Assembly: GCF_000407485.1 (NCBI RefSeq) | Contig: NZ_ASWD01000001.1 | Span: 868,001-932,000 of the forward strand | DNA length: 64,000 bases | Direction: 5' to 3' | DNA from: Enterococcus pallens ATCC BAA-351 | GTDB lineage: Bacteria > Bacillota > Bacilli > Lactobacillales > Enterococcaceae | Part shown: positions 1-64,000 of the stretch, piece by piece | Layout: each line of letters begins with the position of its first letter | Numbering within the stretch: the stretch's first letter is position 1 | Notes under the pieces: generated by a model | What the model was told of the DNA's origin: nothing | The model's input: the letters and a program-made list of their open reading frames with translations, nothing else | Databases searched by the model: none | Program-made: the position numbers and the translations under genes

Positions 1-52
1 TGACATTCAATGGATGGATGGAAAATAGGCTCAAACCCTTATTTGTCCACCC

Positions 53-631
53 TCATTCTTGCTTAAATCCTGCAACCATACGAGCAATTGTGTCGTAAAT
101 AATGAGTTCTGCATCAGCGGTTGCTGAATAATTTAACGCTAGTTCATTCAACGCTCCTGATAACGCAAAGGTCATCCATGTTGGATTGACCTCCTCCGCT
201 AAATAGTTCTGTTCTTTTAGTTCAAGCAAATGCCTTTGCAAAGCATCCATCGAGTTTTCCTGATCAGCTTTACGCCAGGCCTCCCAGCCCACTACAGCTG
301 GAGCATCCACCAATAAGATCCGCCGACATTCGGGGGAATTGGCTCCTTTAATGAACCCAACGCAGCCTAAAATCAGCTGCTGCCAAGGATCCTCACTAGT
401 CAGCGCTTCCTGTTCGATCTGTACCGCAACATCCTGCTGCACCTGATTCAGCACGGCTAAAAAAAGGCCCTGTTTATTTTTAAAATGGTGATAGACCGCT
501 CCACGGGTTACCTGTCCCTCCTCAGCAATTTTCTCCAGCGATACCTGATGATAGCCGTATTGAGTAAAATGCTTGCGGGCGATTTGGATCAGTGAGGCGA
601 TTGTTTTACGAGCCGCTTCTTCTTTTTTCAT
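53..631 (-). CDS. TetR/AcrR family transcriptional regulator
   Basis: A 192-residue repressor with the usual TetR layout. The N-terminal helix-turn-helix covers about residues 10-55 and shows the family pattern of a regulator helix followed by GAVYHHFKNKQGLF. The rest is an all-helical ligand-binding and dimerisation domain with no recognisable ligand. It lies 9 bp downstream of the AlkC-like gene on the same strand, so the two are probably one transcript. A 7-3-7 inverted repeat upstream of that gene (1404-1420) is the likely operator, which would make the unit autoregulated. The family assignment is secure; the inducer is unknown. Confidence 0.93.
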   Translation of the reverse strand: MKKEEAARKTIASLIQIARKHFTQYGYHQVSLEKIAEEGQVTRGAVYHHFKNKQGLFLAVLNQVQQDVAVQIEQEALTSEDPWQQLILGCVGFIKGANSPECRRILLVDAPAVVGWEAWRKADQENSMDALQRHLLELKEQNYLAEEVNPTWMTFALSGALNELALNYSATADAELIIYDTIARMVAGFKQE

Positions 632-640
632 AGTTTCCTC

Positions 641-1378
641 CTATTTTTGGTTCCTAGTCCCGTGCTTAATGATCCATTCCTGAGCTTTGGTACTGGGTGT
701 TTGGCGCCATTGAGCAATTAGGGCTTCAGCCTTGTCAGGCGCATCCTTATAAAGGTCGTTGAGATTGTTGCCGACACTTTTTTGTACAAATTTTGCTGGG
801 TCATCCTTTAGGTTGGTCAAAATTTCACAATAACGCTCGGGTTCATCCAATGCTACGAATAATTTTTCTGACCAAGGCAGGCGGAGACGAACCCCTTCAC
901 AGGCCAAGCGTCGAACATGTACGTTCTCATCTAAAGTCCACTGAATCAACTCGTCCATTACTTCTTGCGGATGTTCCTTTAGCAACGGCCGAATCGCATA
1001 TTCTCCAGTAAAGCGTTTGGTTAATTCTTTTAGAAAAGCCAACGAAACCTGCCAGTCTTCATTCCCGTGACGTTCCACATAGCGACCAATCGGCCACAGC
1101 CACCAGCCAAAGCTGAACATGCCCTCTGCTTTCTCCAGTTCTGGTCCCAATAGCTGATAAAACACTTGGATATTTTCGGCATAGTCTGGACTCATGTATT
1201 TTTCCATCGCATCTACAATAAAATCAAAACGAGCAAAAAGTTCCTTGTCCTCCAGCTGTCCTTGCACAGACTCAGTAAGACCCAAGGCATCAAAATTCGA
1301 AGAAACCGCTGCGATTTTCTCTGCCAATTCACCAATGTAGGCATCATTATAGTGATCCTTATGCTTCATACTGCTCAC
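641..1378 (-). CDS. DNA alkylation repair protein, AlkC/AlkD-like HEAT-repeat fold
   Basis: A 245-residue protein resembling the HEAT-like DNA alkylation repair family, in which helical repeats cup damaged DNA and release N3- or N7-alkylated purines. Supporting sequence includes the helical-repeat stretch around residues 140-175 (DENVHVRRLACEGVRLRLPW), typical of the AlkC branch, and later repeats of the form DDPAKFVQKSVGNNLNDL. It is the first gene of a two-gene unit with the TetR gene and has a palindrome in its promoter, so it is probably derepressed by a TetR ligand. I cannot tell AlkC from AlkD activity by reading alone. Confidence 0.85.
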   Translation of the reverse strand: MSSMKHKDHYNDAYIGELAEKIAAVSSNFDALGLTESVQGQLEDKELFARFDFIVDAMEKYMSPDYAENIQVFYQLLGPELEKAEGMFSFGWWLWPIGRYVERHGNEDWQVSLAFLKELTKRFTGEYAIRPLLKEHPQEVMDELIQWTLDENVHVRRLACEGVRLRLPWSEKLFVALDEPERYCEILTNLKDDPAKFVQKSVGNNLNDLYKDAPDKAEALIAQWRQTPSTKAQEWIIKHGTRNQK

Positions 1379-1403
1379 TCCATTTTTTCTTTAAAATTAG
1401 CAT

Positions 1404-1420
1404 ACATACAGTTTGTATGT
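1404..1420. promoter_or_regulatory. Probable TetR operator (inverted repeat)
   Basis: ACATACA-GTT-TGTATGT is a perfect 7-bp inverted repeat with a 3-bp spacer, 26 bp upstream of the alkylation-repair start codon. Size and position suit a TetR-family operator overlapping the promoter. Inferred, not demonstrated. Confidence 0.6.
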
Positions 1421-1660
1421 CAAATTGAATCCAAAAGCTATCCTTACGTAGCAGGAGCATTCGTTTTTGAAAAGCGTCAATAAAAAATACAATGGATCTC
1501 CTATTGATGAGCCTTAGTACTCAGTCAAAGGATTTCCACGGCTCGCATTTACGTTTGATTGCTGAAAACTTAAGTGCCACCTGTTATCGCAAGCAGCATT
1601 CTAGTCACTGCAGCTAAACTGACTCTCCATTACATGCAAAAAACTCTGCACGTGGCAGAG

Positions 1661-2707
1661 CTAACTTAGCAATGTTTTTATATCCGCCACCAGCACCCGA
1701 TCAACGCGAGGCGCTGAGGTGTAATCATAATAGCTTGAGGCCGATTCAAAAAGAATGTACAGCTGACCATCGTTTGCAGTAATTTGCTCTAGGTACGGCG
1801 GCATTTTAATTTTTCCTTTGTACTCATCATTGTCCAAATCCTGAGTCAGGTGCTTTGAATTGCGATACAATAAAATCGCCGAATCACTGGAGCCAAAAGA
1901 AGTCGAAATCAGGAAATTATTCTGGTAAAAAGTAATACCTTGAGTTTCACTAGGCATTGTGTAATAATCCCGGTTATCGTCCATCACTGTACGATGCTTC
2001 TTCAGCTTTCCTTGATCATCGAGTGGATAAATCGAGACCTCTCCTTCACGATCCAGCTTGAAGGTACCTACATACAGCTTCTGATCAAAGTAAGTGATAT
2101 AAGAAGTGACAGAAAAATCCTCAAATTGAATATTTTGGTCGTATTTAACTGGCCGATGACTCTCATCAAAATTGTAGGCTTCAATTTGCTTGAGAGAAAT
2201 GGCAGAAATCTGCGACTTATCCAGCTCCACCTGCGAAGCGACCCACAAATTTTCACCCTTTGGATCGTATGCAATTCCCCCCGCATGAGGCATCCCCGGC
2301 AAAACCAAGGTCTTAATGTAACCGCCAGTTTGCCGATCCAACACATAAATTACTGAAAAGTGCTGATGGTCGTGGCTATACGCGCTAATAAAAACGTACC
2401 TATCTGCCACCGCCACACCTTGTGGATCCATATCTGTACTAGTTGAAACCTGCGATTTGCTATCCAAGGTTTTGGTTTGGTTTAATCCAGGAATAATATA
2501 GCTGCGAGGCTGATCGAGGTTTTCACTCTCATAAACAGCCTGATAAAGCTTGGGATATTTTTTTAATTGTTGTTCTTGCTGCGAATCAGTATAGACAGCC
2601 GGCGAAATGCTGGTACCGTCTTTTAACTGTACATCGTCTGGATTGCTGCAGCTACCTAAAATTACCAGCAAAAAGCTTAATGTCAGTAGTGCCCAACTTT
2701 TTTTCAT
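1661..2707 (-). CDS. Secreted lipoprotein, probable beta-propeller
   Basis: 348 residues. The N terminus (KKSWALLTLSFLLVILGSC) is a lipoprotein signal peptide with lipobox LGSC, so the mature protein should be anchored outside the membrane through a diacylated cysteine at about residue 20. The remainder has repeated strand-rich segments such as DPQGVAVADRYVFISAY, HAGGIAYDPKGENLWVAS and ETQGITFYQNNFLISTS, spaced like blades of a beta-propeller. There are no enzyme motifs I recognise. It stands alone between the alkylation-repair unit and the Rpn locus. Function unknown. Confidence 0.75.
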   Translation of the reverse strand: MKKSWALLTLSFLLVILGSCSNPDDVQLKDGTSISPAVYTDSQQEQQLKKYPKLYQAVYESENLDQPRSYIIPGLNQTKTLDSKSQVSTSTDMDPQGVAVADRYVFISAYSHDHQHFSVIYVLDRQTGGYIKTLVLPGMPHAGGIAYDPKGENLWVASQVELDKSQISAISLKQIEAYNFDESHRPVKYDQNIQFEDFSVTSYITYFDQKLYVGTFKLDREGEVSIYPLDDQGKLKKHRTVMDDNRDYYTMPSETQGITFYQNNFLISTSFGSSDSAILLYRNSKHLTQDLDNDEYKGKIKMPPYLEQITANDGQLYILFESASSYYDYTSAPRVDRVLVADIKTLLS

Positions 2708-2874
2708 GTTCTCTCCTCTAATTTCTGTTTTCTTTATGGTAGCATGATTTCTGGTTAGGCTTTAACTGATATGCTTGAGCATTCGGATTATTGAGAATTC
2801 AACAAAAAAGTGCCGACTATATTAATAGCAGCACTTTGTAACTCGATAATATGTAACAACAGAAGGATTTTTGA

Positions 2875-3092
2875 TTAGTCATTTTCTAAACGCTTCACCT
2901 GGTCAAGAGACAGTTTCGTAACTTTAGCTACAAAATCGGGAGACATGTTCTCTGTTAATAAATTTTGCGCAATTTCTTTCGCTTTTTTGTGCTCACCTAT
3001 TTTTGGCCTTGCTCTCTTCCTTTTTCTTTCGCCACTCGCTCAGCCGTTGCGATTACAGCATCTTGTATCATTCTTGCTTTGTTTATTTCCAT
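2875..3092 (-). pseudogene. Frameshifted duplicate of the Rpn C-terminal tail
   Basis: Reads MEINKARMIQDAVIATAERV and onward, nearly identical to the tail of the Rpn gene just upstream on the same strand. It lacks part of the EQGREQG repeat and has lost one A in an A-run: AAAATAG in the intact copy is AAATAG here, giving an immediate stop after GREQGQK. Restoring the base gives GEHKKAKEIAQNLLTENM and continues to a stop at 2875. A purine-rich GAGGGGA precedes its ATG, so it once could have been a stand-alone short tail protein. It is probably a relic of tail duplication at this locus. Confidence 0.8.
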
Positions 3093-3112
3093 AACAATTG
3101 TCCCCTCGTAAA

Positions 3113-3385
3113 TTAAGAATCTTTCGTATCTAGCGTTAATTCTTTTACTTCTTCAATTGTTAAATTCGTCGTTTTTGCTACACTATCGATTGGCATTCCT
3201 TCTATTAGTAAACTTTGCGCAATCTCTTTCGCTTTTTTATGTTCCCCTATTTTTTGGCCTTGCTCTCTTCCTAGTTCTATTCCTTGTTCTCTTCCTTGCT
3301 CAACCCCCTTTTCTTTCGCCACTCGTTCAGCTGTTGCGATTACAGCATCTTGTATCATTCTTGCTTTGTTTATTTCCATAATCAT
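3113..3385 (-). CDS. Putative intragenic Rpn short protein (RpnS-like)
   Basis: Inside the Rpn tail there is AAGGAGG followed eight bases later by ATG-ATT-ATG (start at 3385), giving a 90-residue protein MIMEINKARMIQDAV... that shares the frame and stop of the long gene. A consensus Shine-Dalgarno site in exactly this position is unlikely by chance. Short C-terminal products of rpn genes that bind and inhibit the long toxic nuclease have been described in E. coli. Here the short product would survive even though the nuclease is disrupted. Whether it is expressed is not shown, and the promoter would have to lie in the RIT element end or within the fragment. Confidence 0.6.
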   Translation of the reverse strand: MIMEINKARMIQDAVIATAERVAKEKGVEQGREQGIELGREQGQKIGEHKKAKEIAQSLLIEGMPIDSVAKTTNLTIEEVKELTLDTKDS

Positions 3386-3811
3386 GGCTAATTCCTCCTT
3401 GTTCAATGAATAGTAGTCGATTTTTGCTTTGGCTTCCTTAATGTACTCAGGTGCCGCTTCACTGGCTTCACCGGTTTTGAAAAATTGCTGCCAATGATAG
3501 GCTGCACTAGTGCAATCAATATTGGGATTTTTTAGATTAAAAAAGCACAGAATTATCAGCTCGTCCTTGTGAGCCGCCAGCAGAGGCTCAGCGGTATCCA
3601 TGTCTTTTAGTGCGAACCTGCGGATGGCAGGCTGAGTCTTGTCGAACAAATGAAAATCAACTACATTAATCCCGTAAGCCGGACGCAGTGCAGAATAGTT
3701 GTTTTTCTTAATGAAGTCTTTGACCTTCTGATCACCTAATGGATCGCGGTAGGCCTCTACTAAATATAAGAAAGATCGCTCGGTGAAAAAATCGTGGGGC
3801 TGAAGCTGCAT
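3113..3811 (-). pseudogene. Rpn-family (PD-(D/E)XK) nuclease, C-terminal part, cut off by RIT insertion
   Basis: The 3' portion of a recombination-promoting nuclease (Rpn/PDDEXK transposase-like) gene. Its first residues (MQLQPHDFFTERSFLYLVEA) are the natural continuation of the fragment at 7255-7506: joining ...VTIEM to QLQPHDFF... gives an in-frame protein of about 313 residues, the usual Rpn size. The C terminus carries the charged repeat GREQGIELGREQGQKIGEHK common in this family. The apparent start codon is the Met of the split I-E-M-Q motif, not a real start. The gene is broken by the mobile element at 3815-7260. An internal start at 3385 may still make a short tail protein. Confidence 0.9.
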
Positions 3812-3840
3812 CTCTTATGTAAAGCTTTGCATAAGAGATG
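3809..3840. repeat. Imperfect palindrome at the RIT outer left end
   Basis: CATCTCTTATG and CATAAGAGATG flank a central TAAAGCTTTG, forming a 32-bp palindrome broken only by one T/G pair. It includes the CATCTC hexamer and its complement, so the left end holds the target hexamer twice in opposite orientation. Its place outside the terminal repeat suggests a recombinase-binding or crossover region. Confidence 0.8.
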
Positions 3841-3867
3841 TTATGAAAAGTAAATAGTTATGTAAAG
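3835..3867 (+). repeat. RIT left terminal inverted repeat
   Basis: Starts GAGATGTTATGAAAAGTAAA and ends TAGTTATGTAAAG. It is identical, in reverse complement, to 7234-7266. It also contains GTAAAT/TTATGTAAAG sub-repeats that may be individual recombinase arm sites. Confidence 0.9.
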
Positions 3868-3922
3868 AACATCAAAATAGTGCCCGTAGATCAACTATCG
3901 TGATGCTCTTTACTTTACATAA

Positions 3923-4927
3923 CTAAAGTGAAGTTTTCAACCATTCAACCAATTCTGATTTTTTTTCGTCCGTATACTTTGTATCAGAATGAACTTCTGA
4001 ATAGTTTTTTTCCAATATCCTTCGCTTTATTTCTGGGTTTACCCTTGCATAAATTTCTGTCGTATTCACTGAGGCATGTCCTAATAAATCTCGGATATAA
4101 ATCAAATTAACCCCAGCTTCCAACAAATGCATGGCTTTACTATGCCTCAAACTATGGTTGGAAATTTTTTTGAGAAATAAGTGTGGATTCTCCTGTCGAG
4201 CTTTTTGGATATTTTTATCCAATATATACTGGACGCCTGCTCGGGTCAATTTCTTATTTACATTATTTCGAAAGACGTATTGTTCTGAAGAAATATTCAG
4301 ATTTTGATCTTTAAGGTATTCCCTCAGTAAGTCACGGACTTCTAATGAAAAAGGTATTTGACGATATTTAGCGCCTTTTCCAAGAACCTCCACTGAAGGT
4401 GGCGAAGAAAAGCGAATATTACATATTTGGGTCTCAATTATCTCTTGAACGCGACAGCCTGTATCATACATAAAGGATAATAACGCCTTTTCTCTGCGCC
4501 CCTTTTTAGTAGTATTATCAGGCATAGATAAAAGTATTTTTAACTCTTTTATTGTTAAATATGCTATTTGTTGAGTGATCTTTTTTTTGCTAGGAATGTC
4601 TGTTATTCTTTCCCATTGACTCAAAAAGGCAAACTCTTTTCGTTTTAAATAATTCGCAAAACTTTTTAAGCAACCTAAGCGTTGATTTCTTGTATTGATA
4701 CTATTTCCACGATTTTCTTCTAAATAGTTGAGGAACCTTTCAACGATTGCTTCATTAAAATCTTCTAGCTTTATGTTGTCAGAAGTAATTCTTTCGTGCG
4801 TTGCTAAATAGTCAAAAAAGAGCACGAAAGTGTCTCGATAAGATTCAATAGTCTTTTTTGAGCAACCTAAGAATTTAGTTAAATAACTTGAAAAATAATT
4901 CATCACATAAAATGAAAAGCCATGCAT
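3923..4927 (-). CDS. Tyrosine recombinase, third of the RIT trio
   Basis: 334 residues. An N-terminal core-binding (SAM-like) domain over about residues 10-110 precedes a catalytic domain with the conserved residues visible: Arg in YDTGCRVQEI, the box II H-x-x-R in NHSLRHSKAMHLLE, His in LLGHASVNTTEIY, and the nucleophilic Tyr in that last motif. It should cut and rejoin DNA at the element ends. Its start lies 1 bp beyond the stop of the middle recombinase, so the two are translationally linked. Catalytic residues are intact, suggesting an active element. Confidence 0.93.
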   Translation of the reverse strand: MHGFSFYVMNYFSSYLTKFLGCSKKTIESYRDTFVLFFDYLATHERITSDNIKLEDFNEAIVERFLNYLEENRGNSINTRNQRLGCLKSFANYLKRKEFAFLSQWERITDIPSKKKITQQIAYLTIKELKILLSMPDNTTKKGRREKALLSFMYDTGCRVQEIIETQICNIRFSSPPSVEVLGKGAKYRQIPFSLEVRDLLREYLKDQNLNISSEQYVFRNNVNKKLTRAGVQYILDKNIQKARQENPHLFLKKISNHSLRHSKAMHLLEAGVNLIYIRDLLGHASVNTTEIYARVNPEIKRRILEKNYSEVHSDTKYTDEKKSELVEWLKTSL

Positions 4928-4928
4928 G

Positions 4929-5912
4929 TCAATCTTCCTCTCCTTGATAGAACAAGTTACCGATATACTTTTTCACTTTTGTGCTCACATTTTTATGTTG
5001 CTGAACGGTTAGTCGTAAATAGTTTTCAGTTTGAGTCAGGTGTTCATGTCCTAAATAAACAGACAATAAAGGAAGTGCGGCATAAAGATCAATTCCTTCT
5101 TTTTCTGCCTTTTCAAGCGCATGAATGGCAAACGTATGACGTAAGTCATGAATTCGAGGTAAATTACCGCCCTGTCGATATGGAATGTAAGAGTCTACTA
5201 GTAGTTTCCTATATCTACGATATAGAGACCCTATAGAATAATGTTCGTCATAAGAATTCGGGTGATGAAAAATGAATTGGTTAGGTTCTAAGTGGGAACT
5301 GTAAGAGGTCATATAGCTTTGTAATTGTGCATGCACACTATCAGATAATGGAATGATTCGACTTATATGATTTTTAGAATCAATGATTTCAATAATCCCT
5401 TGATCCACTTTACAATGTTTTTTCCGTAAATGCAGTCCTTCGGAGCGACGCAGACCACAAGAGTAGTACAAAATGAATAATAAGGTAAACGCATCATTTG
5501 AATAATCCTTTTGATTGACGATCTTTTTTAGATTATCAAATAGACGGATAATCTCCTCGTGAGTAAAAATGTAAGGGACAAAAGAGCTTTTCAGGTATCT
5601 CGGTTCAAATGGATCAATATAAATATTTGGATAACCCATGTCAGTTAATATATGACAAATATCACAGAGTACTTTGATTCGCATGTTATGGTAGACTTTT
5701 CCTTCATTGTCAGTTTGTTCGCACCATTTCTCATACATTTCCTGTGTAATAATTGGTTTCGTTGGTTTAAACTGACTGAGAAATTTTGCAATTCGTCTAT
5801 AAAAACCAACATAGCAGTCGCCATAATCATAACCTATTCCTCGTTTGTATTGAATAACACGCTCAAATGGTTCGTTGTAAGGTTCGGCGAACTTATAATT
5901 ATAAAAAGACAT
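4929..5912 (-). CDS. Tyrosine recombinase, middle of the RIT trio
   Basis: 327 residues with all phage-integrase family signatures: Arg in YYSCGLRRSEGLHLR, H-x-x-R in RIHDLRHTFAIHALE, then YLGHEHLTQTENYLRL with the His and catalytic Tyr. The gene overlaps the end of the first recombinase by 14 bp and is followed after 1 bp by the third, so the trio is one translational unit. It probably acts with its neighbours as a heteromeric recombinase, as inferred for RIT elements; the division of labour is unknown. Confidence 0.93.
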   Translation of the reverse strand: MSFYNYKFAEPYNEPFERVIQYKRGIGYDYGDCYVGFYRRIAKFLSQFKPTKPIITQEMYEKWCEQTDNEGKVYHNMRIKVLCDICHILTDMGYPNIYIDPFEPRYLKSSFVPYIFTHEEIIRLFDNLKKIVNQKDYSNDAFTLLFILYYSCGLRRSEGLHLRKKHCKVDQGIIEIIDSKNHISRIIPLSDSVHAQLQSYMTSYSSHLEPNQFIFHHPNSYDEHYSIGSLYRRYRKLLVDSYIPYRQGGNLPRIHDLRHTFAIHALEKAEKEGIDLYAALPLLSVYLGHEHLTQTENYLRLTVQQHKNVSTKVKKYIGNLFYQGEED

Positions 5913-7122
5913 AAGGCACCTCCAAAGAAAATTCTCTTAATTTGGTTTCGTCAATGGTCAGATATTTCTCTGTCGATCTTATTTGCTTGTGTCCTAGAAC
6001 ATTAGAAATTGCGCTAATTGGAACTGACTCCTGCATCAAATTTGTCGCAAGTGAATGTCTCATGGCATGGGCCCCCGCATGCTTACCAGTAATATCAATT
6101 TCTGCTCTTAGAAAGACTCGTTTAACGATAGAAGAAATTCCACCAATAGAAAATTTGTGATAGGGAGCACAGCTAATTAAAAAAATATGATCCAAGTCCT
6201 CATTGACCGCTTTTCTGCTGTTCTTAATGTAATCTAACAAGGCAAATTTCATTTCGGGCAATAATGGAAGTGTCAGAGGTTCGCCGCTTTTCTTTTGCCT
6301 GATAAAGAAAACATCGTTTTCCCAATCAAGTTGCGCAAACGTCATCTCTAATAAATCAGATGCACGTATTCCAGTATAATAAAGAGTTGTAATAACTGCC
6401 ATTTCAAGTTTACCTTGAACAGAGTTTATATCGATAACATCAAATGCTTTTCTCATATCTTCTTTACTATAATAAGATAATATAGATAATCTCTGACTAG
6501 AATGGATAACTGGAAAGATAGAATACCCAGAAAACGGGCAAATTTGTTTATCAAACATCCAATCAATTGCTTGTCTAAGATTTCCACGATGTAAATCCTT
6601 AGTATTTGGAGAGCTTTCTAAACTATTGATGAATTGATGGACAAGTGTAGTAGATAGTTCTCTAAATGAATAGACCCGGTTTTTATCTAAAAAAAGAAGG
6701 AATTTTCCCATTGTCCATAACTTATTTTTTTTTGCTTGCTTCTGACAAGTGATTAAATTATCTACGAAATCTTTGTATTCTAAATAAAAATCTAAAAATG
6801 CAGTAGGGATATTTGTATAAGCCGTGTTGTGATGTCTTAATAAGTAATTTCCAGTGTGATAAAATTCAAACAGTAAAAGTACGGGGCGGCGAAGAGTAAA
6901 TTGTAATTGGCAGTTAGGGGCATCTAAATCAAAGTCGAAGGATTCTTTAAAAAAATTTCGAGCTTCATTAGAGTTCACCTTCTGAATATTTCTCTTAACA
7001 CAGAAAGTTTCAAAAGTATGACCAATCCATAAAAAATGATCCAGTGTATTGTCGGAATATCCATCGCCTTTCATTTTTTTGATAAGTTGATTCATAGTAG
7101 GAACAATCTGATCGGTATCCAT
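5899..7122 (-). CDS. Tyrosine recombinase, first of the RIT trio
   Basis: 407 residues from the ATG at 7122, chosen because AAAAGGAGG precedes it by a normal spacing; the open frame extends further upstream to 7233 without a convincing ribosome site. An unusually long N-terminal half (about 220 residues) precedes the catalytic domain with YYTGIRASDLLEMT, AHAMRHSLATNLM and VLGHKQIRSTEKYLTI, holding the Arg, His-x-x-Arg, His and Tyr residues. It is the promoter-proximal gene of the trio, reading inward from the right end of the element. Confidence 0.92.
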   Translation of the reverse strand: MDTDQIVPTMNQLIKKMKGDGYSDNTLDHFLWIGHTFETFCVKRNIQKVNSNEARNFFKESFDFDLDAPNCQLQFTLRRPVLLLFEFYHTGNYLLRHHNTAYTNIPTAFLDFYLEYKDFVDNLITCQKQAKKNKLWTMGKFLLFLDKNRVYSFRELSTTLVHQFINSLESSPNTKDLHRGNLRQAIDWMFDKQICPFSGYSIFPVIHSSQRLSILSYYSKEDMRKAFDVIDINSVQGKLEMAVITTLYYTGIRASDLLEMTFAQLDWENDVFFIRQKKSGEPLTLPLLPEMKFALLDYIKNSRKAVNEDLDHIFLISCAPYHKFSIGGISSIVKRVFLRAEIDITGKHAGAHAMRHSLATNLMQESVPISAISNVLGHKQIRSTEKYLTIDETKLREFSLEVPYVFL

Positions 7123-7233
7123 GTAAAAACCTCCTTTTCTTTTATTTGGATACAAATCAACTGTACCACCATCTTTCATTATGTGAAGAAAAAAAGTGAA
7201 TAGACATTGACAAATCAACGTCTGTTCACTCAA

Positions 7234-7266
7234 CTTTACATAACTATTTACTTTTCATAACATCTC
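7234..7266 (-). repeat. RIT right terminal inverted repeat
   Basis: Reverse complement of the 33-bp left repeat at 3835-3867. On the plus strand it begins CTTTACATAACTATTTAC and runs through TTTTCATAACATCTC into the Rpn 5' fragment. Confidence 0.9.
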
Positions 7267-7506
7267 GATCGTCACCTGTCGATTGTCTTCCGTCACGGCC
7301 AAAATATCTACTTCTGTATGCAACAATTCAGGATCTTCTTGAAAAGCTTTTTTATAACTGTCAATGTGATACGTTTCTCTAGGTGTGAGTGTCTTGAATT
7401 CTTTGCCTAAAATGTCTCGAACAAAAGCCTTCAAAATATGCGCGGAATCTTTGCTGGTGAACAACTTTTTGAACAACAGATCGTTGGTTGCTTTGTATGC
7501 TATCAT
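7255..7506 (-). pseudogene. Rpn-family nuclease, N-terminal part, cut by RIT insertion
   Basis: Codes for MIAYKATNDLLFKKLFTSKD... to EVDILAVTEDNRQVTIEM, then two element-derived codons and a stop. The FKKLF start and the D...(I)E-x-Q nuclease motif are typical of the Rpn/PD-(D/E)XK family. The insertion sits between Met and Gln of the I-E-M-Q motif, so this fragment retains the catalytic Asp and Glu but has lost the Gln and all downstream helices. It belongs with 3113-3811. Confidence 0.9.
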
Positions 7507-7700
7507 TATTTCCCTATCCTTTCGTTGATAGAGAAATTTTCACCTTTAGTATACCACGGGTCAGCTTTCACTATCAAAATCTTCTATATCTATAGATACG
7601 CAAAAGGATGACCATTCTTTTTTTATTGGAAAAACTTTTTTTAAAAGGTGGGTTTCAATTGTAGAACAGGTGGTGCGAGGCTAGTTGATTTACCAAGAAA

Positions 7701-7729
7701 CAAAAAAAGAGACCCGTTTCGGCCTCTTC
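7701..7729 (-). terminator. Rho-independent terminator
   Basis: On the minus strand AGAGGCC-GAAAC-GGGTCTCT is followed by a run of seven T. It ends the transcript of the small protein at 7729-8151. Confidence 0.75.
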
Positions 7730-8151
7730 TAAAAGTTTTTAAAGGTTAGAAATCCTACAACAGATTCCTTCGCCAGCTTTTTGGCACTGGCAACAATTTT
7801 TTTGCTGTCATTGATTTTGACACCATCCAACACTTGCCCAACCTGCTGCGTAGTAAAATCGATTGCCTTAACGACTCCGTCTTTGGTTTGTTCCATTGCT
7901 TCTGTTAAATCCTCTAAACCATCATCGCGGCGAATTCGCTGTTTGCCAATAGTTCCCACCGTTGTGTTGGCAACACCATCCAAGGTCTGACCAATCACTT
8001 TGCCTACAGCCTTGTTCCGCTCAAACACATCCTTGCTGATGTCTCTTAAATCATCGCTGTCGGTTAGTTCCGCTGCAATATTCGTCACGCCGCTGATAAT
8101 TCCACCGCGCACTGCCCCGACTGCTTCACCAATCTCTTTGAAAAATGCCAT
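7729..8151 (-). CDS. Small hypothetical protein, helix-rich
   Basis: 140 residues from the ATG at 8151, preceded by GAAGG; the frame stays open to 8259 but the added residues look non-coding. The sequence MAFFKEIGEAVGAVRGGIIS is followed by long amphipathic helices (DISKDVFERNKAVGKVIGQT, KKIVASAKKLAKES). There is no signal peptide, no transmembrane segment and no family I can name. It is a single-gene unit with its own terminator, beside the disrupted Rpn gene but not obviously linked to it. Confidence 0.65.
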   Translation of the reverse strand: MAFFKEIGEAVGAVRGGIISGVTNIAAELTDSDDLRDISKDVFERNKAVGKVIGQTLDGVANTTVGTIGKQRIRRDDGLEDLTEAMEQTKDGVVKAIDFTTQQVGQVLDGVKINDSKKIVASAKKLAKESVVGFLTFKNF

Positions 8152-8563
8152 AGTAAGACCTTCTTTTTCGTTTTTTTTCAGTATACCATCAGTTGAAGGA
8201 TTTGGGAAAGGGGTATTGAACCGATTGATCTTAATCAAAACTAATTGTGTAGATGGCAATCACTTCATCTATCCTATTAGTCCGTTACATTATTCAGTAT
8301 ATCGTTTGTGACCTTACTGTATAATATGTAGTGATCTCACCATTTCATCCAAGGATTCTGTGGTGATAATTTCTATTGCTCTTTTTTAGAATCTCATCAC
8401 TCAAAGTGACTAAATAATTCCTCGACCGAGGATTTTTTATACTCATAAGTTAGTAGATCATAATATACCAACTTTATAATTATTTATACGTTCTTAAAAA
8501 GAATCGATGTACAATAAAAAGCCAGAAAAAACTATAAAATAAATTCTCCCTAGCTTATTCAAC
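8152..8563. other. Intergenic region
   Basis: 412 bp without a supported gene. It holds the promoter side of the small protein at 7729 and a hairpin CCTCG-AC-CGAGG followed by ATTTTTTAT at about 8419-8440 that looks like a plus-strand terminator without an obvious gene. The remainder is AT-rich with no further structure. Confidence 0.5.
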
Positions 8564-9967
8564 TTACATCTCCGCCAATGAAATCAAACGGATTTTCTTC
8601 TCCTCTGCCAACTCCTTCACCTGCTTAGTGAAGCCTCTTTTGGAAAACAAAAACAATGCCTTATTGGTATAAGGAAAATATTTGCTGTGCTGCAGCAGCT
8701 GCTCAGCTGTCGGCGTATCCATTTTTTCATTGCACCAGAAGCAATCACCTATTAGCAAATCTTCGTCCTCTACACCTAGTCCAATGATCGCCACCTTTTC
8801 TGGCTGAGCTGTTTTCTTTTTGCTGGAGGAAGGATTGCCCCACCAGGAACCGGCAACAGCAAGCTGGAAGGGCAGTCGTTCGCTTCCGTTTTTCTCCAGC
8901 AGCCAATCGCGACAGTACTGTTCAAAGGTAATTGCTGTAAATTGCAGCAGATCTTCAGCAATCTGTTTCCAGATCAACTCCGTCCGGTTTGTTTCAATGA
9001 ACTGCTTGTATTTTGGAACATAACGATACCAGAATCGAAACAGACCATCAGCGATGCCGTAGATCGGTTTGTTCTTGCCGATCTCAGTTAGAGCGCTTCT
9101 CTTTTCAACTATTTCCAGATCCATTAAGGTTTCCAAGTACTTGGTCAATGGTCCCGATTCGATACCGGTTCGACTGACGATTTCTCTGACCTCAGTTGCC
9201 CCTGCAGCAATAGCAGCGATAATGTCATTGTATCGGTTAGGCGTCCGCAGCTCTTGCATCAGCAGATTATTTGGCTCTTCATAGAGAAATGTATTTTTGC
9301 ACAACACATAGTTTAAGATATTTTCCTTTAGAGACAGATTGTCATCAAAGCATTTTAAATAAAACGGAACACCACCAGTCAATCCGTAAATAGTCATGAA
9401 AACTTCCTTCGGGATTCGCGGCAGTAGTGAATGAGCCTCGCTAAAGGTCAATGATGACAAATGGATTTGCCGGGTAACTTTGTCATGGAAAGGACTCTTG
9501 CTGTCTAAAACTTGTGCTTCCATAAACGCCACCTGTGAGCCTGCTAAAATCAATAGCAGATTATCCAATCCTTGATAAGAGTTTTCTATCACCTGCAGCA
9601 AACTTGTGACAATTTCATCACTTGATTTCGCTAAATGCGGATAATCGTCAATGATAAAAACAATTGGTTCATCTGATGCTTGGGCAAGCTCTGCTACGGC
9701 TTCAAATGCTGTCTGAAAATCTGCGAATGGCTTAATTGAATCGGCTGGCTCGGTTAAGTCTTTAACAGCCTGACTTAAATTAGCCAGATTGATGCCTGGG
9801 CCAAACTGATCAGCCGTAAATAAAATTGTCTGCTTGTCTTTGACAAATTCCGTTAGCAATTGAGTCTTTCCGATTCGGCGCCGCCCATAAAGTACCATTA
9901 GTTCAAATTGTTTACTGGCCACTATTTCCTCCAGCTCCGCAAGCTCTTGCTTTCTTCCAACAAACAT
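8564..9967 (-). CDS. AAA-type ATPase with DUF234-like C-terminal domain
   Basis: 467 residues, starting at the ATG at 9967 five bases after GAGGTG. It begins FVGRKQELAELEEIV, then the Walker A-like MVLYGRRRIGKTQLL, a Walker B region (EPIVFIIDDYPHLAKSSDE) and a winged-helix segment (EVREIVSRTGIESGPLTKYL), followed by the C-terminal domain with RFWYRYVPKYKQFIE. This is the archaeal/bacterial STAND-like ATPase family (DUF234/DUF4143 neighbourhood), whose C-terminal region often resembles a restriction-type nuclease fold; role unknown, with defence or toxin functions suggested for some. Monocistronic. Confidence 0.85.
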   Translation of the reverse strand: MFVGRKQELAELEEIVASKQFELMVLYGRRRIGKTQLLTEFVKDKQTILFTADQFGPGINLANLSQAVKDLTEPADSIKPFADFQTAFEAVAELAQASDEPIVFIIDDYPHLAKSSDEIVTSLLQVIENSYQGLDNLLLILAGSQVAFMEAQVLDSKSPFHDKVTRQIHLSSLTFSEAHSLLPRIPKEVFMTIYGLTGGVPFYLKCFDDNLSLKENILNYVLCKNTFLYEEPNNLLMQELRTPNRYNDIIAAIAAGATEVREIVSRTGIESGPLTKYLETLMDLEIVEKRSALTEIGKNKPIYGIADGLFRFWYRYVPKYKQFIETNRTELIWKQIAEDLLQFTAITFEQYCRDWLLEKNGSERLPFQLAVAGSWWGNPSSSKKKTAQPEKVAIIGLGVEDEDLLIGDCFWCNEKMDTPTAEQLLQHSKYFPYTNKALFLFSKRGFTKQVKELAEEKKIRLISLAEM

Positions 9968-10104
9968 CACTTCACCTCATTTGATAAGATTTATATTCAG
10001 TATATCATAAACTACTAAATTACGATCTACTTAAGAAAACTACTCCAAAGTAAACGTCCGCACACGAATTGAACTACAAAAAGCAGTAACTAGCTTCCAG
10101 CCCT

Positions 10105-10145
10105 AAAAAATGATCCCAGAGATTTGCTCTCTGGGATCATTTTTT
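10105..10145. terminator. Bidirectional terminator hairpin
   Basis: AAAATGATCCCAGAG and its complement CTCTGGGATCATTTT surround a short loop, giving a near-perfect 15-bp stem with A and T tails on both sides. It serves the DUF1003 gene on the minus strand. Confidence 0.85.
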
Positions 10146-10178
10146 GTCTGTATCGAGATAATTTCTAAAGCCGCAGTT

Positions 10179-10883
10179 TCACTGGTGTGGTGTTTGGCTT
10201 TGATCTTGATTAGGATCAGTAGGGGGATTTTGAGCCAATAGCTCTTGTAAAATTTCCACCTGCAGCTTTTGCAGATCCAGAATGTGCTGCCATTTGGTGG
10301 ACATTAAATAATCAATTTTCTCATGAAGCAAATGAATTTCTACCTCTGCTTTGACATTGACTTGATAGTCATTGTCAGCCTCTACCCGATCACGATCTGC
10401 TTGGCGATTTTGACTCATTAAAATAATCGGCGCCTGAATCGCTGCTAAACAAGAAAGAGCTAAGTTCAGCAGAATGAAAGGAAATTTATCAAAAGGCTGA
10501 AAAAACAAGGGTAACGTATTTAGAATAATCCACATAGCTAAAATAAGTAAAAATAGAATAATAAATGGCCAGCTCCCGCCAAACTTAGCGATACCATCGG
10601 CAATTTTTTGCCCTGTCGTTTCTTTGGTCTTCAAGGCATCATTGACATTTTGAATGTGCACTTGCTCATTACGAATTTTATGCTTTAATTCATTGTCAAA
10701 TTGTTTCGTCGTATGGATTTCTTGAGTCAGCAATTGATTAATGAATTGAAACCGATAATTTAGCACTGTTTGATAAGAAAGAATTGAGTCTTGCGTCATC
10801 TTAGGTGCTTGCTTCAGGATGAATGCCTGAAGATCGGTTTCCAATTCCTTGAATTGAACGCTTCTTTCTGATTGATCTGCCAT
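10179..10883 (-). CDS. DUF1003 domain membrane protein
   Basis: 234 residues from the ATG at 10883, with AGGTG six bases upstream; a GTG nine bases earlier is also open but sits on the ribosome site. Two membrane segments lie around residues 105-155 (SWPFIILFLLILAMWIILNT and FPFILLNLALSCLAAIQAPI), followed by the DUF1003 signature MSQNRQADRDRVEADNDY. The N terminus is helical and probably cytoplasmic; the C terminus is Gln/Pro-rich. Function is unknown for the family. Stands alone. Confidence 0.88.
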   Translation of the reverse strand: MADQSERSVQFKELETDLQAFILKQAPKMTQDSILSYQTVLNYRFQFINQLLTQEIHTTKQFDNELKHKIRNEQVHIQNVNDALKTKETTGQKIADGIAKFGGSWPFIILFLLILAMWIILNTLPLFFQPFDKFPFILLNLALSCLAAIQAPIILMSQNRQADRDRVEADNDYQVNVKAEVEIHLLHEKIDYLMSTKWQHILDLQKLQVEILQELLAQNPPTDPNQDQSQTPHQ

Positions 10884-11508
10884 CAATATCACCTGCTTTT
10901 AGTTTTATGATAGCACGTTTCTTCTTAGTTCCTGCTAAATATGCCCTGCTGGTTTTGTTAGAATGCTACTTTCTTAATGTTCATAGGCCTTCCACAACTT
11001 TGGCGGCAGAACGGTTCGTTAACTTCATTGGCAATTCTCCGAGATTGCGAGCCATTAAAGTGCTGTAATAACTATATTTCTTCTAGCACAGTCTCTGTAT
11101 CCGATCGATAACCAACTGAGATACCAGCTTCACTAACATTCAATTTAGAGCATAAGACTCACATTTTTTAGTTATTTTATACTCATTTTGTTTGTTCAAT
11201 CAAAATTTTTTTCGCCTTTAAAACCCTGTTATAACAGTCCTGGAAGCGTTTTCGTAATTTTCACAAGCATTTTGTCTAGCACCCTAGACTTTTGCATTCA
11301 GTAAATTTTACTCTACGATTAAATCAACCTTCTTCAAAAAAAACTGCAAAAGTCTAGGGTGTTTTGCAAAAGTCTCATTTTGTTTTTTTATTCTTTTCGT
11401 TTATTGTTTAGTCACCGGCCGGATCAACAAATAATTTCATAGGAGAATGATCCATAATCTCACAATTAGAAACATCCTATACAAAAAGGATTAAGGAGGA
11501 AGCTACCG
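10884..11508. other. Intergenic region with a 17-bp inverted repeat
   Basis: 625 bp with no supported gene. CACCCTAGACTTTTGCA at 11280-11296 is repeated in inverted form at 11345-11361, and a partial third copy TTGCAAAAGTCT follows at about 11363-11375. The array sits about 130 bp upstream of the next gene and could be an operator or a recombination site. A ribosome site AAGGAGG precedes 11509. Confidence 0.55.
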
Positions 11509-11892
11509 ATGACTGAACAGCCTTTCACACACTACCAGCTGTTTCACTTAAAAAGAAAAACACTTGAAGAGCAAATTATTCATTATTACCAAAAAACTCG
11601 TGATAGTTCAGTGACTATCCAGCTGTTACTAGCTATGAAAATCCGCCATATGTTGGGCGAATCCGATTTTGAATTGTTCCTGCAGGATTTGGTAAAGCAT
11701 TTATTTGCCAATACCAAAATTACTCGCCCACTGCGTCGTTACTTTTACTTTTTCAAAGAATACTTTGACGAAAAAGAGTGGAAGCTTTTGTTCGCTCGAT
11801 GTTTTCCACCTGAACATGTTACTACTGAATTATTGACAGTCACCCCGTCAACCATTGTTGCACCTGAAATTACTACATTAGAAAGTTCTTGA
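11509..11892 (+). CDS. Hypothetical protein paired with a DUF2922 protein
   Basis: 127 residues beginning MTEQPFTHYQLFHLKRKTLE, preceded by AAGGAGG. It is helical and basic, with FLQDLVKHLF and RPLRRYFYFFKEYFDEKEWK, and has no signal peptide. The last 25 residues are Thr/Ser-rich and probably unstructured. I do not recognise the family. It is 27 bp upstream of the DUF2922 gene with its own ribosome site, so the two are probably co-transcribed. Confidence 0.7.
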   Translation: MTEQPFTHYQLFHLKRKTLEEQIIHYYQKTRDSSVTIQLLLAMKIRHMLGESDFELFLQDLVKHLFANTKITRPLRRYFYFFKEYFDEKEWKLLFARCFPPEHVTTELLTVTPSTIVAPEITTLESS

Positions 11893-11919
11893 GAGAATAT
11901 TTAAAGGAGAGAAAAACTT

Positions 11920-12627
11920 ATGTTAAAACTAGCCGCCGTATTTGAAAATGCCGCAGGAAAAAACCACAGCTGGAGCTTCAATGAGCCCGATCCAAATAAA
12001 AGTCCAGAGGAAATCCGCTCAATATTAGAAGCCATGACCACCTTACATCTATTTGAAAAGGACGGTATCCGTCAATTTTGTAAAGTTGTTTCAGCGAAAT
12101 TCGTTGAAACTATCGAAACACCGCTTTTTGATTTATCGAAACCAACGCCAGAGGCTTATGTCGCTGATCCAACGAATGTTTTTACGACACACATTGTTCC
12201 TGAAGGAGTGAACCAAGTTTTAGAAATGTCTGTTGTCGAAGAAGGAAAGCCAGAAAAAGTTGCAGTAGAAGCTACTGTAGAAAAAGCGCTGACTTCTGGA
12301 AATAAAGGAGTTGTTGCAACTAAAGCTGTAAAAGCAGCCGTTCAACCCCTTGAGAAGAAAGAAACCGTTCTTTCACCAACTGCTCCGGTTATAACTCCGA
12401 CTGAACTAACCGCTATGATTGAGAAAGCAACCAAACCCATGACTTCTGTTATGCCTGGCAGATGCGTTCAGCAGTTAGAGACTATAAAAAGGGAAGCTGA
12501 CTCATCAGAACCTGCTACGCCAGCTCCAGAAAAACCGATTAATCCACGAAAGGCACAGGTAGATCGGCTGCGAGCCTATCATGAAGCGAACAAGAAGAAG
12601 AAAAGAAGCAAGAAGAAAAAGCGCTGA
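11920..12627 (+). CDS. DUF2922-like protein with long disordered basic tail
   Basis: 235 residues. The first ~70 (MLKLAAVFENAAGKNHSWSF through AKFVETIETPLFD) match the DUF2922 pattern of small proteins that bind nothing yet known. They are followed by an extended Ala/Val/Thr/Pro-rich linker and a Lys-rich end (NKKKKRSKKKKR) that could bind nucleic acid or acidic polymers. Typical DUF2922 proteins are about 70 residues, so the tail is an addition. Starts 27 bp after the preceding gene. Confidence 0.72.
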   Translation: MLKLAAVFENAAGKNHSWSFNEPDPNKSPEEIRSILEAMTTLHLFEKDGIRQFCKVVSAKFVETIETPLFDLSKPTPEAYVADPTNVFTTHIVPEGVNQVLEMSVVEEGKPEKVAVEATVEKALTSGNKGVVATKAVKAAVQPLEKKETVLSPTAPVITPTELTAMIEKATKPMTSVMPGRCVQQLETIKREADSSEPATPAPEKPINPRKAQVDRLRAYHEANKKKKRSKKKKR

Positions 12628-13200
12628 GTTTTTCCTGACTAATTAGGATAGCTGAATTAGCAAGTTTTTATGGCGGAGGCTGGAGTATTTAGAAGGGTAA
12701 GAGCTTCCGCCATAACTAAATGAAACATGAAAAATACCTCTAGTTTGGGCAAACGAGAGGTACTTTTCTGAGAGAATATATAAAAAGGAAAGAAAAAGGG
12801 CAGGTCTAGTAATTTATAAGCAATGATTGGCAGATGATTGAGAAGCAACCGTCAGAGGGAGCATTTGCTTTGCTTCTTGTCACCTATCATTTATCTACAC
12901 TTATATTTTAATTTATTTTACCGCTGTTTTGGGTCCTTTTTTTTTTAAGATACCTTAAATTGCTCAATATATTGCTAAAATAGTAACTATTTGATTTTTT
13001 CTAAGGAAATCTATCGCGAAAGAAACATCTACCTAACTCTTTAATGCTCGATCGGATTTCAAAGCGGAAACTATTTCTTACTTTTTTAACGGCAACAGTG
13101 CGATCACTTTTCCAATACTGACTAGATGATTTTTTTACTATGAAAGCTCCGACTCGCAAAAGAACCTGCCGCGCCTCATGGACGCAACAGGTTCAACTGA
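12628..13200. other. Intergenic region with two hairpins
   Basis: 573 bp without a gene. A hairpin at 12670-12713 (ATGGCGGAGGCT with AGCTTCCGCCAT) and a second at 12735-12762 (TACCTCT with AGAGGTA, inner TTTG/CAAA) probably end the DUF2922 transcript. Near 13162-13195 AACCTG/CAGGTT forms the minus-strand terminator of dapF. The rest is AT-rich. Confidence 0.6.
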
Positions 13201-14031
13201 TTATAGATTTAAATTTTCGTCAATGATGGTCCCTTCGATTACCCGATTGGTATCACCGATTAAGAAAAGGTTCTCGCCTTCGACATTGACTTGCAGCTGA
13301 CCACCAAGGACTTCTACTTTGACGGGATTGTCTGGAGTTAAGCCTTTTTTGTTCAGTACGTACGCAGTTGAGCCGGTTCCTGTCCCACAAGCTAAGGTGA
13401 AATCTTCTACTCCGCGTTCGTAGGTCCGTTCAACCACATGCCCGTCTCGCAATAGATCATAAAAATTGACGTTGGCACCTTTTTCAAAGGCTGGATGATT
13501 CCGCAGTTCGCGTCCTAAATCAAGAATCGTCTCTAATTGTGTCATCGCCAAGTCTGGGTAATGCACAACCAAGTGAGGAATTCCGGGATTGCCCAGCTCC
13601 ACATAGTCGACGATAATCTCACGGCCTTCGACTTGCAAAACGATGTCTTGTTTGAAGACAGCTGGGGAATTCAACTGAACACGATAAATCCGTTCAGATA
13701 ATCGTTGCGCAGGTACATCGCCAGCAATTGATTCGATGACCATTTCTTCTAATGCTAAGCCGATTTCGTAGGCAAAGCGGGCTACACAGCGAGCACCGTT
13801 GCCGCACATTTCAGCTTCTGACCCGTCAGAATTGTAATAACGGGCGTAAAAATCGCCGCCGTTTTTGGCTGCTTCAATGGCAATCAGTGTGTCTGCGCCT
13901 ACCGAAACCCGTCGTTCACAGGTTTGTTTCGCCAGCTGGCTTAATTGTTCACCGGTTAAACCTAGTTCAAGATTGTTGACCACAATGAAATCATTGCCGG
14001 CCCCTTGCATTTTGTTAAAAGGAATTTTCAT
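13201..14031 (-). CDS. dapF: Diaminopimelate epimerase
   Basis: 276 residues. Interconverts LL- and meso-2,6-diaminopimelate in the cytoplasm, the penultimate step of lysine synthesis, using two cysteines as acid and base. Both active-site boxes are visible: EMCGNGARCVARF and the later TLACGTGTGSTAYV. The start MKIPFNKMQGAGNDFIV is the standard family N terminus. It is the last gene of the dapL-lysA-dapF unit, 18 bp after lysA. Full length, no anomalies. Confidence 0.97.
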   Translation of the reverse strand: MKIPFNKMQGAGNDFIVVNNLELGLTGEQLSQLAKQTCERRVSVGADTLIAIEAAKNGGDFYARYYNSDGSEAEMCGNGARCVARFAYEIGLALEEMVIESIAGDVPAQRLSERIYRVQLNSPAVFKQDIVLQVEGREIIVDYVELGNPGIPHLVVHYPDLAMTQLETILDLGRELRNHPAFEKGANVNFYDLLRDGHVVERTYERGVEDFTLACGTGTGSTAYVLNKKGLTPDNPVKVEVLGGQLQVNVEGENLFLIGDTNRVIEGTIIDENLNL

Positions 14032-14049
14032 TAGTTGCTCCTAGCATAC

Positions 14050-15348
14050 TTATTTCAGTGATTCGGGAATCACTTCGTTTTGGATCATTTGATCCAAGCT
14101 TTGACGTTTTACGATTAAATCAGCCTGGCCATCTTTAACCAACACTACAGCTGGAATCGCCAATTTATTGTAATTGCTGGCCATTGAATAGCCGTAAGCA
14201 CCTGTTGAGAAGGTGGCAAAAATATCTCCTGTCTCCACGTTGGGCAGCTCAAGATCTTTCACCAAAATATCGGTACTTTCGCAAGCTTTACCTGAAACTG
14301 TGACTGTTTCGGCTGCCGCCTGATCGGCTTTATTAGCTAACACACCAGTATAGTTGGCATCGTACAATCCTGGGCGAATATTGTCGGTCATCCCACCGTC
14401 TATACTGACATATTTCCGGATTCCTGGCAATTCTTTGATCGCGCCGATCGTGTGCAGGGTAATTCCTGCTTCGGCAACGATACTTCGACCAGGTTCGATT
14501 ACAACAGCTGGCTGCGGATAATTTTCCTTTTCACAGAATGCCAACACTTTATCCATCATTGGTGCCAAGAAATAAGCAAATGGCTGGCGAATATCTTCGT
14601 CGGTATAACGGACGCCAAAGCCGCCGCCGAAATTCAATTCACTGATTTCGTAGTCAAAGCGTTCCTTCACCATTTTTACTAAATCTAGCGCAATGTCTAC
14701 TGCGCCAAGATGAGCACTATTATCTGACAGCTGACTGCCCACGTGAAAATGGAAGCCTAAGAAATTGATTCCAGCTGCTTCGATTGCTTTTTGTACCTGA
14801 GGGAACAAAATATCATCATTGATAGGAATTCCGAATTTAGAATCCTTTTGCCCAGTTGAAATAAATGAATGGGTCGCCACATTTACTTCAGGCGTTATAC
14901 GGAATAAGATATTGACTGTTTTATTTTTTTCTTGCGCCATGGCTGAAATTAAATCCACCTCTTGCAGACTATCTACGATAATCCGGCCTACCCCATGATC
15001 GATCGCCATTTCTAATTCAACCATTGATTTGTTGTTGCCGTTGATTTCGATTTTTTCTACCGGGAAGCCTGCCTGTAAAGCTGTATGCAGTTCGCCGTCG
15101 GAAAGAACCTCCAATGAGAAGCCTTGTTTTTCGATAATTTTCAGCATCGCCATGGTTGAAAAAGCTTTGCTGGCATAGGCTACCCGCACGTTTTCGTATT
15201 TATCAACAAAGTCGCGGCGCAATTCCTGGCAGCGTTCTTCAATGATGCTTTGTGAGAAAACATAAAGCGGTGTTCCGTAGGTTTTAGCTAAATCCACTGT
15301 GTCGCAGCCATCCCAAAATAAATGGCCGTTTTTTACTGTCAGTTCCAT
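14050..15348 (-). CDS. lysA: Diaminopimelate decarboxylase
   Basis: 432 residues, the normal length. A PLP enzyme that decarboxylates meso-diaminopimelate to L-lysine. It shows the fold-type III alanine-racemase-like barrel with the PLP lysine in VRVAYASKAFS, the glycine-rich phosphate site in LNFGGGFGVRY, the EPGRSIVAEAG motif and the C-terminal ACESTDIL active-site segment contributed to the dimer partner. It starts 1 bp before the stop of dapL and so is tightly coupled to it. Confidence 0.97.
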   Translation of the reverse strand: MELTVKNGHLFWDGCDTVDLAKTYGTPLYVFSQSIIEERCQELRRDFVDKYENVRVAYASKAFSTMAMLKIIEKQGFSLEVLSDGELHTALQAGFPVEKIEINGNNKSMVELEMAIDHGVGRIIVDSLQEVDLISAMAQEKNKTVNILFRITPEVNVATHSFISTGQKDSKFGIPINDDILFPQVQKAIEAAGINFLGFHFHVGSQLSDNSAHLGAVDIALDLVKMVKERFDYEISELNFGGGFGVRYTDEDIRQPFAYFLAPMMDKVLAFCEKENYPQPAVVIEPGRSIVAEAGITLHTIGAIKELPGIRKYVSIDGGMTDNIRPGLYDANYTGVLANKADQAAAETVTVSGKACESTDILVKDLELPNVETGDIFATFSTGAYGYSMASNYNKLAIPAVVLVKDGQADLIVKRQSLDQMIQNEVIPESLK

Positions 15349-15349
15349 C

Positions 15350-16510
15350 TTATTCCCCCTCGTTTAGTGCATCGATCAAGTTAGCAAATGTCTGAATACC
15401 TAATAACAAGTGTTTTTCGTCAAATTTCATTTTGCCGCTGTGCAATGGATAAGTATAGCCCTTTTCCTCGTCACGAATGCCCAAGAAGAAAAACATCCCT
15501 GGCATAACCGTTTGATACATCGAAAAATCTTCTGCGATTAAATACGGAGGTGTTTCCACATAATAATCGGCTGCCACTTTCTCCAAAACTTCCACCATAC
15601 GAGCATCGTTATCCACCACACGATACATGTGATTGAAGATAACTTCCGCTTCACAGCCGTAGCCTTTAGCGATTTCTGAAGCAATTAAGTCAATTCGGCG
15701 AACAACTTCGTCATAGACCTTATCATCAAAAGCCCGCATCGTACCATGCAGCACAACTTCCTGGGCGATGATGTTCATCGCTTCTCCGCCATGGATGGTT
15801 CCAAAGGTCAACACGACATTATCCAGCGGACTGATGTTGCGGGCTAGGATACTGGATAATCCAGAAATAATTCCCCCTGTCGCCACGATCGCATCTTCCC
15901 CCTGCTGCGGCTGAGCTCCGTGCGAGCTGAGACCCTTCACGATAATCGTTACTTCAGCATTGCGGGCCATCATTGGTCCTGGACGACAAGAAATTTGACC
16001 CGCCGGCAGATCAGGAAAGACATGCAGACCGACAATTTCATCTACACCTAGCTCCTGTAAAATACCCGTATCCACGATCAGCTGTGCCCCGCCTGGTCCT
16101 TCTTCAGCCGGTTGGAAAACCAAAACGATCGTGCCGCGCACCTTTTCAGGATGCTTAGTTAAGTACGCCGCAAAGCCTAACAAGGTAGACATATGGCCGT
16201 CATGGCCGCAGGCGTGCATTTTTCCAGTTGTCTTTGAAGCAAATTCGTAGCCTGTTTGTTCCTCCACCGGTAACGCATCGATATCTGAACGGTAGGCAAT
16301 TGTCTTACCTGGACGTTCACTGCGGATTACCGCAATCGTGCCGGTGTTGACCACTTCATGTATTTCAGTGATGCCAAAGGAAGCCAACTTTTCACGGATA
16401 TATTTAGCAGTTTGGAATTCCTCCAAGCCTAGTTCGGGAATTTGGTGCAGCTCCCGGCGCATCTTAGTAACTAATTCTTCTAATTCTTGTATCTCAAGCT
16501 CGATCATCAT
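15350..16510 (-). CDS. dapL: N-acetyldiaminopimelate deacetylase (M20 family)
   Basis: 386 residues. Removes the acetyl group from N-acetyl-LL-diaminopimelate in the acetyl branch of the DAP pathway. M20 metallopeptidase features are present: the HACGHDGHMS metal motif, QPAEEGPGG with the catalytic Glu, and the second-domain HVFPDLPAG / GLSSHGAQPQQGEDAI segments. General M20 amidohydrolases look alike, but its place in one unit with lysA and dapF, together with the acetyltransferase DapH elsewhere in the window, supports this substrate. First gene of the unit, with a promoter at 16574-16601. Confidence 0.9.
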   Translation of the reverse strand: MMIELEIQELEELVTKMRRELHQIPELGLEEFQTAKYIREKLASFGITEIHEVVNTGTIAVIRSERPGKTIAYRSDIDALPVEEQTGYEFASKTTGKMHACGHDGHMSTLLGFAAYLTKHPEKVRGTIVLVFQPAEEGPGGAQLIVDTGILQELGVDEIVGLHVFPDLPAGQISCRPGPMMARNAEVTIIVKGLSSHGAQPQQGEDAIVATGGIISGLSSILARNISPLDNVVLTFGTIHGGEAMNIIAQEVVLHGTMRAFDDKVYDEVVRRIDLIASEIAKGYGCEAEVIFNHMYRVVDNDARMVEVLEKVAADYYVETPPYLIAEDFSMYQTVMPGMFFFLGIRDEEKGYTYPLHSGKMKFDEKHLLLGIQTFANLIDALNEGE

Positions 16511-16573
16511 ATCATCCTTCGCCAGTGAAATTATTCTGTCTTTTTGATTAAAATAGCATTGATAGTTTCTAAT

Positions 16574-16601
16574 ATTATAGTATAAATGCTCAAATTGTCT
16601 A
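16574..16601 (-). promoter_or_regulatory. Promoter of the dapL-lysA-dapF unit
   Basis: On the minus strand a -35 element TAGACA and a -10 element TATAAT are separated by 16 bp. The same -35 hexamer appears before dapA. No lysine riboswitch is present in the short leader (about 60 nt). Confidence 0.6.
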
Positions 16602-16654
16602 GTGAAGTTTGCATCTTTTGCCTACCTTAAAGGAAAACTTACTGAGACATGGCA

Positions 16655-16703
16655 AAAAGACAAACCTAGAGGAAAAAAATCCCTGCTCAGGTTTGCCTTT
16701 TTT
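16655..16703 (-). terminator. Terminator after the enoate-reductase-like gene
   Basis: AGGCAAACCT and AGGTTTGTCTTTTT pair on the minus strand with a T-rich tail, just beyond the stop codon at 16727. Confidence 0.65.
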
Positions 16704-16726
16704 CTTCTATTTATATACTCAGGAAA

Positions 16727-18763
16727 TTAGACCTTCATCGCGGTCTCATACGCGGCCCAAATTGCATCCATGACATTCGTTGGCTTCTTAGCATCGCCGA
16801 TCAGGTACACCTGCTCTCCTTTGATGCTTTGATACAAACGGTCATCTGGCAGATAACCAACGGATACCACAATATTATCTGCTGGAATTTCATGGGGCTT
16901 TGGCATTCCTTGTACGCCGAGTGCAAACATGTGTTGGGCACGATTGGCTACGTTTGGATAGTTTTTAATGGTTTCCGTTACGTAAGCTACACCGTTTTCG
17001 TATTTATCAACCACCGCATTTTTGATTACGCGCACGTTATAGTAATCCAACAGCTCCATCATCATGTTGTAATTGGCTGCGGACAACCCAAAGGCATTTA
17101 GAATGGTTTCGCTAGCTTCGATGATGGTTACTTTTTTGCCTTTGCGAGCCAAGTCATAGGCAATTTCACAGCCAGTCAGGCCACCGCCAACAATAACAAC
17201 ATTCTCACCAGTAATTTCTTTATAGCGCAACGCTTCAATTGCATAGGTAACGTGGTCACTATCGAAGCCTGGGGTAGTTAGTTTTCTTTCATTCGCACCA
17301 GTAGCTACAAAAATTTCGTCGTAGCCCTGTGTCATAGCTTCGGTTGCTTCGGTGTTCATTTGTACATTAATAGCCAGATCCTTCATTTGTTTTTTGTACC
17401 ATTCCAGCAGCTGGCGGTCATCCTCTTTGAAATCAGGGGTTGCCGCAGCAACAAACACACCACCCAACTGATCTGTTTTCTCAACTAAATCCACCTGATG
17501 ACCGCGAATGGCCGCCACGCGAGCCGCCTCCATTCCGCCAATCCCGCCGCCGACAACCAACACTTTCTTAGGTGTCTTGGCAGGGGTTAACGCAAAGCTC
17601 TTTTCTCGACCGCAGGCTGGGTTCACTGCACAGGAGATGTCTTTTCCTTGGAAAATCCGACCCAAACAGCCCTGATGGCAGTAAATACATGGCCGAACAT
17701 CTGCTAAACGACCATCTGCAAACTTATTGGCAATTTCTGGATCAGCCAACAGCGGCCGGCCCATCCCCATCATGTCCAGCTGACCTTCTTCAATCACTCG
17801 ATTTGCCAATTCAGGATCGTCAAAACGCCCCGCACAAACAATCGGAATATCCACTACAGACTTGAGCTTGATCACATCCTCCAGGTTGCAAGCTTTTGGC
17901 ATGTACATAGGTGGGTGTGCCCAGAACCAGGAATCGTAGCTGCCGTTGTCGCAGTTTAACATATCATAGCCGAATTCCTCTAGCTTTTTCGCCACCACGA
18001 AGGACTCTTCGTAATCGCGGCCTTTTTCTTCAAATTCTTCGCCAGGAATCGCGCCCCGGTTAAAGTCTTTAATGTAGCTTTTTACACTATAGCGCATAGA
18101 AACGGGGAAGTCTGCCCCGCATTTTTCTTTAATCGCTTCGACAATTTCTTTAATAATCCGCAAACGATTTTCCAACGAGCCGCCATATTCATCGGTCCGA
18201 CGATTAAAGAAGGAAATAACAAACTGATCCAGCAAATAGCCTTCATGCACCGCATGAATCTCTACGCCATCTCCGCCAGCCTCTTGAACCAACTTAGCTC
18301 CCTCCGCAAAATTCTTCACATATTGATGAATCTCATCCTTGGTCATGCCAATATCGATCTTGGTAGGGTCCCAGACATTTTGAATCGGTGCTGGAGCCGG
18401 TGTAATGCCGGTTAAGCCGTGATTGGCTCTTCCTGTCAACGCCGTCAACTGAACAAATACTTTACTGCCCGCCGCATGAACCCCTTCCGTCAAATACTTC
18501 ATATCCTTCACATAGCCTTCAGGATTGCTTAGAATACAAAATCCCATATTGTCCACAACAGGCATTAATCCGGTAATAATCAAGCCGGTCCCACCTTTGG
18601 CTCGCTCGATATAGTAATCCGCGCCATCCTTAGTGTAGGCGATCGTCTCCATACTCAACAGGCGTGGGGAAAAGACCCCCATGGGCATCATGGCAATCCG
18701 GTTGGGCACTTCCACTGGCCCAATCTTCAACGGTGAAAAGAGTGCTTGATACTTTGTTTCCAT
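16727..18763 (-). CDS. FAD/FMN/4Fe-4S enoate-reductase-like oxidoreductase (2,4-dienoyl-CoA reductase / BaiCD family)
   Basis: 678 residues from the ATG at 18763, preceded by GAGGAAG. The N-terminal old-yellow-enzyme TIM barrel (about 1-370) includes NRIAMMPMGVF, EIHAVHEGYLLDQF and RRTDEYGG. The iron-sulfur motif C-x2-C-x3-C-x11-C follows in CIYCHQGCLGRIFQGKD. The C-terminal half has two dinucleotide folds (VLVVGGGIGGMEAARVAA and VVIVGGGLTGCEIAYDLA). Relatives reduce carbon-carbon double bonds of enoates, dienoyl-CoAs or bile-acid intermediates; the substrate cannot be read from sequence. Divergently transcribed from an AraC-type regulator 170 bp away, its likely controller. Confidence 0.88.
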   Translation of the reverse strand: METKYQALFSPLKIGPVEVPNRIAMMPMGVFSPRLLSMETIAYTKDGADYYIERAKGGTGLIITGLMPVVDNMGFCILSNPEGYVKDMKYLTEGVHAAGSKVFVQLTALTGRANHGLTGITPAPAPIQNVWDPTKIDIGMTKDEIHQYVKNFAEGAKLVQEAGGDGVEIHAVHEGYLLDQFVISFFNRRTDEYGGSLENRLRIIKEIVEAIKEKCGADFPVSMRYSVKSYIKDFNRGAIPGEEFEEKGRDYEESFVVAKKLEEFGYDMLNCDNGSYDSWFWAHPPMYMPKACNLEDVIKLKSVVDIPIVCAGRFDDPELANRVIEEGQLDMMGMGRPLLADPEIANKFADGRLADVRPCIYCHQGCLGRIFQGKDISCAVNPACGREKSFALTPAKTPKKVLVVGGGIGGMEAARVAAIRGHQVDLVEKTDQLGGVFVAAATPDFKEDDRQLLEWYKKQMKDLAINVQMNTEATEAMTQGYDEIFVATGANERKLTTPGFDSDHVTYAIEALRYKEITGENVVIVGGGLTGCEIAYDLARKGKKVTIIEASETILNAFGLSAANYNMMMELLDYYNVRVIKNAVVDKYENGVAYVTETIKNYPNVANRAQHMFALGVQGMPKPHEIPADNIVVSVGYLPDDRLYQSIKGEQVYLIGDAKKPTNVMDAIWAAYETAMKV

Positions 18764-18933
18764 ACAGCTTCCTCCTCGTAAAAAAGTTCTTTCCTTGCTT
18801 CTTCCTCTTTGACAAAAAAACGCTTGTGAAAACCCTATCATGCTATATACTTTAAGTATACGATCCTGTCATAGAAAAACTATCACTTTTACGCCGCCAC
18901 CCTATAAGAATCACGCGAGAGGAGCAACGATCC

Positions 18934-19881
18934 ATGGAACATAGGTATCAACGCTTTTTGAAAGCTCAAGATTACTCAGACGGACTGGCTCATTTGAATT
19001 TCCGTTATACCATCAAAAGCAGCACTAGCAACGGCTTGACAATTTCCCGCATTCATCAGCTGGACAATACGGTGTTGACCTACAGTGTAGTGGATTGCTC
19101 GCAGGGAATTTTTTCCCGTGTTCCAGATGCTCCTCAGGATTATTTGGGCCTGCGGTTTATTCGTCGCGGCTATGAAATCCATTCCAGTGGAGATCATCAA
19201 AGTGTACTGCAAGACCATACCCTCGGAATTTTTGATCTCAACACCATAAGTATCTACGATCGACAGCAGCCCACAGAAGGCATTAACTTATTTATTGAAA
19301 AAAATGGCCATACTCGCAATTTATTACGTCCTACTACAGTCAATACCATTTTAGATTGTAGAAGAGGAACCGGACGTTACCTGCTAGAAAGCATGTTCAC
19401 CTTTGAAGAGCAGTTTCCTTACACTTCTATAGAAGAAAACAAACTGATTTTACACCACTTCATTTGCTTGCTTTGCGACTGGCTGGCTCAAAAGGAACCC
19501 TACTCTCTTGAGGAAATGCTGCTAAATCAGGCCGCTGATTATATCCGTTCCTACTTGTGGGATACGACGCTGACGATTGATAGAACGGCTCACGCTTGTC
19601 AAACATCGGTTCGCACACTGCAAAAAGTTTTTCAAGCAGCCGACCTTTCCTTCAGCAGCTATCTTAAAGATACACGTTTAGCACTAGCTGCCGTTAAACT
19701 ATTTCAGACCAACCAGCCAGCTACAGCGATAGCTTTTCAGTGTGGCTTCAACAACTCGGCTTATTTCAGCAAGTGCTTCAAAGAAAAATATCATCAATCG
19801 CCCTTGGAGTATCGGAGAAGGATGCAAAGCTTTTTAACTCAGGATCGCTTCGCCGCTTCTGACTGTCCACTGCTCAACTAA
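18934..19881 (+). CDS. AraC family transcriptional regulator
   Basis: 315 residues. The N-terminal ~200 residues are a variable sensing domain. The C-terminal ~100 residues hold two helix-turn-helices: ADYIRSYLWDTTLTIDRTAH... and the second with AIAFQCGFNNSAYFSKCFKE followed by YHQSPLEYRRR, the standard AraC signature. It starts after AGAGGAGCAA. Its divergent arrangement with the flavoenzyme gene suggests activation of that gene by its substrate; inferred. Confidence 0.93.
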   Translation: MEHRYQRFLKAQDYSDGLAHLNFRYTIKSSTSNGLTISRIHQLDNTVLTYSVVDCSQGIFSRVPDAPQDYLGLRFIRRGYEIHSSGDHQSVLQDHTLGIFDLNTISIYDRQQPTEGINLFIEKNGHTRNLLRPTTVNTILDCRRGTGRYLLESMFTFEEQFPYTSIEENKLILHHFICLLCDWLAQKEPYSLEEMLLNQAADYIRSYLWDTTLTIDRTAHACQTSVRTLQKVFQAADLSFSSYLKDTRLALAAVKLFQTNQPATAIAFQCGFNNSAYFSKCFKEKYHQSPLEYRRRMQSFLTQDRFAASDCPLLN

Positions 19882-19884
19882 CAA

Positions 19885-19927
19885 AAATCTTCCTGCCGTT
19901 CTAGTTCAGAAGGTAGGAAGATTTTTT
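19885..19927 (+). terminator. Terminator of the AraC-type gene
   Basis: AAATCTTCCT pairs with AGGAAGATTT, followed by TTTT. Confidence 0.8.
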
Positions 19928-19988
19928 CCAGCTCTTACAAAAAAACGAGCCAATCAATAGAAAGATCAGCTCGCACGTGGATGATTAG

Positions 19989-20537
19989 TTAAAAAGATGC
20001 TGTATATTTTTTCAGCTGCGGTAATTGAATGAACCAAGCGACAACCAAACAGGAAACAATCTTGTCAACAATATTTCCAGCTACTGCGCCCCAATAGGTT
20101 GCACTAATCATCTCTTTACCTGAAGCCCTTAACGCCAAAATAACGATGTCCGTTCCTGACCCAGTAAAACCGCCGAATAGCGCTAAGCGAATCGGTGCAC
20201 CAATCATCGGACAAATAATTGCCAGCAACACCCCTGCAATCAACGCTTGCTTATAGCCAAAACCTTTTTTAGCTAATAAAGCGACTACAATAGCTACCGC
20301 TACATTCACTAAAGCAAAAGGAATGGACAGCGGCCCACTGATTAAGCCCATCAGTAAATTCGTTGTCACACCTGTCAAAATCCCATATTTCATTCCAAAA
20401 TTAGCCGCAATAAAAATTGTCCCCATCGTGTCTAAAAACAGCAACGGTATTTTCAGCATTGAAACAGCTTCTCCTAACACAACATTCAAAACAACGGCAA
20501 TCGCGCACATCGCTAAAATCTTAGTAGTATTTTTCAT
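19989..20537 (-). CDS. Putative ECF transporter S component (CD3073-like)
   Basis: 182 residues from ATG 20537 (AGAGAG upstream); an upstream extension overlapping the previous gene has no ribosome site. Five to six membrane spans are visible, starting ILAMCAIAVVLNVVLGEAVS and including the GMKYGILTGVTTNLLMGLIS segment typical of S components that share an energising EcfA/A'/T module encoded elsewhere. It lies 5 bp after the TudS-related gene, the same pairing seen in C. difficile as CD3072-CD3073. The ligand is unknown; a sulfur-containing base or cofactor precursor is a guess from its partner. Confidence 0.8.
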   Translation of the reverse strand: MKNTTKILAMCAIAVVLNVVLGEAVSMLKIPLLFLDTMGTIFIAANFGMKYGILTGVTTNLLMGLISGPLSIPFALVNVAVAIVVALLAKKGFGYKQALIAGVLLAIICPMIGAPIRLALFGGFTGSGTDIVILALRASGKEMISATYWGAVAGNIVDKIVSCLVVAWFIQLPQLKKYTASF

Positions 20538-20542
20538 GATAA

Positions 20543-21034
20543 TTACTCTCTTTCCAGAAATTGAGCTAACAGCTCGGTCATATTCTCTTGGTGCTCTTCG
20601 CTGTACCAAACCGGCACTTCAAAAAAGTCTGAAGAAATGCCGCATACTTCACACATAGTAAAAAATTCTTCCATTAAAACGCCTCTTTGCCCCGTAATTG
20701 AGCAATTGGGACTTTCATTGATACCGATCATTCCTAAATAATCATAGCCTTCTTCCTGATAGGCCTGAATTTGCTGTAGAATCGGCTGCAACAACTCCTG
20801 GCAGCTCTTACGATAGTTAGGAATTTGCGCGTACTCTTCATAAGTCATTGGTGGTCGAGCAGCTCCTAATGTGATGAATTCAGGACAAGGCAATTGAATA
20901 ATTGCGATGCCCTGTTTAAGCAGCTCAATCGCAAAAGGAAACGCCCCACTGGCTCGTTCCCAGCCGTGAATCACCGCATTTTGATTCAACACGCAATGAG
21001 AAACTGCTACTAATTTCTTGCCTGGTTGATTCAT
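20543..21034 (-). CDS. TudS-related putative desulfidase (CD3072-like, DUF523 relatives)
   Basis: 163 residues. Relatives of thiouracil desulfidase TudS use a [4Fe-4S] cluster held by three cysteines to strip sulfur from thio-bases. Cysteines are seen in VAVSHCVLNQNA, IIQLPCPEF and NESPNCSITGQRG, each in a family-like context. Co-transcribed with the ECF S component. Substrate not known; uptake and desulfuration of one molecule by the pair is an inference. Confidence 0.78.
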   Translation of the reverse strand: MNQPGKKLVAVSHCVLNQNAVIHGWERASGAFPFAIELLKQGIAIIQLPCPEFITLGAARPPMTYEEYAQIPNYRKSCQELLQPILQQIQAYQEEGYDYLGMIGINESPNCSITGQRGVLMEEFFTMCEVCGISSDFFEVPVWYSEEHQENMTELLAQFLERE

Positions 21035-21553
21035 TATTTTCCATCCATTTCTAACTGCCCTGCTTTATCCAGCAGAATGAGAGAGTCTTTTCACGTTCAT
21101 TAAGAAACCATTCAGTTTAAAAAGCAAGTCAATTATTCTCTTAGAACCTCTAAGTGTTGGTTTTGCTCATACTCACGAATAGTTCCGATACATCGCAGCT
21201 CTCTCCTTTCTCTATTGAAATGAATCATCTGATGATAACAAGACTAAGTAAAATGTGCAACTTTTCACTAAACAGAATAACTAGCGGTATTTTTTCGTGG
21301 AAAGACGACTCTGAATTGATTATAACTAGTTTGCAGTTCCTGTCAAACCGCCTTTTGTCGCGGATCTTGTTCCTGAATAAAGCTTACTTTTTGCGGCAAA
21401 TCTCTTGAGTTTTTATTCATTTACGAAAAAAGGATTAGAAAACGAATAGACAGATTCTAATGATTTGGTATATAATTCGAATAATTAAAGGATTATTTAT
21501 CGATCTCTTAGGCATTTTCATCCTTTTAAATCACAAACAAAGGAGTGTTTTAT
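21035..21553. other. Intergenic region upstream of dapA
   Basis: 519 bp between divergent units. It contains a small CTTAGA-ACC-TCTAAG hairpin near 21140, AT-rich sequence and the dapA promoter. An 84-codon open frame on the plus strand has no ribosome site and non-coding composition. I looked for a lysine riboswitch and see none. Confidence 0.5.
21447..21476 (+). promoter_or_regulatory. Promoter of dapA-dapB-dapH
   Basis: TAGACA (21447-21452), 18-bp spacer, TATAAT (21471-21476), giving a leader of about 70 nt. Shares its -35 hexamer with the promoter of the other DAP unit. Confidence 0.7.
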
Positions 21554-22444
21554 TTGAGCATCTTTGAAGGTACAGCAGTCGCTCTCGTTACGCCAATGAA
21601 AGAAGACGGTGCAGTTGATTATAAACGTTTAGAAGAGCTGGTTGAATGGCAAATTAATGAAGGTACCGATGCAATTGTCGCTTGTGGTACCACAGGTGAA
21701 GCGTCTACGTTAGCTAACCATGAACATATCAGTGTCATTGAGGCAGTTGTGAAGAAGACATCAGGTCGCGTACCGGTTATTGCTGGTACAGGTGTGAATG
21801 ATACCAACCACGCGATCGAATTATCGACTGGCGCAGAAAGCGTCGGCGCCGACGCTTTATTAATTGTAACTCCTTACTATAATAAGGCTTCTGATACAGG
21901 ATTATTTCTACACTATGAAAAAATCGCTCAAAGCGTAAACCTGCCAATTATTTTGTATTCCGTTCAGTCACGAACCAATATGAATTTAACTCCTGCATTG
22001 GTAGAAAAATTGATTACCATTCCTAACATCGTCGGTATTAAAGAAGCCAGCGGGAACATTTCGCAAATTGCTGACATTTGTCGTTTAGCTTCCGATGATT
22101 TTACTGTGTATTCTGGAAACGACGATCAAGTTTTACCATTGATGGCTTTAGGCGGTAAAGGAATTATTTCAACTATTGCCAATATTGCACCACGTCAAAC
22201 GCATGAATTAGCGCAAGCCGTGTTAGATGGTAATTATGATTTAGCTAGAAAAATGCAGCTGGATCAATTACCTTTAATCCATGCCTTGTTCTGTGAAGTA
22301 AACCCAATTCCAGTAAAAACAGCGGTTGGTTTGCTAGGTAAAATCGATCCTTACTTCCGTCTGCCTTTAAATGATGCACAGCCGGAAACTGTTGAGCGTT
22401 TGAAGAAAGAAATGACGGCTTATGGCTTGGAGGTTCAAGCATGA
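21554..22444 (+). CDS. dapA: 4-hydroxy-tetrahydrodipicolinate synthase
   Basis: 296 residues from TTG 21554, chosen because AAAGGAG sits eight bases upstream; the open frame begins slightly earlier with a GTG that overlaps that site. Condenses pyruvate with aspartate semialdehyde, the committed step to DAP. Signatures: GTTGEASTLANHEH, the TPYYNKASDTGLFLHY segment with the catalytic Tyr, and the Schiff-base lysine in IVGIKEASGNI. Overlaps dapB by 4 bp (ATGA), so translation is coupled. Confidence 0.96.
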   Translation: MSIFEGTAVALVTPMKEDGAVDYKRLEELVEWQINEGTDAIVACGTTGEASTLANHEHISVIEAVVKKTSGRVPVIAGTGVNDTNHAIELSTGAESVGADALLIVTPYYNKASDTGLFLHYEKIAQSVNLPIILYSVQSRTNMNLTPALVEKLITIPNIVGIKEASGNISQIADICRLASDDFTVYSGNDDQVLPLMALGGKGIISTIANIAPRQTHELAQAVLDGNYDLARKMQLDQLPLIHALFCEVNPIPVKTAVGLLGKIDPYFRLPLNDAQPETVERLKKEMTAYGLEVQA

Positions 22445-23196
22445 TCAAAGTCATTTTAAATGGTGCGAACGGCCGTATGGGGAAAGTTTTGCAGGAAATG
22501 ATCATCGCAGCTGATAACATGCAGGTTGTTGCTGGTATTGATCGCGAAGCCTTTGAGGCAGAGTTTCCTACTTTTCAAAACATCGCTGATTGCGCTGTAG
22601 CTGCTGATGTGGTAATTGATTTCTCTCATTACACGGCTACACCTGCTGTATTGGCGTATTGTGTTGAAAAACAGTTGCCGGTCGTTATTGCGACTACTGG
22701 ACTGGATGAGGAAACGAAGAAACAACTGCTGGCAGCCAGCAAAAAGACCGCGGTCTTCTTTTCCGCTAATATGTCAATTGGAATTAATCTTTTGGCTAAA
22801 GCCATTCGCGAAATCACGCCATTATTAGAGGATGATTTCAACATGGAAATCATTGAAAAGCATCACAATCAAAAGAAGGACTCTCCTAGCGGAACAGCGC
22901 TGCTATTGGCCGATGCGATCAATGATGCCGTCGAAGAAAAGAAAACCTACATCTATGGCCGACATGGCAATGATTTGACCAATCCCTTGTCCGAGCTAGG
23001 CATTCATGCTGTTCGCGGCGGGACAATTCCCGGAGAGCATACCGTCTTATATGCTGGACCAGATGAAGTAATTGAGTTAAACCATTTAGCTCTTTCCCGC
23101 AACATTTTTGCTAACGGTGCGGTGAAGGCCGCAAAATATGTCAGTCAGAAACCTGCTGGCTTGTATGACATGGAACAATTAATTGATGAGAAATGA
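22441..23196 (+). CDS. dapB: 4-hydroxy-tetrahydrodipicolinate reductase
   Basis: 251 residues. NAD(P)H-dependent reduction of the DapA product to tetrahydrodipicolinate. N-terminal Rossmann motif [17 protein letters not shown]; the catalytic and substrate motif [23 protein letters not shown]-terminal [14 protein letters not shown]. Middle gene of the operon, overlapping dapA by 4 bp. Confidence 0.96.
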
Positions 23197-23206
23197 GGAT
23201 TTACAC

Positions 23207-23920
23207 ATGACCCAAGAGAAATTAACCGATCCATATGAAATCGCGAAATATATTAAAAATGCAGAAAAAATGTCACCCGTTAAGGCTTACGTCCAAGGCG
23301 ACTTGGCCGGTGTTAAAAGTGACAAGGTAAAAATTTTCGGTCAAGGACACTCTTGGATCTGGATTGGCAACGCACAAGACGTACAGGCATTACTGGAACA
23401 ACAAGCTGATCGTATTTTGGAAAGCCATGTAGAAAATGATCGCCGTAATTCCGCTATTCCAATGCTTGATTTCACTAAAGTAAATGCTCGAATTGAACCA
23501 GGAGCGATGATTCGCGACCGCGTTGAAATTGGCGATAACGCGGTAATCATGATGGGGGCTATCATTAATATTGGTGCTGAAGTCGGGGAAGGAACCATGA
23601 TCGACATGGGGGCTATCTTAGGAGCTCGAGCAACTGTTGGAAAACACGCCCACATTGGAGCCGGGGCGGTGTTGGCTGGTGTACTTGAACCACCTAGTGC
23701 CACTCCAGTTATTGTAGAAGACAATGTTTTAGTTGGCGCTAATGCTGTCGTGCTAGAAGGCGTGCGTGTTGGCAAGGATGCCGTGGTTGCTGCCGGTGCC
23801 ATTGTAACTGAGGATGTCCCAGCAGGAGCTGTTGTAGCTGGCTCACCTGCTCGCGTTGTCAAAATGAAAGATGAAAAAACGGCTGGGAAAACTGAATTTT
23901 TGGATGATCTCCGCAAATAA
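23207..23920 (+). CDS. dapH: Tetrahydrodipicolinate N-acetyltransferase
   Basis: 237 residues from ATG 23207 after GAGGA. Transfers acetyl from acetyl-CoA to tetrahydrodipicolinate, defining the acetyl variant of the pathway. N-terminal helical domain, then left-handed beta-helix hexapeptide repeats over about residues 85-220 ([60 protein letters not shown]). Ends the dap operon and is followed by a terminator. The matching aminotransferase gene is not in the window. Confidence 0.95.
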
Positions 23921-23928
23921 CGTTTCTG

Positions 23929-23959
23929 ACGCGCATCTTGTTTAAGGTGCGCGTTTTTC
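23929..23959 (+). terminator. Terminator of the dapA-dapB-dapH operon
   Basis: ACGCGCATC pairs with GGTGCGCGT, then TTTTTCT. Confidence 0.85.
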
Positions 23960-23980
23960 TATCATAAAAGGAGGTTTGTT

Positions 23981-25174
23981 ATGTCTACAAGAAAAACGAT
24001 TGTCTTTGCTCCTGCTACCTTTAACTTAGCTGAAACCACTCGAATGATTGAAGTTGCGAAACAACTACGGAATAGCTGCAACTGCCTTTTTTTTGGTTTC
24101 TCACCTACGTACGCTCCACTGATTCGTCAAAACGGCTTTAACTTTTCCTTACTTTCACCAGTCTTGACTAAAGAACAGGAACAGCAAATTATAGCATTAG
24201 ATCAAATGAAATCGGTGAAAAATCCTTTCACGAAAGAGTTGCTTTCTGCTCGAGTTGACAGTGAGTTAACCTACCTTGCCGAGAAACAGCCCGCCGCGGT
24301 TATTACCGGAACGAATGTTACAATTTTTCTCAGTGCTCGAATTGCTAAAATTCCTTTGGTTTATGTTAAGCCCTATGCCATGTCACGACCGCAGCTGGAA
24401 AACGATCGGCACTCCTGGTTTGACACCCTTTTATTGAAAGTAACATGGCAGCCGAAGGTATTTCGTGAAGTTGCTAAAGCACACCAGTTATCGCTGCCTA
24501 AACATAGTATTGACCTATTAGATGGCGATGAAAATCTCATCACTACCTTTCGCGAATTTACTAGCTGGCAAAAATACCCCGAAAACTACCATGATGTAGG
24601 GTCTATTTTTGCTCAATTAGGAGATACTCTGCCTAATCGTTTGCAAGATACCTTGTTGAAGGCGAAAAAGCAGAAGCAAACGATTGTTTATTTCGCACTA
24701 GGCAGTTCTGGCAACTCTCGCTTAGCCCTGAATATTTTGCGCGTGCTTCGCGAGTTAGATTTTTTAGTCATTGCACCAATTAAACAATACCTGTCTGAAG
24801 AAACAATTGAAGCTTTCGAAGGTTCTTCGATTTTAATTACAGAATTGCTGCCGGTTCCTTTGCTGGCACCCTATTTGAGTTTCTCTATTATTCACGGTGG
24901 TGAAGGCACCGTTCAAACAGCCTGTCTATCAGCTAAACCGTTTATTGGTTTTGGCCTTCAACAAGAACAAGTCATGAATCTTAAATATTGTGAACATTAT
25001 GGTAATGCAATTCGTTTAAAGCCCACCCCTTTTTCTAAGACTAAGCTGCACCGTGCTATTGAACGTATCCAAACGGAAAACTACTACCAAAAGGCTCAAG
25101 AGTTAGCGGAAACGTTTCACGGAGACGGTGCTATTCACGCAGCAAATTTTATTCGACAAAGGTATCTAGCATAA
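23981..25174 (+). CDS. Glycosyltransferase, UGT/MGT-like (GT1 fold)
   Basis: 397 residues, start preceded by AAAGGAGG. Two Rossmann-like halves of a GT-B fold: the N-terminal acceptor half starts TIVFAPATFNLAETTRMIEV, and the C-terminal donor half holds the family motif SIIHGGEGTVQTACLSAKPF then GFGLQQEQVMNLKYCEHYGN, which binds the nucleotide sugar. Relatives glycosylate lipids, antibiotics or other small acceptors. No export signal. Alone between the dap operon and glpK; acceptor unknown. Confidence 0.8.
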   Translation: MSTRKTIVFAPATFNLAETTRMIEVAKQLRNSCNCLFFGFSPTYAPLIRQNGFNFSLLSPVLTKEQEQQIIALDQMKSVKNPFTKELLSARVDSELTYLAEKQPAAVITGTNVTIFLSARIAKIPLVYVKPYAMSRPQLENDRHSWFDTLLLKVTWQPKVFREVAKAHQLSLPKHSIDLLDGDENLITTFREFTSWQKYPENYHDVGSIFAQLGDTLPNRLQDTLLKAKKQKQTIVYFALGSSGNSRLALNILRVLRELDFLVIAPIKQYLSEETIEAFEGSSILITELLPVPLLAPYLSFSIIHGGEGTVQTACLSAKPFIGFGLQQEQVMNLKYCEHYGNAIRLKPTPFSKTKLHRAIERIQTENYYQKAQELAETFHGDGAIHAANFIRQRYLA

Positions 25175-25176
25175 AA

Positions 25177-25338
25177 AGAGGCTGTGACATTAGTAAAAAC
25201 AGATCTGAATTTCACGAACGATATCTAGTAAGAAACACTAAATATTGTGGATTTGCGACGAGGACCTACTAGACCGTAGTCGCAAATCCAATATAGTTCG
25301 GAATTCCATCTGTTAAAAAGACTAATGTCACAGCCTCT
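25177..25338. repeat. 162-bp long inverted-repeat element (MITE-like or bidirectional terminator)
   Basis: The outer 18 bp AGAGGCTGTGACATTAGT at 25177-25194 is perfectly complementary to 25321-25338. Inside are further paired segments: AACAGAT/ATCTGTT, GAATT pairs, and GGATTTGCGAC/GTCGCAAATCC. The whole could fold into one long stem. It sits between the convergent glycosyltransferase and glpK genes. Confidence 0.8.
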
Positions 25339-25347
25339 AGGTCATCC

Positions 25348-26874
<1,527 letters not shown>

Positions 26875-27069
26875 TTACTTTTTTACTCGCCGTAAATATT
26901 TCCAAAAAGAACATTTACATCTTAAATATACCATAAAGAAAAACGCTTTCAAATAATACAATCTTGTCCCTTTTTTTCAAAAAATGAAAATCAATTGAAA
27001 CTTTCACATATACACGTAGCTTATCTTTCGTTATACTGAAAAGGAATACATTTGAAAAGAGGTGCTTTT

Positions 27070-28245
27070 ATGAAAAATGATGATAAATCCCCATTAATTG
27101 CCTTTTTTGGTGGAAAAACGTCCTATTATCTGATAGGTTTGGTGGCTCTTTTGTCGGTTACTATCTACATGCTAAACAAAATTTCTTTCATTTTCCATCC
27201 CTTAGTAGTTATTTTTACCACAATTTTGCCACCGATGATTTTTGCTTTGCTGCTATATTATTTGTTTAATCCGATTGTCAATTTTCTGAGCAAGAAAGGT
27301 TTGTCTCGTGGATTAAGTATTGGACTAAGCTATGTTGTGATTTTAGGGGCTATAGTAATTGGCGGCTTTCAGCTGGGACCAATCGTGGAACATCAAGCCT
27401 CCGATTTATTTGAACAGTTGCCGGTATTCTTCAATGACTTTCAGGAAACTGTCCAAAAGCTGTTAGACAATACCCCTTTTGCAGCGCAATCGGATGAAGC
27501 TATGGCATCGATTGATAACCTTGTGAAGGATTTTGCCAACTTTATTGCTAGCAATTGGCAAAAAGGAGCAAAAGGCTTAGGTACGATCTTTTCAGCAGTC
27601 TCTAGTGTAGCTATTACCTTGTTTACTGGACCAATTGTCGCATTCTTTCTAATTAAGAATCCTCATAAGCTCTATCAATCATTCATTGCGATTGTACCAC
27701 CTAGATTTCGCGACGATGTTCAGGAGCTGACAAAAATTGCGAATCAACAGCTAGGAGCCTTTTTGAAGGGACAGGTGATTGCTTCACTTTTATTAGGAGC
27801 TATTTATTGGGTGGTTTTCTTATTAATTGGTATGGAATTTGCCACGGTTATCGCCATCGCAGCCGGCATCTTAAGTATTGTTCCTTATATTGGTGCATTT
27901 TTGGCCTTTTTTCCGGGACTTTTTATTGCCTTTCAGGACTCAACTTTTATGGTCGTTAAATTTGGCATCGCTTGGTTTGCGGTACAAATGCTCCATGGTG
28001 ATCTCGTTGTGCCTAGGGTAATGGGTGATCGATTGAAGATTCATCCAGTGACTATTTTGGTGGTTTTATTAGTCATGGGTGATCTGTTAGGACTGGTTGG
28101 CGTAATCTTTGGAATTCCTATTTACTCAATGATTAAGCTGCTGGTTGTATTTACTTTCCGCAAGTTCAAACAGCGCTACAACCATTATTTCGGTGAAAAG
28201 GGTACTTATCAGAATACCGATTTTTCTGAGGATGATTACTTGTAA
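27070..28245 (+). CDS. AI-2E family transporter (YueF/PerM-like permease)
   Basis: 391 residues from ATG 27070 with GAGGTG upstream. About eight membrane spans with the family pattern: two helices early (YYLIGLVALLSVTIYMLN; VIFTTILPPMIFALLLYYLF), a soluble middle, then LGAFLKGQVIASLLLGAIYW, ILSIVPYIGAFLAFFPGLFI, MLHGDLVVPRVMGDRLKIHP and a last helix. Members export autoinducer-like or other small molecules, or act as Na+/H+ antiporters; the substrate is undetermined. Followed by a small gene and terminator. Confidence 0.9.
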   Translation: MKNDDKSPLIAFFGGKTSYYLIGLVALLSVTIYMLNKISFIFHPLVVIFTTILPPMIFALLLYYLFNPIVNFLSKKGLSRGLSIGLSYVVILGAIVIGGFQLGPIVEHQASDLFEQLPVFFNDFQETVQKLLDNTPFAAQSDEAMASIDNLVKDFANFIASNWQKGAKGLGTIFSAVSSVAITLFTGPIVAFFLIKNPHKLYQSFIAIVPPRFRDDVQELTKIANQQLGAFLKGQVIASLLLGAIYWVVFLLIGMEFATVIAIAAGILSIVPYIGAFLAFFPGLFIAFQDSTFMVVKFGIAWFAVQMLHGDLVVPRVMGDRLKIHPVTILVVLLVMGDLLGLVGVIFGIPIYSMIKLLVVFTFRKFKQRYNHYFGEKGTYQNTDFSEDDYL

Positions 28246-28326
28246 CCAGTTCTCAAGTCCATTCTTTTGTATTTTCTCAACAAAAGTGCTAATTTAGAGT
28301 CAATCAAAGAAATGGAGTGAAGGATC

Positions 28327-28506
28327 ATGGAAAAATTTTTAAACAGTAAGTTAATTGAAGCTAAAAAAGAAGTTGAACGTTTAGAAGATCGTCGCAGCGA
28401 AAGCTTGGGCAACTCCATCAACTACATTGAAAACGAAATTCAAATCCAACGGTTGTATGCTCAAATTGAAGCTTACGAAATTGCTTTAGACGAAGCAAAA
28501 AAATAA
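28327..28506 (+). CDS. Small 59-residue coiled-coil protein
   Basis: MEKFLNSKLIEAKKEVERLE ... ALDEAKK, with a GGAG-containing ribosome site upstream and a strong terminator right after the stop. Almost entirely heptad-like helix rich in Glu/Lys/Leu, so a short coiled coil is likely. No membrane or secretion signal. The unit structure (own ribosome site, terminator, clean codon use) supports a real gene. Function unknown. Confidence 0.75.
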   Translation: MEKFLNSKLIEAKKEVERLEDRRSESLGNSINYIENEIQIQRLYAQIEAYEIALDEAKK

Positions 28507-28514
28507 GATAAAAA

Positions 28515-28541
28515 AACCACTACAGATGTAGTGGTTTTTTT
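28515..28541. terminator. Terminator between small coiled-coil gene and hemolysin III gene
   Basis: CCACTACA-GA-TGTAGTGG flanked by A and T runs, usable in both directions between the convergent genes. Confidence 0.9.
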
Positions 28542-28558
28542 ATAGTTCCAACACTCAG

Positions 28559-29197
28559 CTAATAAAGGTAAACTGCAAAGAACATCAACAAAGCACCTAG
28601 TATAACGAATAAATGCCATATAACATGAGTAAACTTCTTGCTTTTCATGCTATAAAATAATGATCCAATGGAATAGGAAAGTCCTCCTCCTACCAATAAA
28701 AGTAAACCTTTAATTCCAATACTTTGGTATAAAACGGGTAAAGCAATAACGACGGCCCACCCCATTACATTATATAATATCGTTGACATATTGGAAACGC
28801 TGCTCCTTTTAGTCAAGGTCATACTCTTGTAAATAATTCCTACAACTGCCGCTAACCAAATCACTACCAGCAAAATAACTCCTAATATCCCTTTAATCCG
28901 AAGCAGACAAAACGGTGTATACGTGCCAGCAATCAGTAAAAAAATCGAGCAGTGGTCAAAGACCTGAAAAATCTTTCGCGCCTTGGTAAAGATCAAACTG
29001 TGATACAAAGTAGAAGCAAAGAAAAGAACAAACAAACATATGCCATAAATGATAAAAGAAACATAGTCAAGATTCGTTGTTGCCTTTTGCAATAAGAACC
29101 CAACTCCGACTAAACTAAAAACGGCCGCAATCCCGTGTGTTACAGCATTCAATACTTCATTTGTAATTAAGTATCTGCGACTAAACTCTGCGTTCAT
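28559..29197 (-). CDS. Hemolysin III family (YqfA/PAQR-like) membrane protein
   Basis: 212 residues from ATG 29197, six bases after GAGGTG. Seven predicted membrane helices with the family residues: NEVLNAVTHGIAAVFSLVGV, SFIIYGICLFVLFFASTLYH with the conserved Ser and His, FDHCSIFLLIAGTYTPFCL, and the late THVIWHLFVILGALLMFFAV. These His/Asp/Ser residues coordinate zinc in the PAQR fold. Despite the name, hemolytic activity is not established for most members. Confidence 0.92.
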   Translation of the reverse strand: MNAEFSRRYLITNEVLNAVTHGIAAVFSLVGVGFLLQKATTNLDYVSFIIYGICLFVLFFASTLYHSLIFTKARKIFQVFDHCSIFLLIAGTYTPFCLLRIKGILGVILLVVIWLAAVVGIIYKSMTLTKRSSVSNMSTILYNVMGWAVVIALPVLYQSIGIKGLLLLVGGGLSYSIGSLFYSMKSKKFTHVIWHLFVILGALLMFFAVYLY

Positions 29198-29282
29198 ACA
29201 TTTCACCTCAAATTAATTGTTGATAACAGTATAACATGATTAGAAAAACAATTCAATCTAGTTATCAAAACTACATGGCGAA

Positions 29283-29582
29283 TCAGCTTATAACGATCCC
29301 ATCTTTAATCAGACGATAGCCGTAAATCAGTCGTTTTTCTTCCCCTAATAAATATAGATCCGCTTCTTTATACCGATTCAAGGTGGTAACAAATTCTTTT
29401 GTTGTTAGAGCCGGCTGTTTCGGATCCTGTCTAATTATAATTTCATCCGTTGCCTTATCCACAACCAGACGATTTACTGGTTTTTCTTTACTATCTGCGT
29501 AAACATACATCATTGTTGATAAGTTATTGAAGCTATCATCCGCATCCACCTGCAATGCAGCTAATAAATCTTTGGCTTTCAT
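29283..29582 (-). CDS. Small hypothetical protein
   Basis: 99 residues from ATG 29582, with GGAGG and a good spacing; an upstream extension has no ribosome site. The sequence MKAKDLLAALQVDADDSFNN to ...LIYGYRLIKDGIVIS is mixed alpha/beta and soluble. Family not recognised. It ends 283 bp short of the nitrilase-type gene unit, is read on the same strand, and has no obvious partner. Confidence 0.65.
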   Translation of the reverse strand: MKAKDLLAALQVDADDSFNNLSTMMYVYADSKEKPVNRLVVDKATDEIIIRQDPKQPALTTKEFVTTLNRYKEADLYLLGEEKRLIYGYRLIKDGIVIS

Positions 29583-29725
29583 CTCATTCCTCCACTCGTC
29601 TCTTTCATTATACTGCTTTTTTACGACAATCAAAAAAATGGCAGCTTTTCTTAATAAGAGTCGTTCTTTCTCCGTATATGCTAAGGCAGGATCTTCGCCC
29701 ATAAAAAAAAAAGACCCTCTCAGGT

Positions 29726-30505
29726 CTAATAAAGCTCCGGGCGCCGATCGTGAAACACCGGTATCCCCTTTCGTACCTCTTCAATCAATGCTAAATCAAT
29801 CGTAGTTGTCCCAGCTGTTTCCTGTTCATCCAGCTCCAGCAATATTTGCCCCAAAGGATCAACCACCATTGAATGGCCGCCAAACTGATTGTCTGGATCG
29901 CTCCCGACACGGTTCACGCCAATCACAAAGGCTTGGTTTTCAATCGCTCGAGCCAGCAGCAGCTTTCTCCAAGCATCAATACGTACCAACGGCCATTGTG
30001 CTGGTACTACAAACAGCTTAGTTCCTGCTTCACTAGCTTGCTTACGAAACCATTCTGGAAAACGCAGGTCGTAGCAAATCATGCAGGAAAGGACCGTCTC
30101 CCCCAAATCCACTGACAACCCCTGATCTCCGGCGGTCAAAAACTTTTCCTCTTGCATCAAACGAAATAGATGGACTTTATTGTAGCTGCCTAAACACTCA
30201 CCAGAAGGTCCATAAACAAAAGTAGTGTTGTAATACTCATTTCCCCGCTTCAGCGCAACAGAGCCGCCTACAAGGTAAATCTGGTACTTTCTAGCCAGCA
30301 GAGACAGGAAGACTTGGGTTTGCTGTCCCTTAACATCGGCTATTTCGGCTAAACGGGTCAAATCATAGCCGGTATTCCACATTTCTGGCAAAATCACCAG
30401 ACTATGTGGAACCAGCTTTGCTGTTTCACACCACTGTTCCACATGGAACATATTAGCTTGCGGCTGACCATATTGAATATCCATTTGCAGCAAAGTGATT
30501 TTCAT
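29726..30505 (-). CDS. Carbon-nitrogen hydrolase (nitrilase superfamily), probable omega-amidase
   Basis: 259 residues. Catalytic triad of the family is visible: Glu in VILPEMWNTGYDL, Lys in NKVHLFRL, Cys in MICYDLRFPEWFR. Omega-amidases hydrolyse 2-oxoglutaramate, which forms when glutamine donates its amino group to keto-acids such as the methionine precursor KMTB; the B. subtilis counterpart MtnU is linked to methionine salvage. Here it is the last gene of the methionine transport operon, 2 bp from metI, supporting that role. Confidence 0.85.
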   Translation of the reverse strand: MKITLLQMDIQYGQPQANMFHVEQWCETAKLVPHSLVILPEMWNTGYDLTRLAEIADVKGQQTQVFLSLLARKYQIYLVGGSVALKRGNEYYNTTFVYGPSGECLGSYNKVHLFRLMQEEKFLTAGDQGLSVDLGETVLSCMICYDLRFPEWFRKQASEAGTKLFVVPAQWPLVRIDAWRKLLLARAIENQAFVIGVNRVGSDPDNQFGGHSMVVDPLGQILLELDEQETAGTTTIDLALIEEVRKGIPVFHDRRPELY

Positions 30506-30507
30506 GA

Positions 30508-31170
30508 TTAGCTCCGATCTAAGCTTTTCGCAATTAAATTCCCTACAGACTGAACGATTTGCACTAGTATAATCAATAAAATAATTGTACCATACATCAC
30601 AGCCGGTTCATTCCGCAAAAAACCATATTGGTAAGCAATACTCCCTAAGCCACCTGCACCAACTAAACCAGCCATTGCGGTTGCACCGATTAAGCCGATC
30701 ATAGCAATCGTCAAGCCTCGAATAATTCCCCCGCGGGCTTCTCGCAACAGAACAGTCTTAATAATGTTGAAATTGCTGATCCCCATAGACTGGTAGGCTT
30801 CGATTACACCACCGTCTACTTCTAACAGCGAAGTTTCTACCAGGCGGGCCAGATAAGGCGCCGTATATACAATTAGAGGCAGTAGAACACCGCGCACACC
30901 AATTGTTGTTCCCATAATAAACTTGGTTACTGGCAAGATCAGAAAGAGCATAATAATAAATGGCAGTGAGCGTAAAATATTGATTAACCAGTTTGATACT
31001 GAATAAACGGTAGGATTGCTGTTCAATCCACCTGGTCGAGTCAATACCAGCAGAACACCTAACGGAATACCTATTAAAATGGAAATTCCTAAGCCAATCA
31101 CTACCATGATCAAGGTTTGACCTAAGCCTTCTACAATAACGGCTCCCCATTGTTCATAAAATTGGGTCAT
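30508..31170 (-). CDS. metI: Methionine ABC transporter permease
   Basis: 220 residues, five membrane spans. The EAA loop (EAYQSMGISNFNIIKTVLLR EAR region) that docks the ATPase is present at about residues 130-150. The order metQ-metN-metI and overlap with metN by 4 bp support methionine as substrate. Also called metP in Bacillus. Confidence 0.93.
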   Translation of the reverse strand: MTQFYEQWGAVIVEGLGQTLIMVVIGLGISILIGIPLGVLLVLTRPGGLNSNPTVYSVSNWLINILRSLPFIIMLFLILPVTKFIMGTTIGVRGVLLPLIVYTAPYLARLVETSLLEVDGGVIEAYQSMGISNFNIIKTVLLREARGGIIRGLTIAMIGLIGATAMAGLVGAGGLGSIAYQYGFLRNEPAVMYGTIILLIILVQIVQSVGNLIAKSLDRS

Positions 31171-32183
31171 GCTTGCACCTCCTCAATAAAAACACCTTGT
31201 AAAGCGATATAGGCTTTAGCGTTTTGATAGTCTTCTTCACTGCCGCCAGCTAGCTGAACCAGCAGCTGCCCATGACGCTGTTCCTTCAAGTAACTAATAT
31301 TACCGCTCAAAATATTCGGTGTTACCACATAATCCTGAGCAACACGAGCTAAAATCGGTTCGGTAGCTTCTTCACCAATAAACTGCAGATGCAGCAGCCG
31401 GCCGGTTTGCTTGTAGACATTCAGCACTTCTTCCGGCACATTATAATTTTCATTGGCACCGATAAAGCGTTTGGTCGTAGTTTTTTTCGGCTGTGTGAAA
31501 ACCTCAATCACCGGACCTTCCTCAATGATTTCCCCTTCTTCCATTACCGCTACCCGATCACAAATACGCTGCACGACATCAATTTCATGGGTAATCAGGA
31601 AAATGGTGATACCCAGCTCCTGATTAATCTCCAGCAAAAGCTCAAGAATCGATTCCGTGGTTTCTGGATCAAGAGCACTGGTAGCTTCATCTGATAGCAA
31701 AATCTCTGGCTCATGAGCCAAAGCGCGGGCAATTGCTACCCGCTGTCTTTGTCCCCCAGATAATTGGGAAGGATAATTGTCCTTGCGATCCATCAGTCCA
31801 ACCAAGGTTAAATATTTTTCTGCCCGCTGTTTGATTTCTGGTGCCGGAACCCCTTCTAAGCTCAAGGGCTTAGCAATATTTTCATAAACAGTCGCAGTAG
31901 AAAGCAGGTTATAGCCTTGAAAAATCATGCCGATCTTGCGGCGTGCCAGCAGCAGCTCCTTTTTAGTGAGCTCGTTTAAATTGCGTCCATTGATCCAAAC
32001 TTCACCCTTGGTGGGCGGTTCTAAAAAGTTGATCATACGAATCAAGGTGGATTTCCCTGCTCCTGAGTAACCTACTACACCGAAAATTTCACCCTTTTTA
32101 ATTGATAGCGTGACGTCCTTTACTGCTTCAATAGTTTTCTTTTTTTGCTGATAGGTTTTAGATACCTGCTTTAACTCAATCAT
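31167..32183 (-). CDS. metN: Methionine ABC transporter ATPase
   Basis: 338 residues from ATG 32183, preceded by GAGGGG; the frame stays open further upstream into metQ but that is overlap. ABC features: Walker A GYSGAGKST, signature LSGGQRQRVAIARAL, Walker B EILLSDEATSALDP, and switch His in ITHEIDVV. The last ~90 residues are the NIL regulatory domain (RLLHLQFIGEEATEPILARV...), which binds methionine and damps transport. Middle of the T-box-controlled operon. Confidence 0.96.
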   Translation of the reverse strand: MIELKQVSKTYQQKKKTIEAVKDVTLSIKKGEIFGVVGYSGAGKSTLIRMINFLEPPTKGEVWINGRNLNELTKKELLLARRKIGMIFQGYNLLSTATVYENIAKPLSLEGVPAPEIKQRAEKYLTLVGLMDRKDNYPSQLSGGQRQRVAIARALAHEPEILLSDEATSALDPETTESILELLLEINQELGITIFLITHEIDVVQRICDRVAVMEEGEIIEEGPVIEVFTQPKKTTTKRFIGANENYNVPEEVLNVYKQTGRLLHLQFIGEEATEPILARVAQDYVVTPNILSGNISYLKEQRHGQLLVQLAGGSEEDYQNAKAYIALQGVFIEEVQA

Positions 32184-32199
32184 CTGTTTTCCCCTCAAT

Positions 32200-33024
32200 C
32201 TAAAAGGCAGGAACAACCGAACCTTTGTATTTCTCTTTAATAAATTCTTTTGTTTCATCTGAATGGTAATATTTTTCAATTTCCTTCACTACTGCATCCT
32301 CTTTATTGCTGCTGCGAACGACGAAAACATTTGGATATGGATTGTCTACCAACGGCTCATGGAAGATCGAATCGTCATTGATCGTCAAACCTGCGCTGAA
32401 GGCAAAGTTGGTATTGATAACTGCCGCAGTCAATTCACCTAACTGAGAAGGAATCTGTGAAGCTTCCAATTCGATAATTTCGATGTTCTTTGGGTTGTCT
32501 TCTACATCATTCTTAGTTGCCTGCACCGCTACCCCCTCTTTTAAGGTAAGCACACCGGCGTCCTCTAAAAGCTTCAATGCCCGATACTCGTTAGTTGGAT
32601 CGTTTGGCACTCCAACCTTATCGCCGTCCTTCAATTCGTCCAAATTCTTGACCTTTTCTGAATAAGCGCCTAACGGAAAGGCTACTGTTTCAAAGGCTTG
32701 CTCAATTTCATAACCTTTATCCTTTACTTGCTGATCCAAAAACGGAATCGTCTGGTAACTGTTGGCATCCAAGTCCCCATCATTTAATGCGGTATTCGGT
32801 GTATTATAATCATCAAATGCTTTAATTTTAATAGTTAAGCCGTCTTTTTCTGCCTGCTTAGCTACTTCTTCTAGAATCTCTTGATGTGGACCTGAAGTAA
32901 CACCCACTGTCACTTCTTTTTCATCCAAGGCTGCTGATTTATCACTGCCGCCTCCGCAACCAGCAAATACCAATGCTGCCAATGCCAATGTTCCTACTAA
33001 TAATGTGTGTGATCTTTTCATCAT
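32200..33024 (-). CDS. metQ: Methionine-binding lipoprotein
   Basis: 274 residues. Signal peptide with lipobox VFAGC near residue 22, then a NlpA/MetQ-type binding fold with EVTVGVTSGPHQEILEEVAK, DANSYQTIPFLDQQVKDKGY and NPYPNVFVVRS. Captures methionine outside the membrane for MetN-MetI. First gene of the operon, right after the T-box terminator. Confidence 0.96.
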   Translation of the reverse strand: MMKRSHTLLVGTLALAALVFAGCGGGSDKSAALDEKEVTVGVTSGPHQEILEEVAKQAEKDGLTIKIKAFDDYNTPNTALNDGDLDANSYQTIPFLDQQVKDKGYEIEQAFETVAFPLGAYSEKVKNLDELKDGDKVGVPNDPTNEYRALKLLEDAGVLTLKEGVAVQATKNDVEDNPKNIEIIELEASQIPSQLGELTAAVINTNFAFSAGLTINDDSIFHEPLVDNPYPNVFVVRSSNKEDAVVKEIEKYYHSDETKEFIKEKYKGSVVPAF

Positions 33025-33045
33025 GAATTCCCCCTAATTTTTAAG

Positions 33046-33330
33046 CTAAAAAAACTCGTCCCTTTTCCACTCAATTGAGTTGGAAAAAGGACGAGTTTAC
33101 TCGCGTTACCACCTTTATTCGCAAAAGTCTCGCAACTCTTGCCTTCACTAGTACGTATGCATACTAGAGCGTGTCTAACGAGCGCTACCCCGTTGACGCC
33201 TACTTATCGACGCCACCGTTCAGAGACCATTTTCTAAATGCCGCTGCATACCTGCTCTCACCTACCCAGGCTCTCTTTGATGCTTGATCATCTATACTTT
33301 TCTCTTCATCACGTTTTAACTTTTGATATG
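33046..33330 (-). promoter_or_regulatory. T-box riboswitch, methionine specifier
   Basis: On the minus strand the leader contains the T-box core AAAGGTGGTAACGCGA (33101-33116) and then a terminator stem, ACTCGTCC...GGACGAGT with a T-run (33046-33097). Stem I is closed by GAGA/TCTC and in its loop the codon before the purine reads ATG (within GAAAATGGTCTC), so the expected tRNA is Met. Uncharged tRNA-Met would stabilise the antiterminator and turn on metQ-metN-metI. The specifier fits the genes it controls. Confidence 0.92.
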
Positions 33331-33336
33331 CTAAGT

Positions 33337-33365
33337 ATATTACTCATCTATTTTTCATTTGTCAA
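33337..33365 (-). promoter_or_regulatory. Promoter of the T-box met operon
   Basis: TTGACA and TAATAT with a 17-bp spacer on the minus strand, predicting transcription start near 33330. Confidence 0.82.
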
Positions 33366-33454
33366 CCACTTTTATTCATAAAAATCACAGTTGACTTTAA
33401 TAATAGAAAGGCTTAGACTAGTTTCAATTCAAAAATCAAGGAGCTGAAGCTGTA

Positions 33455-34522
33455 ATGAACCTAGCAACCGAAGTACGTCCTGGCGCCAATCGCTACGCCA
33501 CCGGAAAGAACATTTTACACGAATTACCTCAATATTTGGAACCCTTCAAAAAAGTAGCTGTCGTTACTGGAACTATTTCCTATCAAATCTTTTCAGATTA
33601 CTATAAAAAAGAACTTGAATACCCGATTTTTCGTTATGATGGCAGTGCTAGCCGCGAGGATGCACACCGGATCGCTGAAGAAATTGGCGAAGCAGATGTG
33701 ATCGTCGCTATCGGCGGTGGTCGGGTTTTGGATACTGGAAAATTAGTAGCTGATGAAATGAATATTGATGCCATCATGGTCCCTACCCTAATCTCAAATT
33801 GTGCACCGTTTACACCGATCGTGGCCGTATATCATCCAGATCGCACCTTCCGTGAGATGGGGTTCATGACCCGTGCACCTTACTTAACTTTAATCGACTA
33901 TGACTTCCTATTAGCTACACCAAAGGATTACTTCGTAGCTGGAATCGGCGATACTGTCGCTAAATGGTATGAAATTAAAGGAATTACTGAACAGTTGTCA
34001 GCGGACGAAAAGAGCGCTTACATTCGTTTAGGTATCGCTAGTGCAAAGGTTATCTTAGATATTCTGCTGGAGGACTCTATTCAAGGGATCAAAGACTTGG
34101 AAAACCAGCAAATCACCCCTGCTTTTGAACGTGTGGCGGATACGATTATTGGCTTAGCTGGTGAAACCGGAGGATTTGCAGCTACCTATGGACGTTCGGC
34201 TGGTGCCCATGCTGTCCATGATGGTCTTTCATATTTAGAATCTACACACAATCAACTGCATGGTAACAAGGTAGCTTACGGAATCCTCGTTCAGTTAGCT
34301 CACACCAACGAAATTGATGAAATCAAAAAATTAAAGGACTTCTACCAAGCAACAGGCTTACCTTTAAAGTTAGCTGAACTAAACGTGACTCAAACAGACG
34401 CCGAGGCACTGAAACCTTGTACCGATCATGCAGCCAGTGAAGAAGAAACCTTTAGAATGATTGATCCTGAAATAACTCCAGAACAGGTTTACCAAGCTAT
34501 TCAAGTGGTTGAATCACTTTAA
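33455..34522 (+). CDS. Iron-containing alcohol dehydrogenase family; hydroxycarboxylate dehydrogenase (HcxA/YbdH)-like
   Basis: 355 residues, start after AAGGAGC. NAD-binding motif VIVAIGGGRVLDTGKLVAD and metal ligands in GDTVAKWYE, AGAHAVHDGLSYLE and NQLHGNKVAYGILV follow the glycerol-dehydrogenase-like branch. E. coli HcxA reduces 2-oxo acids including 2-oxobutyrate and the methionine keto-acid. Its position divergent from the methionine T-box operon makes that role attractive, but glycerol dehydrogenase-like activity cannot be excluded. A TTGACT...TAGACT promoter lies upstream. Confidence 0.8.
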   Translation: MNLATEVRPGANRYATGKNILHELPQYLEPFKKVAVVTGTISYQIFSDYYKKELEYPIFRYDGSASREDAHRIAEEIGEADVIVAIGGGRVLDTGKLVADEMNIDAIMVPTLISNCAPFTPIVAVYHPDRTFREMGFMTRAPYLTLIDYDFLLATPKDYFVAGIGDTVAKWYEIKGITEQLSADEKSAYIRLGIASAKVILDILLEDSIQGIKDLENQQITPAFERVADTIIGLAGETGGFAATYGRSAGAHAVHDGLSYLESTHNQLHGNKVAYGILVQLAHTNEIDEIKKLKDFYQATGLPLKLAELNVTQTDAEALKPCTDHAASEEETFRMIDPEITPEQVYQAIQVVESL

Positions 34523-34524
34523 AA

Positions 34525-35984
34525 GTTTACCTCAAACAAATAAAGTTTACTTTAATCCTATCAGGCATATCTTGATAGGATTTTTTGTGGTTTACTTTAT
34601 ATATTTATTTGCGCTAAGGCTTATATATCAGCATTTTATATTGAAGTAAACTTTTTTTATCTTGAGGTTTACTTTATATTCCAATAATCTATATAGCTAC
34701 TGATTATACGTAGCTAATTTCCTGTTCATGGTTTAGTTAAGGTAAACTTTTTATAAAAAAAGTAAACTTTAATTTATCTAATTATTTTAGGTTTACTTCA
34801 AATAGTTGCTTTCATATCAGTGATAACATCAAAGGTTTACCTTAATAAGAAACAAATAAAAGGTAAACTTTAATAGAAAAATTATTAAAGTTTACCTTTG
34901 AGACACCATTAAGAACTCAACTCATGAGGATATAGGGTTTACCTTATCAGTCCTTTTTAATAGGCCAGTAATAAAGTACACCTCAAATAAACACGTTAAC
35001 ATAAGTAATTCAAATTAAAGTTTACTTTTTATTTATAGTATCCAAGGTTTACTTTAGAATAAACATTTTATACAGTATACCTCAAAATAATAGCATTAAA
35101 TCAGCCTCTTGAATTAAAGTAAACTTTTTAAACAAGATAAAAAAGTTTACCTTATTTAGCTTGTTTTATGTATATTCCTGAAAGGTTTACCTCAAAAAAA
35201 TAAAAGTTTACTTTTTAAAGCTTTTTCATATGGGCTAAAAGCTCGGAAACCCTGATATATCAATGTCTATATAAAAAGTAAACCTTTAAACATACAAATG
35301 AAGGTTTACTTTTTATATAGATAATTTGCAGTTTACCTTGAAAATACACTTCAATTTACTGCAATCATCGCAATTGGTAATAGCTCATCTTTGAGATTCA
35401 ATGTTTAATTCAGTGAATCCTCTTAATATTCCAATTAAGGTAAACTTTTATCTTTTAATTCAGAATATCATCACGTACTAATGAATAATTAAGGTCAACC
35501 TTTAATTAGAAGTAAACTCTTATTTATTTAATAATGGTTTACTTTTTAAGGGATAAAAGGTTGTTAAATAAGCATTTAACAGATTAAAAAGTAAACCTCA
35601 ATTCTGTTCATTGAAATGATATTTATGTGCTTATCTCTAGGTATTTATTTAGGTTTTCTATTCTGAGGTAAACCTTTAGTTTATTTGAAGTGTACTTTAA
35701 TAATATTAAGGTAGACTTTTTGTGTTTAGTATTACTTTAATTGCAGTCTTTATGTCTTCAAAAGGTTTACTTTAATTACTATAAGGTATACTTTAATATT
35801 TAGTACAGTAAACCTTATATGAATTTTAGAGGTTTACTTTAATGTCTTTTTTGTAGTTTACCTCAATTGCTGCTTTTCTTTCATATTGTTGTTCTTAACA
35901 GTAAACTTCAATTAATTAGGGTTTACCGTCTTTTGTATTTATTATAGTAAACCTTATTGTCTTTTCGTATGAATTATAGTAAAC
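34525..35984. repeat. GTTTAC iteron array upstream of parA (probable centromere)
   Basis: I count 34 exact GTTTAC or GTAAAC hexamers in 1460 bp, in both orientations, commonly in the context AA(A/G)GTTTAC(C/T)TT, plus about six one-base variants (GTATAC, GTCAAC, GTAGAC, GTACAC). Spacing is irregular, mostly 20-45 bp. No gene fits here. RepA_N plasmids such as pAD1 carry iterons flanking their parA/parB-like pair that are bound by the small partner. This array is the likely partition site and autoregulatory operator, and it is unusually large. Confidence 0.85.
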
Positions 35985-36023
35985 TTTAAAAGAGTCTTAC
36001 ACAGGATAGGGGAGTAGTGATAT

Positions 36024-36872
36024 ATGGTAGAAAAACAAGCTCAGACATACGTTGTCGGAAACTTTAAAGGTGGTGTAGGCAAATCAACCACCGTACAGAT
36101 GTTGTCTTTTGAAAGTGCCTTTAGAAAAAACCGAAAAACCTTGGTCATTGACTTGGACCCTCAGGGAAACACCAGTGACGTTCTGTCACTAACTGCAGAG
36201 AACTTTGGAAACAGCGAGCTGCCGGATGAATTTGATTCCACTATCTGGGAAGCGGTTCGCACGGGAGATATTTCCAATTCTATCTATAATATTATGCCAA
36301 ATTTGGACTTGATCCCGGCAAATATCTCTTTTTCTGATTTTCCAGATTACATGATCTCGATGTTCCCAAATGATAAGCTGTCCCAGTTCCAATATATGGA
36401 CAAGCTGATTTCTCCATTAAAGTCAGTTTATGACGTGATCTATATTGATGTCCCTCCAACCATTAGCACGTATTCTAATGCAGCGATGTATGTTGCGGAA
36501 TACGTAATTGTCATTCTGCAAACCCAAGTGAAATCACTAAAAGGGGCTCAGAATTATATTGACTACATGAATTTCTTCATTGAACAGTATCAAACCGAGC
36601 TAGAAGTGGTAGGGATCATTCCTTTCATGATGCAAAAGAGAGATTCTGTCGATCAGGAGATTTACGAAACAGCTAAGGGTATTTATGGCGATCACTTATT
36701 AAACACAGTCGTACTGAACCAAAGTCGACTAAAACGTTATGATGGTTCAGGTATCACCTACGACATAAATAAAAATGGCAAAGTCGAACAATGGGATAAC
36801 CGTGCACATGAAGTATTTGTGCATATTTTAGATGAAATTGATGAGCATCGCTACTTATTATCTGGTGAATAG
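36024..36872 (+). CDS. ParA-type partition ATPase
   Basis: 282 residues. Deviant Walker A motif GNFKGGVGKSTTVQML, then VIDLDPQGNTSDVL and VIYIDVPPTISTYSNAAMYV, the hallmarks of ParA/Soj ATPases of low-copy plasmids such as RepB of pAD1 and PrgP of pCF10. It lacks the N-terminal DNA-binding domain of type Ia ParA. It moves replicon copies apart with the ParB-like partner 12 bp downstream. Transcription passes from the iteron array. Confidence 0.95.
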   Translation: MVEKQAQTYVVGNFKGGVGKSTTVQMLSFESAFRKNRKTLVIDLDPQGNTSDVLSLTAENFGNSELPDEFDSTIWEAVRTGDISNSIYNIMPNLDLIPANISFSDFPDYMISMFPNDKLSQFQYMDKLISPLKSVYDVIYIDVPPTISTYSNAAMYVAEYVIVILQTQVKSLKGAQNYIDYMNFFIEQYQTELEVVGIIPFMMQKRDSVDQEIYETAKGIYGDHLLNTVVLNQSRLKRYDGSGITYDINKNGKVEQWDNRAHEVFVHILDEIDEHRYLLSGE

Positions 36873-36884
36873 GGGAGACGTTAA

Positions 36885-37448
36885 ATGGCGAAAAAGATGA
36901 AGTTAGACTCGCTTTTGACGGCGAACAAGAAGAATAAGGGCATTGAGAAGATGTCCGAGTACTCTAATCAAGAACAAACCGAAAAAACAGCCACCAAACC
37001 AAGGCCTAGTTCCAAGGATCTGCTAGCCAATGCACCGATTAAGAAGGCTGCCAGCAGCAAACAAGAAAACACAATCGACCATAGTCATTTTGTTGAGACT
37101 CAAGCACGACCAGTTGCACCAGCACCTTCTGTCTCAGCAGAAGAGGAAGTTGGAAAACGTGGGCGCAAGCGACAATATTATGATCCACGGTTAAAGGCAC
37201 TTGAAATGCAAAAAATCTCTGCTCGCACGAAGATTCGGATTCAAAATCTGATCAATGCGAAATTTGATGGGTATACACCGGATAAAATGTTTGATTGGTT
37301 GTATGAATACTACATTGAGAAAGAATTGTCCAAAGACGACCGAGATTTCTTGAATCATGTGGAAGAAACGGCCATGGAAGAGTATAAAGAGAAACCTAAA
37401 TATCAGAAATTATTCGCTGAATTAGAAAACGATGAGAAAAAGAACTAA
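36885..37448 (+). CDS. ParB-like centromere-binding partner (RepC/PrgO type)
   Basis: 187 residues. The first ~100 are basic and disordered, with KRGRKRQYYDPRLKA next, then a folded C-terminal region (SARTKIRIQNLINAKFDGYT...) compatible with a small DNA-binding dimer like the RHH proteins of RepA_N plasmids. Placement directly after ParA and between GTTTAC repeats suggests it binds them. Sequence similarity to named families is weak by eye; the role rests on synteny. Confidence 0.75.
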   Translation: MAKKMKLDSLLTANKKNKGIEKMSEYSNQEQTEKTATKPRPSSKDLLANAPIKKAASSKQENTIDHSHFVETQARPVAPAPSVSAEEEVGKRGRKRQYYDPRLKALEMQKISARTKIRIQNLINAKFDGYTPDKMFDWLYEYYIEKELSKDDRDFLNHVEETAMEEYKEKPKYQKLFAELENDEKKN

Positions 37449-37502
37449 AAAAAGTAAACTCCAATCATCTTTAAAAGATGATTTGTGGTTTACTTTTTTT
37501 TT
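37447..37502 (+). terminator. Terminator of the par operon built from an iteron pair
   Basis: AATCATCTT/AAGATGATT forms the inner stem and AAAAAAGTAAAC/GTTTACTTTTTT the outer stem, ending in a T-run. Thus two iteron copies are used as stem arms. Confidence 0.75.
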
Positions 37503-38082
37503 AGATAACTATGATTAAAGTTTACTTTTTTATAGGCAGCATTTCAAATTACGGTTTACTTTTTTTAAGTTGTGGATAAACCAAAGCTGTGGATATCTTC
37601 GAGACAAAGCGACTGTTCATAAAGAGTTTATCCACACTTTTCAAACGTTTGTTCCTAAGGCTTCTTTCATTGAAGTTTACCTTTTTTAAGATTTTAACTT
37701 TGTTTGAAGTTTACTCAAATAAAGTTAACTACCAAATAGCGGTAAACTATAATTCACTTCGTAACATTTATAAAAGTTAACCCTAAAAAAAGATGTCAAC
37801 AAATCGCTTTACAACGCGCTTTTTATCTATTATTCTAATACATGTAAACCACTACGAAAAAAGAGTCTAAAGATTTGGCGATCTTTAAACTCCCAAGGTT
37901 TGAGCTAATTTTGGCGAATTAGCATGTCACATATAAATTAAGCAATCGGTTAGAAAAATTGGCGTTTAACTAACCTCTATTTAGTATACTATAAAATCAC
38001 TCTTTTCTCAATCATTTATAGTGTGACAGCTCTCAAATCCTTAAGAATTTTTTTCGATTAGAAAATTTAAGGAGCGATTGGC
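37503..38082. other. Origin-like intergenic region with iterons and DnaA boxes
   Basis: 580 bp between the par genes and repA. It holds five more GTTTAC/GTAAAC copies (37520, 37554, 37675, 37709, 37742), two perfect DnaA boxes (TGTGGATAA at 37571-37579; TTATCCACA at 37628-37636) and a near-match (TGTGGATAT at 37588-37596). An AT-rich stretch precedes repA with AAGGAG at its start. Likely part of the replication control region or origin. Confidence 0.65.
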
Positions 38083-39159
38083 ATGTCTACCTTTAACGCA
38101 ATGACTGCAACTAATTTACCCAATGGGAACTATTTGCCTATTGATCTAAATCTCATCAATAATCCTAAATATCAAGATTTATCGATTGAAGCAATGATGC
38201 TGCATGCTTTATATACTATGCGCATGACCTGCAGTATCCACAATAGTCGACAAGACGGCAGCTGGCTGGATGAAAAACAGCTTCCTTACATCTATTTTTC
38301 CAATGATGAAGCAGCAGCTTTATTGAAGGTCTCAGAACGAAAGATCACAACCTTGAGAAACCGCCTGGCAGAGCTGGATTTAATCAAGGTGCTTCGTCAT
38401 GGCTTAAAAAACTACCGGATTTATGTAGCAAACCCAGAAGCACCTGCAGAAGGAACTGTGGTTAAACTGTCTTTTAAAAATTATACCTCCAATAAAAAGA
38501 TGACTGAACCTGCTAAAGTACTAACAGTAGATGATACGATGCCCAAAGACGCAAAATCTGCGGCTCCGAGAACGCAAAATTTACCGACAAGTACACAAAA
38601 ACAGCAAGTAAATAAAAACACAAATACAACAAATGCAACACAACTGGGGCCCGCTGCGCAAAATTATCCACAAGTGGATAAAGAGTCTGCGCTGATTGCC
38701 GGATTGCAATCGCGTTATGCACAGTTGATTCCGCATTTAGTTTTCCAACGCTTTTTACCTTTCTGTGATGGAAAGTATGCTAAAGCAAAATGGTTTGTGG
38801 ATACTATTTTTAAGGCAAAATATGTCAGCAATCAGCAATTCTTACAAGCTGGCTTACCAGCAGAAGCAGAAGTATTAACTTTTGAGGAAAATGAGTATTA
38901 CCGTAATGGTTTAGCAGATGCAGTAGCAAAAGCGATTGAGCAAATGTATCGCTACAACAAAGTTCGAAATCCCGAAGCGTTTTTCTTTGCCTTTATGCGT
39001 GGATACTTTACCGAGAAAACTCGCCAGTATTTACTGGATCACTATGAATTGACTCCAGAGCTTGAAAACACGCTTTTAGGCGTAAAACGTGTTTTTAGTA
39101 AAGAAAAATTTAATAAAAATCAGCAAAATACGCTAAAAATACCAATTAATGGCGCGTAA
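38083..39159 (+). CDS. repA: RepA_N family replication initiator
   Basis: 358 residues. The N-terminal RepA_N domain (about 10-125) begins NYLPIDLNLINNPKYQDLSI and contains a winged helix YFSNDEAAALLKVSERKITTLRNRLAEL. A Gln/Asn/Thr-rich linker (~150-195) leads to the host-specific C-terminal domain. In this plasmid family the origin lies inside the repA gene; a DnaA-box palindrome sits in the linker region here (38664-38681). Initiates theta replication of low-copy plasmids of Firmicutes. Confidence 0.92.
   Translation: MSTFNAMTATNLPNGNYLPIDLNLINNPKYQDLSIEAMMLHALYTMRMTCSIHNSRQDGSWLDEKQLPYIYFSNDEAAALLKVSERKITTLRNRLAELDLIKVLRHGLKNYRIYVANPEAPAEGTVVKLSFKNYTSNKKMTEPAKVLTVDDTMPKDAKSAAPRTQNLPTSTQKQQVNKNTNTTNATQLGPAAQNYPQVDKESALIAGLQSRYAQLIPHLVFQRFLPFCDGKYAKAKWFVDTIFKAKYVSNQQFLQAGLPAEAEVLTFEENEYYRNGLADAVAKAIEQMYRYNKVRNPEAFFFAFMRGYFTEKTRQYLLDHYELTPELENTLLGVKRVFSKEKFNKNQQNTLKIPINGA
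38664..38681. promoter_or_regulatory. Double DnaA box palindrome inside repA (putative oriV)
   Basis: TTATCCACAAGTGGATAA is TTATCCAC-AA-GTGGATAA, two facing boxes for the host initiator, encoding residues NYPQVDK in the repA linker. Confidence 0.65.
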
Positions 39160-39504
39160 TACCGTCAAGCTCTGCTATAATGTAGCAGAGTCTATTCAAA
39201 ATGGGCTACTTCGACGTATGAATGGGACGTTTATAACCAAATCAACTAGTAGAATAATGCGCAGCAACAGTTTTGAGCATATATTCTGTGGTGGCTTTTA
39301 AGTTATTACAAAGGATAAAAACTAGTTGAAGCAGGCGAAGATTAATGTTTTTTAATGAACGAATCTTCTGTTTGCGTGGGGACATTCATTCTATATTGAA
39401 CGTTTTTAGCATGTTTCGTGGAGAAATCCTTTCGCGTCAACGAGAGGCCGGCCACTAAATTGAGAAACGTTTATTCTTAAAAGTAGAAAAGGAGGTTTCG
39501 GAAA
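39160..39504. other. Intergenic region downstream of repA
   Basis: 345 bp. A hairpin CTCTGCTA-TAATG-TAGCAGAG at 39170-39190 follows the repA stop. No gene is supported. I checked for a fluoride riboswitch before the channel gene and could not fit one. Confidence 0.5.
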
Positions 39505-39588
39505 GTGAGAAACAACTGGCGCGGCCGTTGGAGTTCTCCTCCCAGGACAAAGGTCAAGGGAATTCGAAAACAAAAATATCATGAATAA
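39505..39588 (+). CDS. 27-residue leader frame overlapping the CLC gene
   Basis: GTG start at 39505 follows AAAAGGAGG with nine bases between; the frame MRNNWRGRWSSPPRTKVKGI... ends at TAA 39586-39588, overlapping the channel gene start (ATG 39581) by 8 bp. The channel itself lacks a ribosome site. This looks like a leader whose translation delivers ribosomes to the channel start. The peptide is basic and may have no role of its own. Confidence 0.55.
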   Translation: MRNNWRGRWSSPPRTKVKGIRKQKYHE

Positions 39589-40897
39589 ATTTACAGGAAC
39601 CTCATTTGCCTATAGCGGCGGACTAGGACTGGTTGTCGGAATTGTTGCTGCATTGTTTATGGGAATAGTGGAGCTGGGAAACCACTTGCTGTGGCAAATC
39701 ATTCCTCGCGCCTTAGGAAATCCGTTTATTTATCCGTTGCTGATTTGTACCTTGGGCGGCGTGATTATTGGTTTTTTCATTGAACATGTGGGCAAGTATC
39801 CTAAACTGCTATCAGAAACAATGACGGAATCGCAGGAAATAGGACGGTTGGAGTATAAGGATGGGCAATTACTTTTTAACGTGTTAGGAGCGATGCTCGT
39901 ATTGCTTTTTGGAGCGAGTGTCAGTCCAGAGGCAGGAGTGATGATCATTGTAGGCGGCATCGTTACATTTTTATGCGACCGTCTAAAAATCGGTGTGCCC
40001 CAACGTAAGGACTTACTGGAGTTTGCTTCAGGAACGGTCTTGGGCGTTTTGTTCACCGCACCACTTTTTGGCGTAGGCAGTGTGTTGGAGCAGGATAATC
40101 TGCGAAATATTACAGAGAGTAAGTTGAAACGATACGTATTATTTATTTTTGCTACGTTTACAGGTTTTATTGGGTATCTGATCACTTACAGTTTTTTCCC
40201 TAATCAGGAACAAGTTTTTGCTATTCAGCGTATGAGTACAGATTTTTCTTGGCAGGGGCTCTTATTAGTTCTTCCGACGATCGTTATCGGTGCTTTTTTT
40301 GGGAAATTATTTTTATGGATGCAAGACCAGGCTCATATGGTTAACCAGCGGATTAAACGTCCAATGCCGTTAACTATTACAGCAGGTATTCTTTTAGGTA
40401 TTTTCGGATTGTTTTCACCGTACTTCTTATTTTCAGGGGAACACAATCTGCTGTCTTTCACTCGTCAATCGGAAAATATGAGCCTATTGGTGATTTTACT
40501 TATCGCTTTTGGCAAGATATTCATCACAATGGTTTGTCTAGCCTGCAATTGGCGTGGCGGAACTATCTTTCCGATGATTTTTGCAAGCATAGCAGCAGCT
40601 ATGGCGCTGATCAAAGTTTTCCCATTTTCAGCCGGCTTGCTGGTGGCGGTGTTCACGGCCAGTGCCTGTGCAGTAATTTTGAAACGCCCTTTTGCAACGG
40701 CTTGTCTCTTTTTATTTCTATTTCCCGTTCAGCTGTTCTTATGGATCTGGCTGGCAGGTTTTTTAGGCAACCTGTTGATAGAAAAGCTCCCTATCGGTGT
40801 GCCGGCTAAAAAGTCGACTGCAGCTAAGGATATTAAGGCGCCGACAAAAGTTTCTCCTTCTGAGGAGTTGCGATCTCGCCGTAATCGTCGTAAATAA
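39581..40897 (+). CDS. CLC-family chloride channel / transporter
   Basis: 438 residues with 10 or more membrane segments. The motif GASVSPEAGVMIIVGGIVTFL matches the conserved CLC helix-F region where a gating glutamate lies, and NWRGGTIFPMIFASIAAAMA matches the helix-N G-x-F-x-P signature. Whether it moves chloride or fluoride, as channel or proton antiporter, is unresolved. Basic C-terminal tail (ELRSRRNRRK). Start has no Shine-Dalgarno site, so translation probably couples to the leader frame. Confidence 0.85.
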   Translation: MNKFTGTSFAYSGGLGLVVGIVAALFMGIVELGNHLLWQIIPRALGNPFIYPLLICTLGGVIIGFFIEHVGKYPKLLSETMTESQEIGRLEYKDGQLLFNVLGAMLVLLFGASVSPEAGVMIIVGGIVTFLCDRLKIGVPQRKDLLEFASGTVLGVLFTAPLFGVGSVLEQDNLRNITESKLKRYVLFIFATFTGFIGYLITYSFFPNQEQVFAIQRMSTDFSWQGLLLVLPTIVIGAFFGKLFLWMQDQAHMVNQRIKRPMPLTITAGILLGIFGLFSPYFLFSGEHNLLSFTRQSENMSLLVILLIAFGKIFITMVCLACNWRGGTIFPMIFASIAAAMALIKVFPFSAGLLVAVFTASACAVILKRPFATACLFLFLFPVQLFLWIWLAGFLGNLLIEKLPIGVPAKKSTAAKDIKAPTKVSPSEELRSRRNRRK

Positions 40898-40941
40898 AAA
40901 GCTGTCATAAAGTGTAAAATACACTTTATGACAGCTTTTTT
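40896..40941. terminator. Bidirectional terminator after the CLC gene
   Basis: GCTGTCATAAAGTGT and ACACTTTATGACAGC form a perfect 15-bp stem with a 5-base loop and A/T tails. Confidence 0.92.
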
Positions 40942-41041
40942 GCACCCTAACTCATAGTGAAGGTGCAAAGCCTTTCTTATACTAAAAAAGAAGAATCATT
41001 GGAATTTTTCCATGGTTTCACATGAAACACTTAGTTCCACT

Positions 41042-41596
41042 TTAATAAAGGAAAAAACCAAGTACACCAGCTAGTATTAGTAGGGAAATCGGACTAATTT
41101 TTTTCTTTCGCAGCAACAAGAAGAAGACCAAGAATAATGCAACCGCCACGAAATTGAGACTGTTGACTTCAAACCAGTTCAAGGTTCCACTGAAGGCCAA
41201 GGTGATCATGGATAAACTGGCTGCCGCGATTAATCCGACAGTGGCAGATTTTAATCCGGAGAAAACCAACTGTAAAGTAGGATTTTCTTTGTTCTTAGTG
41301 AACAACCGCTCTAAAAAGAGGGCGATTATACAGCCGGAAATCACACAGGCTACGGTAGCCAACAGAGCACCCACTAGTCCGGCAACTCGTAAGCCTACAA
41401 AGGTAGCGCTGTTGACTGCTAGTGGTCCAGGAGTCATTTGAGAAATGGTGACAATGTCACTAAATTCCTGTAGAGAGAGCCATTGCTGTTCTTGAACAAT
41501 TTCGGCTTGAATCAAGGGGAGAGTGGCATATCCGCCACCGATACTTAATAAACCAATTTGAAAAAAGCTGATGAATATCTCTAAATATAGTTTCAT
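41042..41596 (-). CDS. Chromate transporter half-protein (second)
   Basis: 184 residues with the CHR domain: LEIFISFFQIGLLSIGGGYATLPLIQ and ISQMTPGPLAVNSATFVGLRVAG. Short-chain ChrA proteins of this type work as a pair of oppositely oriented halves; the partner is the next upstream gene, overlapping by 4 bp (ATGA). Family members export chromate, but many take other anions; no chromate link is shown here. Confidence 0.9.
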   Translation of the reverse strand: MKLYLEIFISFFQIGLLSIGGGYATLPLIQAEIVQEQQWLSLQEFSDIVTISQMTPGPLAVNSATFVGLRVAGLVGALLATVACVISGCIIALFLERLFTKNKENPTLQLVFSGLKSATVGLIAAASLSMITLAFSGTLNWFEVNSLNFVAVALFLVFFLLLRKKKISPISLLILAGVLGFFLY

Positions 41597-42135
41597 TTTT
41601 TACCTCCTTTAGCTTGAATGAATAAAATCAAAATTGTTCCAAGCAAAATCCAAAGAGGATGTATATTGAAAAAGGCATTAGCGATAAAGGCGATAAAAGG
41701 CAAAATCATTAGTAATAATTTTTTCTCCCGCCTTAGTGCCAAATACATATCAATCACCAAATCAACAATGATTGCAGCCACGGCGGCTTCCATTCCCTGC
41801 AGCACGGCCCGGATGATTGGATTGTTTTGAAAGGCAGTATACGCAAGGGAAATTAGCGACAAAATGATAAATGACGGTAAAATTGCAGCCAGGCCACTAA
41901 CAAAAGCACCTTTATAGCCGCGAGCTTTTTTTCCCACAAGAACAGAGAGATTTACTGCGATTGCACCCGGAGAAGACTGGGCGATTGTCGCCAAATCCAG
42001 CAGTTCATCTTTCGTGATGTCACCATGAGAAACAAAGTATTTTTCCATCATAGGAATTGTCACATAGCCGCCGCCAAAGGTAAACGTACTAATAAAGAAA
42101 TTATAGCCAAAAAGTCGTAAGTAAGATGAAGACAC
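41593..42135 (-). CDS. Chromate transporter half-protein (first)
   Basis: 180 residues from GTG 42135, preceded by AAGGAGG. CHR-domain motifs FISTFTFGGGYVTIPMMEKYF and IAQSSPGAIAVNLSVLVGKKARG mirror those of its partner. Transcribed divergently from the LysR gene, which likely regulates the pair. Confidence 0.9.
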   Translation of the reverse strand: MSSSYLRLFGYNFFISTFTFGGGYVTIPMMEKYFVSHGDITKDELLDLATIAQSSPGAIAVNLSVLVGKKARGYKGAFVSGLAAILPSFIILSLISLAYTAFQNNPIIRAVLQGMEAAVAAIIVDLVIDMYLALRREKKLLLMILPFIAFIANAFFNIHPLWILLGTILILFIQAKGGKK

Positions 42136-42235
42136 AAAAAAACCTCCTTAAAGACAGTATACGAGACAAATAATCATAAGTGAAATACAATATATTTATC
42201 AAATCAATAAGAAAATACTTATAAGGAGGGGTTTA

Positions 42236-43120
42236 ATGAATATTCGCCAATTGGAGTTGTTTATGACTGTTGCTGAGGTTGAAAATATGACTGAAGCGGC
42301 AGAGCGGACTTATATTTCTCAGCCGGCAGTTAGTCAAACGATTCAAGAGCTGGAAAAGGAAATTGGTGTTCGGTTATTTGATCGACCGGGACGTTCCATT
42401 CAGCTGAATCCGGCAGGCAAGGCTTTTTTTCAGCGTGTGAAGCATTTTTTGCAGGAATATCAGGAATTAGAGGATTTTGCTGTCTATTTGGAAACGCAGG
42501 CGCCCATGAAGCTAGGCGCCAATTTGACCATTGCCAATTTTTGGCTGCCTCAGTTGGTCACGCCGTTTCTACGTGAGGGGCATCAGGTAACTATCCAGGT
42601 GGATACAGCTGAACGCATTTTGACAGCCTTGCGTAATCAGGAGTTGGATATGGCATTGCTGGAGGGCAGTATTGCGGAAAAAGAGTTGATCGTCGAGCCT
42701 TTTGATCGCTATGAGTTAGTGGTAGTGGTGGCAGCAGAGCATGAGCTAGCTAATCAAGAAACCTTGACAGTGGAGGAATTTCTAAAGTATCCGCTGTTTT
42801 TGCGGGAGCAGGGTAGTGCCATTCGAGCAACCTTGGACAGCTGGTTGCAGCTGCACCAAAAACAGGCGGTTCCAACTATGACTAGTATCAATTCGCCGGC
42901 ATTATTAGCTATGACTGCTACAGGGACAGGTATTACCTTTTTGCCAAAGCAACTGATCCAGCAGTCCATTTATCGGGATCAGGTTCACTGTCTGTCCTTT
43001 GAAGGCCAGCAGTTGTCCAATCAAATTCAGCTGGTGTATCAACCGCAGCATATCTTTACAGAAACGATGCAGGCTTTTCGCAATCTTATTTTCCAGCAAG
43101 GAGGAATAGATCATGGATAA
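42236..43120 (+). CDS. LysR family transcriptional regulator
   Basis: 294 residues, start after AAGGAGG. N-terminal winged helix: MNIRQLELFMTVAEVENMTE AAERTYISQPAVSQTIQELE, the classic LysR opening. The remainder is the periplasmic-binding-like effector domain. Closest in look to CysL/CbbR-type regulators of sulfur or anion metabolism, which would suit an anion (sulfate/chromate) exporter target. Its stop overlaps the start of the DUF1622 gene by 8 bp. Confidence 0.93.
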   Translation: MNIRQLELFMTVAEVENMTEAAERTYISQPAVSQTIQELEKEIGVRLFDRPGRSIQLNPAGKAFFQRVKHFLQEYQELEDFAVYLETQAPMKLGANLTIANFWLPQLVTPFLREGHQVTIQVDTAERILTALRNQELDMALLEGSIAEKELIVEPFDRYELVVVVAAEHELANQETLTVEEFLKYPLFLREQGSAIRATLDSWLQLHQKQAVPTMTSINSPALLAMTATGTGITFLPKQLIQQSIYRDQVHCLSFEGQQLSNQIQLVYQPQHIFTETMQAFRNLIFQQGGIDHG

Positions 43121-43511
43121 TCTTACTAGTGAACTGTTAAGTGGATTGATGCCGTTGTTTCAGCTGATTGTCTTTATCCTAAACATGATTTCGATTTTTA
43201 TTATTTTGTGGGGCGTGTTTACTGCTAGTGTCGATTTTTTTAAAAATTTAGCTAAAAAGCGGAACGATCAGGTCGCTTTGGCCTTAGAAAATAATTTTAT
43301 CAAAGCCTATTTAGGCAGCTATATTTTATTGAGTTTAGAAATCTTGATTATTGCAGATATCATCGAATCAATTATCAATCCGACCTTTCAGGATATTATT
43401 AAATTAGCGTTGATCGTAATTATTCGTACGGTGATTTCTTATTTTCTGCATCGGGAAATTGATGAAAGTCCGATGCAAACGGAGACCAAAAAACGTATGC
43501 AGTCAAAATAA
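43113..43511 (+). CDS. DUF1622 membrane protein
   Basis: 132 residues, start at ATG 43113 with AGGAGG upstream. Three membrane helices (FQLIVFILNMISIFIILWGV; YLGSYILLSLEILIIADIIE; IIKLALIVIIRTVISYFLHR) and the EIDE end typical of DUF1622. Overlaps the LysR gene, so the two are co-expressed. Function unknown. Confidence 0.88.
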   Translation: MDNLTSELLSGLMPLFQLIVFILNMISIFIILWGVFTASVDFFKNLAKKRNDQVALALENNFIKAYLGSYILLSLEILIIADIIESIINPTFQDIIKLALIVIIRTVISYFLHREIDESPMQTETKKRMQSK

Positions 43512-43622
43512 GGAAATCCTCATTTTTCTTGAAAACGGTTTGACCCGGAAAAGACAGACTGCTACTCTAGGAATAGAGACAAGGGATTGTTTCAGCGAAT
43601 AAAAGAAAAGAAGGTATGTACA

Positions 43623-44693
43623 ATGATGAATGAAATGAAGATTCGTGCGTATTTGGAAAAAGAGAATCTAGACGCTTTTTTCATTGCTAAAAGAGTCAAT
43701 GTTCGTTTTACCAGCGGGTGGACGGGAGATGATTCGTTTATTCTGTTAACCAAGGATGAGCAGTTTTTCCTTACGGATCCACGTTACACCGAGCAAGCAG
43801 ACATCGAAGTGCCTGACTACGAAATTATTAATTGGCGGTTGCCGGGTAAAACTGTGGGAGATACCGTGGCCCGTCTAGCTGAAGAAAAGAAAATCAAAAC
43901 AATTGCCTTTGAAGCAGATTACTTAACCTACGATATGTACACTGACTTTAACGAAAAAACATCAGCGGAATTCATTCAAGCTGGCGGTGTCATTGATAAA
44001 ATGCGGGCTATCAAATCGCCGCAGGAAATTCAGTACATGCGCAATGCTTGCGAAATTTCCTGCCGTGCTTTCAACCGAATTTTGGACGACATCAAAGTAG
44101 GCGTAACGGAGAAGGAATTGGCAGCTAAGCTTTCTTTGTATATGGTGCAAGAAGGTGCTGATACGCAACCGTATGGAAATATTTTGATTTCGGGAGCTAA
44201 TACTTCGCTGCTGCACGGCATTCCTTCGAAAAAAGCAGTAGAATACGGCGATTTCGTTTTAATGGATTTTGGTTGTCAGTACAATGGCTACATGTCTGAC
44301 ATGACTCGTACGGTCGTGGTAGGCAAAGCTTCAGACAAACAACGAGAAGTTTACGAATATGAAAAACAAAGCTTGGAAGCAGCGGAGGCGGTAATGAAAA
44401 ATGGAGCGGCCGTTCGTGATATCTACCAAGCTTCGTTGAAACCACTGGAAGGAACCGAATATCCGCAATATACGTATCGCAATATTGGTCATAGTATCGG
44501 TTTGTTTGTACATGAATTGCCATATATCGATGAGCAGTATGACGACGTACTGGAAACGGGAATGGTGATGACCATTGAGCCAGGCATTTACATTCCTGAT
44601 TGGGGTGGGGTTCGAATCGAGGACCAAGTGTTGATCACTGATGAAGGCTATGAAAATATGATCAGTATTTCCCATGATTTGATTGAATTGTAA
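43623..44693 (+). CDS. Xaa-Pro peptidase (M24B, aminopeptidase P-like)
   Basis: 356 residues from ATG 43623 (GAAGGT upstream). N-terminal creatinase-like domain then the pita-bread metallopeptidase fold; metal ligands in VLMDFGCQYNGYMSDMTRTV (two Asp), GHSIGLFVHELPY (His), TIEPGIYIPDWGGV (Glu) and GVRIEDQV (Glu). Cleaves before or after proline at peptide N termini. A second M24B gene lies at 46865, so the window holds two proline-specific peptidases of this fold. Monocistronic, with a strong terminator. Confidence 0.92.
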   Translation: MMNEMKIRAYLEKENLDAFFIAKRVNVRFTSGWTGDDSFILLTKDEQFFLTDPRYTEQADIEVPDYEIINWRLPGKTVGDTVARLAEEKKIKTIAFEADYLTYDMYTDFNEKTSAEFIQAGGVIDKMRAIKSPQEIQYMRNACEISCRAFNRILDDIKVGVTEKELAAKLSLYMVQEGADTQPYGNILISGANTSLLHGIPSKKAVEYGDFVLMDFGCQYNGYMSDMTRTVVVGKASDKQREVYEYEKQSLEAAEAVMKNGAAVRDIYQASLKPLEGTEYPQYTYRNIGHSIGLFVHELPYIDEQYDDVLETGMVMTIEPGIYIPDWGGVRIEDQVLITDEGYENMISISHDLIEL

Positions 44694-44715
44694 GAGGAAA
44701 ATAAGCTATACTAAG

Positions 44716-44746
44716 ACAACGACAGCTATAGCTGTCGTTGTTTTTC
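44716..44746 (+). terminator. Terminator of the M24 peptidase gene
   Basis: ACAACGACAGCTA and TAGCTGTCGTTGT form a perfect palindrome followed by TTTTT. Confidence 0.9.
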
Positions 44747-44996
44747 TGTAAGACTTACAGAATGTATAGATTTATTAGAATGGGTATCATTGTACAACAA
44801 GATTAATGATGTACAGCTTCACAAACTAGCTTTATCGATAATATGTGAATATTGAGAGGAATAGGATAAACAGGTTATCCCAATATTACTCTTGCTAACG
44901 TGATTGACAAAGATTACCATAGCAAATTTGCTATAGAACAGAGTACCTAATCGGTGCTGTAAAGTTTAAGCAGTTAAAATAAAGGAGGTCCGGCGG
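44747..44996. other. Short intergenic region upstream of the thrE pair
   Basis: 250 bp, AT-rich, with an AAAGGAGG ribosome site at its end. No gene or strong structure seen. Confidence 0.5.
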
Positions 44997-45755
44997 ATGA
45001 ACGAACGGGAGTGTTTTGATTTTGTCTATGATATTGGTGAAACAATGCTGAAAAATGGCGCAGAGATTGTTCGAATTGAGAGCACGATCCGTCATGTCGC
45101 CGATGCGCTGGATCTGCAGGAATTTGACAGCTTTGTATTGATTAATGGAATTTTTATGACGGCTCGATTAAAGGATCAAACCGTTCAGGCTCGAGTGAGG
45201 GATATTCCCATCTCACCGATCAATTTGGGACGGATTGAAGAAATTAATACCTTGTCGCGGCGAATTGTGGAAAAGAAATATACACCAGAAGAGGCCAAGG
45301 AACGTTTGGCGGTGATTAAGCAGGAGCATTTTGCTTCAAGTGGATTGAAATTCTTCGCGTATGCTTTTGGCAGTGCCAGCTTCTGCTATATTTTTGGTGG
45401 AACTTTTTGGGATGCTGCGGGGGCCTTTGTTTTAGGATTTTTATTGGCTTTTTACAGTTTTTTTATTGCTCCAAAATTTAATATGTCACAAATTATTTGG
45501 AACATTACCTGCAGTATTTGGGTCAGCACTTTGGCTTGTCTTTTTGTTCATTTTTTTCCGGTGCTGCAGCTGACCAGTTTAGTGACTGGCGGCATTATTT
45601 CTCTTTTGCCCGGGGTAGCGGTGGTTAATGGAATTCGCTACTTGTTTAATGAGGACTATAGTTCTGGCTGGGGGCAGATGATCTATGCCTTAATTACAGC
45701 ATTGTGTGTTTCGGTAGGTGTTGGGTTGGTATTAACCGTGTTTAATTGGCTATAG
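44997..45755 (+). CDS. ThrE-type threonine/serine exporter, N-terminal component
   Basis: 252 residues. N-terminal cytoplasmic part with GETMLKNGAEIVRIESTIRHVADAL (ThrE/DUF1212 signature), then about five membrane helices. In Gram-positive cocci the ThrE exporter is split into two genes; the partner follows here. Exports small hydroxy amino acids in related systems. Start after AAGGAGG. Confidence 0.9.
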   Translation: MNERECFDFVYDIGETMLKNGAEIVRIESTIRHVADALDLQEFDSFVLINGIFMTARLKDQTVQARVRDIPISPINLGRIEEINTLSRRIVEKKYTPEEAKERLAVIKQEHFASSGLKFFAYAFGSASFCYIFGGTFWDAAGAFVLGFLLAFYSFFIAPKFNMSQIIWNITCSIWVSTLACLFVHFFPVLQLTSLVTGGIISLLPGVAVVNGIRYLFNEDYSSGWGQMIYALITALCVSVGVGLVLTVFNWL

Positions 45756-45766
45756 GAGATGATGAG

Positions 45767-46228
45767 ATGACAAGTATGCTATTACAAGTTTTGGCAGGTT
45801 TTTTAGGGACCATTTCTTTCGCCATTCTATTTGAAGCACCAAAAAAATACTATTTGCTGTGCGGGATCATCGGGGCCTTAGGTTGGTTCATCTATTTATT
45901 GATCATGAAATTTTGGGAGGCACCAGTGACTGCAACGTTTATTGCGTCGTTAGCTTTGATTGTTTTATCTCGGGAGGCTTCTTTTGCATTAAGGGCACCC
46001 GTAACCATTTTTCTAATTTGTGGTATTTTCTGTTTAGTTCCTGGGATGGGGGTCTATAATTTTACTTACAACTTTTTTATCGGCGATTCGATTAAGGCTG
46101 CTCAGATTGGGGTCCAGGTGCTGAAAATTGCCATCGCTATCTCAATTGGCATCACGGTAGGGTATGAATTGTCTCCCAAGTGTTTTTTTTCTTATCGTCG
46201 GCGTCAAAAGTCTCTTGATAAAATATGA
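45767..46228 (+). CDS. ThrE-type exporter, C-terminal component (DUF3815)
   Basis: 153 residues from ATG 45767 with AGGAGATG upstream; an earlier ATG overlaps the preceding gene. Five hydrophobic segments such as LLQVLAGFLGTISFAILFEA and IFLICGIFCLVPGMGVYNFT, matching ThrE_2. Pairs with the previous gene, 11 bp away. Confidence 0.9.
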   Translation: MTSMLLQVLAGFLGTISFAILFEAPKKYYLLCGIIGALGWFIYLLIMKFWEAPVTATFIASLALIVLSREASFALRAPVTIFLICGIFCLVPGMGVYNFTYNFFIGDSIKAAQIGVQVLKIAIAISIGITVGYELSPKCFFSYRRRQKSLDKI

Positions 46229-46864
46229 GGGGCTATACCTGAAACAATAAATTTTGGAGATCGTGCATCTGATGCGTGATCTCTTTTTTTTGTTACAAAC
46301 CATTCATGCGAGTAGGTGTATAGACACCCTTTCATTTATATGAAATTTTAAAGGGGATTATTTGGTTTTTCTTCACGATTGATAAAAAATACACAAGCTT
46401 TCTTTGCTAGAAGTAATATAAGATTGCGATTAGAATACTTTTGTTATTAAAAAGCTTTTCTAATCATATTATAATATAAAAGGAGCAGGATTTTTATAAG
46501 TGAATTTTCAGTAGTTCTGTATGCAGGATTCTTCGTATTTGTCGAGCTTTTTTATGAGTTAGCTAAAAAAAGGGGAGGTTTTTAGAGGAATTTGAAAAGA
46601 ATTGTTTAAATTGACAAAAAATTGTAGTAAACTTGTGTAAGCGGAAGCAAATAGAAAAAAACAACTTTTTTGCTAAAAAGACTTGAATTCGATCGTGTTT
46701 TATGGTTATTTTAACCTATGGTAAGTGAATGGTTGAATAAGCACATTTTTGATTTTACTAAAGTTGCCTGTTTTTAACAGGTTTTTATTCGCGTCCAAAT
46801 ACAGATTTTAAACAGCCTTCTTGCTGTTTTTAATAAAAACAATCTATCAAGGGAGTGAAGGATT
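46229..46864. other. Intergenic region upstream of the Xaa-Pro dipeptidase
   Basis: 636 bp. A terminator GAGATC...GATCTC with inner GCATC/GATGC and T-run sits at 46257-46292. Two small hairpins (CCTGTTTTTAACAGG near 46766 and AAACAGCCTTCTTGCTGTTT near 46812) lie just before the next gene. No gene is supported. Confidence 0.55.
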
Positions 46865-47941
46865 TTGAAAGAACGTCGCGTGGAAAGAGTAATCGAAAAA
46901 ATGAAGGAACAAGGGTATGGACAACTGTTAGTTTCTGACCCGGCAACTATTTTCTATCTTACCGGTCGTTGGATTCATCCAGGTGAAAGATTATTGGTAT
47001 TGGTCATTACTCCAGAAAACAAAAACACATTGGTCATTAACAAGCTATTCCCAATCGAAGAAGATTTGGGTGTTGAAAAAGTCTTTATTGATGATACGGA
47101 CGATGCTGTAAAGAAAGTTTTGGACTATGTAAATACTGACGAAAAAATTGGGGTAGACAAAAACTGGCCTGCTCATTTCTTATTACGTCTATTAGAGCTA
47201 GTACCAGATGCTAAACTAGGCAATGGTTCTGAAGTGACTGACGCAGTTCGGGCAATCAAAGATGAAGAAGAAAAACAATTGTTGCGAGATGCACAAGCAG
47301 ACAATGAAATTGCAGTTGATCGTTTGAAAAAATTATTACCGCAAGAGTTAACTGAAGCAGAAATGGCAGACAAATTGGCTGAGATTTACAAAGAACTTGG
47401 CAACAGCGGCTTCTCCTTTGATCCAATTGTAGGCTACGGTGCCAATGCAGCCGATCCTCACCATGAAACAGATGATTCTAAAGTGAAACCTGGCGACAGT
47501 GTCATTTTAGACATCGGCGGAATCAAAAATTCTTATGCTTCTGACTTAACTCGGACGTTCTTCTACAAAGAAGTTTCTGATAAGGGTCGTGAAGTGTATG
47601 AAATCGTAAAAGAAGCGAACCAACGTGCGATTGATTTGGTAAAACCAGGTGTGAAATTCTCAGATATTGATGCAGCCGCTCGTGATTACATCACTGAAAA
47701 AGGCTACGGCGAGTACTTCACACACCGTTTGGGACATTTTATTGGTATCGAATGTCACGAAGCAGGTGATGTGTCAGGTGCTAACGATAATGTCGCTGAG
47801 GTGGGGAATGTTTTCTCTATTGAACCAGGAATTTATATTCCAGGCGAAGTAGGCGTACGGATTGAAGATTTAGTTATCGTTACTGAAGATGGTTGTGAAA
47901 ACTTGAACCACTATCCAAAAGATCTAGAAATTATCGGATAG
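46865..47941 (+). CDS. pepQ: Xaa-Pro dipeptidase
   Basis: 358 residues from TTG 46865 (GGGAGTGAAGG upstream). M24B fold with metal ligands in VILDIGGIKNSYASDLTRTF (two Asp), THRLGHFIGIECHE (His), SIEPGIYIPGEVGVRIED (two Glu). Hydrolyses dipeptides ending in proline and so releases free proline. It opens a run of genes with a proline iminopeptidase and a peptide transporter directly upstream of the proline reductase genes, which suggests feeding proline into that pathway. Confidence 0.92.
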   Translation: MKERRVERVIEKMKEQGYGQLLVSDPATIFYLTGRWIHPGERLLVLVITPENKNTLVINKLFPIEEDLGVEKVFIDDTDDAVKKVLDYVNTDEKIGVDKNWPAHFLLRLLELVPDAKLGNGSEVTDAVRAIKDEEEKQLLRDAQADNEIAVDRLKKLLPQELTEAEMADKLAEIYKELGNSGFSFDPIVGYGANAADPHHETDDSKVKPGDSVILDIGGIKNSYASDLTRTFFYKEVSDKGREVYEIVKEANQRAIDLVKPGVKFSDIDAAARDYITEKGYGEYFTHRLGHFIGIECHEAGDVSGANDNVAEVGNVFSIEPGIYIPGEVGVRIEDLVIVTEDGCENLNHYPKDLEIIG

Positions 47942-48044
47942 ACTGTTTGTTCTTCTATCCGTCAGCAGCGGATAGAAGAACCTTCATTGTGATAAAGAAG
48001 GATCGAGAAACGTCAGACTCACTGATTAAACTAGGAGGATGAAG

Positions 48045-48926
48045 ATGAAAGTTGAAGAAGGCTACATGCCCTATTTAGGTCACAAAACGTATTACCGCAT
48101 TGTTGGAGAACAAAAAAATGGGAAAAAACCATTGATTTTGATGCATGGCGGACCAGGCTCCACTCACAATTATTTTGAAGTATTGGATGAAATGGCAGTC
48201 GAAGGCCGTCAATTGATTATGTACGATCAATTAGGTTGCGGAAAATCAGCAGTCCCGTCAGACCCATCTTTATGGACAAAAGAAACTTGGGTAAATGAAC
48301 TAATTGCCTTAAGGGAACATTTAGGCTTAGAAGAAGTTCATCTGCTAGGGCAATCTTGGGGTGGTATGTTAGAAATTATTTATTTATGTGATTATGCACC
48401 TAAAGGAATCAAGAGTATGGTCCTTTCCAGCACACTTTCTTCTGCTAGTCTTTGGGCACAGGAGCAACATCGTATGATCAAATTTATGACCGAAGAGGAT
48501 CAAGAGGCTATTGCCAAGGCGGAGGCTGAAAGTAAGTATGATGATCCTGCGTATCTAGCAGCCAATGATCGTTTTATGGTGCGCCATGCAGCCGCAGTGC
48601 CAACTGAGGATTCGCCAGAACCATTGCGTCGAGAAAAAGTTCCAGGAACAGAAAGCTACGTGACTGCTTGGGGACCAAACGAGTACATGCCGACGGGAAC
48701 GTTGCAACCGTACGAGTATACCGACAAGTTACCGATGATTGATGTGCCGACTTTGATTACTAGTGGAACCAATGATTTATCGACGCCTCTTGTAGCTAAG
48801 ACAATGTACGATGCGATTCCTGGAGCAAAATGGGAATTATTTGCCTACAGCCGTCACATGCCATTTGTCGAAGAACGCGAGAAATATATGAATATCTTGG
48901 AAGCGTGGTTAGAGGAAAACGACTAA
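48045..48926 (+). CDS. pip: Proline iminopeptidase (alpha/beta hydrolase, S33)
   Basis: 293 residues from ATG 48045, six bases after AGGAGG. Motifs: HGGPGSTHNYFEVL oxyanion loop, LLGQSWGGMLEII with the catalytic Ser, TSGTNDLSTPL (Asp) and SRHMPFVEE (His). Removes N-terminal proline from peptides. Between pepQ and the transporter gene, all on one strand. The lineage is the lactic-acid-bacteria type. Confidence 0.9.
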   Translation: MKVEEGYMPYLGHKTYYRIVGEQKNGKKPLILMHGGPGSTHNYFEVLDEMAVEGRQLIMYDQLGCGKSAVPSDPSLWTKETWVNELIALREHLGLEEVHLLGQSWGGMLEIIYLCDYAPKGIKSMVLSSTLSSASLWAQEQHRMIKFMTEEDQEAIAKAEAESKYDDPAYLAANDRFMVRHAAAVPTEDSPEPLRREKVPGTESYVTAWGPNEYMPTGTLQPYEYTDKLPMIDVPTLITSGTNDLSTPLVAKTMYDAIPGAKWELFAYSRHMPFVEEREKYMNILEAWLEEND

Positions 48927-48953
48927 AAACAATTAAATGAAAGAAGGATGATC

Positions 48954-50312
48954 ATGGAAACAACTCCAGTGAAAAAGAAAAAACCTTTTGGCTTCTATGT
49001 CTGTTCATTAGGCTTCTCTTTTGAACGTATGGCATTTTATACTGCCAAATACATGTTGGCGATTTGGATCGCTACAACAGCTGCTTCTGGCGGATTAGGA
49101 ATGACAAGTGCACAGGGGGCAGCAATTTCCGCCTACTTTGTTGCCGCGACTTACATTACACCAATATTTGGTGGTTGGTTAGCTGACTACTGGTTAAGTC
49201 CTCGACTTTGTGTAGCTGCTGGTATGATTTTGATGGGAGCCGGCTATATGTTGGCTTGGCAAGCAAGCTCATTAGGTATGGTTTGGGCGATGATCATTTT
49301 AGTTGCCCTTGGGACAGGTTTATTTAAAGGAAATCTATCTGGGATAAATGGTCTATTATTCAGTGACGAAAAAGAATTGAATGAAGCATTCTCTGTTCAA
49401 TACTCATTCGTTAACGTTGGTTCATTCTGTGGAACAACTTTCTTAGTATTGTTGATTCCTGCCTTTGGCTTCAACTTTGTCTTCATGATTTGTGGCTTGT
49501 TGCTGCTAATCGATGCTGCTTGGTTTATCTTCAACAGCCGTTCATTAGGTGAAGCAGGTAAGAAACCATTTAAGGTTGACCAACGTCAGTTTGAATCTGC
49601 GGGTAAAAAGGCTGCAGGTGAAGAAAATGCTCCATTAACTTCGGGCGATAAAAAACGAATCTTTGCTATTATTTTGGTTACGTTGTTCTCAGTTGTATTT
49701 TGGATGGTTTGGTACATGGCTTATATGCCAGCATACTACTACTTCGGTTACGGTGATGGCGCTGGTTTCTTAGGGCGTGCCAATTGGGTAATTGGCAATT
49801 TCCAAGTACCAACTTCTTACTTTGACTCAATGAATGCTTTGACTTGTATCATTTTAGGCCCAATCTTAGGTAAATTATGGACTAAACTGGCTGCACGGCC
49901 ACAAGGTGACATGAGCATGTTTAAGAAAACAGCTTTGGGGATGATTTTGGTAGGTGTTTCTTACGTTGCAATGGTAGTTGCAGATATGGTTGGACAAGGA
50001 CATGCGTCTATCTTATGGTTAGTATTAGTCAGTCTGTTAATGTCTGTAGGGGAAATGATCTTCTCTCCATTAGGTAATTCTTTTATTGCCAAATTAGCAC
50101 CAGCTAAATTGATGGGGCTGTTGCTAGGAGTTTGGCCAGTTGCCGTATTCTTTGCACAATTGATTTATCCAAAAATTTATGCATTCTTAGAAACAGATGT
50201 TCCAGCGGAATTCCAAATGGGTTATGGTATTTTAGCTGCGATTGTTATTGTCTTAGGTTTGATCCTATGGTTTGGTAGTAAGAATCTGGACAAATTAGAA
50301 ACGGCAGAATAG
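48954..50312 (+). CDS. POT/PTR family di- and tripeptide transporter
   Basis: 452 residues from ATG 48954, six bases after AGAAGG. About 12-14 membrane segments. Motifs: FSFERMAFYTAKYMLAIWIA (E-R-x-x-Y/F-like proton-coupling motif) and FSVQYSFVNVGSFCGTTFLV. Imports small peptides with protons. With the two peptidases upstream it would bring in proline-containing peptides. Ends with a strong terminator before prdC. Confidence 0.92.
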   Translation: METTPVKKKKPFGFYVCSLGFSFERMAFYTAKYMLAIWIATTAASGGLGMTSAQGAAISAYFVAATYITPIFGGWLADYWLSPRLCVAAGMILMGAGYMLAWQASSLGMVWAMIILVALGTGLFKGNLSGINGLLFSDEKELNEAFSVQYSFVNVGSFCGTTFLVLLIPAFGFNFVFMICGLLLLIDAAWFIFNSRSLGEAGKKPFKVDQRQFESAGKKAAGEENAPLTSGDKKRIFAIILVTLFSVVFWMVWYMAYMPAYYYFGYGDGAGFLGRANWVIGNFQVPTSYFDSMNALTCIILGPILGKLWTKLAARPQGDMSMFKKTALGMILVGVSYVAMVVADMVGQGHASILWLVLVSLLMSVGEMIFSPLGNSFIAKLAPAKLMGLLLGVWPVAVFFAQLIYPKIYAFLETDVPAEFQMGYGILAAIVIVLGLILWFGSKNLDKLETAE

Positions 50313-50322
50313 TAGAGTACAG

Positions 50323-50357
50323 AAATAGACCTCATTTTTAGAGGTCTATTTTTTTTG
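50323..50357 (+). terminator. Terminator of the peptide transporter gene
   Basis: AATAGACCTC and GAGGTCTATT around a short loop, then TTTTTTT. Confidence 0.9.
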
Positions 50358-50797
50358 TGAAAATGGCTGAAATTGTGAATGAAGTTACATATAAACTATT
50401 TAATAATACGTAGAACTAATAATGGTATAAGTTTGTTTGAATTGAGGTGGAAATACGAATGACCCCCTCTTTAAATAACAAAGATTTTCTAATGTGATTT
50501 ATACGTAAATAACAAGATTAAAATAAAATGTGATTAAGATTAGAAAACGCTTTTTTAGGAGTGCTAGCGTTTTACAGCGCTATTTGCCAAGTTTTTCAGA
50601 TTTTAGCAGTAGAATGCATTTTCTTAAAAAAATAATAAAAAAATGAGTCGCTCATATCGATTAAATTGTCAGAAGAATACGATAAATAGCAGAAATCGTC
50701 TTTATAAAAAATCCTCATTGTGATATGATTTATTTGAACTAAGGGCGGCTGATTTGCTCAAGTTCGAACAAGTTAAAAATGGGGGAGGTGAAATAAA
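50358..50797. other. Intergenic region with possible sigma-54 promoter for prdC
   Basis: 440 bp before prdC, AT-rich. At 50743-50757 GGGCGGCTGATTTGC has the GG and GC at the spacing of a -24/-12 promoter (consensus TGGCAC-N5-TTGC) but with mismatches. TGATATGAT a few bases upstream could instead be a sigma-A -10. No upstream activator site identified. Confidence 0.3.
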
Positions 50798-52087
50798 TTG
50801 ACACAAATTCTTATACCATTAAAGCAACATGTTGGCGCTCCTTGTAAAGGGATTGTCCAAGCTGGAGAAAAGGTTAAACGAGGTCAGTTGGTTGCGGAGC
50901 CAAATGGTCTTGGAGCCAATATTCACAGCAGTTTTTCTGGCAAAGTAGTAGATGTTAGTGAAGAAAGTGTTGTTCTGATGATCGATGAGGAACAGGACTT
51001 TTCCAGCTATGTACCGATTCCAGAAACAGACTCCATGATTAAAGCGGTAGAAGAAGCCGGAGTTGTTGGTGCTGGCGGAGCTGGTTTCCCAACATTTCTA
51101 AAACTGTCCTGTGAAATTTCTGAGGGCGTATTTATTGCCAATGGAGCGGAGTGTGAAGCGCTGCTTGCTCATAACGTGAAACAAATGAGTGAGCATATTG
51201 ATCAGTTGATCCGTGGAACGAAGTATTGTATGGAGATGGTGAAGGCACCTAAAGGTGTCATTGCGGTGAAAGGTAAACATCGCCAATTAGTGCTGCGCTT
51301 AATCAAAGCAGTGGAGGCCGAAGCGAATATTGAGGTGTATCAACTGCCGGATATTTATCCAGCAGGCGATGAACGTATGATTGTTCGTGAAGTAATGGAT
51401 GTTGTCTTGGAACCAGGCCAGCTTCCAACGGAAGTCGGTGCAGTCATTGATAATGTCGAAACGATCAAACGGATTGCAGAGGCCATTGAAGATCGCAAGC
51501 CATTCATCGACAAGGATGTCACGGTTTCTGGACGGGTGAAACAAAAGGAAACGGTCTTTGTAGATGTTCCGATTGGAACACCTGTCAAAACATTGATTAA
51601 TAATGTAGGCGGCTATGTAGAGCCTCATGGCGAAATCGTTATCGGCGGACCGATGACTGGACGCAGCGGGGAAGAAACAACGCCAATTACGAAAACAAGT
51701 GGTGGCGTGCTAGTAGCTATGCCATTTCCACAGGAACACCGCAAAGTCGGCTTGCTGATTTGCGAATGCGGAGGTTCCGCAGAACGGATGACCGAAATCG
51801 TGAATAACATGGGCGCCGAAGTTGTCGCTGCAGAACGCTGTAAGCGAATGGTAGAAGTAAATGGAAGATATAGGTGTGCCTTACCAGGTATATGTCCAGG
51901 TCAAGCGAAGACGGTAATGTCCTTGAAAAAACAAGGCGCCGAAGTCGTAATGACTGGTTCCTGTTCTGATTGAACGAACACCGTCATGGGTGTAGCTCCT
52001 AGGTTAGGAGTTCCGGTTTATCATCATACAGATCACGTACTGCGGGCTGATGGGCACAGACTATATCGTAAATTACCGACAAATTAA
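50798..52087 (+). CDS. prdC: PrdC, electron-transfer selenoprotein of D-proline reductase
   Basis: 429 residues from TTG 50798 (GGGGGAGG upstream). RnfC-like fold with the glycine-rich VGAGGAGFPTFLKL site and NGAECEALLAHN; a C-terminal cysteine-rich part. The TGA at 51971-51973 is not the end: the frame continues 38 codons through TNTVMGVAPRLGVPVYHHTD to TAA 52085-52087. The motif around it is GSCSD-Sec-TN. A small hairpin ACACC-GTCATG-GGTGT lies 4 nt after the TGA and a second at 51996-52010, suitable for a bacterial SECIS. PrdC proteins of clostridia are selenoproteins with Sec at this place. Without recoding it would appear truncated at 391. Confidence 0.9.
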
Positions 52088-52113
52088 GAAAAAATCTTAG
52101 GAGGAATTAACGA

Positions 52114-54012
52114 ATGTCTATTACAGCAGAAACTGCGAAAGAACATGCAAAAGATCCTGCAGTATTATGTTGCCGTGCAGAAGCAGGGAAAGTGATCGCA
52201 CCAGATGATCTAGAAGATCCAGCGATCTTTGAAGATTTGGAGGATTCAGGGTTACTAGAAATCCCTGAAAACGCGTTAACAATCGAACAAGTACTTGGAA
52301 CAACGTTAAAGGAAACCACAGATGCCTTGATTCCTTTAACAAGAGAGATTCTTGATGGTGTGAAGGAAGTGGAAGCTGCCGAACCAGAAGTGGCAGAAGA
52401 ACCAATGCCTGCAGCGCCAGAAGCACCTGTTCACCCAGTACCGCCAGAAGCACCAGTAGTACCATTTGCAGGAGGAACCATCAAGATTCACATTGCAGAA
52501 GGAAAAGGTATTGACTTAGAAGTCCCTATGTCCGTTGCTGGATCAATGGGCGTGGCAGCACCTGCTGCACCAGCGCCAATTGATCCAGAACAAGCAGCCG
52601 CTCCTGCACCGCAGGCACCAGCTGCGGAGGCAGAAGTAGAAGAGAAAGTGATTCGCTCGGTTCGTCGTGACTACTTAACGATCGACAAAGTAGAATTTGG
52701 CGAAGAGACGAAAATTGAAGGAACAACCTTAATCTTACGTAAGATGGAAGAAATGTGTGCTGAAGCAGTTGAACTAGAAGAACTAGTGGAAAGCATGACC
52801 TTTGAAATCATTACGCCAGACCGTTACAACGAATACAGCGAAACCATCATGGACGTTCAACCAATTGCTGCAAAAGCAGAAGGCGATATCGGCCATGGCG
52901 TAACACGCGTATTAGACGGTGTGGTCTTGGTAGTAACAGGAACAGACGCAAATGGTGTTCAAATCGGCGAATTCGGTTCATCGGAAGGTGAATTGGACCG
53001 CAACATCATGTGGGGACGTCCTGGAGCACCAGAAAAAGGCGAAATTTTCATTAAAACGCAAGTAACAATTAAAGAAGGGGCGAATATGGAACGCCCAGGT
53101 CCATTGGCAGCCCATAAAGCGTCTGATTATATTACCCAAGAGATTCGTGAAGCAATTAAAAAAGCAGACGAAGCATTGGTAAGTGGGTCAGAAGAAATCG
53201 TGCAAAAACGCCGTTTTGGTAACAAACGTGTCTTGATTGTTAAAGAAATCATGGGACAAGGGGCGATGCACGATAACTTGATTATGCCTGTTGAGCCAGT
53301 CGGCACTCTTGGTGCAAAACCAAACGTTGACCTTGGCAACCTGCCAATCATGTTAGCACCGACCGAAGTATTAGATGGCGGTATTCATGCATTGACTTGT
53401 ATTGGACCTGCATCAAAAGAAACATCGCGTCATTACTGGAGAGAACCATTGGTGATGGAAGCGATGGAAGATCCAGAAATTGATTTGGTGGGCGTGATGT
53501 TTGTCGGTTCACCTCAGGCAAATACTGAAAAATACTATGTGTCAAAACGTCTAGGTATGACGATTGAAGCGATGGATATTGACGGAGCGATTGTAACGAC
53601 AGAAGGATTCGGAAATAACCACATTGACTTTGCTTCCCATATCGAAGAAATCGGTAAACGAGGCGTCAATGTTGTCGGTGATTCCTACTCTGCAGTTCAA
53701 GGGGCTCTAGTTGTCGGAAACCCAGAAATGGGCGCAATGGTGGATAACAACAAATCAAAACAAGGGATCGAAAATGAAATCTTGTCTAACAATACGTTGT
53801 GTAAAGAAGACGCCATTCGCGACTTGGCAATGTTGAAAACACTGATGGGCGGCGGCGAAATTAAAGCAGCTGAACGCAAGTGGAATCCAAATGTGAAGTT
53901 AAACAATATCGAAATCATTGAAAAGACGACGGGCAAGAAAGTTGACCTGGTTGACAATGAACAAATTTTACCTAAGAGCAAAAAACGTCAAGAGATTTAC
54001 GAAAAAGACTAG
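52114..54012 (+). CDS. prdA: PrdA, D-proline reductase proprotein (pyruvoyl precursor)
   Basis: 632 residues, ATG after GGAGGAATTAACG. A proprotein cleaved to give two subunits; the new N-terminal pyruvoyl group forms from a cysteine. That Cys429 is visible in HALTCIGPASKETSRHY, matching the C. sticklandii site. An Ala/Pro/Glu-rich linker occupies about 88-175. PrdA binds D-proline through the pyruvoyl group and, with PrdB, opens the ring to 5-aminovalerate. The C-terminal half (after 429) resembles PrdE and the preceding region resembles PrdD. Second gene of the prd operon. Confidence 0.94.
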   Translation: MSITAETAKEHAKDPAVLCCRAEAGKVIAPDDLEDPAIFEDLEDSGLLEIPENALTIEQVLGTTLKETTDALIPLTREILDGVKEVEAAEPEVAEEPMPAAPEAPVHPVPPEAPVVPFAGGTIKIHIAEGKGIDLEVPMSVAGSMGVAAPAAPAPIDPEQAAAPAPQAPAAEAEVEEKVIRSVRRDYLTIDKVEFGEETKIEGTTLILRKMEEMCAEAVELEELVESMTFEIITPDRYNEYSETIMDVQPIAAKAEGDIGHGVTRVLDGVVLVVTGTDANGVQIGEFGSSEGELDRNIMWGRPGAPEKGEIFIKTQVTIKEGANMERPGPLAAHKASDYITQEIREAIKKADEALVSGSEEIVQKRRFGNKRVLIVKEIMGQGAMHDNLIMPVEPVGTLGAKPNVDLGNLPIMLAPTEVLDGGIHALTCIGPASKETSRHYWREPLVMEAMEDPEIDLVGVMFVGSPQANTEKYYVSKRLGMTIEAMDIDGAIVTTEGFGNNHIDFASHIEEIGKRGVNVVGDSYSAVQGALVVGNPEMGAMVDNNKSKQGIENEILSNNTLCKEDAIRDLAMLKTLMGGGEIKAAERKWNPNVKLNNIEIIEKTTGKKVDLVDNEQILPKSKKRQEIYEKD

Positions 54013-54032
54013 ATTTAGGTGACGAAAAAATT

Positions 54033-54332
54033 ATGGATAGACTCAAATACATTTCAACGGAACAAATGTTTGAGGGAATTATTGTTGAGCTTCACGATGC
54101 AAGCGTAACAATCGATATCAAAGGACGTTTAGGTCAATTAAAAATTCCTCGACGCATGATCATTTCTGAATATGATTTAGCAATTGGTCAGGAAGTTGGA
54201 TTTTTAATGACGTATCCAGAGGTTTTGGAAGAGGAGCCAAACGATCATTATGTTCATGCCATTAAAGAGCACGAACGACGTCGGTTGGAAAATCAGAAAA
54301 AACGCGAACAGACACACAGAGAGGAGAATTAA
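54033..54332 (+). CDS. Small conserved protein between prdA and prdB (CBO2463/CBO2479-like)
   Basis: 99 residues MDRLKYISTEQMFEGIIVEL..., with an OB-fold-like strand pattern (VTIDIKGRLGQLKIPRRMII) and a basic helical end. Similar small proteins sit inside proline reductase clusters of clostridia, without known function. It starts 20 bp after prdA and ends 3 bp before prdB. Probable accessory or assembly factor; inferred. Confidence 0.75.
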   Translation: MDRLKYISTEQMFEGIIVELHDASVTIDIKGRLGQLKIPRRMIISEYDLAIGQEVGFLMTYPEVLEEEPNDHYVHAIKEHERRRLENQKKREQTHREEN

Positions 54333-54335
54333 CAC

Positions 54336-55061
54336 ATGGGCTTAACAGTCTTTGAAGGGTTGCAGTCAGAAATTTTCGTGCCAATCACGCCGAAATCTGT
54401 CTTCACACCGGTCAAAAAAGAACTGAAAGAAATGCGTGTTGCACTAGCTACTGCAGCAGGTGTTCATTTAAAGAGTGACAAACGATTCAATTTAGCAGGG
54501 GATACGACGTACCGCGAAGTGCCAGATGGTACACCAAGCGACGAATTAATGGTATCGCACGGTGGGTACGACAATGCCGATGTCAACCGCGACGTGAACG
54601 CAATGTTTCCGATAGACCGTTTGCATGAATTAGTCAAAGAAGGCTTTATTAAAGAAGCAGCACCCGTTCATTATGCATTTATGGGCGGCGGGGGCGACCA
54701 AGAAGCCTTTCACGATGTGACTGGACCTGAGATCGCACAAAAATTAGTAGATGAAGAAGTCGACGCTGTCGTAATGACCGCTGGCTGAGGAACCTGTCAT
54801 AGAACTGCCGTGATCGTGCAGAGAGCTATTGAGGAAGCGGGAATTCCTACTATTTTAATTGCAGCATTACCACCAGTAGTACGACAAAATGGATCACCAC
54901 GTGCGGTAGCACCGATGGTTCCAATGGGCGCAAATGCTGGAGAACCACACAATATTGAAATGCAAACAGGTATCTTAAAAGATACGTTAACCAACTTAGT
55001 AACAATTGAAACACCAGGTAAGATCGTTCCATTACCTTACGAATACATTGCACATGTATAG
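54336..55061 (+). CDS. prdB: PrdB, selenocysteine subunit of D-proline reductase
   Basis: 241 residues with TGA at 54786-54788 read as selenocysteine (residue 151, in VVMTAG-Sec-GTCHRTAV). The reading frame continues to TAG at 55061 as IEEAGIPTILIAALPPVVR and beyond, the same family pattern as glycine reductase GrdB. Sec attacks C-alpha/N of D-proline while the PrdA pyruvoyl group holds it. A hairpin CTGC-N9-GCAG (54805-54821) lies 16 nt downstream, SECIS distance. Read without recoding, it would be split into two apparent genes. Confidence 0.95.
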
Positions 55062-55076
55062 AATATAGGTGACTTT

Positions 55077-55814
55077 ATGCGAGGCGAAACACTAAAAATC
55101 AAAGTTTTTCATATGACAGAGGTAACCATGGGGGACCACTTTCATATGACACATGATCGTCTACAGATCAAGAAACACTTTGATAGTGAATGCCCCGATA
55201 TTCAGGAACTAACCATTCAAATACTCCAACCCAATCAACTAGATGTTGAGACCAATACCATCATGGATGTCATTCCGATATCCACGAAGGTATTGGGTAC
55301 GTTGGGGACAGGAATCACGCATACCTTGACTGGCGTTACGGTTGTTATGACCGGAGCGATCGAGGAAGGTGAGCAGATGCACGAGTTTGGCTCATCTGAG
55401 GGATTATTGCGTGAAAATCTACTGTTAAATCGAGCTGGAACACCCAAGGAAACGGATTTTATCATTTGGATTGATTTAGTCGCTAAAAAAGGGACTCCTT
55501 TTAATCGTGAGCTAAGTCTAAAAATGTTTGAAATCGTTGACCGTTATATTCAAGAAATTCGCGAACGAATGAAAATGCTGGAAGGCAAGCTGGCTATTGA
55601 AACCCACACCTATGAAGAAAAAAGCAACCCTGGAAAGCCAAAAGTAGCGTTAGTTAAACAGGTCGCTGGACAAGGCGCTATGTATGACATGTTACTGTTT
55701 CCAGAAGAGCCAAGTGGATTCAAGGGCGGCGTGTCGATTATTGATGTGAACAATATGCCAGTTTATTTAACTGCGAACGAATATCGCGATGGGATGATCC
55801 GTTCAATGGTATAG
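55077..55814 (+). CDS. prdD: PrdD, PrdA-like protein (upstream half)
   Basis: 245 residues. Matches the part of PrdA before the cleavage site: IMDVIPISTKVLGTLGTGIT, HEFGSSEGLLRENLLLNRAG, KVALVKQVAGQGAMYDMLLF and the end of PrdA-like sequence IDVNNMPVYLTANEYRDGMI. It stops exactly where PrdA has its pyruvoyl cysteine; the continuation is a separate gene, prdE. Not cleaved, therefore. Role in proline reductase not established. Confidence 0.9.
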   Translation: MRGETLKIKVFHMTEVTMGDHFHMTHDRLQIKKHFDSECPDIQELTIQILQPNQLDVETNTIMDVIPISTKVLGTLGTGITHTLTGVTVVMTGAIEEGEQMHEFGSSEGLLRENLLLNRAGTPKETDFIIWIDLVAKKGTPFNRELSLKMFEIVDRYIQEIRERMKMLEGKLAIETHTYEEKSNPGKPKVALVKQVAGQGAMYDMLLFPEEPSGFKGGVSIIDVNNMPVYLTANEYRDGMIRSMV

Positions 55815-55843
55815 TCTGATATTCGAACAGGGGGAGATGTTTT

Positions 55844-56323
55844 ATGGGAATTGGCCCATCAACAAAAGAAACCTCGCTGCATCATTTCCAAGATCCATTA
55901 GTTGATCTTCTGTCAAATGACCCTGACATTGATTTTCAAGGCATTGTGGTAGTGGGAACACCGCAAAGCAATAAAATGAAGCATTTGGTTGGCCGTCGAG
56001 CAGCTGCTTGGCTTGAAGGGATGCGCACCAATGGCGTCATTGCTTCAACTGATGGCTGGGGCAACTCAGATGTCGATTTTGCTAACATGTTAGAGGAAAT
56101 TGGTCGAAGAGAGATTAGCGTGATTGGTTTAAAGTTCATTGGATCACAAGCCAAGTTTGTGGTGGAGAACAGCTACACTGACTTTGTTTTGGATTTTAAT
56201 AAATCTGAAAAGGGGATTGAAACAGAGGTAGTTGGCGAAAATACGATCAATCAAAGAGATGCAGTTAAGGCATTGGCTTCAATCAAACTAAAGATGCGTA
56301 AAGACGATCAAAAAATAAGATAG
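55844..56323 (+). CDS. prdE: PrdE, PrdA-like protein (downstream half)
   Basis: 159 residues starting MGIGPSTKETSLHHFQDPLV, aligned to PrdA after Cys429 (IGPASKETSRHYWREPLV), with VVGTPQSNKMKHLVGRRAAA and GVIASTDGWGNSDVDFAN as in PrdA. The initiator Met plus Gly replace the cysteine, so this gene cannot form a pyruvoyl group. Preceded by GGGGGAGA. Probably partners PrdD. Confidence 0.9.
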   Translation: MGIGPSTKETSLHHFQDPLVDLLSNDPDIDFQGIVVVGTPQSNKMKHLVGRRAAAWLEGMRTNGVIASTDGWGNSDVDFANMLEEIGRREISVIGLKFIGSQAKFVVENSYTDFVLDFNKSEKGIETEVVGENTINQRDAVKALASIKLKMRKDDQKIR

Positions 56324-56390
56324 CTTCAACTCGGAATTGTTTCAAGGCTGATACAAGAGTTGGACTAATTATAAACCTGGAGGGAAAACA

Positions 56391-57407
56391 ATGAAAGTAT
56401 CAAAAATGATTTCAGCAATCGATACACACACAGCGGGTGAAGCAGCACGGTTAATTATTGGTGGAATTCCAAAATTCCCTGGTAAAACCATGGCTGAAAA
56501 AAGAGAATATTTAGAAACACAGCAAGACAAATTACGACAAATGCTTATGTTAGAACCACGCGGACATCGCGATATGTTTGGTGCATTTATTACAGAACCG
56601 GTTCACGAGGAAGCTGATTACGGGATTATCTTTATGGATTCAGGCGGCTATTTGAATATGTGTGGACATAATACAATTGCTGCTATGACGACTGCAGTAG
56701 AACAAGGTTGGGTAGAAGTCAAAGAAGGCGATCGTGAAGTGAAGGTTGTTCAAGACACACCTGCCGGAATTGTTCGTGGAACCGTACATTTAGATGAAGA
56801 TTTTTCTGCGGAATCAGTTTCATTTGAGAATGTAGAGTCATTCTTATATAAAGAAGGAGTTAAGGTCAACGTTCCTGACATTGGTGAAGTTACTATGGAT
56901 ATTTCTTTTGGCGGAAGCTTCTTTGCAATTTTACCTGCGGCTTCTGTTGGATTAGAAATCAAACCAGAAAATGCTTCTGAATTTAACAATTTAGGCATGA
57001 TTATTCGAGACGCAGTAAATGAACAGATTGAAATTCAACATCCTACTTTAGAACACATTAAATCGGTTGATTTAGTTGAGTTTTATGGACCAGCAACTAG
57101 TCCAGATGCGACTTACCAAAATGTTGTCGTATTTGGAGACGGACAAGTCGATCGCTCACCTTGTGGAACAGGTACGAGTGCAAAACTTGCTACGTTGTAC
57201 GGAAAAGGTGAAATGAAGGTCGGCGATACTTTTGTTTACGAAAGTATTCTATGCACGAAATTTAAAGGTGAAATTGTAAAAGAAGCTGAAGTGGGTGGAT
57301 ACAAAGGAATTATTCCTCGTGTCACTGGATCAGCTTATGTGACTGGATACAATACATTCTTGGTTGATCCGAAAGATTCCTTGAAGGATGGGTTCCTTTT
57401 AGGGTAG
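56391..57407 (+). CDS. prdF: Proline racemase
   Basis: 338 residues. Interconverts L- and D-proline so that peptide-derived L-proline can be reduced. Catalytic cysteines: Cys91 in YLNMCGHNTIAAM and Cys259 in DRSPCGTGTSAKLATL. Start MKVSKMISAIDTHTAGEAAR is the family N terminus, after GGAGGG. Ends the prd set proper; the TauE genes follow 22 bp later. Confidence 0.95.
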   Translation: MKVSKMISAIDTHTAGEAARLIIGGIPKFPGKTMAEKREYLETQQDKLRQMLMLEPRGHRDMFGAFITEPVHEEADYGIIFMDSGGYLNMCGHNTIAAMTTAVEQGWVEVKEGDREVKVVQDTPAGIVRGTVHLDEDFSAESVSFENVESFLYKEGVKVNVPDIGEVTMDISFGGSFFAILPAASVGLEIKPENASEFNNLGMIIRDAVNEQIEIQHPTLEHIKSVDLVEFYGPATSPDATYQNVVVFGDGQVDRSPCGTGTSAKLATLYGKGEMKVGDTFVYESILCTKFKGEIVKEAEVGGYKGIIPRVTGSAYVTGYNTFLVDPKDSLKDGFLLG

Positions 57408-57429
57408 AAATGAAGGAGGGGTAAGAGCT

Positions 57430-58305
57430 ATGGTAACACTTATTTTAGCGATTTATGTTGGGTTGATTTTATTACACGCGGTAAATATGGGACTTGATTG
57501 TTTAAAACATAAAGATGATCTAGGTCATGGAAATTGGATCGTTTCAGGGATTATTGGTTTTATCACAGACTTCTTGGATACCTTGGGAATCGGAAGTTTT
57601 GCACCGACAACGATGCTGTTGGACTTCACTAAGCAATTGAGTCATGACCGTTTGCTGCCAGGAACGTTGAATGTTGGGCACGGGATTCCCGTACTAGTAG
57701 AAGCATTTATCTTCACAACGGTAGTAGATGTATCTCCGGTTACTTTATTTGCCCTAGTTGGTTCTGCAACGATTGGTGCATTTATTGGTTCACGATTTGT
57801 AACAGGATTGCCAGAAAAGAAAGTTCAGCTTTGGATGGGTTGGGCACTGATTGTTACTGCTGTTCTGATGTTTGCACGTCAACAAGGCTGGATTGATATT
57901 TTAGGTGCGGATAATACGGCTACAGCATTGACCGGAATTAAATTAGTTATCGGTGTTGTTATCAACTTCTTCTTAGGAGCATTGATGACAATTGGTGTTG
58001 GTTTGTATGCACCATGTATGGCCATGGTTTATATGTTAGGTTTGAGTCCGCTAGTTGCTTTCCCTGTAATGATGGGTTCATGTGCAGGCTTGATGCCGAT
58101 AGCAAGTTTGAACTTTGTTAAAACGGGTGATTATGCACGTAAAGTAAGTTTAGCAATTACTGCTGGCGGGATCATTGGTGTAATTATCGCAGCAAAATTT
58201 GTTACTGGTTTGGATTTGAATGTATTAACATACATCATTATTGTAGTTATCATCTACACTGGTGTTACGTATATTCGTAAGAGTATGAAACCAGCTGCAG
58301 CATAA
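57430..58305 (+). CDS. TauE/SafE family permease, first of two
   Basis: 291 residues, eight membrane segments. TauE/SafE (DUF81) features: GIIGFITDFLDTLGIGSFAPTTM and the internal repeat LGALMTIGVGLYAPCMAMVY. Starts 22 bp after prdF with AAGGAGG, so probably in the same transcript; a strong hairpin follows. Its paralog is the next gene. Substrates in the family include sulfite, sulfonates and other anions. A function in proline or selenium metabolism is possible but only by location. Confidence 0.82.
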   Translation: MVTLILAIYVGLILLHAVNMGLDCLKHKDDLGHGNWIVSGIIGFITDFLDTLGIGSFAPTTMLLDFTKQLSHDRLLPGTLNVGHGIPVLVEAFIFTTVVDVSPVTLFALVGSATIGAFIGSRFVTGLPEKKVQLWMGWALIVTAVLMFARQQGWIDILGADNTATALTGIKLVIGVVINFFLGALMTIGVGLYAPCMAMVYMLGLSPLVAFPVMMGSCAGLMPIASLNFVKTGDYARKVSLAITAGGIIGVIIAAKFVTGLDLNVLTYIIIVVIIYTGVTYIRKSMKPAAA

Positions 58306-58320
58306 TATGCTATGATTAAA

Positions 58321-58360
58321 ACTACTTTGTCCTTCTTTTTAAGAAGGACAAGTAGTTTTT
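58321..58360 (+). terminator. Terminator between the two TauE genes
   Basis: ACTACTTTGTCCTTC pairs with GAAGGACAAGTAGT, followed by TTTTT. Confidence 0.85.
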
Positions 58361-58393
58361 GATGTTTTAAAACGAAATAGTAGGAGGAAGAAA

Positions 58394-59269
58394 ATGGTAC
58401 AGATTGTTTTAGTCACTTTGGGGTTATTTGCACTGTTGCACATTGTGGTTTTCGGGAGAGACTTAATTAAGCACAAAGCGAATCTTGGAGGAGGCAGTTG
58501 GCCAATCTCAATTGGGATTGGATTTGTGACGGACTTTTTAGATACGCTGGGTATTGGAAGTTTTGCACCTACGGCTATGTTGTTAGATGTCACTAAGCAA
58601 TTGGATAGCGATAAACAGTTGCCAGGAACGTTGAATGTTGGCCACGCACTTTCTTGTTTATTGGAAGGACTTATTTTTATTACTGTAGTGGATGTGGATC
58701 CTTTAACGTTGTTTTCTTTGATCGCGGCTTCGATTGTTGGATCATGGCTGGGCTCAAAGACAGTAACAAAATTACCAGAAAAAACCGTTCAATTTTGGAT
58801 GGGTTGGGCGTTGATTATTACTGCTGTTTTGATGGCTTTGCGTCAAACGGGAATGATCAATTTGTTAGGTGAAGGAAATACGTCTACTGGCTTGACCGGG
58901 GGACTTTTGATTATTGGAATTATAGGTAATGCTATTTTTGGAGCGTTGATGACCATCGGAGTGGGACTTTATGCGCCATGTATGGCAATGGTTTATATGT
59001 TAGGCTTGAGCCCATTAGTAGCTTTTCCAATTATGTCTGGCTCTTGTGGAGCATTAATGCCGGTTGCCAGTGTCAACTTTATCAAAGAGGGAGAATATTC
59101 TCGTCGGGTAAGTTTGGGTATTGCTTTAGGTGGAATCGTCGGTGTAATCATTGCAGCGAAATTTGTTACTGGTTTAGACTTGACTATCTTGGTTTGGATA
59201 ATTATCTTTGTGGTTATTTACACTGGAATTACGTATATTCGTAAAAGCCGCAAGCCAGCAAAAGTATAA
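58394..59269 (+). CDS. TauE/SafE family permease, second of two
   Basis: 291 residues, close to the first copy along its length (for example VTDFLDTLGIGSFAPTAM, GVGLYAPCMAMVYMLGLSPL, IIAAKFVTGLDL). A tandem duplication with diverged ends. It has its own ribosome site (AGGAGGAAG) and is separated from the first copy by a terminator, so it may be expressed separately. Substrate unknown. Confidence 0.82.
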   Translation: MVQIVLVTLGLFALLHIVVFGRDLIKHKANLGGGSWPISIGIGFVTDFLDTLGIGSFAPTAMLLDVTKQLDSDKQLPGTLNVGHALSCLLEGLIFITVVDVDPLTLFSLIAASIVGSWLGSKTVTKLPEKTVQFWMGWALIITAVLMALRQTGMINLLGEGNTSTGLTGGLLIIGIIGNAIFGALMTIGVGLYAPCMAMVYMLGLSPLVAFPIMSGSCGALMPVASVNFIKEGEYSRRVSLGIALGGIVGVIIAAKFVTGLDLTILVWIIIFVVIYTGITYIRKSRKPAKV

Positions 59270-59282
59270 ATTTTGTATAGTG

Positions 59283-59332
59283 AAAACTCCAATCCTCTTA
59301 GGGCTTTTGCCGTTATGGATTGGAGTTTTTAT
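59283..59332. terminator. Terminator between TauE and DUF554 genes
   Basis: AAAACTCCAATCC and GGATTGGAGTTTTT close a long stem, serving the convergent genes. Confidence 0.85.
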
Positions 59333-59335
59333 AGA

Positions 59336-60034
59336 TTAGAAAAAATAGTAGTCAACGGTCATAGTCAGAACTAAGACGACCATGCTTGGTAAAAAGTTAG
59401 ATGTCCGAATAGTCGTCAATTTTAACATGTTTAGTCCGATGCCTAAAATGATGACGCCGCCAACGGCACTAATCTCGTTCATCATTGGATTCAATAGTTG
59501 AGTTGGGAGACCTTCAGCGATTAAACTGGCTAGTAGGGTTAAGCATCCTTGATAAATTAGCACAGCGAATGCGGAAAAAAAGACCCCTATACCTAGTGAG
59601 GCTGTTAAAACGATAGAGATAAATCCGTCCATAATTGCTTTCATAAAGAACGTATGGTTGCTCCCTGTAACCCCACTTTCGATGGCACCGATAATACCCA
59701 TTGATCCGATAACATAGACTAAGCTGGCGGTTACAAAACCTTCAGCGAAATTACTACCACTATTGGCAAAGTGTCTTTGGAGTAAAAGGCCGAATTGATT
59801 CATGCGATCTTCAATTTTACAAAATTCTCCAATCATACCGCCAAGACAAATACAAATGATCACTAAAATGAACGACTTTGTTTGCGTAGCCATTTGAATC
59901 GAGATGGCGATGACGGCAAGACTTAATCCGTGATTCATCGTTTCTTTAGTTTGTTCAGTAATATTTCTTAAAAAGGCACCTAAAATACTGCCTAACATAA
60001 CGGATAACGCATTTGCGATGGAGCCGATAAACAT
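59336..60034 (-). CDS. DUF554 membrane protein
   Basis: 232 residues from ATG 60034, eight bases after AAGGAG. About six membrane helices: MFIGSIANALSVMLGSILGA, LSLAVIAISIQMATQTKSFI, EGFVTASLVYVIGSMGIIGA and a last helix. DUF554 (YdfK family). Function unknown. Read opposite to its neighbours, within the proline/selenium region. Confidence 0.88.
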   Translation of the reverse strand: MFIGSIANALSVMLGSILGAFLRNITEQTKETMNHGLSLAVIAISIQMATQTKSFILVIICICLGGMIGEFCKIEDRMNQFGLLLQRHFANSGSNFAEGFVTASLVYVIGSMGIIGAIESGVTGSNHTFFMKAIMDGFISIVLTASLGIGVFFSAFAVLIYQGCLTLLASLIAEGLPTQLLNPMMNEISAVGGVIILGIGLNMLKLTTIRTSNFLPSMVVLVLTMTVDYYFF

Positions 60035-60181
60035 AAACAAATCTCCTTAAAAATGGTTTGTCACTGTAATGGTAGCATGATATAGAGCCTTTTGAAACAA
60101 TATTTTTCTACTGAATCAGAAATTAATTATTAGTGATAAGTTGCTAAGGAAACTTACATAGAGAATAACAAAATTACCTGT

Positions 60182-60187
60182 TATAAT
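60182..60187 (+). promoter_or_regulatory. Extended -10 promoter of selD
   Basis: TGTTATAAT at 60179-60187 is an extended -10 element 26 bp before the selD start; the sel genes therefore likely have their own promoter. Confidence 0.55.
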
Positions 60188-60212
60188 AGGAACCGTGGAG
60201 GATGATGCACTG

Positions 60213-61235
60213 ATGGATACAATCGAACAATTAATTGTTTGCGGCGGATGCAATGCGAAGATCGGCCCAGGAAGTTTAGGAGAATTATTAGCGGATTTAC
60301 CAAAATCAACCAATGAAAATTTATTAGTCGGTTTTGATTCAACAGATGATGCTGCTGTTATTAAACTGAGAGATGATTTGGCGATTATTCAAACTCTGGA
60401 TTTTTTTCCAACAATGGTGACGGATCCTTATTTATTTGGAAAGATTGCTGCCGCGAATGCCTTGAGTGATGTTTACGCAATGGGCGGCGAAGTATTGTCT
60501 GCATTAAATATTGTGGCTTTTCCTGAAGAAAAGGATTTAACAATTTTAAAAGAAATTTTACGAGGCGGAGCAGAGAAGGTGCAAGAAGCTGGAGCCATTT
60601 TGGCGGGTGGTCATTCGATTCATGATCATTCGGTAAAATATGGTTTGTCTGTAACAGGCACCATCGATCCAAATCGTATTTATCAAAATAATACCTGTCA
60701 GATAGGTGATCATTTAGTCCTGACAAAACCTTTGGGGGTAAGTATTATTACCGTAGGATACAGTGCTGAAGAAATCAGTCAGGAAGGCTTCGATAAAGCA
60801 ACTGAAAGTATGCAGACTTTAAATAAATATGCGATGGACATTATTCGCAAGTATGAAATTACTAGTTGTACAGACGTTACAGGTTTTGGTCTGGCTGGTC
60901 ATCTGCATGAGATGTTGAATGGCCAATTTTCTGCCGAGATTCAATCAAGTCAGTTGCCTTATTTCCCAGAAGCATATGAAGGAGCTAAGGAATTTATCTT
61001 GACGGCTGGCGGCCAGCGCAATCGTAATTATATGGCAGAAAAAATGGACTTTGTAGTGAATGATTTCGCGATTGAAGAATTATTATTTGATCCTCAAACT
61101 TCAGGTGGCTTATTAGTCAGTGTACCTGAAGCAAAGGTGGAAGAGCTAGTGGCAGAATTAAGCGCCGCGGGAATTCCAGCACAAGATTTCGGAAAAGTAA
61201 TCGAGCCTGCAGAAAAAGAAATTATTGTTTATTAA
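60213..61235 (+). CDS. selD: Selenide, water dikinase (selenophosphate synthetase)
   Basis: 340 residues from ATG 60213 with GGAGG upstream; an in-frame GTG at 60195 would put the start too near the -10. Makes selenophosphate from selenide and ATP. N-terminal CGGCNAKIGPGSLGELL glycine-rich loop (Cys form, not Sec), GFDSTDDAAVIKL and AAANALSDVYAMGG, typical of SelD. Needed to make Sec for PrdB and PrdC. First of four sel genes. Confidence 0.94.
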   Translation: MDTIEQLIVCGGCNAKIGPGSLGELLADLPKSTNENLLVGFDSTDDAAVIKLRDDLAIIQTLDFFPTMVTDPYLFGKIAAANALSDVYAMGGEVLSALNIVAFPEEKDLTILKEILRGGAEKVQEAGAILAGGHSIHDHSVKYGLSVTGTIDPNRIYQNNTCQIGDHLVLTKPLGVSIITVGYSAEEISQEGFDKATESMQTLNKYAMDIIRKYEITSCTDVTGFGLAGHLHEMLNGQFSAEIQSSQLPYFPEAYEGAKEFILTAGGQRNRNYMAEKMDFVVNDFAIEELLFDPQTSGGLLVSVPEAKVEELVAELSAAGIPAQDFGKVIEPAEKEIIVY

Positions 61236-61247
61236 GGAGACGATAAC

Positions 61248-61844
61248 ATGTATAAAATTGATGCAATTGGCAAAGCGTGTCCCTTACCAGTGATCGAAAC
61301 AAAAAAGGCATTGAAGGAACATGAAGCGGTAGAGACTGTGGTTGATAATGAGATTGCTACACAAAATTTGAAAAAAATGGCCGATCAATTAGGGTATATT
61401 TACCAAATGGAACCGATTGACGATAATTATCGAGTAAAAATTTCTAAAGGCAACGGTGAAGCTGCGGATATACCAGAGCCAGAGGAGACGCCAGAAATCG
61501 TCACAACTGAGGACTACATTGTAGTAGTAGATACTAATGTTATGGGACGCGGCTCGGATGAGCTAGGTAAAAATTTGTTAAAAATGTTCGTTTATTCTTT
61601 GACGGAACAAGATGTGTTGCCAAAACAAATCATTTTCTATAATGGTGGGGTGAGTTTAGTAACAGAAGGTTCAGATTCGTTGGAAGATTTACAAGCGTTA
61701 GCTGATCAGGATGTAGAAATTTATGCTTGTGGTGCCTGTTTGAATTTCTTTGAGCTGACAGAAAAAGTGGCTATTGGAGAAATTACTAACATGTATCGTA
61801 TCGTTGAAATGATGCGTCAAGCGCCAAAAGTAGTAAAACCGTAA
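61248..61844 (+). CDS. yedF: Selenium metabolism protein YedF
   Basis: 198 residues. N-terminal TusA-like domain MYKIDAIGKACPLPVIETKK with the C-P-x-P motif, C-terminal DsrE-like domain with EIYACGACLNFFEL. Commonly next to selD; thought to carry selenium or sulfur. 12 bp after selD. Confidence 0.92.
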   Translation: MYKIDAIGKACPLPVIETKKALKEHEAVETVVDNEIATQNLKKMADQLGYIYQMEPIDDNYRVKISKGNGEAADIPEPEETPEIVTTEDYIVVVDTNVMGRGSDELGKNLLKMFVYSLTEQDVLPKQIIFYNGGVSLVTEGSDSLEDLQALADQDVEIYACGACLNFFELTEKVAIGEITNMYRIVEMMRQAPKVVKP

Positions 61845-61855
61845 AGGAGCCGGCG

Positions 61856-62122
61856 ATGCAAGAATATGGAGTAGTCCTTTTCTATTCTACTCATGAAGCC
61901 ATGAAAGCTGAAAAACTAGCGAAAGAAGCCCAACTAAACGTACGAATTATTCCTACACCAGAGAAAATTCATGCTAGTTGCGGCTTTTCTTTGAAGTACG
62001 AGTTAGCAGAAGAAGCTGCTTTATGTGCCCGTTTGCTGCAGGCAGAGGTGCAGGCAGAAGGCTTTTATCATGTGAAACGAGAAGGATTAAAAACAGAATA
62101 TGAATTAAGAGAGGACCTTTAA
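61856..62122 (+). CDS. DUF3343 putative Se/S carrier protein
   Basis: 88 residues MQEYGVVLFYSTHEAMKAEKLAKE... with the conserved IPTPEKIHASCGFSLKY segment. Usually found with selenocysteine genes in Firmicutes. It ends right where selB begins (adjacent stop and ATG), so the genes are coupled. Probably a selenium-handling accessory factor; unproven. Confidence 0.87.
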   Translation: MQEYGVVLFYSTHEAMKAEKLAKEAQLNVRIIPTPEKIHASCGFSLKYELAEEAALCARLLQAEVQAEGFYHVKREGLKTEYELREDL

Positions 62123-64000
62123 ATGGCAAATATTGTAATTGGAACTGCCGGCCATATTGATCATGGGAAAACAACCTTAATTAAGGCCTTGACGGGAATT
62201 GAGACGGATACGACGAAAGAAGAAAAAAAACGGGGAATGTCCATTAATTTAGGCTTTGCCTATTTAGATTTGCCTAATAAGCAACGAGTGGGAATTGTGG
62301 ATGTTCCTGGACATGAAAAATTTATTAAAAATATGGTGGCTGGATTACCAGGCATCAATTTAGTCTTATTGGTCATTGATGCTGCCGAAGGAATTATGCC
62401 ACAAACCAAAGAGCACATTGATATTCTGACACTGCTGGGGATTCAGGACTTTCTAGTCGTTTTAACTAAAGTTGATACGGTTGATCCTGAATTAAAAGAA
62501 CTGGTAGTAGAGGATATTCGCGATCAGCTGGCAGATACTCCTTTAGCTGAAGCAGAGATTATTGAGACGGATGCGATTAGCGGTACCGGAATTAAAGAAT
62601 TATTGACTGCAATTCAAACTCGTTCTGAAGAACTGGCGGAAAAAAGCAGTACCGGAATCGCTCGTTTGAATATTGATCGTGTTTTCAGCGTCAAGGGGTT
62701 CGGAACGGTTATTACGGGTACTTTGCTGGATGGGACGGTCCAGCTAGGAGACGAGCTGTTTGTATACCCAAGCGGGAAAAAAGTGCGGGTTAGAAATATT
62801 CAGGTTCATGAACAAGATGTTCAGCAGGCTCAGGCTGGTCAGCGTACAGCGTTGAATTTAGCAAATATTGGTAAAGACGAGCTGGAGCGGGGCGATGTAT
62901 TGTCAGCCTCTGAAAATCTACAGCCTACCTGGATGCTAGATGTGAAGGTCAAATGTTTGCCGGAAGTGGAAACCGGAATTGGACTATGGGATCGCGTCCG
63001 CTTGTTGATTGGAACTAGAGAAGTCATGGCGCGCACGGTACCTCTGGGAACAGAGTGGATTGAACCGGGAACGGAAGGCTTTCTGCAGTTGCGTTTAGAG
63101 GATCAGGTAGCGGTTAGAGAACGTGATCATTTTATTTTGCGTTCTTATTCACCTATGCACACAATTGCTGGGGGCGAAGTTTTGGATGCAGCACCAACCA
63201 AACATCGGCGCTTTAAAGTAGAAATTTTGGAAAGCTTGAAGGCCAAAGAGGCTGGAAGTATTGAAGAGATCATTTTGGATTTCATGAACAACAAGAAGCA
63301 GCCTTTTACTACACTAAAAGAATTGCACGAATATTTGGGACAAGCTACAGAAGAATTACAGCCGTTGTTGCAAGAAATGGTGACTAATCAGCAAATTGTC
63401 CCTACAAAAGCGGGTTACTTAGCTCAAGGCAGCTACCAATTGCTACAGGAAAAAGCAATCAATAGCTTGAATGATTATCATAAAAAGCATCGTTTACGAT
63501 CAGGTATGCCAGCTGAGGAATTTCGTTCCCGTATGAGGGATCAGTTGACTGAAAAGGAATTGTCAGCACTGATCCGCTTATTGATAGAATCAAAAGCAAT
63601 CAAAGAGCAGCAAGACAAATTGGCTGTTGCTGAATTTACAGTTACCTTTAATAAATACCAACAGGCTGCCAAAGAAAAAATTGAAAAGGCCTTGGAAAAA
63701 AATGGGTATACTCCGGTGAAAAAAGAAGAATTATATGGACTCGACAAGAACGCTGAAGAAGTTTTAGAGGCGATAAACGGAGATACAGTGATTTTTCTGA
63801 CTCACGAATATGTATTGTTAGCTAAGATTTATTGGCAAGCAGTTGGGCAGGTTCGTAAAACCATTCAGGAAAATGAACAAATGACTTTAGCAGATTTTCG
63901 CGACATGACGAACTCTAGTCGTAAATCTTCTATGTTGATTTTGGAATATATGGATAAGCAAGAAATTACTAAACGTGTGGAGAATTATCGGGTATTAGGT
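62123..64000 (+). CDS. selB: Selenocysteine-specific elongation factor, truncated by window end
   Basis: 626 codons are seen without a stop; SelB is usually about 620-640 residues, so very little is missing. GTPase motifs: G1 [17 protein letters not shown]3 [14 protein letters not shown]4 TKVD. Domains II-III follow ([17 protein letters not shown]...), then winged helices of domain IV which bind the SECIS hairpin ([20 protein letters not shown]). It delivers Sec-tRNA to UGA at PrdB and PrdC. selA and the Sec-tRNA gene are not in the window. Confidence 0.95.

Follow-up and report, generated by a model that had tools for sequence, protein, structure and literature searches.

A RIT element at positions 3815-7260 of the window (the whole 64,000-nucleotide stretch of DNA analysed here) probably integrates site-specifically in DNA encoding the Rpn catalytic motif Ile-Glu-Met-Gln, by way of a circle with two crossover hexamers; we put the probability of this reading at roughly 80%. 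The element bears on two open questions, how RITs choose their targets and why they need three recombinases, the reason for the latter being called difficult to understand in the available part of PMC3414803. Eight insertions at one codon in one genome make the target, the element ends and the flow of hexamers directly visible, and the pattern across target families leads to a testable rule.

The features of the interrupted locus are as follows.

7261..7506, minus strand: N-terminal rpn part to Ile-Glu-Met (TIGR01784 positions 1-71)
7261..7266, minus strand: junction hexamer h1, CATCTC; the rpn strand reads GAGATG, Glu-Met
7234..7260, no strand: 27-bp terminal inverted repeat, ritA end (repeat comparison)
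5899..7122, minus strand: ritA, tyrosine recombinase, 407 aa (ORF list, PF00589 match)
4929..5912, minus strand: ritB, tyrosine recombinase, 327 aa (ORF list, PF00589 match; aligned with 31 relatives)
3923..4927, minus strand: ritC, tyrosine recombinase, 334 aa, XerD-like (ORF list, PF00589 match)
3841..3867, no strand: 27-bp terminal inverted repeat, ritC end (repeat comparison)
3835..3840, plus strand: inner hexamer h2, GAGATG, in the opposite orientation to h1 and h3
3815..3834, no strand: 20-bp near-perfect palindrome TTATGTAAAGCTTTGCATAA, on one side of the element only
3809..3814, minus strand: junction hexamer h3, CATCTC
3113..3811, minus strand: C-terminal rpn part, 232 aa, its frame open from the hexamer's ATG onwards (TIGR01784 positions 71-273)

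All features tested identify the element as a RIT. The first-pass annotation had described three abutting tyrosine recombinases between 33-bp inverted ends with CATCTC at both junctions, and all of this holds. The three adjacent minus-strand genes, each with a PF00589 match, follow the order ritA-ritB-ritC and abut or overlap; for ritA, listed as an ORF from the TTG at 7233, we prefer the ATG at 7122. Their R/K/H-x-x-R/H/Y catalytic residues were judged by eye only. There are no other genes in the element and hence no srap, tnpC or ginD, the core genes of SEs, Tn554 and GInts. RitB falls in the RitB group, and the loci found with an alignment of its relatives show the same RIT ends. The inverted repeats (3835-3867 and 7234-7266, 100% complementary over 33 bp) consist of the 27-bp repeat plus a hexamer, so that a third hexamer lies inside the element. 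The size of ~3.5 kb, the presence of three adjacent recombinase genes, inverted repeats in the 28-34 bp range with an overlapping palindrome and the identical copies per genome all agree with what is described for RITs (PMC3414803, PMC10214605, in the parts available). A RitA with two core-binding domains and a RitC with an extra C-terminal helix are further RIT traits (PMC8138268).

The insertion splits rpn between Met and Gln of IEMQ, as had been proposed, with the target hexamer at each junction. The N-terminal ORF (7255-7506, 83 aa) extends past the junction, with its stop inside the element at 7255. The two halves cover adjoining parts of the TIGR01784 model and, when joined at one hexamer, give a single 313-residue frame in which IEMQ is restored, which bears out the predicted in-frame empty site. 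Residues matching D63, E82 and Q84 of Escherichia coli RpnA are present in the joined frame, and in that enzyme the changes E82A and Q84K are reported to abolish activity (PMC5350276, in the part available). Since the element comes to lie between the catalytic Glu and Gln of the occupied gene, one Rpn should be inactivated per insertion, and Rpn nuclease activity would be lost in this way, judging from the sequence.

The first-pass annotation missed that this insertion is not a single event. The genome contains seven complete copies plus two contig-end pieces (C4 and C13), which appear to be one further copy split over two contig ends, and all copies sit in rpn genes at the same codon. Eight of the nine TIGR01784 genes are cut at model position 69-71; the ninth is whole and also carries the target site. 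The first-pass annotation took the locus to show RIT target choice cleanly, and with the same codon hit in 8/9 genes the case is stronger than claimed. The pattern GARATGCARNTNCARNC occurs eight times in the genome, every time at an rpn site. Six of the seven complete copies are identical over 3,420 bp and the seventh lacks one base, while the rpn genes that host these near-identical RITs have diverged. In every one of the seven complete copies, and in the C4 piece, the palindrome lies on the side of the Rpn C-terminal part. The element itself points in one direction in three complete copies and in the other in four, or five with the C4/C13 pieces.

To account for this arrangement, we propose that the RIT circularises and that the circle joint would be made of two abutting core sites, arm-hexamer-arm next to arm-hexamer-arm, whose inner arms form a 20-bp palindrome; we read the palindrome at 3815-3834 as these two inner arms. 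Crossover with GARATG, the Glu-Met codons of rpn, could take place at either joint hexamer. The one left unused, h2, would stay in the element, where we read it as a memory of an earlier target. Whichever of the two hexamers is used, the palindrome should come to lie on one fixed side of the target, with the element free to point in either direction, so that the constant palindrome side and the free element orientation fit a circular intermediate of this kind. We infer the circle, the recombining hexamer and what each of the three recombinases does. No element-like arms were found at the rpn target.

A relative (G006) has uninterrupted orthologues of three interrupted rpn genes; their sequences agree with the predicted join, overlapping by 6 bp, and the h1 hexamer is missing from one of the three (L001/L207). 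At the window's own locus, the neighbouring genes (up to position 2776 of the window on one side, from 7702 on the other) are separated by 11 bp when aligned to G006, hence the whole rpn segment is missing there. From the copies and the uninterrupted orthologues together, we infer that the RIT has moved.

Could a single rpn::RIT cassette instead have spread as a unit, gene included, through segmental duplication or through homologous recombination or gene conversion between rpn paralogues? The near identity of the RIT copies would be expected in this case, as would the closeness of some interrupted genes (L004, L005, L006 and P0121, 88-97% to each other). However, the element points both ways while the palindrome side stays constant, the hexamers are not the same in all copies, and divergence among the rpn genes far exceeds that among their RITs. 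With uninterrupted orthologues in G006, cassette copying is also difficult to maintain for L001, L003 and L007, and we regard it as quite improbable overall. That a RIT with little target preference fell in rpn by chance, insertions being seen where genes are dispensable and the host survives, is hardly credible at all: many of the target families seen are indeed accessory or mobile genes, but survival explains neither the same codon in eight rpn genes nor the same Pfam position across different hosts, and the constancy of position contradicts it.

It had also been suggested that precise excision could switch the nuclease on, and the RIT may be imagined as a reversible switch, the host gaining from turning Rpn off and on. 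The joined gene is predicted to be in frame for all seven complete copies (the rpn start is missing in L005). In four of the seven h1 and h3 are not identical, but GAA and GAG both encode Glu, so that excision would still give back the protein. The protein collection has an entry that matches uninterrupted L007 with 99.6% identity over 223 residues. An uninterrupted allele can, however, be ancestral and may never have been hit, and SEs, which resemble RITs, reportedly leave no empty site behind (PMC10214605, in the part available). We consider the switch unlikely, and this part of the first-pass annotation is not supported. Site-specific integration through a circle with two crossover hexamers remains the preferred reading.

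Tn554 uses radC, and inteins and homing introns occupy conserved active-site codons of conserved proteins, so that targets stay available. The choice of such codons is what the RIT shares with inteins and homing introns; these splice out and the host protein works, whereas the RIT breaks it. The dif site of the Xer system, with CATAA-N6-TTATG arms around a 6-bp centre, also resembles the RIT core: the host genome has one dif-like site, ending TTATGTAAACT, and the RIT has TTATGTAAAG. Unlike in Xer/dif, the rpn target is without such arms and the RIT supplies its own recombinases. SEs (strand-biased circularizing integrative elements) likewise use site-specific tyrosine recombinases and a 6-bp spacer, keeping target and donor hexamers at opposite ends, but they have intA, tfp, intB and srap instead of three recombinases only, and the available part of their description holds no 20-bp palindrome (PMC10214605). 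Tn554 and GInts share several recombinase genes and site-specific insertion but have an extra non-recombinase core gene, TnpC and GinD respectively (PMC10214605, same part). RIT elements (recombinase in trio) were first described in Cupriavidus metallidurans CH34, and recorded insertions include some in radC and others in transposase genes of the IS66 or Tn6049 type (PMC3414803, PMC2864759, in part). The present element differs in its target, rpn, and in its eight copies, compared with at most three identical ones in the list seen of PMC3414803. A limited literature search, with Ricker et al. 2013 outside it, found no statement of a two-hexamer joint, a constant palindrome side or a motif rule, and the targeting rule looks new.

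The idea that the RIT is widespread in the host's family was rejected, RitB being found in 1 of its 105 genomes at E <= 1e-20. Among the matches listed for 20 genomes of the genus, the 19 others had no rpn cut at 70/71. The rpn of G007 is decayed (2-75 and 111-272), yet its motif reads through. A plasmid source gave no near match, RitB relatives in 538 plasmid records all being below 60% identity. A 102-Rpn profile, used without a positive control on 155 related loci, gave only a weak match in L096 (E 0.027, to the C-terminal tail, far from the junction); the rpn specificity is known from one genome, and no other RIT examined is in rpn. In 17 genomes (L049 left out), 14 had one RitB match, two had 2 and one had 4, so the burst in the host's own genome was not seen again.

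Related RITs have the same anatomy, including the 20-bp palindrome at an element end, and constant target codons in other families, among them IS66, IstB and RadC, the target occupying one and the same Pfam position across hosts (assigned from 40 chosen flank pieces, 7 of them without a match). Of the 155 loci, 153 were scanned for element ends; this yielded 75 end-sets, of which 71 were unique and 70 were distinct by palindrome flank, some coming from two-palindrome elements. The palindrome is where expected in 39 of 63 loci (18 at the RitA end, 18 at the RitC end, 3 at both) and absent at the level used in 24, with two matches elsewhere against 0.25 expected; these are 63 of the 80 genome_contigs loci, the 17 omitted being mostly short contigs ending at the element plus two Legionella loci. 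Among 27 hand-chosen elements, two-palindrome elements left out, the palindrome side is constant in 10/10 target families and both element orientations occur in 8/10. Variable hexamer positions fall at codon positions 1, 2 and 3 in the ratio 10/4/42, that is 42 of 56 at position 3. This count uses 35 named loci, with L058 dropped (h1 beyond the contig end), L082 entered twice, once in a doubtful frame, and the near-copies L116/L136/L147 and L122/L123 kept in; a hand tally from it, taking the first-numbered locus in each of 16 target groups, gives 18/23. The same active-site codons in 8/9 rpn genes and the like behaviour of related elements in other families suggest that targets are found by the DNA of conserved motifs.

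We lean, with little more than even confidence, towards a wider generalization in which all RITs would be protein-family homing transposons: each clade would have recombinases that recognize, at the DNA level, a conserved and often catalytic motif of a single protein family. Wobble differences within the 6-bp overlap would be accepted, and the palindromic joint would offer two crossover sites. This Enterococcus lineage would then be an Rpn-specific silencer that has turned off nearly the whole defence-nuclease family of its host. If true, every RIT clade would amount to a natural integrase dedicated to a single protein motif, and the Rpn loss in this strain a concrete case of a mobile element removing a family reported as a phage defence and toxin-antitoxin system (PMC10327210, in the part available). 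The target family follows the RitB phylogeny, target labels on the RitB tree needing 19 changes against 43.0 when shuffled (0 of 200 shuffles as low). DUF4314 and Amidoligase_2 genes adjoin, so L127 and L128 may be mislabelled on this tree. L133 and L147, two viral contigs whose names share a source number, both have the RIT in an Amidoligase_2 gene.

The element in the window is a RIT (recombinase-in-trio) element by every feature tested. The first-pass annotation was right about its three tyrosine recombinases, each of which is matched by Pfam, its 33-bp inverted ends, which are fully complementary, and the CATCTC hexamer present at both junctions. A hexamer and a 27-bp repeat together make up the 33-bp repeat, which places a third hexamer inside the element. 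This inner hexamer and a one-sided palindrome were absent from that annotation.

RIT element of the window
3815-7260, genes on minus strand: RIT element
7122-5899, minus strand: ritA, tyrosine recombinase
5912-4929, minus strand: ritB, tyrosine recombinase
4927-3923, minus strand: ritC, tyrosine recombinase
3835-3840: third, inner hexamer, within the RIT
3815-3834: 20-bp palindrome, on one side only, flanked by the inner hexamer and a junction hexamer

The RIT splits an rpn gene into an N-terminal ORF of 83 residues (TIGR01784 positions 1-71) and a C-terminal ORF of 232 residues (71-273). On the rpn strand CATCTC reads GAGATG, encoding Glu-Met, and fusing the halves at one hexamer yields an uninterrupted reading frame of 313 residues, which bears out the in-frame Rpn of ~313 residues predicted for removal of the element and one hexamer. 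The matching residues of E. coli RpnA are E82 and Q84, and activity is reported to be lost in E82A and Q84K (PMC5350276). Across an alignment of 102 Rpn proteins the motif concerned, IEMQ, ranks second among the 250 windows of four residues. Directly downstream of the interrupted gene the rpn C-terminal domain occurs once more as an orphan (2878-3039, minus strand), with 53 residues open following a stop.

The assembly of this genome (5.44 Mb, 13 contigs) contains seven complete RIT copies, six of them identical across 3,420 bp and the seventh lacking one base, as well as two contig-end pieces. These pieces, on contigs C4 and C13, are the two element ends, each beside one half of an rpn gene, and would most simply represent an eighth copy. 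TIGR01784 identifies nine rpn genes, eight of which are cut at model position 69-71; the uncut one (C4:98037-98906) has the site GAAATG. The pattern GARATGCARNTNCARNC occurs eight times in the genome, always at an rpn site, and the ninth rpn site, in copy L003, deviates from it. All seven complete copies allow an in-frame join, giving Rpn proteins of 285-313 residues. The rpn gene interrupted by L005 (C1:796374-799799 plus flanks) is without its first residues and is thus damaged apart from the RIT. The closest named rpn proteins are from Enterococcus. Seven more TIGR01784 matches are C-terminal pieces only; they adjoin rpn genes, resembling spares of the variable tail of Rpn. One further match is weak, covers the tail only and lies in another ORF.

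C-terminal-only rpn pieces
C1: 66872-67210, 67426-67680, 794755-794997, 795210-795479
C4: 97683-97892, 97150-97530
C2: 1036956-1037087

A relative has uninterrupted sites at three other loci but not at the window's own. In G006, a relative of the same genus with no RitB at E <= 1e-20, uninterrupted orthologues exist for three interrupted genes (L003/L197, L001/L207 and L007/L219), and at all three junctions there is a 6-bp overlap between the aligned blocks. The alignment extends past the gene on both sides for L003 and L007 and on the N-terminal side only for L001. At the window's own locus G006 lacks the whole rpn segment, and the genes that flank this segment in the window are neighbours there (C88:43420-45506), aligning with an 11-bp gap between them. 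For uninterrupted L007 the protein collection contains a protein 99.6% identical over 223 residues; uninterrupted L001, L003 and L004 have close counterparts in it, with 95-97% identity. The comparison with relatives shows that the RIT hit separate, older rpn genes; these sequences bear on insertion and not on RIT exit. Many rpn sites of the genus (within L195-L221) read IECQ instead of IEMQ and thus have no GARATG.

The palindrome lies on the Rpn C-terminal side in all seven complete copies and the C4 piece; the orientation of the element is the same in L001-L003 and reversed in L004-L007 as well as in the C4/C13 pieces. This combination would arise from a circle joint of the form arm-hexamer-arm/arm-hexamer-arm, the inner arms making the palindrome, in which either hexamer could cross over with the target, so that the palindrome would stay on the same target side while the element reverses. 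The third base varies (GAA or GAG) among the junction hexamers h1 and h3 and the inner hexamer h2, which would follow from an overlap that can bear a mismatch and from retention of the hexamer not used. Hexamers and palindrome together suggest such a two-hexamer mechanism. At two of the three loci with an orthologue (L003 and L007) h1 equals the orthologue's hexamer, in agreement with the SE scheme of PMC10214605, but at L001 it does not fit.

The end anatomy is general among related RITs, for which an alignment of 32 RitB proteins yielded 80 genome and 75 viral loci. Of 63 genome loci, 39 have the palindrome TTATGnnnAGCTnnnCATAA where it is expected (18 at the RitA end, 18 at the RitC end, 3 at both); two matches lie elsewhere, against 0.25 expected from shuffles. 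Ends were mapped for 71 unique cases from 153 loci scanned, and in many of these h1 and h3 resemble each other and the complement of h2. Per-base conservation of the TTATG arm part is at least 90% in the outer repeat arms and at least 96% in the palindrome. A single dif-like site in the own genome (C5:109787-109807), found by searching for a dif-type pattern, has an arm, TTATGTAAACT, resembling the RIT arm TTATGTAAAG.

RIT targets follow a rule, in that different RITs meet the same Pfam position within one target family. The flank pieces were searched separately against Pfam, with no match for 7 of 40. Several of the motifs met are catalytic; the HK97-gp10, ORF6N, YspA and DUF932 targets are not known to have a catalytic role.

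Target positions of related RITs (a slash marks the junction)
IS66 PF03050: 74/75, HADE/T (L061, L070, L081)
IstB PF01695: 103-104 (L079, L082, L085), GK[TS]H in L079 and L085
RadC PF04002: 68/70 (L078), before HNHPSG, likewise L083
Amidoligase_2 PF12224: 113 (L042, L116)
DUF4314: 43 (L117, L132)
DUF3489: 33 (L181, L185)
HATPase_c_4: 4-5 (L040, L044)
C5-methyltransferase: before LENV (L161); in WGNGVALP box (L111, L144)
Group II intron reverse transcriptase: PQGG/IISP (L096)
ResIII protein: TGK (L058)

Three tests, on rows selected by hand in which near-copies inflate the figures, support a general targeting rule: variable positions among h1, h2 and h3 number 10, 4 and 42 at codon positions 1, 2 and 3, with 70 available each (35 rows; P 2e-10), and 18 of 23 fall at position 3 with one row per target group (P 1.3e-5); the palindrome side is constant in 10/10 target families with at least two elements, 8 of which contain both orientations (27 elements); and, with the 16 target labels placed on a 59-row RitB tree, 19 changes suffice versus 43.0 when shuffled (0/200 shuffles as low). 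Six of the seven IstB rows form one tree group spanning several phyla. The window RIT is a long, isolated branch, the closest RitB outside its own kind sharing 42-43% identity. None of the related RITs examined is located in rpn and no comparable burst of copies was seen in 17 other genomes, so that the Rpn specificity is known from one genome, eight-fold within it.

Since each insertion separates the catalytic Glu from Gln, the majority of this genome's Rpn nucleases are predicted to be inactive. The C-terminal half is open from the hexamer's ATG and, as C-terminal products are reported to block the full-length protein (PMC10327210), a putative antitoxin-like remnant may survive. A reversal, if there were one, would restore the exact protein because either hexamer encodes Glu-Met. 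Earlier work (PMC3414803 and PMC2864759) records RITs inserted in radC and in IS66-type genes, and also the palindrome and as many as three identical copies; in the literature searched, Ricker et al. 2013 lying outside it, no statement was found of the motif rule, of the palindrome keeping to one side or of the hexamer memory.

Five related RITs (L065, L077, L082, L112 and L159) carry a palindrome at both ends, something that the simple model cannot account for as it stands. At another RIT locus, L041, a second, different palindrome is found just outside the element's own (8052 and 8088).
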